Positions 1-64,000 of a stretch of DNA of 64,000 bases are shown piece by piece. Source of the stretch: Cloeon dipterum (Eukaryota > Arthropoda > Insecta > Ephemeroptera > Baetidae); assembly GCF_949628265.1 (NCBI RefSeq), contig NC_088787.1, positions 14,932,501 through 14,996,500 on the forward strand, read 5' to 3'. How positions within the stretch are numbered: the stretch's first letter is position 1; each line of letters opens with the position of its first letter. The notes beneath the pieces were generated by a model. That model saw only the letters and a list, made by a program, of their open reading frames with translations, did not search any database and was not told the DNA's origin. A program made the position numbers and the translations under genes.

Positions 1-377
1 TTCTAAAATGGTAACTTGAGTGGCCTGGATAAATTCACATAAGTTAATTTTGCCTCTGCACACTCCTTTCCAAACATGATATAAATAAAGAGCTATTAAT
101 AAAAAGGATGCCTCACATGAGAAACAAAAAGTCAAGGGTGCATTGTGGGTTGAGCATTAGAAAAACTTAATGCTCCCTTCAGGAGAAAGTGTAAACAGCA
201 AATTTGAGTGTTTATGATGGTAAAAACTTAAATTACTGCAGGATTTCCATTACGATTTCAAAACATGAATTTTCAATCGATCGTGAACAATACCAAAATA
301 TATTTAGTGGTTAACGTAATATGTACTTAAATAATATGGATATTGTTGACAGGATGGAATATAAATAACTAAAGTTG

Positions 378-4366
<3,989 letters not shown>

Positions 4367-4796
4367 CACAGCGAAGCACAGTTAATTTCAGAGCTTCCCA
4401 CTTCTTAAAGCTTTCTATATCTTCGCTAAATAAAAAACAGTTGTTGTTGTTGTGTTGTATAAATATTCCCTTCCCTGTCTCCTGTCTTGCCCAGTCTTGC
4501 CTACGACGTCCGCCGTCGGAAGGAGGCGTAACCTTTTTGATGGGGGTTCGGGGAGAGGTGTGAGCGACTGCTGTGCGATTCAAAAAAGAGCTGATCAGCC
4601 GCGCATGATTTAGACTGCATCGTGACCAGTCGTGACTGTAGCGTGCTTTATATTTATATTTTCTTATCTTATCCATTAATTATTTCTTATTGAAAAAACG
4701 GAAAAAAACCAAGGAAGTCGGTTGTTGGTTTGAGGGTTTCCCTTTGAGTGCAACATTTAAATTAAATTATCCTATATTATCAAAAGGTCTCAAAAA
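4367..4796. other. Spacer between VPS50 and the DDX55 pseudogene
   Basis: This stretch of about 430 bp lies upstream of the VPS50 start on the minus strand and upstream of the helicase pseudogene start on the plus strand. It probably holds the VPS50 promoter and 5' UTR and, originally, that of the helicase copy. It contains a small GC-rich patch near 4500-4600. No gene was recognised; open frames here show no family resemblance. Confidence 0.5.
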
Positions 4797-5710
4797 ATGT
4801 TGATTAAATCGTGGGACAAACTGGACTATATAATAGTCCACCCATTCTGAAACACCTCGAGGAACTTGACTTTAAGAAGATGACCCCAGTGCAGGTTTGA
4901 AAAACACGAAAGAGCATGTTTATAATTAAATCTTCACACGACAATTATCAGGCTGCAGCAATTCCTTTGTTCTTGAAAAATAAGGATGTTGGAAGTGGCA
5001 AAACTCTAGCATTTTAATTCCAATGCTAGAAATGCTCTAGGTAGGTTCATTCAAGATTGATTTTAATCAATTCAGCTTTGAAACTATTTAAATATATAGA
5101 AAAGAAGCGAGCCTCTCAAGAAAAGAGAATGTGGAGCTGTTGTCATTTCACCAACAAGAGAGCTGGCTACTCAAACACATATATGAAGTTCTCACGGGAT
5201 TTCTGGAACACCTTCCACACTTCACAATTATGTGCGTATGTAACTCAAAATCATTCAGACTACAAAAAATGTAGCTTGCCTATTCCATTTGCAGAGATTA
5301 CTTGTTGGGGGCTGTCCTGTGCACCATATGATGTCCAGGCGTTGTCCAAGCAGGGAGCAAACGTAATTTTTGCAACTACAGAGGCCATCGCTTTTAAATT
5401 TGATGGACCGACAACTGCACACTGGGCTCCTGCAGGCAGTGAAAAGCTTGGTAAACTATCCTGTTTCCCAATTTAAAACATAATTGACTATTCATACTTT
5501 TTAGGAACTTCTGGATTTGGACATGGGATTTCAGGTTGCTTTGAAATCAATCTTGGTCCGTCTGCCTCGACAACGTCGAACAGGGTCTATTTTCAGCCAC
5601 CCAAACTAAAGAAGTGCAAGCATTGGTCATGGCAGGCTTAAGAAATCCTGTTTCTGTAGCTGTGTCTGAGAAAAAAATGGGAGATGCCAAAGGCAATGAG
5701 AGGTAGAAAC
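4797..5710 (+). pseudogene. Broken 5' half of a DDX55/SPB4 DEAD-box RNA helicase gene
   Basis: DDX55/Spb4 is a nucleolar DEAD-box helicase of 60S ribosome maturation. Pieces in order are an N-terminal MLIKSWDKLD start at 4797, then LKHLEELDFKKMTPVQ, a short GT...AG intron (about 4894-4950), AAIPLFLKNKDV, GSGKTLAF (motif I), ISPTRELATQ (motif Ia, near 5145), SKQGANVIFATTEAI (near 5350), a second intron (about 5451-5504), LLDLDMGFQ, LPRQRRTG, FSATQTKEVQALV (motif III, near 5600) and LRNPVSVAVSEKKMG. It is broken by several frameshifts and stops. The residues just before GSGKT are deleted and motif II (DEAD) is missing. The second helicase domain is absent. Retained introns mean a DNA-level duplicate, not a retrocopy. 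It stops about 130 bp before the palindrome border. A functional DDX55 presumably exists elsewhere (inference). Confidence 0.85.
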
Positions 5711-5842
5711 ATTGTAAGTCTCTAAACAAGTTCTTTAACTTATAATCTTGATTTAGATTAAAAATTAGGATTTACAGTAAGAAAAAAACTCTTGCTTCAA
5801 TGCTGTTTTTTCAATCATTATTTTAACCTTCGCTTTTTTACT

Positions 5843-8800
5843 TTTATACTTAAAGGTTAATTAAAATGAAAAAAATTGCATCCTAAATAACCTCTCATGA
5901 TACATATTATGGATATTGAAACACTACTTGTTGTCTTGTCTGTGCCAGCCTCTGGGGCTCGTCACTCGGTTGAACGGCTCCGTCAGCGCGCTCACGCCCT
6001 CGCCGGGAGGGTGCTCACAGGGTTGGGTCGGTGTCTAGGGGGTGGGTCGACCTCACTTTTGACTCAACGATCGCGGCTCAAAATGTTAGCATCTAGGTTC
6101 TAGAGGAATTTATTAAAAGAGAAACAAGTGGGTTTTGGTTAGGTAAGAAGAAACTAAATTTATTGGCTAACTCGAATTAAAAATACTAAAGAAAATTGGC
6201 TCTACGTTAACGGGGTAGGAAAACGTTGCTGAAGGCAACGTGAAAAACCTCCCCAAAAGCAAGTGGCTTTAATTGAATTTACTTTAAGTTTAAAAACTTA
6301 AATGACGCTTAATTCTAACAGCTAAATCTCTCACATCTTAAAACATATTCATTACACACTATCAGAAAAATACAATGTACAATTAAAGTCTATCACAAAA
6401 TTATACAGTCGATATTAACATACAAGAAAACTTATACTAAAATACAAAATCTAATTTTAATGGATATTTAGAGTAGGCTTATAGCCTACCATCTATAGAC
6501 TCCAATTTTTACAAACTAATACAAATGAAAGATTGGCCAAACCATTCTCAGGGATTTTTATGGGTAGAGTAACAGACCTATGTGCCTACTCTTGACTGTG
6601 TGAAAATTGGTTTCACTATATTAATCCCTATTAGCAAGGTACTTGACGCAGAGAAAACAGCCTTTGCTTCCATCACATGAAATTAAAATCCTTCGATTAA
6701 TTAACACACATCGGTCAATAGCCACAGGTTTCACACACAAATGAGAGGAGAAATAGCCTAATTCATTTTTAGGCTGATTTTTTCTCGCTCGATTTTGTCA
6801 ACCAAGTTGACTCTGTGTACGATGCCTGAGTCCAGTTCTCTCACGTCATCACACATGGCAAGGTTGACTTTGTCATCCCACCACCAATCAAGGCGCCCAT
6901 TGACGGACCCTTGAAAGCTCAGGTTTGACTCGGGCGGACGCTCGAACAGGGACGCTCCGTTCTTTAGGTTGAACCAGTACTTGCGGCTGGCAGACTTGCT
7001 GAACGCCACAGTCCAAGGTTCCTTGACTACCTTCATGAACGATATCCCTCCGACCACGTGGAACTTGTCCTCGCTGTCGTCGAGCATGATGCACACTCTC
7101 CTGTCTCCGCCCAACTGCTTGATCTTCTTCGAGTTGAGCTTTGCAAACAGGGAATCCAACTTGTCCATTGTGAAGGCTTGCTTCACCTCGAACCGAGTCA
7201 GGTCGATTCTGCTGGGTCTCTCGATGGCCTTGGCGAACAGTTTGCAGTGGTGAACGCGCTCGTCAAAGCTTAGATGGCCAATGACGCGGCCACCTAACAC
7301 ATGCGCATCCATCACATGCAGCACTTTTATGTTGCTTTGCGCACGAGCCTCTCCACGCAGCTCCGACACCAGTTCTCCAAACACCAGGGTGCGTGCAGGA
7401 AGGTCGAGCTTAGCGTTTTGCACGCTAACGTTGAGCCATCTGCCGCCTTTGCCGTCTAGATAGTAGACATTGCCACGTCCCACGCCTGCAAATCAAAAAT
7501 GGTCATATTAAGTATTTAATTCGTCTAATTTGTACCAGGTGAAGACTTACTTAAAAACAGTGTGCAATTATTCTTGGAAGTAGGTCCTGCATTCATAGCG
7601 TAGCACCTCCACTCCAGCATTTTCATGTGGTCCTGCAGAATCGTGGGCGTCAAACCCCAGGAGTGTTTGCGGTAATCCCATTCGAGTGCAGCGAACGCGG
7701 CCTCTGGATGCTCCACTCTAGGAACAGTTCGGCTTTCGTCCGGGATGCGCCACAGGTCCAGACAGCTCTTCCTCATCTCAGCCTGTCTTGGCTCGAACAA
7801 TGTGGAGTCCTGGCAGAATGCTTTGATTTTGTTCAGTGAGACAACCTGCCGATGGCCAAGATCGTTGTTTGACGTTGTCAGGTAGTCTACGAGCTCCTTG
7901 TCGCCAGCAATAATATCCTCAGGAACTAAGCTGACAACTGCTTTGCCAGTAACAGTTGCCAGTTTTTCGAACTCCTCGTTAGCAGTCCACATGAGATCTC
8001 TCACGGCAGACACGTCAGCTAGTTTATGCCTGCATACAGAAAGAGAGAATTAGTATAAAGTCTAACATCAAATAATATATATTATTATATATTGGCATGG
8101 ATACTCAATAAAATATAAATATTGACTTTGAATCAAGACATTTGTCACTCACTTTTAATTTTCTAATTTCAAAATTATTTTTTATGGTTGTTCGGCACAA
8201 AAGGAAACACTACACACTACATTTTTTAATTTCAACTAAAGACTATGATAGACCTCAAAAGTTTTAAGATAATAATATAATTAATGGGTCTATTGTTTCA
8301 ATTTATTTCAAATGAATAAAGGTTTAAATAATGTTGAGTATAGATAATACATACTTGCAAACCAGATATCTTTCGGAATTAGCAGGCCGACTTGTATTAG
8401 GCTTGAAGATGCAGATTTCTCTGAAAGCTCTCCTCATCAGCCAAATGAGACCAGCACTGAATAGGGTGAAGACATCAAACAGCTTGACTACGAAATGTCC
8501 ACCGGGGCGAGTAATGCTCAGGGCTACCAGGCACTGACACAGGTACAGCCGATGAGATAGGATTTCCTGGATGTTTTCCTGGCCCTCGACGGAGAAGCCT
8601 CCGTCAGCCATGGTGAAATGGACTCCCTTGCCATCTGTGTTTGCGAGTACGTGCTCCTGGAAGTGACGAATGTTGGCTGGCTTGTAGATGTCACCATCTC
8701 CATCCTCCCCATAGCACGGCTCAAACGTCTCCGCACTCGCTGCGTAGAAGTCTTCCAGCTTGAAGTCATTGCCCCCGGCGCGAAGTGTGAAGCCAAAGCC

Positions 8801-11800
8801 CTTGGCTTGCCACCTCTTCCGCCAGAGTACGTATTCCGAGAAACCACCTGGTCCAGCGCAGACGTCAGCAAAGTACAGGAGCTCATCTACTGGCACCGTT
8901 TTTTGGCCTTCTTCGTTCTTCGGGTCGGTGAACATCATCCCACACACGGCATCAATGTTGGCCATTTTTACTGCGGCTCTGTTTTGGAAAAACACTTTAC
9001 CGATGCCTTCAAACGGATTGCATTTTCCTCGGGCTTTTCTCAGCTCTGTGTCGTTCAGCTGGTCGAACACAGACTTTGCGCTGAGTAATGTCTTCAAAAC
9101 CGCGGGAGAACAAAACTTGTGCTCGTCGTCCATGGTGCGTTTGTCCTCACCGAGCTGGATCCAGTTTGGGGAGAGACCAGTGGGCCCTTTAGAACCAGGC
9201 AGCCATCTCAGCGTCTCCTTCGCTTGGACCACCTCCGAGTCCCAATCCCACTCGATGGACTTGCTTTCCAGTCCTGCCACCTTCAGGCCAAAGCCCCGAC
9301 GACCGCTCTGAGTGCTAGGGGCTACAGGTGCGGTGATTCCTTGCCCGTCTCGGCCGAGGCCACCACCCTCCTTGTAGCCCATTTTGGCCATCAGCCGCAT
9401 CGCAACTGACGACCTTGCCAGCATCGCTCGTTTCGTGTCCGGAGCATCGTCTCCGTCCTTGCCTATAAAAACCAGAAAATGAAATAATATTAATATATTT
9501 TTCTGAATTTTCTGAAAGTATATATTATATCATGATAAAAAGCAGGGTTTAATTAAAATTCAAAAGAGCTGAAGAGTTTTTAATGAAAGGGAATGATAAA
9601 AGAGAGAATTGCATGTGTACTGTACAAAAACAAATAATTTAGACTGCATGAGGGCAGTCGCGCAATTTTCACCAGCCGGTCAAAATTCAGTTCGGAAAAA
9701 GCCGGCTGTTTTAAACCGGTGTTTAGCCGGCTAAATTGGCCAACTTTAGCTTGCCTTCAACCAAAATATGTATGTAAAATGAGGAGAAAATGGCTTCACC
9801 TGAAATATCATGATTTTTAATGAAAATTCTCATTTTCATTCTAAAAAAAAAATCATAAACCTTTATCTCATGATTTTAAACCCGCATTTAAATTTTTCAA
9901 CGCCCTTGTGTATTAATTACATTAACCTTAATAATCTGAGCTTGATTTGTGCCTTAATATTCGACTACATAATTTTAAAAATGCCAATTATCTCTTGATT
10001 TCAGTCGGCTTTTTCGAAAAACTGATTTAGAAATAAAAAATCACTTTAAAATTTTACTTTTAAACATATGACCAGCATATACGGCCAAAAAGCAGCGCGT
10101 CCACTTTATATACTTTAAAAACCTTGGCCTCGAACAGAGAGCGAAACCTTGAAACTCGCGTTTGAAAAGAACCCCTGCCTCTTTGTCTGGAAAGGAAGCG
10201 GCAGGACGCTCTCCCCTTAACAATAAGCTTCACGCAGCCAGTTTGTGCGGGCGGTTAGTTCTTGCCTCACACTCTGCAAGAGGCAAGAGCGTTTCGAAGT
10301 TTCGAAGCACACACACGCGCGCGCAGGTCAAGCGTTCACGTGACTCAATCTCGCCATCTCATTGGCTAAAATCGGGCACTTCAGCGTGAAGCACTATTTT
10401 TTGGAGCTTGGAACATCTTTTGGAGCAAGTGGAAGGGAAACGAAAAGCCAAGCAAGCCACAAGGCTAGTTTTATTGATCACGGTCATGGTTTTCACATAA
10501 TAATGTTGTAATTAAATTCAACTTTTCTGAAACAATAATACCCAGTAAAATCTCTGAATTCGTATATACATAATTGTCGGCCCGAAGTGCCCGTAAGACG
10601 TCATTTTTGTCTCCTGCACTGCGTTTATTCTTGACCCTTTTTCACCGGAGGCAGGCGGAGCTTATAGCTAGATTTACGGCGGCTGTCCACGCGTGTATTA
10701 AAATTGTGCCGGCTGGCGCTTTTACAATTATTTCTCTATGCAGTTTTTATTAATAAATACAAATATAAATCAGTGGAAGTGATAACCGATCGAAATCAAA
10801 TGAAATTGTGCAGGAGGACCGAATTTAGAGCCGATAAAAAAATTTTAAGGAATGGCGGGACGCGGGACACGTGCTTGGGAGATAGTCAATAATATTGTTA
10901 GTAATCATGTAGTTTGCTTACCTCGCGGTCTCTTAGTCGCTTGCATGATGTCGCCCTCTCGAGGCATCATTCTGAATACCTAATTAACGTGATTCCAGCA
11001 AGGATATGGAGTTAGAAACTCACAAAAATTATTGCGCGTGATATAGGCAATTAGGAAGTGGCAGAGTATGTACGTCCGTGCGGTTCAACGTTCGAGAGGG
11101 CGATGCGGGCAATGGCGATATGAAGCAACCTTTTTCTTTAACCTGAACCAGGATTGGAAAAGACACCATCTTGTACGCCCTCTCCAGGGTGACCAGCGTG
11201 TGTCACTGAAATTTAAGATGGCGCTTTTTTCGTCTCTTATTTTTTGTCTTTTCAGTGTCACCTTTGCCAACACAACGGTACTACTTCGCTGGCCCAGACC
11301 GAAAACCATGCATGTACATGTACCAACATAACACTTTCATACACGTGAAAATTCCCCTTTCTCACCAGCTAAACGGAAGCGCTACACTGACTACAGACAC
11401 AGACAAAGAAAAGAAGAGTTAATATGAATATCTGCATGGTCTTATTCCAAAACAAAATCAATCTGCATTCATAGAAGTGATCATTTCCGGTAGTTTCTTT
11501 GTTCTTTTTTTATAGACTATAGAGCAAAAATTATATCTCATATTCTTCAACACACGGAGCAAGTGCAGAGAGTCTTTTTGAAACTCGAAATATTTTTCAA
11601 CTCCATACTGTTTAACTCAGAAAATAGGGTATTTTTGCAAAATTGGCAGAGCAACGGTTTGTTTTGTACTTGTTTGCACTTGCAGCAGGGTTGCCAACCT
11701 CTTAGCAGGCTTTATTATAAGATGAAAGAACTAAATAAAAATTACTTCGGAAAGCACAAAGCTTCATTAAATTTTTAGTCAACATTAAAGGCGCTTCGTC

Positions 11801-11911
11801 TGATTAGTGACGAGCTGTTTATTGTCCGTAGTTCTGCACAAATTTATCCTACTAAACTATATAAACCAAATGTGATATTTTTGTATAATTTAAGGATTCA
11901 AATAAAAAATA
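5843..11911 (+). repeat. Left arm of a 12.7 kb palindrome
   Basis: Bases 5843-11911 recur as the reverse complement at 12452-18502. Paired positions sum to 24364 through the CMTR1 gene. They sum to 24345 outside a 19 bp insertion at 6031-6049, which is left-arm only, and to 24363 inside a one-base A-run difference near 11745. Every CMTR1 exon translates identically in both arms. Spot-checked non-coding stretches near 6150, 8090, 10540 and 11340 are also identical. Substitutions seen by eye lie near the edges: three within 5856-5900, one at 11313, and several in 11830-11911. Arm contents are a CMTR1 gene, its 3' region (5843-6757), its upstream region (10971-11723) and a fragment of an interspersed repeat. 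Confidence 0.97.
6758..10970 (-). CDS. CMTR1: CMTR1, cap-specific mRNA 2'-O-ribose methyltransferase 1 (left-arm copy)
   Basis: CMTR1 methylates the 2'-O of the first transcribed nucleotide to make cap 1 in the nucleus, using SAM. Four exons, 10922-10970, 8355-9462, 7551-8029 and 6758-7485, join in frame with GT-AG borders to give 787 residues (human about 835). Exon 1 encodes MMPREGDIMQATKRPR. Exon 2 starts with a G-patch (MGYKEGGGLGRDGQG), then the RrmJ/FtsJ-type methyltransferase with the SAM loop DVCAGPGGFSEY. Its K-D-K-E residues fit the aspartate of MADGG, the lysine of HFVVKLFD and the glutamate of NSERY. The C-terminal exon holds the guanylyltransferase-like region and ends in a WW domain (EPWTVAFSKSASRKYWF). 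No break was seen. The start at 10970 is preferred because exon 1 ends in GTAAGC and splices in frame. The gene faces its twin copy head to head. Confidence 0.95.
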
Positions 11912-11918
11912 GCAATAT
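11724..11918 (+). repeat. Truncated copy A of a ~730 bp interspersed repeat
   Basis: This copy starts with GAAAGAACTAAATAAAAA and shares the first ~195 bp of the repeat, then is cut at AGCAATAT. There it abuts the far end of copy B in the opposite orientation. In its last 80 bp it resembles copy C (18627-19354) more than the mirror copy B, for example ACTATATAAACC rather than ACTATAAAAACC. No coding capacity or terminal inverted repeats were recognised, so the class is unknown. Confidence 0.8.
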
Positions 11919-12451
11919 AGGGATCTCGCCCATTATTAAGTGGTAAATAGTTTGCTAAATCAGTTTAGGGTCTGGGTCCAGGACTAATCATTATTACGCT
12001 TGTGGTTATCAAGAGTTGAGCAAACCACCTAAGCTGATATAACATACGAGTGTTTTAAAATGAGGTCTACAGTCATCAATTGATATTTTGATACGACCCG
12101 CACCACACACTAAACGTAGAGACCAGAAATTTCTAATCGACTCTTGTATATGACTTTGGTACGGTTTAATAATTCAAACCAACAAATAAAATGAGGATGA
12201 TATGTACCCCTTAACCCTTTTTTTAAATATATTTTTATTGAAAACTCTCCCCTCCCTTTATGCTCACTATAAAACTATTCACTTTACTTCCATAGAATAA
12301 TAAGAGCTCTATATATATGTTTTAACCATTATTTGCGTATTTCAGATGGCCGAGTTTCTGTCAAATAATATTATTGGATATTCGCCAAATAAGCGATGTG
12401 TTACGTAAACATAAGATTTTTAAATAAAGATATCTGGTTAATAAATCGCAA
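11912..12451. other. 540 bp loop (spacer) of the palindrome
   Basis: This is the only asymmetric part in the centre of the palindrome. Apart from its first 7 bp it is the distal ~530 bp of repeat copy B, reading on the minus strand. No gene is seen. Confidence 0.9.
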
Positions 12452-12640
12452 TATTTTTTATTTGAATCCTTAAATAATACAAAAATATCTCATTTGGTTT
12501 TTATAGTTTAGTAGGATAAATTTGTGCAGAACTACGGACAATAAACAGCTCGTCACTAATCAGACGAAGCGCCTTTAATGTTGACTAAAAATTTAATGAA
12601 GCTTTGTGCTTTCCGAAGTAATTTTTTATTTAGTTCTTTC
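11919..12640 (-). repeat. Copy B of the ~730 bp interspersed repeat (minus strand)
   Basis: Reading on the minus strand from 12640 to 11919, this copy aligns along its length with copy C at 18627-19354, with scattered differences of several percent by eye. Its first ~190 bp form the innermost part of the right palindrome arm; the rest is the palindrome loop. It ends with GGGCGAGATCCCT, as does copy C, which marks the shared repeat end. Confidence 0.85.
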
Positions 12641-15600
12641 ATCTTATAATAAAGCCTGCTAAGAGGTTGGCAACCCTGCTGCAAGTGCAAACAAGTACAA
12701 AACAAACCGTTGCTCTGCCAATTTTGCAAAAATACCCTATTTTCTGAGTTAAACAGTATGGAGTTGAAAAATATTTCGAGTTTCAAAAAGACTCTCTGCA
12801 CTTGCTCCGTGTGTTGAAGAATATGAGATATAATTTTTGCTCTATAGTCTATAAAAAAAGAACAAAGAAACTACCGGAAATGATCACTTCTATGAATGCA
12901 GATTGATTTTGTTTTGGAATAAGACCATGCAGATATTCATATTAACTCTTCTTTTCTTTGTCTGTGTCTGTAGTCAGTGTAGCGCTTCCGTTTAGCTGGT
13001 GAGAAAGGGGAATTTTCACGTGTATGAAAGTGTTATGTTGGTACATGTACCTGCATGGTTTTCGGTCTGGGCCAGCGAAGTAGTACCGTTGTGTTGGCAA
13101 AGGTGACACTGAAAAGACAAAAAATAAGAGACGAAAAAAGCGCCATCTTAAATTTCAGTGACACACGCTGGTCACCCTGGAGAGGGCGTACAAGATGGTG
13201 TCTTTTCCAATCCTGGTTCAGGTTAAAGAAAAAGGTTGCTTCATATCGCCATTGCCCGCATCGCCCTCTCGAACGTTGAACCGCACGGACGTACATACTC
13301 TGCCACTTCCTAATTGCCTATATCACGCGCAATAATTTTTGTGAGTTTCTAACTCCATATCCTTGCTGGAATCACGTTAATTAGGTATTCAGAATGATGC
13401 CTCGAGAGGGCGACATCATGCAAGCGACTAAGAGACCGCGAGGTAAGCAAACTACATGATTACTAACAATATTATTGACTATCTCCCAAGCACGTGTCCC
13501 GCGTCCCGCCATTCCTTAAAATTTTTTTATCGGCTCTAAATTCGGTCCTCCTGCACAATTTCATTTGATTTCGATCGGTTATCACTTCCACTGATTTATA
13601 TTTGTATTTATTAATAAAAACTGCATAGAGAAATAATTGTAAAAGCGCCAGCCGGCACAATTTTAATACACGCGTGGACAGCCGCCGTAAATCTAGCTAT
13701 AAGCTCCGCCTGCCTCCGGTGAAAAAGGGTCAAGAATAAACGCAGTGCAGGAGACAAAAATGACGTCTTACGGGCACTTCGGGCCGACAATTATGTATAT
13801 ACGAATTCAGAGATTTTACTGGGTATTATTGTTTCAGAAAAGTTGAATTTAATTACAACATTATTATGTGAAAACCATGACCGTGATCAATAAAACTAGC
13901 CTTGTGGCTTGCTTGGCTTTTCGTTTCCCTTCCACTTGCTCCAAAAGATGTTCCAAGCTCCAAAAAATAGTGCTTCACGCTGAAGTGCCCGATTTTAGCC
14001 AATGAGATGGCGAGATTGAGTCACGTGAACGCTTGACCTGCGCGCGCGTGTGTGTGCTTCGAAACTTCGAAACGCTCTTGCCTCTTGCAGAGTGTGAGGC
14101 AAGAACTAACCGCCCGCACAAACTGGCTGCGTGAAGCTTATTGTTAAGGGGAGAGCGTCCTGCCGCTTCCTTTCCAGACAAAGAGGCAGGGGTTCTTTTC
14201 AAACGCGAGTTTCAAGGTTTCGCTCTCTGTTCGAGGCCAAGGTTTTTAAAGTATATAAAGTGGACGCGCTGCTTTTTGGCCGTATATGCTGGTCATATGT
14301 TTAAAAGTAAAATTTTAAAGTGATTTTTTATTTCTAAATCAGTTTTTCGAAAAAGCCGACTGAAATCAAGAGATAATTGGCATTTTTAAAATTATGTAGT
14401 CGAATATTAAGGCACAAATCAAGCTCAGATTATTAAGGTTAATGTAATTAATACACAAGGGCGTTGAAAAATTTAAATGCGGGTTTAAAATCATGAGATA
14501 AAGGTTTATGATTTTTTTTTTAGAATGAAAATGAGAATTTTCATTAAAAATCATGATATTTCAGGTGAAGCCATTTTCTCCTCATTTTACATACATATTT
14601 TGGTTGAAGGCAAGCTAAAGTTGGCCAATTTAGCCGGCTAAACACCGGTTTAAAACAGCCGGCTTTTTCCGAACTGAATTTTGACCGGCTGGTGAAAATT
14701 GCGCGACTGCCCTCATGCAGTCTAAATTATTTGTTTTTGTACAGTACACATGCAATTCTCTCTTTTATCATTCCCTTTCATTAAAAACTCTTCAGCTCTT
14801 TTGAATTTTAATTAAACCCTGCTTTTTATCATGATATAATATATACTTTCAGAAAATTCAGAAAAATATATTAATATTATTTCATTTTCTGGTTTTTATA
14901 GGCAAGGACGGAGACGATGCTCCGGACACGAAACGAGCGATGCTGGCAAGGTCGTCAGTTGCGATGCGGCTGATGGCCAAAATGGGCTACAAGGAGGGTG
15001 GTGGCCTCGGCCGAGACGGGCAAGGAATCACCGCACCTGTAGCCCCTAGCACTCAGAGCGGTCGTCGGGGCTTTGGCCTGAAGGTGGCAGGACTGGAAAG
15101 CAAGTCCATCGAGTGGGATTGGGACTCGGAGGTGGTCCAAGCGAAGGAGACGCTGAGATGGCTGCCTGGTTCTAAAGGGCCCACTGGTCTCTCCCCAAAC
15201 TGGATCCAGCTCGGTGAGGACAAACGCACCATGGACGACGAGCACAAGTTTTGTTCTCCCGCGGTTTTGAAGACATTACTCAGCGCAAAGTCTGTGTTCG
15301 ACCAGCTGAACGACACAGAGCTGAGAAAAGCCCGAGGAAAATGCAATCCGTTTGAAGGCATCGGTAAAGTGTTTTTCCAAAACAGAGCCGCAGTAAAAAT
15401 GGCCAACATTGATGCCGTGTGTGGGATGATGTTCACCGACCCGAAGAACGAAGAAGGCCAAAAAACGGTGCCAGTAGATGAGCTCCTGTACTTTGCTGAC
15501 GTCTGCGCTGGACCAGGTGGTTTCTCGGAATACGTACTCTGGCGGAAGAGGTGGCAAGCCAAGGGCTTTGGCTTCACACTTCGCGCCGGGGGCAATGACT

Positions 15601-18502
15601 TCAAGCTGGAAGACTTCTACGCAGCGAGTGCGGAGACGTTTGAGCCGTGCTATGGGGAGGATGGAGATGGTGACATCTACAAGCCAGCCAACATTCGTCA
15701 CTTCCAGGAGCACGTACTCGCAAACACAGATGGCAAGGGAGTCCATTTCACCATGGCTGACGGAGGCTTCTCCGTCGAGGGCCAGGAAAACATCCAGGAA
15801 ATCCTATCTCATCGGCTGTACCTGTGTCAGTGCCTGGTAGCCCTGAGCATTACTCGCCCCGGTGGACATTTCGTAGTCAAGCTGTTTGATGTCTTCACCC
15901 TATTCAGTGCTGGTCTCATTTGGCTGATGAGGAGAGCTTTCAGAGAAATCTGCATCTTCAAGCCTAATACAAGTCGGCCTGCTAATTCCGAAAGATATCT
16001 GGTTTGCAAGTATGTATTATCTATACTCAACATTATTTAAACCTTTATTCATTTGAAATAAATTGAAACAATAGACCCATTAATTATATTATTATCTTAA
16101 AACTTTTGAGGTCTATCATAGTCTTTAGTTGAAATTAAAAAATGTAGTGTGTAGTGTTTCCTTTTGTGCCGAACAACCATAAAAAATAATTTTGAAATTA
16201 GAAAATTAAAAGTGAGTGACAAATGTCTTGATTCAAAGTCAATATTTATATTTTATTGAGTATCCATGCCAATATATAATAATATATATTATTTGATGTT
16301 AGACTTTATACTAATTCTCTCTTTCTGTATGCAGGCATAAACTAGCTGACGTGTCTGCCGTGAGAGATCTCATGTGGACTGCTAACGAGGAGTTCGAAAA
16401 ACTGGCAACTGTTACTGGCAAAGCAGTTGTCAGCTTAGTTCCTGAGGATATTATTGCTGGCGACAAGGAGCTCGTAGACTACCTGACAACGTCAAACAAC
16501 GATCTTGGCCATCGGCAGGTTGTCTCACTGAACAAAATCAAAGCATTCTGCCAGGACTCCACATTGTTCGAGCCAAGACAGGCTGAGATGAGGAAGAGCT
16601 GTCTGGACCTGTGGCGCATCCCGGACGAAAGCCGAACTGTTCCTAGAGTGGAGCATCCAGAGGCCGCGTTCGCTGCACTCGAATGGGATTACCGCAAACA
16701 CTCCTGGGGTTTGACGCCCACGATTCTGCAGGACCACATGAAAATGCTGGAGTGGAGGTGCTACGCTATGAATGCAGGACCTACTTCCAAGAATAATTGC
16801 ACACTGTTTTTAAGTAAGTCTTCACCTGGTACAAATTAGACGAATTAAATACTTAATATGACCATTTTTGATTTGCAGGCGTGGGACGTGGCAATGTCTA
16901 CTATCTAGACGGCAAAGGCGGCAGATGGCTCAACGTTAGCGTGCAAAACGCTAAGCTCGACCTTCCTGCACGCACCCTGGTGTTTGGAGAACTGGTGTCG
17001 GAGCTGCGTGGAGAGGCTCGTGCGCAAAGCAACATAAAAGTGCTGCATGTGATGGATGCGCATGTGTTAGGTGGCCGCGTCATTGGCCATCTAAGCTTTG
17101 ACGAGCGCGTTCACCACTGCAAACTGTTCGCCAAGGCCATCGAGAGACCCAGCAGAATCGACCTGACTCGGTTCGAGGTGAAGCAAGCCTTCACAATGGA
17201 CAAGTTGGATTCCCTGTTTGCAAAGCTCAACTCGAAGAAGATCAAGCAGTTGGGCGGAGACAGGAGAGTGTGCATCATGCTCGACGACAGCGAGGACAAG
17301 TTCCACGTGGTCGGAGGGATATCGTTCATGAAGGTAGTCAAGGAACCTTGGACTGTGGCGTTCAGCAAGTCTGCCAGCCGCAAGTACTGGTTCAACCTAA
17401 AGAACGGAGCGTCCCTGTTCGAGCGTCCGCCCGAGTCAAACCTGAGCTTTCAAGGGTCCGTCAATGGGCGCCTTGATTGGTGGTGGGATGACAAAGTCAA
17501 CCTTGCCATGTGTGATGACGTGAGAGAACTGGACTCAGGCATCGTACACAGAGTCAACTTGGTTGACAAAATCGAGCGAGAAAAAATCAGCCTAAAAATG
17601 AATTAGGCTATTTCTCCTCTCATTTGTGTGTGAAACCTGTGGCTATTGACCGATGTGTGTTAATTAATCGAAGGATTTTAATTTCATGTGATGGAAGCAA
17701 AGGCTGTTTTCTCTGCGTCAAGTACCTTGCTAATAGGGATTAATATAGTGAAACCAATTTTCACACAGTCAAGAGTAGGCACATAGGTCTGTTACTCTAC
17801 CCATAAAAATCCCTGAGAATGGTTTGGCCAATCTTTCATTTGTATTAGTTTGTAAAAATTGGAGTCTATAGATGGTAGGCTATAAGCCTACTCTAAATAT
17901 CCATTAAAATTAGATTTTGTATTTTAGTATAAGTTTTCTTGTATGTTAATATCGACTGTATAATTTTGTGATAGACTTTAATTGTACATTGTATTTTTCT
18001 GATAGTGTGTAATGAATATGTTTTAAGATGTGAGAGATTTAGCTGTTAGAATTAAGCGTCATTTAAGTTTTTAAACTTAAAGTAAATTCAATTAAAGCCA
18101 CTTGCTTTTGGGGAGGTTTTTCACGTTGCCTTCAGCAACGTTTTCCTACCCCGTTAACGTAGAGCCAATTTTCTTTAGTATTTTTAATTCGAGTTAGCCA
18201 ATAAATTTAGTTTCTTCTTACCTAACCAAAACCCACTTGTTTCTCTTTTAATAAATTCCTCTAGAACCTAGATGCTAACATTTTGAGCCGCGATCGTTGA
18301 GTCAAAAGTGAGGTCGACCCAACCCTGTGAGCACCCTCCCGGCGAGGGCGTGAGCGCGCTGACGGAGCCGTTCAACCGAGTGACGAGCCCCAGAGGCTGG
18401 CACAGACAAGACAACAAGTAGTGTTTCAATATCCATAATATGTATCGTGAGAGGTTATTTAGGATGCAGTTTTTTTCATTTTAATTATCCTTTAAGTATA
18501 AA
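12452..18502 (-). repeat. Right arm of the 12.7 kb palindrome
   Basis: This is the reverse complement of 5843-11911. It lacks 19 bp present in the left arm; the gap maps near 18315, where the left arm carries the extra bases between two copies of GGGTCG. The outer border near 18502 falls in an A/T-rich stretch where similarity ends abruptly. Confidence 0.97.
13394..17606 (+). CDS. CMTR1: CMTR1, cap-specific mRNA 2'-O-ribose methyltransferase 1 (right-arm copy)
   Basis: This copy mirrors the left-arm gene. Exons 13394-13442, 14902-16009, 16335-16813 and 16879-17606 total 2364 bp including the stop, giving 787 residues. The G-patch, the SAM loop DVCAGPGGFSEY, the catalytic K-D-K-E candidates and the C-terminal WW domain are all present. 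All four exons translate to exactly the same protein as the left copy. The two start codons are 2.4 kb apart and diverge, so any promoter sequence lies in duplicate within the arms. The 3' region (17607 to about 18250) has AATAAA-like signals near 18200 and 18250. Both copies look functional, so gene dosage is doubled if the assembly is right. Sequence alone cannot tell which copy is ancestral. Confidence 0.95.
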
Positions 18503-18626
18503 ATTCAAATCTCTAAAATTAATCTGAAAAGTCAAGGGCGCGTTTTAGGAGTAGTTTCATTTATAGTAGATTATCTTAATGGAATTTAAAACTAATTTAA
18601 ATTAATACTGGGAGCAATATTATGTG

Positions 18627-19354
18627 AAGAAAGAACTAAATAAAAAAATATTTCGGAGAGCACAAGCTTCATTAAATGTTTTAGTCAACATTAAAGGCGC
18701 TTCCTCTGATGAGTGACGAGCTGTTTATTTTCCGTAGTTCTGCACAAATTTATCCTTACTAAACTATATAAACCAACTGAGATATTTTTGTATAATTTAA
18801 GGATTCAAATAAAAAATAGCAATATTGCTATTTATTAACCAGATATATTTATTTAAAAATCTTATGTTCACATAAGCAGACATCGCTTATTTGGCGAATA
18901 ACCAATAATATTATTTGACAAAATCTCGGCCATCTTAAATACGCGAATAATGGTTGAAACATATAGAGCTCTTATTATTCTATAGAAGTAAAGAGAATAG
19001 TTTTATAGTGAGCATAAAAGGTGGGGAGAGTTTGCAATAAAAATATATTTTCAAAAAGGGTTAAGGGGTCCCAATCATCCTCATTTTATTTGTTGGTTTG
19101 ACTTATTAAACTGTACCATAGTCATATACAAGAGTCGTTTAGGAATTTCTGGTCTCTACGTTTAGTGTGTGGTGGGTCGTACCAAAATATCAATTGATGA
19201 CTGTAGACCTCATGTTAAAACACTCGTATGTTATATCAGCTTAGGTGGTTTGCTCAACCCTTGATAACCACAAGCGTAATAATGATTAGTCCTGGACCCA
19301 GACCCTAAACTGATTTAGCAAGCTATTTACCACTTAATAACGGGCGAGATCCCT
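18627..19354 (+). repeat. Copy C of the ~730 bp interspersed repeat, just outside the right arm
   Basis: This copy runs from GAAAGAACTAAATAAAAA to GGGCGAGATCCCT and matches copy B along its whole length and copy A over its first ~195 bp. It lies about 125 bp beyond the outer end of the palindrome, in the same orientation as A and inverted relative to B. B and C therefore flank the right CMTR1 unit as inverted repeats. It contains the short palindrome TAGCAATATTGCTA at the point where copy A is truncated. Confidence 0.88.
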
Positions 19355-19510
19355 TAACAGTCAAAAAGATAGGTAATTTTGCTGCTATCTATATAGTTTG
19401 AACGCAGTATTAAAAATATGAAAAATATTATTTTCTTAATTTTAAAAATCTGATTAATACATTACAGCCATTCACAGCGGGCACATGATATTTATGAATA
19501 TTCTGTAGCT

Positions 19511-20654
19511 TCATTGCAGAAGAGAAGGGGGCGTAGTAGGTGCTGGTGTAGGTGGTGAAGGACTTGCGGTTACAAATTCAACGATGATCAATCCAATGAT
19601 TATTAGCGCAACGACAAATGCTACTGACGCACACCAGCACAGCTTTCTGCGTCTACTATTTTGGTAGCGTGAGGCTTGCTCCAGTTGTTGCCGACCCATG
19701 TTTACGTCTGTATGAACTCGCTCGATGTTGTCCTCAATATTTGCTGTGGAAATTATGAGATCAGATAGTTTCATGGGGTAAACTGTGAGCAATGACGTGG
19801 TGAAATATTTCTCTAGAAATGAGGAATGAGTATTCCGTTTTAAAAAGCTAGACAATGGATTCAACGATAAAACCTTATTAACGTTCAACGCTCACCTACA
19901 ACTTCTCCTTGGTCATGAACCATAGCACTTAACTCCCTCATGATTTCGTTGACATCCAAAACATCTTCCTCAATTTGTTTGATCCTTTTTTCTCGCTCTT
20001 GCAACATGTCCTTTTCATAATCCAATTCTCGTTGCATTTGCTTCTGTTTGGCGATTAGCTGCGCTCGTTCTTCAAGTTCATTATCCTGCTCATACTCATT
20101 GTCCAAAGAACGAGTTGGCTGGAGCGCATGGGCTCGCAATCTCAATGCTACTTGCTAATTTATTAATTTTAGAACAAAATGAATAAGTGATTTTCTAATT
20201 ATTTACGTTCTGCATTTGCCCGTAACGTTTGATGGCGTCTTTGAATTCAGTCTGCAGTCTCTCAAATTGCAACCTTTGTGGTTTTGCTCCTCGCTTCACT
20301 AAAAAATTCAACTTCTGGATGCCCCTTGTTGTTTCGCCAACAAGCTGGTTGGTGCTCAGCTGCTCAATGTGTCTAAGATTTTAAATTCACCTTGATATGT
20401 TATCATTTAAGTGCTTATTTAAGTTACAAGTTGTCTCTCAACCCAAGACAGTCACGATCAGTTCCTAGAATTTTCATTGCCTCTTCCAGCTTTTTCCAGC
20501 TTTGGTTTATGGTGTATACATTGGTTGATATGCTTTCACACAACTGGTAGAACTCAGTGGGACTGAAAGTACTAAAATCTACGTTGGGGACCCTTTGCTC
20601 TGTCGCACCATAGCCTCTGGAAGACCCTGCTCCCGCAAAATCCTGTCTCTCCAT
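19511..20654 (-). CDS. Syx7: Syntaxin-7/12-type endosomal Qa-SNARE
   Basis: Syntaxin-7 (Drosophila avalanche) drives fusion of early and late endosomes. Exon 1 begins MERQDFAGAGSSRGYG and carries the Habc start. The next exons give NLHIEQLSTNQLVGETTRG and then FKDAIKRYGQMQN. The third exon (from 19896) carries the SNARE region with RIKQIEEDVLDVNEIM and MVHDQGEVV. The last exon (19511-19743) gives ANIEDNIERVHTDV, a basic RRRKLCW stretch, a tail anchor (VAFVVALIIIGLIIVEFV) and the stop. All joins hold in frame. The layout Habc, SNARE, tail anchor is standard. Unusually, about 20 residues rich in Pro and Thr follow the membrane anchor, whereas most syntaxin-7 proteins end within a few residues of it. 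The start at 20654 is the first methionine and fits family length. Confidence 0.92.
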
Positions 20655-22524
20655 TTTGCTTGTAGATTGTCACTACAGGTATGAAGAGCCTGCAAAATTT
20701 TAGAGAAATTAGGACCAATAAAAATGATTGATTATAATGTCAAGATTAATGTCGTTAGGCAAGTAAAATATTATCAAAATTATGGTATCAACACAATTTC
20801 GAGTTCTGTTGTTTTTCGCGCAGTTAATAGCTGGTTGTTGGTTCAGAGCAGGTTGAAATGTCTGATATGATATGGGTTACACAAAAAGAAGTCTCAAAAA
20901 AATATAAAACACACGCATAACAAAAGTCGTTTCCAGATATATTTCTCACCTTAGTTGGACGAAAGTCGAAGTCAGAAAAGAATTTCCTGGTTTTCGTGCG
21001 AAGCAAAAAGTATGATAAAACACAGGAACAAGGAGCACGGGAAGAATGGCAGGTTTAGAGATGCATTTCTAAAATTTTAGCAGAGTGTAGGAGGTCAAGT
21101 TCTGATAAAGGTTGGAAAAATGATGACTAACAGGGCCAAGCAGCAAAGAGTTATTATGATTTCAGATATCAGTCACGGGACAAGACAATACGCTGTTTAT
21201 CCTGTTTATCCAGCAAGTGCTTTAGTGCTGTAAATCAGCTGCAGAGAACAGTAGCCAATGATAGTGCGTCAATTCAAATATAATGGCGCAAAAGCTTATT
21301 TTTTCTATTCGATTGAAGTTATTATTATATTTAAGGAAAAACTGGAACAAACTTTTCCATAATTTGCTCGAGACATTTTTGCGTCGTAAACTAACAGTGT
21401 TAGCTAGGTACTTTGATTTGGATTTTTATAATCTTAGACGATAATTAAATTAATTTGATTAGCCATTAAACTGTCTGCAGTGTAACGTTTGCATTTTTCG
21501 CATTTTTCTATCGCAATCTATTTTATATTACGTCTTGAGCTTTTTTATTCAATCTTTCATGGCATTTGATTGTAGTTTTTGTAACTGCGTGATTTATTAT
21601 GCTTTGATATGATAAGAAACTATAAATATAATAATTTCTTATATATTAAGAAATCATTTTCATTCCACCGCGCAGTATGTCTATCGCTTAACTCTTAGAG
21701 GATTAAATTTTAGCCTGAACTGAAAATGTGGTTTCATGGTATAATTCAAAGAAATAGAAAATTCATGATCTTTACTCTTATTTGATAAATTGTATTTTTC
21801 TTTGATGATAATATATACATTTTATGGCAATCAATCTACATAATATTTAATAAAATAACTTTGTTGATGAAACAAATCTATATGTTATCTTTATTGCATT
21901 TAGGAGTTAACAAATCAATAGAATCATATAAAAGTAACAATAACGATCATATTTGTATCGCAATATCGCAAAAATCAAGAGCCTATTAAGCATTGACAAA
22001 AAATTGGAGGTTTTGATCTATGATGTGGGTTATTACATGATAAAGTTAACAAATAATAATCAAAGTTGATCCATAGAGAAAATGATAGTTTTTTTTTTAT
22101 AAATATAAGTATGTTACATCTTCATGATGCGAATTGTTAACCCCCAAATTTACAGGTAAGTGCAGCTATAATATGAGACTTGACCTGGCTCTACTAACTA
22201 AGGGTATGTTGGGCTGTTTTGCTTAGCAATAACAGATAGTTGAGAAACTGAAAAGTAGCCTTGGCATTGTAAAAGCGTTCTTTCAATCAAGTTTTTTTAT
22301 CATGGGTATAAAATAACTTCTATGTTTACAGTTTTTATGCAAAATTTCCATAAAAGTGAAAGAAGTAAATAGTTTTTAATGACATTGTTTGCAACAGCAA
22401 AATTAACCCCAAAAAATGGTTCCAAATATATTTTTGCATGTGGAAACTTGTTAACACAAAAAGAACTTATTTATTTATCACTTGACAGTTTTTTTTTGTT
22501 TCAATCTCAGTCTTAAATACCTCT
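20655..22524. other. AT-rich spacer upstream of syntaxin-7
   Basis: About 1.9 kb separates the syntaxin-7 start (minus strand) from the end of the UPF0415 gene (also minus strand). It is AT-rich with scattered short open frames that match nothing recognised. It likely holds the syntaxin-7 promoter and 5' UTR, and the 3' UTR of UPF0415 near 22400-22524. Confidence 0.5.
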
Positions 22525-24099
22525 CTATGTAGTCTGACTGTCAACCTCCGAGGCCAGCTGCTCCTTTGCTTCAGTCAAGGCTCGAGATTCGTGAAGAAAA
22601 ACGACAAACTCGATGCCCTAAAAAATGTGGATAGAATAGGGGCGTTTTTAAAACTGTAAAATTTACTTGATTGTGAGCTCCACGGACAAATCCTTCATTA
22701 GCAGACACAGTTATAGCTTTTAAAGCATCGCCAGTGCCAAACACGGTTTGTGATCGACTTTTCACTTTGGCGCTCAAAGCAAGCGCTGCTACTCGAGGAG
22801 GAATTTGATCTGGAACAACTGTCACTCTTGCCATTAATGCCGTGGCTCTCTCCCTTTCACTAGGGCCAGCCATGGTGTTGACGATTTTCAAAAAATCTCT
22901 CTCAGCAGAAACACAGCAATAAAGCTTTTTTCCTGAACAATAGGGGGAAAATCGGTTACAGCATTTCAATAATCTAAGTTATTTACCCTCAAACAACTCG
23001 TCCAGTACAGGTTTTACAGGCCTTTTTCTTTCCCATTCCGCCTGTTGCATCAGGAGAGGTTGCTTGTAGTGGAAATGATTTCGTCCATTTGTTAGTGCAG
23101 AGACATAAGCAACCATTGTGCTCACATCCAAATTCAATTTGTTGATGCTTCCATTGTGATTGTCCGCAAGTGAGCCAGTAAATCCAGTGGAGTTTGTTTC
23201 AATCAAATTTTCTTCATCACTATCATCATCATCTTCATCTGAGTAACTTCCCTGCCATGCAGAGTCAGTGATTCTCGTGCCTTCCACAACAACTCCTCTT
23301 GCTTCTAGGTGTCTCGCCAAATTTTGTTCAATGCCATTGGAGAAAAAGAAAACTACCTGGAGAAAAATTAACATTTATAATGAAATGAGACTATATTATT
23401 TAAGCATGATATACTTTGGGGGCGTTGTAGAGGACTGGATGCTCCTTTGAACAGCTGACAAATTGCTCTGCTTGGTCAACTATTGATCGTTGGCCATACT
23501 TGCCAGCTCCTGAATATTCAAATTGCACATAACAATTTAAAGCGAGCAATATTAATTGTTTTTTGCATTACCAGCTGACAATTGAGTAAGGGCTCGAGGG
23601 TTCCGAGCAATAACTTTCACCCACTGGTTTCTTTTGTGTGTTACTACGTCCACTGTAATTTTACACGGCTGATTGGAAGACCCAAACGATCTTTCCAAGC
23701 TTGAGTTACAATTATTTCGAAACTGGAAATTTTGCAAGGTTGACACGCACTCTTCATAATTGGTTTCCATGTACTTAATGAGGGCACTGAAGTGGTGAAG
23801 ATTTGTGCACATCAAATGCTCCTTCTTGGGATTTTTAGATATGACCTGTGGGGAAAAATCAATAAATATATGCGCATAAAAATATCCAAAAAATGAACTG
23901 CTAGCATACATCACATATACATAGTCAATATTATGATACTCACCTTTTTTAAGAAAATGATCTCCTGTTTCACTTTCTTGTACAATTTACTTATCCCCTC
24001 GATTTGATCCAATTGAGCAACTTTGGCAAGTAATTCTTCACCCAATGAAATCTTTTCGTCTAATGCGATTTTTAAGTCTTCCTCAACCAAAGAAGACAT
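22525..24099 (-). CDS. UPF0415 family protein, C7orf25 homologue
   Basis: This is a conserved eukaryotic family (DUF1308) of unclear biochemical role. Exon 1 starts MSSLVEEDLKIALDEK and ends IIFLKK before a GTGAGT donor. Later exons give EHLMCTNLHHFSALI, ITVDVVTHKRNQWVKVIARNP (WVKAIGRK in human), GQRSIVDQAEQFV, an acidic stretch (SDEDDDDSDEEN) and LDVSTMVAYVSALTNG. The last conserved blocks are GPSERERATALMARVTVVP, VFGTGDALKAITVSANEGF and FVVFLHESRALTEAKEQLA before the TAG at 22525-22527. Order and spacing match human C7orf25 over its whole length, so the gene appears complete. It diverges from NUP358 with only about 440 bp between the start codons. Confidence 0.9.
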
Positions 24100-24541
24100 T
24101 TCTCAACGGACAAGAACTACGGATTAAATTAATGAATGCGAAGAAATATTCTTAAATTTCACTTTTGTTTACTGATTTAAATGTTAGTGCCAATGTTTTT
24201 TCAGTTTGTCCAACAAAAACGCATGAATTGTTTAATAATGGAATCTTCGTTTCTTCGTTTTTTAAAAGGTTAAAAACTGCAACTTCGATTCCTACAATAT
24301 TTATTTTCATTAAGTCAATTAAAAATTATATTTAAATTTATGCGTAACAGAAGAAGTAAAACTGGATTCTATAAATTCTTTACGTTGGCATTGGCAGCCA
24401 TTGTTCCTGTGGTTCTTCCCGTCGCTGAGCTGCTGTTTGAGCTTTGAGCGGCATGAGTAGGAGAATTTCGTTATGTGTCATCATTTCGTAAATTTGTAGT
24501 CTCCAGTCGTCTCGATCCAGTGAAGTCTTCGTTTATAAGCC
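24100..24541. promoter_or_regulatory. Compact divergent promoter region, UPF0415 / NUP358
   Basis: 442 bp separate two head-to-head start codons, so both promoters must lie here unless they use distant first exons. No TATA box in a clear position was picked out. This is inferred from gene arrangement only. Confidence 0.6.
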
Positions 24542-27500
24542 ATGTTTTCGAAGAAAAAGGATTTGGACGCGTATGTCAGTGACATTTTCAAAAAGTCAAA
24601 AAGTGAAAAAGAGGTAATTAAATGAACTCAAAATTATCCGGTGGACCCCACACGTTCGTATAAAAATGGCCGTGTTTTCTACCATTGCCGCCTTTTTAGT
24701 GGAATGTTTAGAATTTAATTTCCTTTTTGTTTTTAACAGCGAAATTCAAAGTGCTTGACCATCGCGAAGCAATACGCTCAGCTTCAGGAATGGGCAACTG
24801 CTCGCAGATATGTCGGAGCTTACATCCAAGACCATCCGAATTCGGCTCCCGCGATGCGTTTACAAGGAGACTGCGAAGAGAACCTGGGAAATATGGAGAA
24901 GGCTCTCAACTCCTATCGAAGCAGTCTGACAGGGGACCCGACACAGAAAGATCTCATATTCAAAGGTAAAGAGTCGCACAGGTATTAAACCACAGAAAGA
25001 AAAAACGGCAACATATCTAAAAAAAATATTTTAACTAGTTACATACTCAAGCATTTATATTTTGTTAAGGTCAAATAATGGAATGCATATTAATTTAACC
25101 TAATTTGTATTCAGTCTGTGAGCTACTGTGCAAAGTCTCAGTCGACACAGAGACCTATCAGTACTGGGCTGACCGAGCAGAGTCTCTTGAAAGCACCCAC
25201 CCGTCTGTTTTCAAGCTGAAAGAACACATTCTTACATCTATATCGTCTAGTAGCAGTATCAGTTTTGTTCCTCAAGAGTTAGAGGCCTTGATAATGGGTG
25301 TGTGCTTGTTTATAACACGGGGAAAGCAATCATCAATTTTATTTTTACTCATTTAGCTGAGCAGAAGGCTCGACCAGAAGATCCAAGTCCAAATTGCCGG
25401 CTTTTGAAATTGTACACAGGGAAAGGCCAGCACTCTAAAGCCTATAAGCTTGCAGTTGAACTGGAAGCTAAAAGCCCATTCAGGAATGACATAATGTGGT
25501 ATGAAACCCTTACACAGTCTCTTGAGGTATGTGATCATTTTACATCGCATCAAATGTGTTGAAAAGCTGAGGTGTTAAAATTTAGGAATGCAAGAAGAGC
25601 GTAGAAAACAACTGGGAGTTTCATTCCTTCCTACTTCTTGCCTTGGAACGTCTTTTGTCTCTGTGCATTGATAACGTGTTTGATCACAGCAAGCAGAACA
25701 ATTTGGTCCATAATAACTTGAGCACTGTCATTGACACAACGTTCAAGCTTGATCAAGCGCTATTTTCAGCACAAACTATTGTAAGAATTGTACTAACGTT
25801 AAAAATTACATTAAATTTATATTTTATTCCACTCAGGATAAGCCTGGCTTGACTAGCAGGCGTGCTCTGGCTGAGCATCTGATGCAACACCTTGTTGCTC
25901 AGCTAGCATTTCATCTTGCTTGCATCCTCTTCAAGAAAGCCAAAAGGGTAAAAATTGTCATAAAATTATTCGTAAAAATACTCGACTCTCTTTGCTAGGA
26001 TCCAGCTCAATGGAAGTCAGCTAAAAAGTTCAGCGGCCCGCTGTTGATGTTAGCATATCAAACTCAGATTCCGGATGAGGATTTATCGTGGTTCAAAGAT
26101 TTGCCAAATTCTCTCCAAAACAGCACCAAGCTGTGGATGAATGATGGAAGACTCCGAAAGAGTCAAGCTGGTGAGTTTAAATAACAAAGATTATTTTCCT
26201 ATGTTACTAATAAAAAAAATTCAGGTAACATTCTTCTGGGGTTAAACAGGAAGAAAAAGTTCTTGGATGTCATCTCTCCTCTGTTAGTAACAAAGTGGCA
26301 GGAAAAGTTGTACGAGGTATAAGAGCTAAACTGTTTCCTCTCCTTAATTATACAATATCTCTTGTTTGTAGGACATCTTTGTAGAGTACCCCAGGAGCAG
26401 CCTTACTTCGTATTTGGCTATGAAAATGGATACAAACAAACTGAACAGAAGCCTTCCAACCTCCAATGAGCTTGGGCCATTTGATGAAGCCTCTACTTTG
26501 TCTTACTTCGACCAACTGCCTCTTCTTGTTTGGTATGGCCTTCAGTTCCGAGCTCAAGGACACCCCTGGACTCCACTCAACGAAATGAACGATGACCCTA
26601 ACCTGGTTGCACTCAACGTTCTACCAGCAAAGTCACTTTGTGCAGCATTTCCCAGTTTGAAGCGATTCAACAAAGACTTGCCAGGAATCAATCAGCCTAC
26701 TCCCGAAAGCTTGTCTCAGATGGACATTGATGCGTTCATCTTTGCATCAGGTAAATTCTGTAAATTTAAATATACTTGGATGCTAATCACATCTTTTGCA
26801 GTTGCTTGCTCCGCAAGTGTGCTAGAAGGAAATCAAATTCGCTGGAGTGATGAAAAACCTGAAGTCCTCCCAATCTGCTTGTCTGAAGAGCTGTGTACTT
26901 CACCTCAGAAATTATGGTATTACTACTCAAAGAAAGTTTTGATTTGGCTAATTTTTAACATGATTTTTCAGGTGGACAAATGTCTGTCGCATTCTGAAGC
27001 CATCAGCAGGTCACTTCTCTGTATCATCAGAGACAAGGAAAATAATCAGAAATGGACTAGAAGCAATAAGATCAGTTGACTCGCAAAGTGGACAGCAGGA
27101 TGTCCGTCTCCTTTGCGCACTGGCTAGATACTTCACTGCTCAAGCCATCAAGAATGAAAAATGTGGCGCAGATGATGACCTCGTTGCCGCTCTCTACTTG
27201 CGAGCAAGCCACTACTGGTCTTGCGCAAAGCCTGCGCTGGAGAACATTAAGAGCGGGAGAGCTTTGAGACAACTTCACCCAGATAGGCTCTTCGCACTAA
27301 TTGGGTGAGCTATTGAAAATTTGAATTAAATTTTTAAATTTGATATCAAATATGAGTAGCAAAGAGTTGGACCGATTTGGGGCAGATTCACTGTTGTATG
27401 AAGCATGTTTTGCTGCTGGTGCTCAACTTGTCAAAAATGGAAGATTTGAAGAGGCTATTGAAGCTTTTGGTGACTTGTCCAGTCCTTATGCAAGCATGGA

Positions 27501-30500
27501 ACAGGCATTGGTAGGAATAATTATACATATTATGGTTTAGTGAAAAACTAATTATTTCTTCCCTTAGCTCTACAAGAGAATGGGAGAAGCTGAGGATGTT
27601 GACATGCCAACTAAAAAGATATATTTCAAGAGAGCTTTGGGCAGTTTCTATCTCACCCTAGACAGGCTGAAGGGACAAAGTATGCCATTTTATTGTGAAG
27701 ATTTTGAAATGATAACCAAAAGTAAATCAGGAGTGGATCCCAGACACCCATTGAACAACTCTTTGAGATTATACATTGAAGAAACCGAGGAACAAATTAA
27801 TGTGCTTTTCCCTGATGCACATATCAGGAATCAAGGTAGTGCTTGCCTGCCACCCACACTTTCAGCTATAATACAATCAGAATTTTTAGTGCGAAGAGGT
27901 GATCATTCTTATAGTGACGTCTCTGATGAGGAAGACAATCCAAGAACGCCAGCACCAAGGGCTCATCACAGCACTCCATTCACCTCGGTATTTTTTTTCT
28001 TTAAAATTAAATTACCCTTTTAATTTGACTTTCATTCAGAGCCGCGCACGTCCTGTAACTTTATCAAATGGTACTCCTGCAAATGGTAGCCAGCGGAGTC
28101 ATAATTACTACAGATCACCAGCAGTCCTGACACCGAGGCCAAGAGAAGAAGCGCGGCCCAGCCCTGAAAGACTTGAAGCTCAAATGCGTCAGCTTAGTGT
28201 CCAGCGGGAGGGTGAGCTGCAAGCAATGGCTCGCATTGTGGAGGCAACCAGGAGCAGTGACAACGGCTTGAGAACAGAACTGCAGTATTTCAAGGTAGTT
28301 GAGGCCGCATTATAAATTTATTTTTTATTTTTTTCGCTTAAATGATACTTCAGGATGCCGTGAGCAAAGACCTGCAAGCTAACCAACGGGAGATGATGGA
28401 GTTGAGAAAAGAGACAGAAGAACTGAACAAAAACTTTCAAAGTGTTCAGAATGATTTGCAAAAGGTTTTAAAACTTCTGAAGACAACCCATATTACCAAC
28501 ATTAGTCCTGCTGTAAGCAACCTTTACATGGCATAGTAACGTAGAAAATAATTTTTTATCTACAGGTTTCTGAGTCTCGAAACATTCCTGATGAAGACCA
28601 TCATTATTATGGAGAGGAGATTGAAAATGAATATGGCAATGAAAGCTCAGCAATAAACCTGAGTCAAGTTCCGCACCAGAAATCCTTCCCAACTGCCGCT
28701 GCTGCAGGCAACACAGCTGGAAACTTTCCCATGTACAACCGTGCTGTTTTTCCTTTTCCGCCTCCAAATTATTTCCCACTTGCTGGTGGAGTTGACACAA
28801 CAGCTCTGATGTACCAAAACCTGCCTTTCCTGGCACCTGGAGCACTTCCTTTCAGGTAATTCATTGGTTCGATCTAGAATACTTATTGCATAAACCAGTG
28901 CACCCTGGAGAAAGTCGTATTTATAGCTTTCATCCTCCTTTATACGCTGGTACATTAAGAGGACTGGTGTGCTGTTGCTTTCTTTCTCTGATGAGTGCTC
29001 TTCTTGACTTGGCTTCTTGCAACTTATCTGACAAAGAAACTGGTTGCTGGAAGTCAAATCTAGCAGACACATGTCATATGAATCAAAAGCAGCTTGAACA
29101 CAAACAGGCTTTCTAAGCGTTATATTTTTTCTTGCAAATTTAAAAGGATAATAATGTTTCTCAATCAATAGTGAGGGACAGCGTTTACCAGAATTCCAAG
29201 TGGGTGCACCCAATTTGCTGCCAGGCCAATTGCCTGTATCAGCAACAGCAGCTCAAAATGCTGCTATTTACAGCCAACTGGTACAGCCGCCAGTGCAGCT
29301 TGCAATGGTCAACAAGGTTCCGCCTGTGGTATAGATGTTCTCTGTGTAACTATCAACTGATCTTATTTAAACCTCTAGGCACCAACTGCGCAGATAGTTT
29401 CCGATCCCACAGCTCCTGTGGCTACTAAGTAATTTTTGGCTCTCTTTTTTTGCATTTTTATTCATCCTCATTTATTTCAGGACTCCAGAGAAAACGCCCT
29501 TACTGTCGCTACCCCACGCATTCCAAATCACTATGCCTGCTGAAGCTCAAATACCAACTGCTTCTCCGCTTGACAAAGCTCCTGCATTAGGTAGTACACT
29601 TCTTATTAGGGCGTCAAAAATTATAACCGAACATTCACAGCTGATGTGTCTCCACAAATGATTTTGCAAAATGTGCCTACTCCGGCCTATTCTTCTGTAA
29701 CCCCAGAAGCTTCAAAGCACACTCCTAGAATCTCTAGAGTGTCGGTGGGTTCTGTTGTGTCAGAAGATGGTGAAGTACCAGAACACGATGCAATTCCGGA
29801 CTTCAAGCCCATCATTCCTCTGCCAGATGAAGTTGCGCCAAATACTGGTGAAGAGGAAGAGAATGTTCTGTTTGAGAACAGAGCTAAGCTGTACAGATTT
29901 GTGGATGGTGAATGGAAAGAAAGAGGAACTGGACTCATGAAGATTCTAGAGTCAATGGAAACCAGCAAAGTGAGGATCCTAATGCGTCGTGACCAGGTAA
30001 AATAAAGTAAACATTAGTGTTCTCTAGCTTCTGTCCAAATATGCAATTTGTGTGCTACACTTATTATATTTTCAACTCAAGTAAATAGCCATGTATTTGT
30101 ATTTGCAGGTGTTGAAGGTCTGCTGTAATCACTTCATTCCTTCCGACATTGTTCTCTCGCACATAAGTGGGAATGACAAAACTTGGTCTTGGGCAGCTCA
30201 AGATTTTGCAGATGAAACTGTCCGTGTTGAGAAGTTTGGTGTCAGATTCAAAACTGTGGAAGAAGCAAACTTGTTCAAGGACACCATTGACAAAGTGAAA
30301 GCTAAGTTGCCTAAAAGTAAGTTGTGCTCAAGTCTGCAGAACTTCTTTGAATTGACTCACTGTAATGTACAGCTCCAGTTTCAAAACTTGTGGATTCCTC
30401 GCCAACTTTGATAGCTTCTTCAAAGAGCCCTGTTTCTAAACCCCCATTGATTGCTGAGACTCCAAAATCGTCGATCAGCGCAAAATCTAATGCCCCAGCT

Positions 30501-33500
30501 AGTACTGTGTCATTCGGTGGCTTTACATTCACCTCTGCACCATCTTTGGCCAAGAAAGCAGACGAAGACAGAGTGGATGTTTCTAAAAAGGAGGAAACAG
30601 CATCCAAACCCAGCCCATTTGCTGGCTTTTCCTTCGGAACTCCTTCTTCAACTCCATCAATTTTTGGCTCCTTTGGAGGGCAAAAAAGCGAAACCTTTGG
30701 AGGAGTTTCAGCTTTACAGTCTTCTGAAAAGAATGAAAAAAGTAAGCATGGAAGATCCCCAACATATCTATTTTGCTTAAATTGTTGAGCGATTTTTGCA
30801 ATACGCAAATTTTGCTGCAATCCGAAATTATGGTAGCTCTCAATCATTATCCATTTTTGCATTTAGGCACTCCTTTGTTGGGAACAACCTCTGTGTTTGA
30901 AAATTCTCCAGTCTCGCAATTGAGCTTTGCCAGCATGTCCCAGCAGCAACCCTCCACATTCTCGAGCAGTGCAGGCAATTTCAAAGTAAGAAAATCTCTG
31001 ATATTACTGTTCTTGTTACTCATTATTTGCACCTAGGGATTTGATGGTGCTGGTACTCTTGTGTTTGGAGGATCCACTCCTTCCAAATCCACCACTGCTG
31101 TTGAAAGCACTGGATCAGTCAGTTCTTCTGCAGTTTGCCCTGGAGATGCAGAGAGCGCTGAAGATTTCATTCCCACGGCTGACTTCAAGCCTGTTATTCC
31201 TCTTCCTGAACTGGTGGAAGTCAAGACAGGTTTGTAATTTATTGTCATTTAACATTGTGCTGTAAAATTTTGTCCCCTGTAGGAGAGGAAGGCGAGGATG
31301 TATTATTTGAAAACCGGGCGAAGCTATTGCGATTTGTGTTGGAAACAAAGGAATGGAAGGAGCGCGGTATTGGCAAGATGAAGATGACTTGGAATCCATC
31401 AACTTGTAAAGTCCGGCTTGTCATGAGACGAGAACAAGTCCTGAAAGTTTGTTGCAACCATTTCCTCACCCGAGAAATGAAGCTGTTGCCCATAAGTTCG
31501 TCTGATAGAAGCTGGACTTGGGTTGCCCAGGATTACTCCGAAGGAAATCTGTCTCAGGAAACACTCGCCATCAAATTTAAAAATCCGGAAGAGGCGTCTG
31601 CTTTTAAGGAAAAGTGGCAGGAAATTCAAAAAGACATGACAGATGGGGACAAATTGTTGCGAGGACAGGCCCCTCCAGCTCAAACACCTGCTACGTCAGT
31701 CACGCCCCTAACTGCAGACAAGGACCTCATGAAGCAGTTCAAAAAACCTGAGGGCAGCTGGGAATGTAAAGATTGTTACATCTCCAACAAAGCAGATGTG
31801 ACCAAATGCGTAGCTTGTCAGACTTCAAAGCCAGGATCAGAAACTCCAAAAAGCAACCAAACTACGACACCAGCTGCTGGTGGGAGTCTGATGAGTCAGT
31901 TCAAAAAACCTGAGGGTAGCTGGGATTGCAAAGCTTGTTACATTAACAATAAATCAGACGTGAATATCTGTGTGGCATGCGAAACTGCTAGACCCGGATT
32001 TGAGGGTACAAAGCCAACCAAAAACCTCACACCTGGCTTGACTTTTGACTTCAAGTCTTCTGGATCTTCAAAATTTTCGTTCGGCAATGCCGCGGCAGCA
32101 GGTCCTGTCGTCACCTCCAGCTCAACATCAACCTTCAATTTTGGAAATCCAAGTTCCACCTCCACCTCAAAACCTGCCTTTGCTTTTGGTGTGTCGCAAC
32201 CAGCCTTCTCTTTTGGAACACCAAAAATTACTGAGCCGTCCTCCACTACTACTTCATTTGGCTTCAAGTTGCCAGCCACACCTGCGCAGATCACTACAAT
32301 TTCTACCAGTGCAGTAAGTCCTGGAGATGCTGAAGAGAGCGATGGAGAAGTTGAAAATGACGAGGGAGACCACATTCACTTCACGGTAACTAGCCGTTAA
32401 TATTTAAGTGAATTTTATGTAAGTTTTTTTATCGTAGCCCATAATTCCGCTACCTGAGATGGTGAACGTTGTTACTGGAGAAGAAGACGAAGAACCTTTG
32501 TACAGTCATCGTGCAAAGCTGTTCAGGTGGGCAAATGGTGAATGGAAGGAGCGAGGTATTGGAGACTTGAAAATCTTGAGACACAAACAGAATGGGAGCA
32601 TCAGGTAATAAAAGTACCTAGCTGTTTTTCGGATTATTTAAAATGTTTCCTTAAGGCTGCTGATGAGACGAGATCAAGTGCTCAAGATTTGCCTGAACCA
32701 CCGACTCACCAATGAAATGGAATTTTCGCCAAAAGGCGACAAAAATCGATCGTTCCAGTGGCACGCCTCTGATTTCTCTGAAGGGGAAGTGAGGCAGGAG
32801 CAGTTCGCTGTTCTCTTTAAAACTGAAGACATAGCTAAGGACTTCATTGAACATGTAGAAGAAGCAAAGTCGTTGCTTGGAGATCATGACTCATTGGCTG
32901 CCCAATCTGAAACAGCTGCCAAGACCATGTCGCCTAATGGTATATTCGATCACGGTGCAAATTTAAACAATCATTGTCAAATATTGAATTGCAGCTAACA
33001 ATTCTATATTGGAATCTTCACTGGCTAGTAATAATCAGTCCACAACGCCTTCCAAGAGCTTTTCATTTGGACAGGATAACAACTCATCAGCTAGTGGCAC
33101 TCCGAAATTTACGCTTGCACCATCCAGTTTCTCCTTTGGCGCACCATCTAAAGGTGATTTTTGTGAGCTTAGCCTTGGAATAAAATCACAAGATATTTCA
33201 TTTCCAGACTTCACACAGAAAACTTCTACTGCAGATCCTTCAGTAGCATCAGATGATGGTAAGTTCAGAGTTTGTCCTCTTACAGAAATTGAATTGAATG
33301 TGTAATGTCTGTTCACAGAAGTGAAAATCTTAGATGTGATCAATGTGCATGTCTCTCCTGAAGATGTCAACAAAGCAAGAGCTCTGCAATTGCCAGACAA
33401 CTTCTATTCATACAAGCAGAAGACTCCATGCAAAGGATGCAAGGGCTGTCAAGATGAGGAGAGTGACAGTAGTTCAGCTTCAGTGAAAGAAGAAAGGTAA

Positions 33501-35725
33501 GCATTCTAAAATAAATTGAGTTGGGCTTCAATGCAGAAATTTTGACCAGTCTATTGCGCTTATAAATATTTAGGGATTTTTCCCAGGTATATACTATGCC
33601 AATAATTTACTAGTAGTGAGTGGGAAATATCTAAGATTTGCATTGAACTTGTTCAAATATTTACAGAATGTTGTCTATGACAGATGGTTGGCAAAGAATT
33701 GAAAGAATTTGCACCTCCATTTAGAGTTCTGTGTAGTTTGGTTGAATGAGTTGCCTTTTTCTTTGCTTTTTTCTTCTCAAATCAGTCACCCTTTAATAAC
33801 TTTTTGTGCAACACAACTCAAGGGCAGTTGACTTTAGTTGGTGTACTGAAGCTATTGTCAAATGATAAAACAATTATCATTAACACCATGTCATCCGTAT
33901 TTTTGAGATTCAACATTGCCTTGCCTTTTTGCAGTTCTGCTCAAGCTGCGAAGCCTGTGGCTGTCTTTGGACAGTCTGCAACGGTGGGATTTTCAGAAAA
34001 ATCAATTAAACCCGCTTTGAATGGAAGTTCAATCAACATCTTTTCGCCCTCAACTGATCAGCCCACTTTTGCAAGTCTTGCTCAGTCAAATACCAGCAGT
34101 GGATTTGGTATGTACCTTCACAAGTTGCTAGCATAGCCTATTTATAATTTCTCATCTCTAGGCAATGCTGCCTCAAGCAAGCCATTCTCTTGGGGGACTG
34201 GAGCCCCTTTGTTTGGCTCATCGCCTGCGCCTGTGTTTGGCGGCGGTAACACAAAGCCTGTTGCATTGTTCCAATCCCCTGCGACAGCATCTCCAAAAAC
34301 CGACAAAGATGGTCACTCAAGTGGTGAGGAGGAGGAGGAAGAGGAAGCGCATGACCCGCACTTTGAACCAATCATCGACTTACCTGACATCATTGATGTC
34401 AGGACTGGCGAAGAAGACGAGGAAAAGAGTAAGCATTCCACTCATGACTAGCATGAAGTGAGATCTCAACTATTTGGTATTTCTGTAGTTTTTGCCCAGC
34501 GCGCCAAGCTCTACAGGTATGATACATCGACAAAGGAGTGGAAGGAACGTGGCGTGGGCGAAATGAAACTGCTCTACCATCAGGCCACTGGAAGGTATCG
34601 ACTGCTGCTGCGACGAGAGCAAGTGTACAAGGTCGTGTTGAACCAATTGCTCACCAAGGATTTGGAACTGAAGAAGATGGCTACCTCGAACAATGCTGTC
34701 TGCTGGGGTGGATTTAATCACGCTGAAGAAAGCGGTGGAAAAACTGAGGAGCTTGCGGTCAGATTCAAGGTAAGCTTCCTGGAATTTAATTGCTTTCATT
34801 GAGATTGTAAATATTGTTGTTTGCTTCCATTTTAATTTGAAATTCTTTTGTCGGCATTTGCTAATAATAGATTTTAACTTATATCTTCACAGAATGAAGA
34901 TTTGTTGAATGAATTTAAATCAAAAGTCGAGGAGGCTAAGGAGCGATTATCCACGATGGCACCTTCAACTCCACCACAAGCTGATAGGCATGGCCCCAGA
35001 ACACCTCCTGTGCATTACGAAGAGAGTGACGAAGAGGAACAGGAAGAGGAGGAGGAGGGAGAAGATGAGGAAGATGAAGATGATTACGAGACCTATGATG
35101 ACTATGAAGAAAACGACCTCACGGACGAACAAGCCACTGTGTTCTCCCGTAAAGATGGCGATCCTTTTGGCCCATGGCTAGCTTTGGGCGTTGGGCGTGT
35201 GAAGGTAAATTATAAGTAGTATTGCTATTATCTATTTGATCTAAGAAGCTGGTGTGAAGAAGAAACTTCTTAAATTAGCACAAGTAACACCAAACATTTA
35301 AAATGCCGTAGCCACAACAAATATAAAAATTGAAATATTTCTCGGGAAAATATGCTGGTTAACATCTAGATATAAACTTTTCAGATCGCGTACTGCTCTG
35401 ATGGACTTTACAGTGTCATTATTGAATTGGACGTCAGTGAAGGAAGTGAGAGCGTCAGGATTCCTGTTGACTCTCGAATGCAAGCTTTTTCTGAAAGAAC
35501 TCAAGACAAAGAAATTTGCTTTTCTGGCATGAACCAAGCTCAAGACACAGACCGAGTTGAGTACTACAAGGTGTTGTTCCAATCTAGCAGCGCAGCAGAT
35601 GATTTTCAGGCCCATTTCTCTGAGGTAATTGTCTTGTTGAGGAAATCAATTAGTCACTCATATTATTTTTGAAGGGATTGGTCATGGCTGATAACTTACA
35701 GCAAGAAAATGATGTCGAACCCTGA
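24542..35725 (+). CDS. Nup358: NUP358 / RanBP2, cytoplasmic-filament nucleoporin
   Basis: NUP358 forms the cytoplasmic filaments of the nuclear pore and binds RanGTP. Exon 1 ([16 protein letters not shown]) ends in a GTAATT donor. The next exons give TPR-type helices such as [16 protein letters not shown] up to about 27300. A coiled coil spans about 28160-28490. RanBD1 is about 29790-30315 ([19 protein letters not shown]). An FG-containing linker follows. RanBD2 is about 31165-31640. Two RanBP2-type zinc fingers come next ([19 protein letters not shown], near 31755; [19 protein letters not shown], near 31915). RanBD3 is about 32430-32880. A short segment ([12 protein letters not shown], near 33385) resembles the internal repeats of human RanBP2. 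RanBD4 is about 34360-34930, then an acidic run (35017-35120) and a fifth, weak RanBD-like domain (35130-35625). It ends DVEP at the TGA at 35723-35725. There is no cyclophilin or SUMO E3 region, as in fly NUP358. Confidence 0.95.
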
Positions 35726-37378
35726 AGTTTTGCTGCTGCTTTACTGGTATTACTATTTGCCAATTGTAATTTAATGGATAATTTGATTCAAATTTTTTTC
35801 GCATTCTTTTACGTTAGCAAATGTCAATGCAAATAAATAAGAATTAATCGCACAACATAGTTTCAATTTGTATTCAAACTCCTTGAGTAGATCTATAGAG
35901 AGGAGAGCGAGCGGGGAGGGATACAGTGGGAAGGCAACAGTCCGCCGGTTGTCATAGCAATGAGCGGGGCAGGCGCACACCGGCGCCTCGCTCACATATT
36001 GATGACTAAGGGTGCCTTTCTGAGTGGATCATGCTCTCTGCGTGTAGCAGGCGAGGCAGACCCCCTCGTCGCTCGCTGAATTGGTCAGCATTTGTGCAGT
36101 GAGTGCGTGCTCCTGGCTTCTGTGCATGGTGCCGAGAAGAAGGTGTGTGTGACAGCGGCATCCCTAGGCCAGCTAGGACTGTCGGTGAAAGCTTGATTTC
36201 TTAACTTCACTCTTTTTCTAAAGATCTGGCAGAGCAAGCCGTCGGCTCACAATTTGAGCGTAAACCATCGCGAATTCTGCAAAGGACAAGGGTCACCTGA
36301 ATTTTACTTATGGGAATTTTGAATAATTTCTCACGGGTAGAGATCGCCACTTAAATTTTCGAAATATTACTGTAAATTATGGAAAAAAATCAAAGAAGCA
36401 GATTAAAGTCTGAGACGTTGTAGATTTCAATTATTTTGAGCCAATATGTTGACATGAATTATTTTATCATAAACGTTAGCAACAATCTTATCCCACTGGA
36501 GAGCGTGTTGAGCTTCCTTCTCAAAACAAGATGAAAAAGATCAGCGGCCCCTCGTTTTAGATGTGAATCATGCTCCCGTGCCGTTGATCACTCGTCGGCG
36601 CCGTAGTATATCGGCATGTATATATACATCACGTCAAATATATTTTTTTTCGTGCCGGGACTGAAAGCAATGTGTGTTGTCTGCTCCATGAGAGGGATCG
36701 ACTGAAACTATAGCTAAAAAGTCGTGCCTTGCCCATTTAATTGGCAATTATTTCGTCGGGCAATCCTCTCTTATATTCGTCTGGCGCTCGACCTTGCTCA
36801 GTGTGGTGTTGTGGAAAAAGTGAGAGGCGAAATAAAGAACGCCGACGGCGAGATGCGGCCGCGAGCGCGTTGGCCGCGGGCCCAAATTTCCACTGCCGCG
36901 CGCGAGATCTCTGTGCACGTCTATCTCTCGCGGCACACGTGGTTATAAATAGTTTCAGGCTGCTGCGGGAGAGCCCTTGCTTCGTATAAAATTGCTATAA
37001 CGTACCCTCTGTTTTCTCGTTGGTAATTAAAAATACAACGGGCAGTAGCTATTAATAACTACCAGTAGTAGTACACAGCAAACTTTTGAAACCCGCCGTA
37101 GAATCGTTTCCTGCAGCAAAACATACACAAACCTCTTTCACTCTCCGCTTATAACTCTTTCAACCTCTACATCTTTTTCACTTTTCACAACTTGTAATGC
37201 TATTTGCTTTTCAAAACCCAAAAAATTTCGACACTGAAAAGTTTCGAGAATTTAAAAATAATTTTGTTTAACCGGCACACACGCAGCGTCTCGGGTACAT
37301 ACATAAATATTTCTAAATGAATTTATCTTTTCATAATCCATCAACTCTTGTTATTTTTTTTTTCAATTAGGAGCAAAA
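35726..37378. other. Spacer between NUP358 and the PARG-like gene
   Basis: About 1.65 kb without a recognised gene. It has purine-rich and GC-rich patches at about 35885-36200 and 36840-36945 (GCGCGTTGGCCGCGGGC), unlike the AT-rich rest of the window, and a TATATATA run near 36618. It probably holds the promoter and untranslated exons of the PARG-like gene, whose coding start follows directly at 37379. Confidence 0.5.
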
Positions 37379-38933
37379 ATGGCACTGGTGATGCTGCCAT
37401 GTGATCTGCCTTGGTGGCCGCAAGTGCAGAGACTCCTGGGTCAATTGCAACCGCAAGATGACGGATCAAGCGTGCCGGTCGAGAAGCTGGCTCGAGTTCT
37501 CACCAGCATCCACGCGCTCTGCAAGTATGCCCACTTTATAAAACCAATGAAAATTTATTAAACTAAACAATTACAGTCGTACTATGCGAACAATATACCG
37601 CATCTCATATTTTTTTAGAGGAGAGATACATATATATATTAAATTGCATTTCCAGTGTCGGACTGGACCCCGATGAGCCAGATACAGTGGACCCTGAGCA
37701 ATTCACCAAATTGTCTTGGTTTCTGGAAAAAGAGTGCGACGAGTACGAGAGAGAAGAGATACTTTCCAAGTCCATTCCGTGCATGGTAAAATACGCACTC
37801 AAGCTGAAAGAGCTCAAGCCAGCCAATGGTGTTCATTTTAGTTTACAGCAGCAAGGTATGTGCAATATCTGAATGAGACGAGAGTTGCTTTTCTATTGCA
37901 TTTTCAATTTCACTTTTTTCCTTCTTTCTCAAATTTCATCAAAAACGTTTTGTGTCGCACTGTTTTGTGGCAAAGCAGGTGGTGTGTAAATATGTCATTG
38001 TATTTGTGTGCAGAGGACTATGTGTCGATGGAGAAACGGCTGGCGGCCTCGTTGCTATCGCACGCTTTCTTCTCTTCATTTCCGAAGCGCTCGCTCAAAA
38101 CCCACCCCACGCTCTTGGACTTCAACTTCAGCCACTTTTTTAAGCACTTGCACTTGTAAGTCGCTTTAAAATCGCCAATAAATTCGTTCAACTATGAGAT
38201 GGCGTTTTCAAACGAATTATTTTCCCTTTCAGACCAAGTCAGCAGGCCAAATTTCGCAGCCTCATGCATTACTATGCGCTACTCAGTTCCAATGAGCCAC
38301 AAGGAAGCATTTCAGCGTCTAGAAGAGTATGTTTCTTCACTTAAACCAGCTTGTTGTTCAATCTCTCTTTCACGTCCCATCACTATGGCTTCAAGTTTAT
38401 GTATTAAGAGCAATGTCCCTATACACTTGTACAGATTAATTGCATTACACCTCCACTTCAAACTTCCATCCCGCTCTTAATAAGCGTATTTATGCAACCT
38501 GCGTGACATTCGTGTCGCGCCAGTCAGCTAACCAGGCAAACACGGTGCATGTGAAAATGTTGCATAAAACTACATGCCAGCCAGTTGGGATGCAAACGTG
38601 TCAACTGTACATAGTTGTGAAATACAAGAGCAGCTTTTTCTTTCCGTCACGTGCAATGAGCTTATTTTAGTACGCGGAAGCAAAATTGTCCATGTGACTG
38701 CGAAACTTCAAATTGCTATCGCACAACCTAATTACCAGCACAACAAAACCACCACAGTTATTTTAGAATGAAAATATTCTCTTGGACTTATAAGGATGTA
38801 TTGTAAATTATGCAGTGTGATATTAGCAGAGACACGTAAGTTAGAAAAAATGATTAATTAATTATTTTTTTAACACTCTAACCTTTCAATTTTTGAATAA
38901 AATAATTTCACCACAAGGAAACTAGAACGAGCG

Positions 38934-38966
<33 letters not shown>

Positions 38967-41900
38967 CACGGCTAATTTACAAAATTAACAATTTTTAATT
39001 ATCAACTGCAGAGCGCCGTACACGTAAAACACGTTCTTTAACTCTTCCCACACTCTTCGCCGTTGCTTCTCTCAACGGCTTTAAAGTCACGTGCTTCATG
39101 AAAAATCTACCAAGGAGCATTTAAAAAAATAATATAATATAAATTTGTCATTTTTTTCTAATACATCCTTATAAACTGATTAAAATACCGGAGAATAAAA
39201 AAGTTTTGAGTATATATCACAATAATTTAATTAGTTTTTGGTGTTTAATAATTAGCTACAAAATTCTTCCATCTGCCGCAGGTTCTGACCAGTACCAAGT
39301 GGTTAACCGTGGAAGACTGGCTGGAGAGTGACCTGCCCCTTTGTCCTGTGATGGTGAGACATCAGCCCCGGCCGGAGAGGGTGCCCGAGCCCTCCGCGCT
39401 GGTGCTCGCCCCGTGCGACTCGCATGTCGGCTTGGACGTACTCGGCGAAGGCTTCAGTCCCGAGTGCCGCTTGCTAATTGGCCAGCCCGAAACATTGGTG
39501 CTGCTCCTCTTTTTTGAAGCCCTCGAAGACAATGAAACCTTGTTGCTGGAAGGCGCAAGTCGGACGGCCAGACTCAATCCTGCACCACCGTATTTTGAAA
39601 GCATCGGAATGGTAAGTGACACCGCTTCTAACAATTTTCATTAAAAATTAAAAAAAAATATTGAAGATATGATTTGAATCATGAAGGTTAATCCCAGCCA
39701 GCGGAGATTTTGATTCGCAGATTAGGCTCTGCTATTGAGGCACCAAAAGGCTAAAACCATCACTGTCCAGTTCTAAGAAATTGTCGATTTTATTTCCACT
39801 CTCAAAAGGAACATGCTAGGATGTTCCACGTGTTTTAATTTGCGTCGTGAGTTGGATTAGTTCACTTATTTCAACAGTATAAACTATATAAGATAACCCA
39901 GAAACTACTATTTTTAAGTCGGCTATTTAATCAAGTTATGGTTCCTCAAAGTCCTGAAAGAATTGCAATGGAAATAATATTAAATCAATTTTAGAGCCAG
40001 TTTTTGATTAACCATCATGTTTTAATCTGTAGATTAAGTAGACAAGACGAATCTAGATTTTCCATTTTGACAGGTTAAATCTCGTGACTGGTTTTTTTAG
40101 AGTTAAAGATATAATAGCTGCGAGACTAGAAAGTAATCCAACGCCGATTCCGCTGCAACGAGAATAATCTTAAAAATCAAAGTTTATCACAATTTTTAGA
40201 ATTTAAATTAGCTGCATTTTTTAATTAAAAAATTGCAAGTAAATTTCGTTTAAGTGGATCGTACAGGAAATTTATCAGCGCATAACGGTTAAGATTTAAG
40301 TGCTATGAGTAATGAAAATTTAATAGCCATTAACCTTGGGCCACTAGAAACTTTTGATAAAATATTGTTTGGAATTCATTAAATTTATTCTTTCATCGAT
40401 TCATTTCTAAAATTCTGTTTGGGGAAAAATTGTATTTTCAAATCTCCCTTTTGAAACTTTTGGCAATTTTTTCTAAGATCCTGCAATCGTTGAATCGTGC
40501 CATTAGTCTCACTTTTTTATTCGGAAAGCAATTTCAAATCGCTTTGCGGAAGTTATGCAGGTTGAATGAAACTTCGGAAACTGCGTGTTCGCAGGACACG
40601 TGGCCGAATCAGACGAGCCAGTTGCTTAGTTTCGCCGACCCAGAAGACTTCTCCGACCTGCCGCCGCGCCAGTACGAAGAGGACAATATCCTCAGAGAGC
40701 TCAACAAACTGTTCCTGGCCTTTCAGCCGGCCAACAACAAACAAATTCCAAACAGCCACTCCAAGTGCCCGGCCGCCAGCCTCGCGAGCATCCACCCAAC
40801 TTGCAAGCGGCTATCTCCGATCGGCGAGTCTTTCAGTTCTGGCACGCCGCCTGAAATTCCTTCGCCGGCGAACGCGCCACAAAAGCGGTTCACTTTCAAC
40901 AACGGCAACAATAATTGCAGCAGTAAAGTAGGAACTAGCCGCAAAGCTGATTCATTTTGAATAAAAAGGAAGTATTGCATTGCAGAAGCTGCTCGAGGTG
41001 GAGCGTAAGGGCCGATTCATCGCACTCGGCTCGTCAGGCGAGTTGCTCCCTGTCTCACGAAACGACGTCCTGGGCTTAGCATCTGCGTACCGCTTCACTG
41101 GACCGAGACATTCGCTAATCGGCAAGCAACCCTCGCCAGCACCAATGCTCGCGGCAAAGACCAAGCTGAGCAAAAAGTTTTCCAGCAGTAGCAGCGCGCA
41201 CGGCGATGCCGATTCCAGCGACGACGAGGACGAGTTCCACAGTGCGAAAGAGAGTTTGGACTGTAGTGAAGGTGCGTACTTGTAAATATGATGAGGAACT
41301 GGCGAGATTTTATCACGGGGTGTTGCGGCAGATGGCAACGGTGCCCAGATATTCGGCCACGAATTAGACACTCCACAGAGACGATGCAGTTTTGCTCAAC
41401 GGCTGAGGGAAGCACTGAAAAGAGAAGCTGGCGCGCTCGGCTTTAACTCTGAACAGGGCAATAAAGACACAGAAGATTTGTGCTCGAGTTCGTCAAGCTC
41501 AGAGGGCGAAGAGGACATGTCCCGATCAAAGTTTGAAATGACTACAACCCTAATTTTTGCAAAATTAAATTGATTTTTCCTTCCACAGGCCACGGAGAGC
41601 CGGTTCTTTCGGATTCGCTCTACAAGACGAGCAAGACCTAGGTGGAGAAGTGACGTTGCCTCAAAGATGGCTAAAAAAAGCGCTTTCCAAAGAGAGTGAA
41701 AGCGTGGATGACTCTAACGCGAGTCAGTGCGACACCGACTCGGAACTGGAACAACTCTACGAACACTTTTCTCGCTGGCTGGACCGCGAGGGGGAGGAGG
41801 AGGCGCAGGACGAGGCCGTCCGCAGCTTCGCCAGAGGACTGCTGACCCGGACGCTGAGTGACTGCGGCGCCGCCTCGGCCACCGCAAAGAGCACCGGGGT

Positions 41901-43595
41901 CACTAGGTCTCTCAGCGAGGCTGCAGGCAGCACTTGCAACGGGTATTTATGCAGCATTTTAATACTTTCAAGAAAAAGGGAGGCCTTGTGAAGGGAAAGA
42001 CACCTTTTCTTAGTGCTTAAAATCAGAACTTTCATCATCCTATTCTAGTTAGTTGAGAGCGCCGTCATCTCTCAATTAGGGACGACAGAGTTAGCCGAAA
42101 TCCGGTTACAGAAAATTTGAGAAAAAACCTTTTTAACTTTAGTTGAAATACAAAAAAAAAAACGAAAAAAGCGTAAATTCCCAGGTTGCCGTTTCAATTT
42201 CTGAGAAAGTCAGCATGCTAATCAAGCGGCGAGTATCAATTGTCTGCTTATCGGAAATCATGATTTATGTCGCCACAAAGGAAATTTAGCTCATAATTCG
42301 CACACCATTGGAGAGTTCGCGACAAGAAGGATCGAAATCAAGCCAAATAAAATCAGTAACAAACGTTTTAATTTTGATTTTTTTTCAAGAAATTCGGCAA
42401 ATTTTGAAATTTAATTTCTCTTCGGTCCAGCTTTTATTATTGCACAATGTGTAGCGATCATCAATTGCTAAATTTCACAAAAAAATACATTGTTGACTTC
42501 TGCAATTAGTTTATTAACATTGCTTGACCTTGTGAGCCGACTTTCTCAAAAATTAAACGGCAACCAGGGCTTTTTCCTAATTTTAAAATATTATGGTATT
42601 TGAGGTAGAGGTTAAAGGATCGTAAAAAAAATTTCTTAAGAAGGAGAGAATTCAACACCTTTTAACCAACAAGTATAATCCGTTTCTCTTTAAAATGTTA
42701 GTAAATTATTAGTGACATTTGGTATTTAAGCTCTCGCAATGAGCTTGACGCGAATTAAAAGCAGATGAGCATTTAATAAGAAATAAACCAATCAAAAAAT
42801 TACGCAACTGGTTTTTCCTATTGCGTAGAGAAACGAAGCGGACGACTTATTTTAAAAAATTAATAATATATGAAAATAATTATAAATTGCCTATAAAAAA
42901 AAGAAAAAATGAAAAATACTCGCACATAAATAAAGAAAAATTTATACGCAACTAAAACCATTTTTAGAAATTATCAGACCATTTATTATCCAAACATTTT
43001 CAGCAAGCGCGAAAACGATGGAATAATAAACAATCTTATTGTTATTTCCTGCCGCCTCTTTCGTTTTTTATTTTAGAGTACAGTATAAAATAATTTCCTA
43101 TGCCTTTTCATGGCATTGCAGGAGAGCACCTAGACGACTGGCGGCCCACCTGGCATCCCTTTTGGGCGATGGGAAAGCTGGCCCACGACCAGTGGCGTCT
43201 GGATCTTGGTGGCGAGGCTGTTTCACCACCGACGCCCAACTGAAAGTTGTTCTCCAGTGGCTGGCCGCCAGTCAGACCGAATGCTCATGTTTGCTTTTCT
43301 ACACTGAAAGTGTCGATTCTTTGGCTAAGGTAAAAAAGTCCCGTAAAAGTTACTCTGTCGGAAAATAATCACGAGTTATAATAATTTACAGTTGGATACT
43401 TTGTGCAGAGTAATCGTGGACCGGCAGTGGACTGTGGGTGAGCTGATGAGCGCGGTTTTGCGATTCGCCCAGAGCACCCTAGAACTGTCCGAAGATCCCG
43501 CGAACCCAATGCCCGAGGGCGAGATCCCAAGGGCACTGTTCAACGAGCTGATTGGGGCCGAAAGGTCCCAAGTGGTTGTCGAAACAGAACTATGA
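37379..43595 (+). CDS. PARG-family protein lacking the glycohydrolase signature (likely pseudoenzyme)
   Basis: Poly(ADP-ribose) glycohydrolase (PARG) removes ADP-ribose chains through a macrodomain-like core with a GGG...QEE loop. Eleven exons join in frame: 37379-37524, 37656-37855, 38014-38155, 38233-38326, 39282-39611, 40478-40927, 40986-41271, 41332-41530, 41589-41942, 43122-43329 and 43392-43595. They give 870 residues. Residues 1-300 match the PARG helical region (LPCDLPWWPQVQ, LASLLSHAFFSSFPKR, LDFNFSHFFKHL). The core start has CDSHVGLDVLGEGFSPECRL where active PARGs have the GGG loop and QEE. Residues 305 to about 735 are a low-complexity, Ser- and acid-rich insertion. The C-terminal part (VASGSWWRGCFTTDAQLK, WTVGELMSAVLRFA) aligns with the PARG end, but with SGSWWRGCF where PARG has a GNWGCGAFGGD loop. 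The exon 6 acceptor at 40478 was chosen because it is the one that keeps frame. I do not recognise a named insect gene. Confidence 0.8.
38935..38965. repeat. (AC)n microsatellite in intron 4 of the PARG-like gene
   Basis: An uninterrupted AC tract of about 31 bp lies within the ~955 bp intron between the exons at 38233-38326 and 39282-39611. It is not near a splice site. Confidence 0.95.
42180..42569. mobile_element. MITE-like element with ~31 bp terminal inverted repeats
   Basis: The left end, CCCAGGTTGCCGTTTCAATT..., continues to GAGAAAGTC at 42211. It recurs inverted at 42539-42569 as GACTTTCTC...AAACGGCAACCAGGG, with a few mismatches. The ends enclose about 330 bp with no coding frame, giving a 390 bp unit inside the large intron (41943-43121) of the PARG-like gene. 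No clear target-site duplication was seen. The size, lack of coding and terminal inverted repeats fit a non-autonomous DNA transposon; the superfamily is not assigned. Confidence 0.65.
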
Positions 43596-44318
43596 CCCCG
43601 ATACCTTGGCAAGCAACAAAGGCTGTGCAGAAATGAGAGACCTTAACTTCAATTAAGAGACCTTTTGTACTGACACTAATCACGACATGAATTTGAAATT
43701 CCTTCTGTGCCTTGAACATGTGTCGAATAAAAATCCCGTCTTCTTTCTTTTCGGTAGTCACGACTGCTTGTTAGGTGGATCAAAGAATATTGCCTGATTT
43801 TAGTTCCATATTTGTACGCTTGCTTTATTACTTTTCAAAAATAAAAACAGGAATTCTAATAATCATGATTGATTGTGGTGTACTTGTGATGCAATCAGTG
43901 TACCTTTTCATGTGGGAGCATCTCTGAGAATAATATATTGATTCATTGATACACGTTCCAGAGCAGCATTGAATGGTAAAACAGCCAAGAGAAGGGCAAC
44001 AATAAATAAAAACATGATGGCACAAAATTCGAATTACAAGAAGGCTGGATTCAGTTGGAAAGATTCAAAACTCAAGCGCCATAAAATACTTTTATTCAGT
44101 CTGAGTACTCAACCTCATTGCACAATAATGTTAAATTAAGTCTCTGAAATTTAAAAGAGTCAGGAGAAAATGACTTTGATTCTTACTCAACTTTAAACTT
44201 TGATTAAAACGGTCTGGTCTACCTTTGCTATGATTTCTGAGTTTAAAAACCGAGTTGTGGAATTGCGCTGGGCGCTTACAAGGAAAGATCCAGGGCATCA
44301 ACGTGGAAAAATGAGAAA
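43596..44318. other. Convergent 3' spacer, PARG-like / IDH2
   Basis: About 720 bp holds the 3' ends of two convergent genes. On the plus strand an AATAAA near 43726 could end the PARG-like transcript. No other gene is seen. Confidence 0.55.
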
Positions 44319-47300
44319 TCACTTTCCAGCAAGCTTCTTTTCCAGGGTCTCCCTGATGGCATCGAGGAAGTCCAAGGTGTGCAGGAACATACCATCCTTG
44401 ACGTTCTTCAGTCCGTGGATGCAACCGGCCAAATCCTTGGTCAAGTGGCCGGCGTCGACTGTCTCAACGCACGCCTGCTCCAGCAGAGAGCAGAAACGCT
44501 CGAGTTCGGGGTTTCCATCGAGCTTGGCGCGGTGCTCCAGGCCTCGGGTCCAAGCAAAGATGGAGGCAATCGGGTTGGTCGAGGTCGGCAGACCCTTCTG
44601 GTGCTGGCGGTAGTGGCGGGTCACAGTTCCGTGAGCAGCTTCAGCTTCGATTGTCTTGCCGTCGGGGCACATAAGTACAGAGGTCATCAGACCAAGCGAG
44701 CCTGAAGCATAAGGATAAGGCTATTATAACACAATGCCATTTTCAGACGTTTCATAAGATTATTTAGATTCTAAATGTTGGATAATCAAGGTACAATGCC
44801 TTCTAAGGGTCAAAATGTGTTCAGGAGCATGACTTTTTTGCTCAAATCCTAATAGTTTTCAGGTAAAATTTGCTAACTTCATTCTGGTGGAAATTTAGTA
44901 GAACAGATCATTTTCTTTCCTTTCTCCCCTCTTTCCTTTGAATTCTTTTATGAAATTTGATACTTTCTTTTAAACAATCATTTCGAAACATTATATTTTT
45001 CAATAAGGCTTTTTTAGCAGGTATTATCGAGGCATTTTCTCTCCGGGTTTTGGCTTATAGAAAATGTGGAATAATGGGCAGTTTTCGTCTACAAATATTC
45101 TTACTTGCTAAGATAATAATTGACACTTTACACCTCTTTTAGTTATGTGTTTTTATTTGTCTATGTTTAAGTGGTTTATTTAGCGTCACAATTTGATGGA
45201 ATATCCAAAAAAAAATAGCTGAAAACATAAAAAAAACAGTGTATTGTAATGAAATTGCGATTCAGCTGATTCAGCGTATACTTCATAAGTGTCAGCTGAG
45301 CATTTCGTTTATCACATGCAGCTAAAATACTGTTATACAGTGCAAAAATCGAAATAAAACTAGCTGAAATCGGAAATATACTGCATTGAAAGTTTGGGAA
45401 ATTCCCCATGAGATACCCAGCCACACTTTACTTAAAATACAAACTTTGTTGCAAACATTTAGTCGAAATTGCGCAGTTTTTAATCTCCCTCTAGCATGAA
45501 GAAAAAAGAAACAGCAATTGTGGAGATATCTAATCAAAATTTCTTTAGTAGAAAAATATCTTAAACTAAGAGAAACAATTAGATGTCTTAGCGAGCCGTG
45601 CTGCGCCGCGCCAGCCAGTAAATTTTGGGTCACGGGGGCAGCTGCCAGTGAAAAAGGGTCCAAAATTAAAAAGTCCGGGAGTAAAAAATGACTTTCAGCC
45701 CTTCGTGCCGTTAAGCACTATCAAACTTCACGTTTAAAATACTGCCAGCCGCGCTAGCCACCGGTGAAAATGGCCAGCCGCCGGGCAAAACATTGGGCAA
45801 AGCCAGTCCCGCCAACTGTCACCTTAAATCTCGCCACTGAGACCTCTAGAAAAAAATTCACTGGCTCCCCCAGCTCTTTTTTAGAGTTGATTAAGCAGTC
45901 AGATTGACTTTAATCGAAAAATCGTTATGAAAATAAACTAACCGTATCCTTGAGCGACAATATCAGACTGGACATCTCCATCGTAGTTCTTGCAGGCCCA
46001 AACAAATCCACCATTTGACTTGAGAGCTTGAGCGACCATGTCATCAATCAAGCGATGCTCATACCAGATGTTAGCGGCTTCATAGTCTTTCTTGTACTCG
46101 CTGCGTGAAAAAGTTCAATGATGTTACCCTGGTTAAAATGATTTTTGTGTTCTTACGCCTCATAGATTTCTTCGAAGATGTCCTTGAAACGACCATCGTA
46201 TCGCTTGAGGATGGTATTCTTGGTGCTCATGTACAGAGGCCACTTCTTCTTCAGGGCCACTTGGAAGCTAGAGTGGGCGAACGCCCTGATCGACTCGTCG
46301 GTGTTGTACATGCCCATGACCACGCCGCCCTGGCCGGTGAAGGTGAAAACCTCCAGGCGCTGAGGAGAACCTCCCACCGGGGTGTAGACCAGCTCCACCT
46401 TGCCTGGCTTGCCGCAAACGAAATCAGTCGCCTTGTACTGATCACCGTGCGCGTGGCGGCCGATAATGATGGCCTGGGTCCAGCCAGGCACAATGCGGGG
46501 AATTGTTTTGCAAATGATGGGCTCGCGGAAAACGGTGCCGCCCAAGATGTTACGGATGGTGCCGTTCGGCGACGGCCACATTTTCTTCAGCTTGAACTCT
46601 GCAAAATTATTAAGATCAGATCTAAAAATCCTTGATGTCATGCGAGCCTGCAGTACCTTCAACTCGTTGTTCGTCAGGGGTGATGGTGGCACATTTAATG
46701 CCCACGTTGTGCTTCAGGATGGCATAAGCGGAATCGAGTGTGACTTGGTCGTCAGTGGCGTCGCGGTAGGGGAGGCCAAGATCGTAGTACAGGCACTCCA
46801 GCTGAAGAAAATCACATTATTGAGTTACAATGCATGAGAATATTTGACAGTCTGTAATTAAAATTACCTTGAGGTATGGGAAGATGAGATTTTCCTTGAT
46901 CTTTTCCCAGATGATGCGTGTCATTTCATCACCGTCCAATTCGACAATTGGCTTGGCCACTTCAATGCGCTTTCCGGTTCCATCTATTAACATATTGAAT
47001 ATTTCAAGATTTGGTTTTTTAAATTTATATAATTTAATTCAGTTTGATTCTTAGATCAATAATGCAACCGAGCAAACAAAAAATTCCCCTTTGTACTCGA
47101 GCAATTATTATGGATAGTTATTTTTTAATTATTCATTAAAAGTAAGAATTTAATTAATTTTAGGTTGTTGATCAGACAAAGCAAGATTAGCAGAGCCGTG
47201 AAAACCAGTTGTTTGAAGAACACTGGCACCTGTAGAACATTTTTACGACCTTGATAGAGCCTGTGTGCCGCTTTTTTAAAATTTACACTAACATGCAAAA

Positions 47301-50300
47301 ACGCGATTATTTGGTCCAATAGCCAATAATACAAAATAAATCCTTTTGGCACAAGATTTTAACAGTCAATTGAACATTAACGTGATAAAGATGTTCCTCG
47401 GTTATAAACTAACTTATTGTTATTGCTTTTCTTGAATTTAAACGATCAGATAGTTAAGTAATAAATAAATGAATGAACTTACTGGCTGCCCAATGATAGA
47501 TATATGGCAAAAGATGGATAGTTAAGCAACTCAAATTGCTCAAATAGCTCAGCGAGCTGGGAGGCGAAACTTGCTGGCTTTCGCACCTCTCCAGCGGCGT
47601 CGGGGAAAAATAATATCCGGCGTTTTAATAAAAATACCTCAGTGATGGCCACATCGGGCCCAAGCTCCTCTGCGGCCACTCGGGCCCCCATGATATCCGC
47701 TCGGCGGTGTTTTTGAGACCTGTTGAGCTCATAGCCCACAGGATCTGAACAGAGGTTAAAAAACAATGTTTGGGTAATTTTCCCCAGAGCCGATTCATTA
47801 AGTGACAATATTTATTTTCCACTTTGCCCCCTTCGATTAATTTTTTCTAATCATTTGCATTCAGCGAGAGGCATGTTGTGTTCTGAGTAGGCGGTTGAGA
47901 CTCTTCTGGAATTTTCAAGGTTACTATGGCTTACAACACACACGCGCCAAATTCATGCGATGGTGATAACAAACCCAGCATGCGTGTGCTGGCTGCTATT
48001 TCGGCCGCAAAGCAAATATTAAGATTCACCAGGCCGATCTGCGCGATTCAGTGACGCAATAGCCCAAGAGCGAGCATAAATCAAAATTTAAACGGTTGCT
48101 AAAAAATTAATTTTGAATATCAAGGATGCAATGTAAATAAAATCATTGTAATTTCAACAGAAGAATTTGCCAATTTATTTAAAAGGTGGCAAATCAGATT
48201 GCTTGGCGAGCTGTTTGCAAATATTTATGAGGTCGTCAGAGGTAATGACTGGAAGGGACCTGCCAAACAAGTGGCTAACTGTATAACGTGGCGAAAAAGC
48301 GCACGTAAACCGATCCTATCAACTATATACACTTCGCTACATTTTAGTCTCCGTGAAGGCGGGTTCATTGATTCGATTTTTATTTCTGCTAGATTTTGTT
48401 ACTCCTGGTGAATTACATCACACGAACTCGTGATAATTGATTTAATTTTTGTACAAATCGATTAGGCTCTAAACATATTTTTAAAAGCTGAACTGCGGAG
48501 AGGGGAGAATAGACTAGAGTGCTGACCCATGCACACACTTTCAATGAGGGCACACGTATTTATATCGCAAGTCCAAGTGGTCAGCAAACCGACCTCTCTC
48601 GGTCGTCACCCTCTGCCATACGCAGTTCTTCTCTGACCCAATAATGGGTTTCAAAACAAAAAGTCAGCGTAAAATTGGCCTTCCCCAGCTGATTTGTTCA
48701 GTTGAAGGCAAATCCAACGTCAGCAATATTTTCATATCGGTTGTAAGTGCACTGCTGTTTTCTTTTTGATAAAATTTCGCGCTTCTTTTTAATTGGAGGG
48801 AGAGAGTTGTGATCAATCGCGCTCGGCAGAAAAGTATTTTTATTTTCGCCGAGCCTTGGTGTATTTTTGGTTTCCACCCACCGAGATACACGCGGGTTTT
48901 TATTGCCAGGGTTTCAGGCAAAAGCAAAAAGGCACTCAGCTTTGGTGTCTACGGGTGCCACGCGCCACTTGCAAAATTAAAATATAGTCATTCAAAAATT
49001 GCAAAGAAAAATTAGTAAGGGGTGTAAGAAAAAATCATGCGTTTTGTTTTATCCTTAAACAGTCTAACTACATAATTGTTATTTAAAATTAACGCATTAA
49101 TGTGAGATTTTTCAAAAAATTGTAATATTTGTTTTGTGACTAATAGGCTGTAAAGTTAAATAAACTTTATTTAGCACGTAGGATGCGAATAAATGCAAGT
49201 TCTATGGACTGGATAAATTAAAAATACGCATGTAAAACCCCTTCTTGAGTTGTACTTTGACGTCAAATAATTATGGTAATTATTATGTTTCATTCTTGGT
49301 AAAGAATAACAAGACATCATTCTCATTTCATTATTAACTCGACCAGTTTCAGTTTCAGCGTATCCAGTGCGCTCGTTTCTATAATATATGTATTGTTTCA
49401 GTTCAAAATTTTCTAACAATCGCAATAATCTCTCCTCGTGAATACCTCTCAGAGCCTTTGCATCTTTCAAGGGAGAGAATTATAACACTTTCCTCCCAAA
49501 TGCAATGCGCACATCAAAGAGATGAGCCTGTTTTTTCCATTGCACCAGTTGCTGCTCGACCTCTGTCGTTTCGTTTCTCTACTTTGATAAGGGCATTACA
49601 ATGGTGCTTGTTTTTAATGTTATCAACTGCAGCACTTGGAAGGCTACTCTTTCTCGTTTCTCGCCCCGCGTCATTGGCATTAATTAACGAGCACGTACAA
49701 ACCAATTTGGCCTCTACTTTTATGCAATCGCAAAACAAATATCATGTATGGTTCGATTCGACTACACCATAAAATGGTCAAAGATTAAAAAAAATCATTT
49801 CGGCGACTGAATTTACTGTATTTAGACTCAGTTTTTACTCACGAGAACAGTTTTAATTGGCAATTATAATTCGAGCATCGCATTACTTCACTTTGATTAA
49901 CAAAAGACCAATTAATTAAACTAATTGCAACGCGCATTATTCGAATCTACACGTGCCCACTGTCAATTAAAATCAATGTCAACAATCCTCTGAAGTTCTA
50001 TTTTGATCTTCACTTATGACATTTATTTTCTCACCACCAGCGTATTCAGTGCCTTCAGAGTGGAGTGAATAATATCGAGCGAAACTCACTTAACCCGCTT
50101 CCTTCTCCCTCACGCAGAAAAAAATGCTCACGCACCCCTCATACAAACACAGAGCAGCTGCGGTTCATCCCTTCCCGTTTGGAGACAATTTGCCTTATTT
50201 TAAACACGAATTTACTGAAAATTGCGCAAAAAATCAACCAGCTATTAAGTCAGGACTGACGTCTGCACGCTCGCAAAGCGCGGGTAGATCAAAATATCCG

Positions 50301-50538
50301 GCTAAGTGACAGGTTTCGAGCGTACGTGCCGCTTCTAACATGTGAGTTCTGTCAAAATTTTGCCACCGAAAGCGGGTTAAATCAAAATGACTGATTGCCA
50401 ACGTGTGTTGTGCCTGCGTGGGTGGTCATACTCACAATTGCGCTGTGAAGGGCTCAACGCCGGGGCTGCCGAAACAGCAGCCGAATTTTGGCTGGAACGA
50501 GCCAGCAGTCGGCAGACGGACCTCATAGCTGCGGCCAT
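44319..50538 (-). CDS. Idh2: Mitochondrial NADP-dependent isocitrate dehydrogenase
   Basis: This enzyme converts isocitrate to 2-oxoglutarate and CO2 while making NADPH. Exon 1 (50436-50538) encodes [18 protein letters not shown]... followed by SPSQRN, a basic, Ser/Ala-rich leader without acidic residues, typical of a mitochondrial presequence. It splices in phase 1, over a ~3.45 kb intron, to exon 2 (46868-46983), giving [21 protein letters not shown]. This parallels human IDH2 RRHYADKRIKVAKP. Exons 3 (46657-46801) and 4 (46157-46598) follow, the latter with [12 protein letters not shown], a substrate-site region, and [16 protein letters not shown]. Exon 5 (near 45942-46098) has [17 protein letters not shown]. 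The last exon (44319 to about 44701) has [13 protein letters not shown] and ends EKKLAGK. The gene looks whole. Its start is divergent from CCDC39. A second, cytosolic first exon could exist in intron 1 but was not established. Confidence 0.94.
45595..45845 (+). repeat. Diverged repeat in an IDH2 intron, related to sequence in the palindrome arms
   Basis: The segment with CGCCAGCC, GTGAAAAAGGGTC and AAAAAATGACTTTC (about 45600-45715) lines up in order with CGCCAGCC, GTGAAAAAGGGTC and AAAAATGACGTC at about 13648-13780 in the right arm, mirrored at about 10585-10717 in the left arm. A second, shorter GCCAGCCGCG...CCGGTGAAAA block follows at about 45743-45775. It seems to be a GC-rich interspersed repeat of unknown class. 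The match was made by eye with many mismatches. Confidence 0.5.
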
Positions 50539-51323
50539 TTCTCTAGAGTGAGGCGGGTTGCATACGCCGTCTACGCGAGCTGCGAGCTCAACCTCCTCTC
50601 TCCTGCAGTCGCAACGCGGCGGCGCGAAAACACCACTTCACTCTCACTTCGCACGCAGCGAAATAATGCTGCGAATGTGCGAATCATCTATTCGATCTCC
50701 CTATATAATGAGAGAATATAGTCTACGCTCTTCCAACGACTGAAGCCTGAAGCCCCAATCTTCAACTTTCATGACCTTGGGTTGCTCGTTTAATTACTCG
50801 CAAAAAGCGCAACGATAGCAGAAGAGCAACACGGCATGGTGTGGAATCATCTCATTAATAAAAGAAAAGTGTTGATTAATTTTCTGATATAGAGTAATTA
50901 ATTGCATTTATTATAAATTAATAATAAAATAAAAATGCAATTTATTTTGTGTTCTTGATGTACCCTTCCCTATTCATGACAGCGTTCTCTTACTTGAATC
51001 AAAGCGACTAAATATGTGACAGAAAACGTTATTTTTTTACTTAAAGGAAATTTTACACAAGAAGAATTTATAAAATTATCCAAATGAGTTTCGATATTTA
51101 TGCGCATTTGCGATATTTTAATGCCTAATAATTATCGGAACAAAATAAGCTATAGCCTAATTTTAGCACTAGACCTGGATATTGTTGCTATGACAACCTT
51201 TTACATAAAATTCATGTTTGTAAGCAACACACGAATTATTGGATCTGATTGTTTTTTATTGAATGTAATATCATAATTCTTTTTCGAACTTCATTTCAAA
51301 AAGTTGTATTTGAATAGAGGAAA
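50539..51323. promoter_or_regulatory. Divergent promoter region, IDH2 / CCDC39
   Basis: 785 bp separate the two head-to-head start codons. The IDH2 side is GC-richer (50540-50640) and the CCDC39 side is AT-rich. Both promoters presumably lie here; no specific element was identified. Confidence 0.5.
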
Positions 51324-54300
51324 ATGGTTCAACCAAGCGATTTCAGCGATATTCTACGCCAAGTCGGCTGGACGGATGGGTTCAATATTCCAGCTCTGAG
51401 CGATGAAAATAGACGTCTTGAAGCCGAGGTGAATTGATTTCATAATCTAGCTCTTTCTTTCTTCTAAACGAATTCCTGCTTTTAGAAGTCATAAAACAAA
51501 GAAAGCTTATTTTCCTCAACGATCTGAAAAATATCTTAACGCAAACATAAAAAAGCACTCAAACCAAAAATAAAACTCACATATGCCTGATGAAAAAGTT
51601 GAATTTGAGTTACTTTTTAAATATTTTACTCCATTTCAAAGAATATCAATAGGAACAAAATTGGAACAACTGACGAATCAGTTGAGTGGTAAAATCTAAT
51701 GATGCTAATATCTATTATTCATAAATCACGCGTCTTGTATTTATTAAAATTAAACTTAAACCATCAAAAGAAAGGCCCGTGTTTTGATTATGATATATTG
51801 AATTTATTTTCTGACTCTTCTAGTCTTTTTTGCAATAACGAATTAAAGGAGTATAAAATGGGCAACACAATTGAAAATTAATTTGAGATAATTCAAGAAC
51901 ACGACGAAGTTGTTTTGCTAGGAATCATAATTCCTTTCGCAGGTTGCAGCAATGTTGCGCGAAAAAGCGTCGTTGATGACCAGTGTAGCAGAACTTGACG
52001 ACCTGATGGGCTCGCTAAAATCGCATACTCAAGAGCTTGAGACTGAATATACGCAGAATGAGGTTGATTTTTTAAATCTATGCGAGTTATAGCTATTATA
52101 GGTAGCGTTACATTTTAAGACGATGCTCAGCGTCCAGCAGAAACAGATAGAGAAAGAGGATGCTCGGATCAGAGTGCTCCAGGGCGAGCAGAGCAGATTA
52201 AAAAATGCCATTTCTATGGAAAAGCAGGAACGAAAGAACATCGAAGAGCGATGTAAAAAGATTGAAAATCAGATTAACACTGCACTGCACCCAAATAAAG
52301 ACCTCGAGGCTGTGCAAGAGCATTGGCAAAAACAGGAAGCACTCGCAAATCTCACAACAGGCACGCTGGAAGATTTTTACAAACAGGACGAAGCGAAATT
52401 GAAGGTCTGAAAATAAATTGTGCTAGTGTCCTGTAATAATTGTCCTCCAAAATTGCAGGAGCTGGAACTGCAGCGACTGCGGCTTCAAGAACAAGTGACT
52501 GCAGCGACAAAAAAGCTGCATGAGACGAACAGTTCAGTTCTTGCCCTAGAACAACAACTTGAAACGTCTGCGAATAAATACAAAGTCATCTTAGCAGCAA
52601 AAAGTGAGCTTGCTGATCGATGGAAAGTGACAGCAAATAATGTTAGGGAAAAGGAAGAGGTATTTTTTCACTTTTATGAGTAGTATTTTGTTGAATTATA
52701 TTAAAAGCGAGGAGCTTATAGATATGTAGAGGCCTGAAGCAAGAAATAGATGCACTCTCACACATCGTGGAAAATAAACAGGCCGAAATGAGAGCTACGA
52801 AAGAATTGGAGGAAAATGAGCAGAGGCGGAATTGCGAGATAATGGCACATACCCGCCTGTTGGAACACGACGCAATGAAACTGAGAGAAAATCTGAGAGA
52901 AAATAAAACCACCAGTGCGGCACTCGGTGAAGAAGTAAAAACATTTTACTATATATGCGAGGTAAAAAATGAATGCCATATTTTTTAAATTTAGGTTGAC
53001 AGCCTGCAACGCTACCTGGCTGGGTGTGGAAGTGATTTGGCGGAGTTGAGAAAAAGGAGTCAAGATACAACAAAGCGAATCAATGAGCTCGAAAGTCAAA
53101 GAGACGTTACAAGAGAGGGCTGTTTGCAGAGAAAGCTGAGGCTGGAAAATCTAGGAAGCCTTACTGGTAACTCAGAGAAACGCAACCAACGCTTGGAGGG
53201 AATGTTGCAAGAAAAGATGAGGGCGGTCTCGAAAATGAAGAACGACATACACCGCATTGAAAGTGAAACAACACAGGCAAAGCAAGAAACCTTAAAGGTG
53301 AAGCAGGAAACCGGAAATTGCCTTGCAGTCGCGAATGCAGAAGAAGTGACACTGAGACACGTCCATCAGCAAAAGAATGAAGTCGATAAATTGTTGGAGA
53401 AACACAGAGACATGCTTCTGAATATAGTAAGTTAAATGGATTGAGCTGAGTTTGTGATTGGGTATAATTGAAACAAAAAATCAGGATGTGGAAATTCAAA
53501 GAGCGGATCTACGATTACAAAAAATAGCAAATGAAAAGGCTGTAGATGCTGAAAATACAGCAAGGTTGTCAGAAAAGGAGAGTTTACTCAAAGAGGCCTA
53601 TAGTCAGAAGAAAGCTGCACTTACTGAACTTGAACGAGACTTGAGGAATTGTGAGGTATTTAATACAAGCAAGGGGGCAACAAATTCATATTTAATCCTA
53701 AATGCAACTCTATTCTTTATACAGACAGGAGAGCGACAGGTTGTTCAATCGTTAGTTGCAGCAAAGCAGCAGCTTGAGGCTCTACAGGCTGCAGAAAAGG
53801 CCTATTGGGCTGAAGTTGACGGAGGAGATGCAAAAATGACAGCCAACCGAACAGAAGTAGAAAGTTGCCAAGTGAAGCTATCCCTGATGAAGGCAAAAGT
53901 GACAAAACGGAATGATGAGTTGTCCAAGCTTAAGGCAGAAGTTCTGAGTCTAAAGAACACAGCTCTGCAGGCTGACCGAGTGGGAAAGCTGCAGAGTGCT
54001 GAACTCGCATCAGAAATTTCTGCCTTGGCTGCAGAAGTGACAGCCGCCGAAAATGGAAATACAGAATTGAAACAGGCTATTAAGAGAAGAAAGCTGAGGA
54101 TCCAACAGTTACAAGGAGTGTACGGAGGAACAAATCATATAGATGAATGATTCTGATACTAGAGTTTGTTCCAGGTTTGACATGACTATAAAATCGATGG
54201 AAGGGAGCAGTGCTGAAAATTTGGATGCAACAGAGTGCATTACCAAGCAGCAAATAAGGGTTGCTCAAGAGAAAGGAGAATTAGTGAACAGAGGAAACAC

Positions 54301-55110
54301 TCTCGATTTGCAAATAAGAACTGCAGAGAAGGAAATTCAGGTGGGTTTTTAATTCACTTCTGAAAAATTCTACTGAATGTGAGTGGGTTGGCAGGCCATG
54401 GAAAATACGCTGACTCTTGTGAAGTCAGCAAATGACAGATTTCGAAGTAGTCTTGCATTACCTGGAGCACAGCAAGCAGAGGACGTTGAAATCGATCCAG
54501 ATTTAGCGGGAAAAATTAAGTCTGAAGAAGAAAGACAAGTCAATCTTAAAGCAGAGTTAAGGCAAAAGAAAGAGACAGAGGCAAAGGTGTACACAAAATG
54601 CCAGGTAGTTAGGGAGGATATTTAGGTGAACTAAGGTGATTGCTTACTATGAAATTAAAGAATTTGAGAGATCAGCTTGCTGAGACCGAAGAGAGATACC
54701 AACAACTTATCACAGAGAGTGCAGAGAGAAAGCACATGGTGGATGAACTTGAAAGGGAGATAGCTGAGCAAGATGTGAAGCTCAAACGAGCATTTGCACA
54801 GGCCAGGCGTTTGAAACGAGAATTGCGAGCTGGTCACTCAGGACCAACGTTTGAAGAGGTTATTAGAAATTAAAAAAATATGTAAAATTTTATCAACTCT
54901 GAATTTCAGAGAGACCTAGAGGTGAGGGAGATGAAACGTGTCTCAAGCGCAGCTTTAAAACAACTTTGGGAGTTGGGTCCTCAAGCAAAACCACTGGTGG
55001 CAAAATATTTGCAAGAGAAGGATCTTCCGACTGATGCCCCTCAGTTTAAAGCTAGGACCTCAAAAACCCTATCACAACTGAGCATCACAGGACCAAGTAA
55101 ATCTCTATGA
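51324..55110 (+). CDS. CCDC39: CCDC39, axonemal 96-nm ruler coiled-coil protein
   Basis: CCDC39 pairs with CCDC40 to set the 96 nm repeat of motile cilia and flagella and to anchor inner dynein arms and the dynein regulatory complex. The first exon, MVQPSDFSDILRQVG followed by WTDGFNIPALSDENRRLEAE, matches the human N-terminus (WEDGFAIPVANEENKLLE). More than ten exons follow, all long coiled coil rich in E, K, Q, L and A. The family fingerprint near the end is IRVAQEKGELVNRGNTLDLQ plus IRTAEKEIQAMENTLTLV (human IKAAQEKEELQREGDCLD... KAEKEIYALENTL). The final exons give EEVREMKRV-like helix and a short Ser/Thr-rich tail ending SITGPSKSL. An alternative last splice at GGACCAA/GTAAAT would instead end GPSE. 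Introns are 50-90 bp except intron 1 (~510 bp). The frame is open throughout the joined exons I followed. Confidence 0.9.
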
Positions 55111-55458
55111 AGATTACTTTAAAATTTAAACTGAAACTTATTATATTTTCAGGTGAATAACACAGTGCTTTACACGGACTACTATTTTACTTTATTACAT
55201 TCAAAGAATTTGTCAATCGACATCTGTCTTGCACAATATATTATGATACACATGAACTAGTAGATTACTCAATTTTAGTTATGAACTTTCCACTTAAAGC
55301 ATGCACAGAGAATTTTCATGCTACGAGTTGAAGAAGGATGAATATTAATTTACTTGATTACTTAAACAAAATGAAAAAGTTAAGCAGAAATTAACCTTCT
55401 AGTGGCGCCGCCCCTTAAACGTATCTTTACCTCTATCAGTCCTCCCAACACAACTAAA

Positions 55459-57444
55459 TTAGTCAAAGTCTCGATCGGGCAGTGCAATGGGGGCCACCAG
55501 CGTCCATGAGTACAGCGCAATGCAGAGCCAACTGGAGATCATCTTCACCCATACTGAGGCGATGTTTGAATTCAAAGTTTCCAGGGAAGAGTTGGGACTA
55601 ATGTGGAAAAAACTTAATCAAGCCAAGCAATTATGGAATATTGGACACTTACGAGAACCAATTCGTCAGGGTCATCATGACATAGAGAGTGGCCAGGACA
55701 AAGATGGAGTGGAAGAATGACCAGTTGTAGGCAACACCATCCTCCTCGTTGTTCCACACACGGTGACCACCAGATTCTGTGTCTTCACCATCATCTGTTG
55801 GCAAAGAAACAAAATAAAATTTGCAATCTTGTGGTCTTTCAAGCTACTTGACATACCTCCAACAATGGGCTCATGTCCAGAATCTGATGAACCCAGAGGA
55901 GCATGTGAAAAGGTAGATTGAAATCAGAGAGGCACACAATACACAGCAAAAAGAAGAGTGAAATGCTATTTGACATGATGAAAATATCGAAAAGGAAACT
56001 TGCAACTGAGTTAAAATTCAGCAGAGAGTGATACAGTTTTGGAAAGTGCATTTAAAGCAAGAGACATGCTCATTCATGACGCGTTCTATACCTGAAGCTC
56101 CATTGTCCTTGACCAAAACGTGTTCTGACATTGCTAGTTTGGAGTGGTTGGAGGCAGTGCGAATGCTGGAGTACAGTACAGCTCCCATCCAAATCAGTAG
56201 TCCAACGATCGATTCAGCGTCAAAGTTTGTTCCACTGGTTTTGTTGTTTTGGCCTGTGGAGCGAACAATAATTCAAGTTAAAGAGTTTTAAGACGGCGAA
56301 AGAGCTACTCACCAGGGGCCAAAATTTCTCCAAGACGAGGGTTGCAGGACCTATCAGGCTGGTTGCTCAGGGCGGACCAGGTCAAGTATGTGACATAGAG
56401 AGTGACAACAGAGGCCTGAAGCAGGCCTGATCGCGGCTGGCGCTCCTGAACAGCAGGCAAGATGGAAACCACGCTGACAGCAAAGCAGAGGATCAGGTTG
56501 AATGAGAGGAAGAACTTATTCAATCCGCAACCATCAGCCTAATTTTTAATAAAGGTTATACTGACAACTTTTTGGAACATTTTCAAAACTCACATGAGTG
56601 AAGAACACAAACAGGAGGGTGAATCCAGTGACGGCCAGAGCATAGCAGAGGATGGTGGCAGTGAAGAGACCGCAGTACCATGCTCTGGACTCGGTTTCCT
56701 CGTAGCGAGCAACCCAATCTTCAGCCCAGCTGTGGGCAAAGTCGACCAGGAGCACTAATTGGACCAGGATGAACAAGAAGCCTCCAATCATTCCGAACCA
56801 CATCCAAGTTGGGGCAAAAGATCCTTCTGGGATGAAGAATGCTCCAACAGCAGCAGCAATGATGATCAGAATTTTTATTCCCCAAAAACTGAAAGAAAAT
56901 TAGTAAGCAAAGGATGTAAGCCATAGGCTATGCAACATACCCATTTTGTATGCCAGCTCTAGGGTCCTTTCCAGATTTAACGCCGATCATAATGACAGCC
57001 ATAAGGGCAAAGAAGCAACACATAGCAAAGCAAATTCTATATACGGCCAAGTATCCAACGGCAGCAGAGCAATCAATCGTAATCTCTTTCGGCAAAATTC
57101 GAGTTGAGTTGGAGCAGAATGGCACCTGTGAAATCACAATAAATAAACTTCCGAACGCCGATTTTCTCATCAATCATCATCATACATTTGCTAATGTTTC
57201 CTGGAGGCCTGGCGACAGAGTTATGCAGGCAACTATGGTGCCCAAAATCAGGATAACACCGTACATGATACGGGTAGAAGTAGACGATTTGCAAGATGGA
57301 CATGCCGAACAGCACAAACTGCATGCTGCACTTCCGCAGCAGCAGGCCAACTGCAAGTAAAGTTGTTTTAAAATGTTTCCAAGAAATCATCATATAGTTA
57401 TAAAGTACCTGCCCGGCTGTACAAAGTGCTAATACAGCTCCCAT
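55459..57444 (-). CDS. Serinc: Serine incorporator (SERINC/TMS/TDE1 family)
   Basis: SERINCs are multi-pass membrane proteins linked to phospholipid scrambling and, historically, serine incorporation into lipids. The start [12 protein letters not shown] at 57444 splices to a Cys-rich segment ([20 protein letters not shown]), the family hallmark. Next come [30 protein letters not shown], an [20 protein letters not shown] helix and [20 protein letters not shown]. The later membrane exons include [18 protein letters not shown] and [18 protein letters not shown], then a soluble loop. The C-terminal exons give [20 protein letters not shown] and the family-typical ending LPDRDFD before TAA. About ten membrane helices are expected. 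A GTGAGT donor near 58364 (minus strand) suggests a non-coding first exon at about 58365-58470, making a 0.9 kb intron in the 5' UTR. The gene ends convergently with CCDC39, 350 bp apart. Confidence 0.94.
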
Positions 57445-60050
57445 ATCGAAGCCTCAGCAAACTGAAACAAATAAGAGGCTTGCTTATAATAAGTTCAGCT
57501 GTGACGTGACGCAAACGTCGCAAACAGTAAATTTTAGTTTCTTTGGTAATTACGATAGCATCAGATATGTATGTACTTGTTATTATATGGCTTCTTTTGT
57601 GACAAGGGCCATCTGTACGGCGCTATGTGCGTAATTTAATTATATGTTTGGATGTTGGAATCATATTATTAACAAAATGTATAAATTATTGTACAATATG
57701 TATTATTTGTAAGTTTTCCATTGTGACGTTAGGCCGTTTGAAATACTCTGAAAACATGCTATCACAAACAATGTAATACGGCTACAGAGACCTCGAAAAA
57801 GTATCTAAACGGCAGGTGAGTATTGTAGATATCTATGCAGGGTACATATAATAATATGTATCAGACATGAAAATATATTATGTAACCTAATCATATTAGT
57901 CTCTACAAATCTTAGTTGTATATATGTTTAAATTATTTTCCTAGTATCATATTTAAGTATAAAATAGGAGTCCTAGCTCGTCGTTAACAAAAATCATTAC
58001 GCAAATCGCGAATCCTGCGCAAATCTCGGTTCTGCGCCTAACTTAAATCCTATTGGTATGTATGTATGATAATTATTGTGTCTAATTATGCTCGTTTAAC
58101 TTACGCTTGGTTATCTGAAGCTCTAGTTATTAGTTTCGTGGTTTGTGATTATCGAAATTTTTGCAATATTTTTATGATCTCGTGCTGACGCCAAGTTAGA
58201 AACGCAGAATCACAGACTGGATGACGTCCTGGATGAGGAAAATAATAATAAAGATTTACAGCTGTTTGCAAAGCGAGGCGTCACTAGGAGCCATTAGGTT
58301 AACCTCTTGTTTGTTTGTTAGCGAATGAAAGAAGTAAAAAATATCCAACAATGATTATACTCACCAACAATGTCACAATGACTACCGTCGTGCCCTCAAT
58401 CCTCTGTGTTTGGTTCTGATTTGATTTTGTCTTGTTTCTTTTTTCCTTTCCCTTTGCCCCTCAGCTGCTTCTAAAGAAGTGCCAACATAATACAATAAGT
58501 CTTTCATTATTTGATATTTAATCACAAAGAGCCACATTTAGTTACAAACATGTTTTTATTTTAGACAAATATGTATATAAATAATTTTTATTAAATGATA
58601 ATGTTGTTAAAAAAAGTTATTAACATATATGTAACTGAATCTTAACAATTTTGTTATGTTTTCTAACTCTCACAGCCAGGGCCTTTTGGCGCCTCCAGCT
58701 TGTGGCAGATATTGGAACTTAGAGCTGGAAGTTTTCAAGGCTCCTGCCAAAAATAGAACAACACCCAGGAAAAATCGCACTCCGTCGCACTATTAAGTTA
58801 CCTTAATTTTCACGGGTTCGAACTTCGAACCAAAAAATTTGAACATTATTTATTTTCCATGCAACTATAATTCATCCAGCCACTGCAATTTCATTGAAGA
58901 TTTAACTTTCGGTGAGTCATCTTTATCTTCGGTCAAATTTATTTCGGTGTAATCAATGCAAACACAACATGTCAACAAAACCCCCGAATCAACCTTATCT
59001 GTGTGCAATTAATATGAAGCCTGTGTTTGACTATCAGGTTTGCTATAAAACGCCTCAGTTGGCCTTATTGAAAAAAAAATCATTTTGTGGCTAAAAGATT
59101 TGTTGAGCAAAAATGTTGGAAGCTTGAAAAGCGGTTGCTACGTGGGGAGTTGCGAGGGAGCGGAAAAGATTATTCTATTTTTAGAATGCGTAAGATCGTG
59201 TTTAAGTGGCCACAAGCACGATGTGTATTGTGATGCTCCATCATTATTATCACAAACATAAACTCATCACACTCACGCAACCAAAGTTTTCCCTACTGAG
59301 TTAACACAATATTTTTTATCGATTTATGTAGATATATGAATTATATTCATAGTGATTCACGCTAACAGGTGTACAAAACTCGTAGTGTGTTGCATACAAT
59401 ACTATATTTCTCTAGAAATCTTTTAATTTGCACTTTATTTCCCCCTACGCCCCAACCCTAAATTTGATTTAGTGGTACGTATTATATTTATCCTATTAAT
59501 AATTTTTTTCAGGGAAATGAAGAAGGGTAAAGTCATTAAATCTGGGCAGCTCAGACGGAGTAGACGCTTACTAGGTACATACATAAAATATTGTTCTATT
59601 GCCTTGATTTTTTTAATGATATTTCGTGCGAGATTTGAGGTCATGAGTTTGCAATAGGATTTTTCGAATAAGCCAATTATGCCATGTACAACAGCTCTGG
59701 CGTACGTGGTGTTATTTTCAAATCCGATCGATAATGATTAATTTTTAATCCGAAAATATTAACTGCCATGGTGTGTGCCCAACTAATATGGTGGCATGAC
59801 GTTTAGTTGCACGGAGCTGCCCGAAAGGAGTTCGTCTCAGTCCTGAGAATCTTCACAATGTGAGTCAGGAAGCCTCACGATCTGTGTCTTTAGACTTTTA
59901 GTTTCAGTTATAGCCAAGGTCATACGAATGACTTGATTTGCATGCTGCATGCCATTATTTTTATTTTTCCAGTTAGCTTGTGCATTTTCAGTTTAAAATG
60001 AGTAGAGTGAGTCTCAAATTTGCTTCTAAAATGTAGTGCAACGCCTGAGG
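57445..60050. other. SERINC 5' UTR intron and SERINC/PKI spacer
   Basis: 57445-57462 is SERINC 5' UTR, followed on the minus strand by a ~900 bp intron and a likely non-coding exon near 58365-58470. The remaining ~1.6 kb up to the PKI coding exon is AT-rich. A 23-residue open stretch beginning MSTKPPNQPYLCAINM at 58968 ends at a possible GT donor near 59037, but it has no recognised family. No other feature is supported. Confidence 0.5.
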
Positions 60051-60104
60051 ATGCTCTCCGCAAACGCTAACACTGGCGGCGATAGGAGTGGAGCTGCCAG
60101 TCCC

Positions 60105-61609
60105 ATGACTGCGGACAATGCCATCCACGACTTTTTAACCACCGGCCGAACTGGCCGGCGAAATGCAATGCCTGACATTTTGAATGAAAATGCTAAGGCC
60201 AGCACTGCTGATCTACCTGAGAAGTTGCAAGCTCTTACTTGCTCCACAGGTAAATAAAACAGTTACTTCATTACACGAACATGGAAAATGTTCGTTTTTA
60301 TCATTATTTATATGTTATGTTTACTAATCTTGTAACAAACTAGATATCGTGCTCGTTGAAGTAGTCGGACTTATATTTATCAAATGCAATGGATGATGTT
60401 TAATTTATTACTCTATTTATTTTGGGAACTTGTTTCTGACAAGAGTTCGGAATGTTCAATTGTTAGTTTTATCTAAGAATTAGTCTCCCACTCCTAGTAA
60501 ATATTGGAAACACTTATTTGAATAATTATTTCTCAAATTCATAAGGCCAAATGGTTAAAATGGTCTAACTTTGCAGATACGATTTTTTTGTTTATAATTT
60601 TGCACAAAACCTAAAACCGACGAGGTTAATTGTATTCCCTTTTTTACAAGATTCATGATGACATATTTCATAAATATCATTAGAGTACATTTTTAAGGCA
60701 AACTATGCTGTGTCCGTGGCCTTTTTATCATCAGACGTGACGGTTTAATATCATGTCTGTTGGCTGGCCAGTACATTGTGGAGTAAACTGCATGCTCTCT
60801 GTAACAGGAAAAAATAATGCATTGTCGAATCTCCACTTCCAATTAGGCAGTTGATTCTTTGATCACTTTGTCATGAAGCTAAGTCTTGACTCTTCTGTGT
60901 CTATTGACTAGCGTCTTCTTTTGAAGAATGCCAAAAGCGAGGTCCACACTTAAGTGGCAAAGCGCTTTAGAAGTTATAAAAAATTTTCACTTAGTAGCCA
61001 TTTAATAAATAATAATCTCCAATTTTTTAATGCGGAAAGGGGAACCTTGACTAATTGCAAAATGTTTCTGTGAACAATTATTTGTCGTTATTGCCACAAG
61101 GCAGTGTTTCTCGGTCTTTTGACAGTCTGGCCTTTTGCAATAGCAAATTCCCGACTTCTGATTTCGGAAACCCAAAGAAACTTCAGACTTCTGCAAAAAA
61201 CCACTTTCAGACTTATGATTTTGGCTCTCCGAGACACTCTCAACATCTCTAATCTTAACAGTTATGTCAGTTGGAAGTATTGACGGTCAAATTATTTATA
61301 TATATATATGTTTATGAAATAACTTGCAAGTAAATCCTTGTTCAATGAGTCAGCAAAATAATTATAAAACACAACCAAGAGGTCAAAGCCGAAGCCTAGA
61401 CTTCTGTAAAAATTTTCATGTTTCAGTGCATGATTGGACGTTTCTTACAGTTTATGTTGATTTTTTGTTTTGATCTCAAATTACCATGTAACGTTTCCCT
61501 TGAACTTGTTTCAGACAAAGAAGGACAGCCAAGCACTAGCAGTGAAGGCCAAACCTCACAGAGCCAATCAAACACTTCAAATAGCACGGATTCCCCAGAA
61601 AAAAGTTGA
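60105..61609 (+). CDS. PKI: cAMP-dependent protein kinase inhibitor (PKI)
   Basis: PKI proteins block the catalytic subunit of PKA with a pseudosubstrate and also export it from the nucleus. Two coding exons, 60105-60249 and 61515-61609, give 79 residues, close to the usual 70-78. The first contains the pseudosubstrate core FLTTGRTGRRNAMPDIL, matching FIASGRTGRRNAIHDIL of PKI-alpha. The Phe for hydrophobic docking and the RRNA inhibitory site are both intact. It is followed by LPEKLQALTCST at the place of the leucine-rich export signal (ELALKLAGLDI). The second exon is Ser/Thr/Gln/Glu-rich and ends TDSPEKS, as in vertebrate tails. The start at 60105 (MTADNAIHDF) was chosen because it matches family length. 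An in-frame upstream ATG at 60051 would add 18 residues. Confidence 0.88.
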
Positions 61610-63584
61610 GCCCATTTCAAATGTGCAGCTGCCGTGAAGTTCCTATGCGGACTCTAGTATTGCTAAGCCACCGCCTTTTGGCAAGAACTGACAGAATTTG
61701 ACTTGCGAGGCAGCTTGAAACCAGTGAACTAGTTGAAATCGAGTGAAAGGCCTATTACGGTAATGATTGCAACGATCTTTGTGACCCCATAGGCCCAAGA
61801 GAGACATTTCATGGCTGTGTATAAAGTCAAGATGAGATCTCATTAAAAATTGAGTACTGGGTGGCGTTCAATATTAACCTGTTTTCCAGGAGACAGTGTT
61901 GGTATGTCAATATAGCATCTAAATAATCCCGTAATGCAACTAGCAGATCGTAACGTATTTGTGAAATAAACAGTCACATTAACAGACGAAGTATTAAGTT
62001 GAATCTACAGAAACAGGTCTTTTGCTGTTTAAATGGTAAAGCTAGTGCATTAAAATGAGCTCAAAACAACCTGAACTTACATGCAAGAAGCGGTGGAAAA
62101 TTTAACATTGTTTCATGGATATTTATGTTGCTTCCAAAATTCTTCAAACTGGTTAACCCCTTGACTCATTGAAATCATGACATTGCCATAATATTAGCTT
62201 GAAGGTAGACTATTATTTAAAACAAAGCTATTTTCCTTTTTTAACACTTAACTTTTGGAGAAAATAAAAGTTGATGTGCCCCTACACAAAGAATGACACT
62301 GGGTGTTTAGCATGACAAATTACGAGACAAAATGCTGAAACTGATTGTATGTTGTGGTATTTTATGGAATTCAATAATTATAATATGTGACCATTTACAT
62401 GTGATATTTTAGTGTTTGCTTCATCTCTAAAAATTGACCAGTAGTGCTCTCAAACCCTTTTCGTGTAGCCTCATGAGGTGGAGAAATTGCTGACACTGAA
62501 TAATTATATATATTCTTATAAAGTATGTCACGATCCTAGTTAGCAACAGAAATCAGGCATGTAGCATGTATTGTAAAATTAAACTTTGCATCCAGGTTGC
62601 TTTCTATTAAATAATGCTGCATTTATATTACGTGGACTGTACTCTAGTTCACAAAACTATAGTCTCCTATCATCACATTGGATTTATTCTACTGCACTCT
62701 CAATCATGGGAGGGCGCTTTCCAATATAAAATGCATTATTGTATATGCGAGCAGACAAATAAAATTATGCAGAACAATGTTTCAGTCACTGGTAAAAATT
62801 ATTGTAAACCATAAGTTTGTGTATTTAATGTTTAATTGTCTTTCGAATAAAGGAGTCGCATAATAAATTGTTTTTCCAATTTCTTGTCATAAATAAATAT
62901 GTATTGGTTCGAATTTCAACTCCAGCACTGGCTTAAAAATAAATTTCTTGTGCAATAAAATTGGAACTAAAAGTTAAACTTGGTGTGAAAAAATAAGGAA
63001 AAATAAAAATGTTGACATTGCTTGCTAAAATCTATCGCGTAAATTTCCTTGATAGCCAAAACAATTAGCTTAATTCATACTACCCAAATTGAATGCTTCC
63101 GTGTCGGATTTGAAAATATTAGTATCGGAAAAAAATTGATTTGATCCGAGGGAGGTTGGGAGAAAAAGGCGTGGCATCTTTTGCACGTCTTGCTGCAGAC
63201 GCGCCTGACATTTGTGCCTAGCCCAGCCTAGCCACAGCTGCTCATGAAGAGACGAGACAAAGAAAATTGTATGTAAACAGAGCTGCTGCAAAAGTGTGTG
63301 TGTGTTTATAACTGATCGTGTTTGTAACTGCGTACGCAATTTACTGGATGGCACGAAGAGAGGAACTCTGATGCTCCATGGCTACAATTTATTTGGATAC
63401 ATACATACATAATGTATCAAATTATTCAATAATTTTCAATTGAAGTAAATCCTGGTCGGCAATTGAACGCAATGAACACTAATCAGCCCATGATTGATGC
63501 AAATTTGGCTTTACCTGGACGTTAAAAGAAGACAATTTGGAGTACATATATTTTGCAGAAATTCCATAAAACACCAACACAATC
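61610..63584. other. PKI 3' UTR and PKI/EXTL3 spacer
   Basis: About 2 kb of AT-rich sequence. AATAAA-type signals on the plus strand near 62757 and 62846 could end the PKI transcript. The region near 63070-63360 is a little richer in GC. It lies upstream of the EXTL3 start and may hold its promoter. No gene was recognised on either strand. Confidence 0.5.
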
Positions 63585-64000
63585 ATGAACAGTGCGGGTT
63601 CTTGGTTTGCTCGAATCCGCGTGAGCCGGGCTATAATCGTCATTCTGGCCATTATTGGTGCTTTGACTCTGGCAATTTACTTCAATCTTCCCAAATTCGA
63701 AAGCAGCGGTATACATAGGTCAAGAATAAAACTTGAGGTCTTGGAAGACCTGAACAGCTTGAAGGCTTCAGATCTCAAGTTCAGGATTGAGGAGTTACTT
63801 CAAATCAAAGGTATGTGTAATAATGGTGGTTAAATTGCGTACCATACAAATTTTTACAATTGAATATTTGCGTAATTTATTGCAGGTTCTGTGAGCCTAG
63901 AGCTGCGAGAGCTTGAATCAAAACGCAATTCTTTGCAAGTTGATGTTGGACGTTACCATCAAAATATTGAGGACTTAAAGCTTGAATTGGCAAAACAACA
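63585..64000 (+). CDS. EXTL3: Exostosin-like 3 (brother of tout-velu), 5' part only
   Basis: EXTL3/botv is a Golgi type II membrane glycosyltransferase that adds the first GlcNAc in heparan sulfate synthesis. Exon 1 starts MNSAGSWFARIRVSR and has one membrane anchor (AIIVILAIIGALTLAIYF). It continues to RIEELLQIK with a GTATGT donor at about 63812. Exon 2 begins near 63886 (GSVSLELRELESKRNSLQ) and enters a coiled-coil stem. This matches human EXTL3 ESVSEELLQLEAKRQELN in order and spacing. The gene is cut by the window end inside the stem, so the catalytic exostosin and GT64 domains are not visible. The call rests on the stem and anchor alone. Confidence 0.82.

What the first reader, a model, noticed from the sequence alone, without database searches (positions are those of the whole stretch)
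5843..18502. 12.7 kb near-perfect palindrome with an intact CMTR1 gene in each arm
Two ~6.1 kb inverted arms with a 540 bp loop each carry a complete CMTR1 gene that translates identically. Large palindromes with genes kept intact are best known from sex chromosomes and from recent amplifications. A duplicated cap-1 methyltransferase in head-to-head arrangement is, to my knowledge, not described. It could raise CMTR1 dosage or be sex-linked. An assembly artefact, such as a chimeric hairpin read, must be excluded, but differences between the arms argue against a simple copy error.
Basis: partly seen in the sequence, partly recalled or inferred. Interest (0 to 1): 0.85.

Follow-up and report, generated by a model that had tools for sequence, protein, structure and literature searches.

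The report
Old gene palindrome carrying twin CMTR1
In what is probably an insect genome, a gene for an RNA cap-modifying enzyme sits twice in mirror image, and the two copies look anciently separated yet kept identical by copying from one to the other; this is a clean new example of a known phenomenon.

Summary
The palindrome is in the sequence as described: arms 5842-11911 and 12452-18503, with 7 substitutions and 2 indels over 6,051 aligned bases, and a 540-bp loop. Each arm holds the same 4-exon, 787-aa CMTR1 gene, head to head.

Two facts were missed. First, 18618-19354 is a third, diverged inverted copy of the right arm's inner end plus the loop (42 substitutions in 726 aligned). The layout is therefore forward / inverted / forward, as a double template switch would leave. 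Second, 6 of the 7 arm substitutions lie within 57 bp of an arm end. There the arms differ as much (6/107) as the third copy does; the other 5,944 bp hold one substitution where about 344 would be expected at that rate. A relic on another chromosome indicates that each arm gained its own mutations at the inner edge.

Best reading: an old inverted duplication homogenised by arm-to-arm gene conversion, not a recent amplification and unlikely to be an assembly artefact. Sex linkage could not be tested. Two further CMTR1 copies with open exons 2-4, one divergent copy and one decayed fragment exist. Precedents: Drosophila Hsp70/Amylase pairs, C. elegans inverted gene pairs. New member of a known kind.

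The parts
5842..11911 (-). left arm of the palindrome, 6,070 bp
12452..18503 (+). right arm of the palindrome, 6,052 bp
11912..12451 (.). loop (540 bp); its first 7 bp (11912-11918) still match T of the third copy and of the C5 relic; L proper starts at 11919
6758..10970 (-). CMTR1 copy A1: exons 10922-10970, 8355-9462, 7551-8029, 6758-7485; 787 aa
13394..17606 (+). CMTR1 copy A2: exons 13394-13442, 14902-16009, 16335-16813, 16879-17606; 787 aa, identical to A1
18618..19354 (-). third, diverged inverted copy of 11919-12651 (right arm inner end T' plus L); 42 substitutions in 726 aligned, 8 indels
18504..18617 (.). 114-bp spacer at the inferred second junction, unexplained; no other match in the window
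11918..11919 (.). inferred first template-switch junction (end of T joined to the far end of L), no base overlap
4602..5755 (.). left flank, 87% identical copy at C2:14437213-14438355

Best explanation
An old inverted duplication of one CMTR1 locus, kept uniform by gene conversion between its arms. Inferred origin: the ancestral locus was left flank - CMTR1 on the minus strand - T - L (loop sequence, inverted) - right flank. During repair synthesis the copying strand left its template at the end of T (now 11918/11919), copied backward from the far end of L through T and the whole gene (11919-18503), then switched back and resumed near the start of T (about 18618), copying T and L again. One such event gives what is seen: gene x2, T x3, L x2, in forward / inverted / forward order. 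Since then, ectopic gene conversion between the paired arms has erased nearly all differences, stopping about 60 bp from each arm end, so the ends kept their full age (about 6% divergence). Both genes keep complete ORFs and about 0.9 kb of nearly identical flank on each side, so both are probably expressed and supply one identical cap-1 2'-O-methyltransferase at doubled gene dose. Shown: layout, divergence pattern, ORFs, constraint. Inferred: the switches and their order, conversion, expression, dosage.
For: Layout: three copies of T, two of L, two of the gene, forward / inverted / forward. Age: arm ends 6/107 substitutions, third copy against right arm plus loop 42/726 (Fisher p = 1.0), rest of the arms 1/5,944 (p = 5e-40 against the third copy); 6 of 7 arm substitutions fall in 1.8% of the arm (p = 2e-10). 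Polarity: a 105-bp relic at C5:28142783-28142887, beside a decayed CMTR1 copy, carries T running into L, so T-L is the ancestral join and the left-arm join is new. At the inner edge the left arm shares the relic's state at two of three substitutions and at a 6-bp stretch missing from the right arm, and is itself derived at one. Gene: best solved-structure match is human CMTR1, 8p4e_O, E 1.8e-194, query 33-754, with K239, D364 and K404 (roles recalled) aligned to identical residues. Constraint: pairwise dN/dS 0.15-0.24 among A, B and C; A has the lowest branch N/S, 25/65, against 39/43 in B (p = 0.011) and 39/75 in C (p = 0.36).
Against: No reads, second individual or related species could be examined, so shared polymorphism and within- versus between-species identity, the standard proofs of conversion, are missing. 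Junction 1 shows no microhomology and 114 bp at junction 2 are unexplained. A GC-biased conversion trace is weak: A has 16 AT-to-GC and 11 GC-to-AT four-fold changes against 18 and 31 in B plus C (p = 0.09; against B alone p = 0.57, against C alone p = 0.027). Edge divergence rests on six substitutions, and the choice of 57 and 50 bp as 'edge' was made after seeing them.
Confidence: 0.72

Rival explanations
1. Two events: an older inverted duplication left the 18618-19354 copy, and a much later inverted duplication made the palindrome. The arm ends look old only because they came from, or recombined with, pre-existing diverged repeats. Little or no conversion is needed.
For: A core with 1 difference in 5,944 bp is what a very recent copy would show; the third copy is diverged, as a separate older event would be.
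Against: Both the outer and the inner arm ends show divergence like that of the third copy, yet no third copy of the outer end was found in the window. The right arm's inner edge carries changes absent from the left arm, the third copy and the relic.
Confidence: 0.2
2. Assembly artefact: a chimeric fold-back read or a mis-joined inverted contig, or interior identity produced by polishing.
For: No reads are available, and most differences sit near unique flanks, where polishing with short reads would keep them.
Against: A fold-back read cannot give both arms independent changes at the inner edge when polarised by a relic on another chromosome, nor a 19-bp indel, nor an asymmetric loop that is itself present as a diverged copy next door. 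Polishing could erase a few differences but hardly some 340 expected ones (inference).
Confidence: 0.06
3. Sex-linked ampliconic palindrome: the arms are kept because C2, or this part of it, does not recombine in one sex, and the genes serve the germ line.
For: [quoted passage not shown] CMTR1 copies B and C lie on the same chromosome.
Against: No sex data. None of three recalled dot-chromosome marker loci lies on C2, a weak test whose markers disagree. Palindromic gene pairs also occur on autosomes: Hsp70 pairs on Drosophila 3R (PMC3924832, passages).
Confidence: 0.07

Closest known systems
Drosophila Hsp70Aa/Ab, Hsp70Ba/Bb and Amy-p/Amy-d palindromic pairs (PMC3924832, five passages seen)
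   Same: Insect gene pairs in mirror orientation, homogenised by ectopic gene conversion.
   Different: Different genes. Concerted evolution there is backed by several species and shared polymorphism; in Amylase it is confined to coding sequence, whereas here the whole 6-kb unit, introns and flanks included, is uniform.
C. elegans inverted homologous gene pairs such as F44E5.4/F44E5.5 (PMC1803023: outline, first of two parts of Results, Discussion)
   Same: Divergent gene pair, long near-identical arms and a short spacer, read as an old inverted duplication, perhaps maintained by gene conversion.
   Different: Arms about 2.2 kb with a 126-bp spacer there, about 6.06 kb with 540 bp here; conservation across three species was shown there and is not testable here.
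Human Y and mammalian X palindromes (search listing and abstract starts only: PMC3723533, PMC8981503)
   Same: Arms over 99% alike through arm-to-arm conversion.
   Different: Sex-linked and many of them larger; sex linkage here is unknown.
DUP-TRP/INV-DUP rearrangements by replicative template switching (PMC4352052, abstract and outline)
   Same: Forward / inverted / forward order with an inverted middle copy and two new junctions.
   Different: Those are human disease alleles whose junctions use inverted repeats and microhomology; here only the 0.2-kb T is in three copies and the first junction has no microhomology.
Palindromes in Folsomia candida and Adineta vaga (PMC7953838, passages; PMC5490193 seen in a listing only)
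   Same: Gene-bearing inverted duplications in an invertebrate genome.
   Different: The original reports counted blocks of at least five genes in parthenogenetic animals; here one gene, mode of reproduction unknown.

Membership tests
CMTR1 (cap-1 mRNA 2'-O-methyltransferase) | FtsJ methyltransferase domain with an N-terminal G-patch | tested here: met
   PF01728 E 3e-33 and PF01585 E 6.8e-16 in the exon-2 frame
CMTR1 (cap-1 mRNA 2'-O-methyltransferase) | full-length similarity to human CMTR1 and conserved catalytic K-D-K | tested here: met
   8p4e_O E 1.8e-194 over query residues 33-754 of 787; K239, D364 and K404 (residue roles recalled) identical
CMTR1 (cap-1 mRNA 2'-O-methyltransferase) | cap-1 methyltransferase activity and expression | not testable with these tools
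   sequence only
Gene palindrome under arm-to-arm gene conversion | long arms over 99% identical, short spacer, intact genes | tested here: met
   6.07 and 6.05 kb, 7 substitutions in 6,051 aligned; 540 bp; two identical ORFs
Gene palindrome under arm-to-arm gene conversion | borders markedly more diverged than the interior | tested here: met
   6/107 at the ends against 1/5,944 inside; edges chosen after seeing the data
Gene palindrome under arm-to-arm gene conversion | within-species identity above between-species identity, or polymorphism shared between arms | not testable with these tools
   no relative genome or second individual is held
DUP-TRP/INV-DUP (double template switch) | forward / inverted / forward order with matching copy numbers | tested here: met
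   gene x2, T x3, L x2
DUP-TRP/INV-DUP (double template switch) | microhomology or repeat use at junctions | tested here: inconclusive
   no base overlap at 11918/11919; junction 2 blurred by a 114-bp spacer
Sex-chromosome ampliconic palindrome | sex linkage and germ-line expression | not testable with these tools
   no reads or sexed samples; weak marker check does not favour C2

The most novel reading that the evidence does not exclude
CMTR1 was amplified in this lineage (two identical palindromic copies, two more with open exons 2-4, and one divergent copy), and the palindrome persists because selection favours a high, uncorrupted dose of cap-1 methylation, for example in RNA interference or self/non-self RNA marking, with conversion acting as the repair device.
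Probability: 0.12. Interest if true: 0.65.

Novelty: new member of a known kind. Interest (0 to 1): 0.42.

Why it matters
It is a compact natural test case of concerted evolution. One structure holds its own clock (a diverged third copy and unconverted edges) and its own homogenised interior, so the reach and limit of conversion in an inverted gene pair can be read to within tens of bases. It also shows that CMTR1, which I recall as single-copy in most animals, has multiplied in one arthropod genome, which makes dosage or division of labour among cap methyltransferases testable there.

Tried and rejected
Transposon-borne origin: the loop has 3 matches in the genome, one of them 41 bp long, and no terminal repeats were recognised by eye. 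Dispersed short pieces do lie inside the arms: 48 matches, the two arms included, for the upstream segment (40 of 159 candidates scored), and 61, both arms and the C2:14.437 Mb copy included, for window 4600-6500, most of them to about 5976-6305. One 76% match at C2:18757868 covers 5806-5925 and so spans the left border. I therefore cannot exclude that a repeat took part in the rearrangement.

A second CMTR1 locus at C2:14.437 Mb was suspected because the left flank is duplicated there (87%); a protein search of 30 kb there found none.

Identifying the animal: an arthropod (94 RR-cuticle matches), probably an insect (5 odorant-receptor-family matches). Five chromosomes of 33-43 Mb plus five small scaffolds recall small mayflies such as Cloeon. 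That is a guess from memory; searches gave no matching record, and the two mayfly genome notes listed have 11 chromosomes and 456-503 Mb. An 18S search did not complete twice.

Sex-chromosome markers were inconclusive; a literature search on a conserved insect X found 0 papers.

Full report
OBSERVATION. The window is C2:14932501-14996500 of a 190-Mb genome with five chromosomes of 33-43 Mb and five small scaffolds. The palindrome is present at the stated place: arms 5842-11911 and 12452-18503, loop 540 bp, 6,051 aligned positions, 7 substitutions, a 19-bp and a 1-bp indel. The repeat listing shows 5,703 bp as 100%; the script finds one substitution inside that stretch, 11313/13051, outside the exons.

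THE GENES. Each arm carries a 4-exon gene with GT-AG introns of 1,459, 325 and 65 bp; the 787-aa products are identical. Exon 1 is my model. The start codons are 2,423 bp apart, head to head. The right arm holds 942 bp before the ATG and 897 bp after the stop. Domains are G-patch and FtsJ. The best solved relative is human CMTR1, with K239, D364 and K404 aligned to identical residues (residue roles recalled).

THE THIRD COPY. 18618-19354 is an inverted, diverged copy of 11919-12651, that is, of the right arm's inner 200 bp (T') plus the loop: 42 substitutions in 726 aligned, 8 indels, K2P 0.060 (91.9% with gaps; alignment). The order from left to right is gene(-) T | L T' gene(+) | 114 bp | T L(inverted): forward, inverted, forward. 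Just to the right, a minus-strand frame with a SNARE domain begins at 19514.

AGE AND CONVERSION. Six of the seven arm substitutions lie within 57 bp of an arm end; with even spread the chance is 2e-10, though the edge width was set after seeing them. End divergence (6/107) matches that of the third copy (42/726; p = 1.0). The remaining 5,944 bp hold one substitution, where 42/726 x 5,944, about 344, would be expected. A 105-bp relic beside a decayed CMTR1 copy on C5 carries T running into L without a break. It polarises the inner edge: the left arm matches relic and third copy at two of three substitutions and at a 6-bp stretch missing from the right arm, and is itself derived at the remaining one. 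So both arms mutated on their own, the T-L order is ancestral, and the left-arm join (11918/11919) is new. The simplest account is one double template switch followed by conversion that stops near the borders. Against it: no microhomology at the first join, an unexplained 114-bp spacer, a dispersed repeat piece that spans the left border, and no population or species data.

THE FAMILY IN THIS GENOME. A search with the whole protein gave 16 exon-level matches (the tool scores only its best candidates, so this is a lower bound). They resolve into A1 and A2 here; B at C2:30.37 Mb; C at C2:32.58 Mb; E at C4:28.73 Mb (one open frame of 757 aa, 53% identical); a decayed 3' fragment D at C5:28.14 Mb; and a remote match on C1 (31%, perhaps CMTR2, not tested). 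Exons 2-4 of B and C are open under the models. For B no convincing first exon was found; for C the best candidate lacks an ATG at the matching place. dN/dS is 0.22 (A-B), 0.15 (A-C) and 0.24 (B-C); synonymous sites are saturated against E. Branch counts N/S are A 25/65, B 39/43, C 39/75: A is the most constrained, significantly against B only (p = 0.011; against C p = 0.36). A GC-biased trace is suggestive against C (p = 0.027), absent against B (p = 0.57), and p = 0.09 against both.

ARTEFACT. A fold-back read should give a mirror without independent edge changes and without a diverged third copy. Polishing could have removed a few interior differences; it hardly explains the loss of some 340 (inference). 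Reads were not available, so I leave 6% for an artefact.

FUNCTION. Drosophila CMTr1 nulls are viable with minor defects in siRNA-mediated silencing, and CMTr1/CMTr2 double mutants lack cap-adjacent methylation but live (PMC8904806: passages; abstract start). A doubled, identical CMTR1 here most simply raises dose; neither expression nor benefit was tested.

COMPARISON. Palindromic Hsp70 and Amylase pairs in Drosophila (PMC3924832, passages), inverted hsp70 pairs in soldier flies (PMC3071340, passages) and inverted gene pairs of C. elegans (PMC1803023) are the same kind of thing. Searches for CMTR1 + palindrome and CMTR1 + gene duplication + arthropod found no paper in the held library. Verdict: real, probably old, probably converted; a new member of a known kind with an unusually readable history.

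Noticed in passing
window 4602-5755; C2:14437213-14438355 (in L028): The left flank of the palindrome has an 87% identical copy about 495 kb away on the same chromosome; no CMTR1 was found in the 30 kb around it.
   Followed up: partly
L009 (C4:28724000-28733900), about 4874-7111: A divergent CMTR1 in one open frame of 757 aa: it lacks introns 2 and 3 of the palindromic gene but appears to keep the acceptor of intron 1 in the same phase.
   Followed up: partly
L008 (C5:28135000-28144900), 5185-6147 and 7784-7888: Decayed 3' part of a CMTR1 copy with a short piece of its upstream T-L region.
   Followed up: yes
window about 5976-6305: A dispersed repeat piece in the outer end of the arms, with many partial matches on all five chromosomes.
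   Followed up: no
chromosome ends read: C1 start, C2 both, C3 start, C4 both, C5 both (L014-L021): No TTAGG-type telomere array in the outer 2 kb of these 8 ends; 6 of the 8 (not L019, L021) look like repetitive, mostly AT-rich, satellite-like DNA (tandem repeats computed only for L014 and L015).
   Followed up: no
window 19514-57453: Ordinary neighbours: SNARE-domain protein, DUF1308 protein, RanBP1-domain/zinc-finger exons (RanBP2-like), isocitrate dehydrogenase, Serinc.
   Followed up: partly
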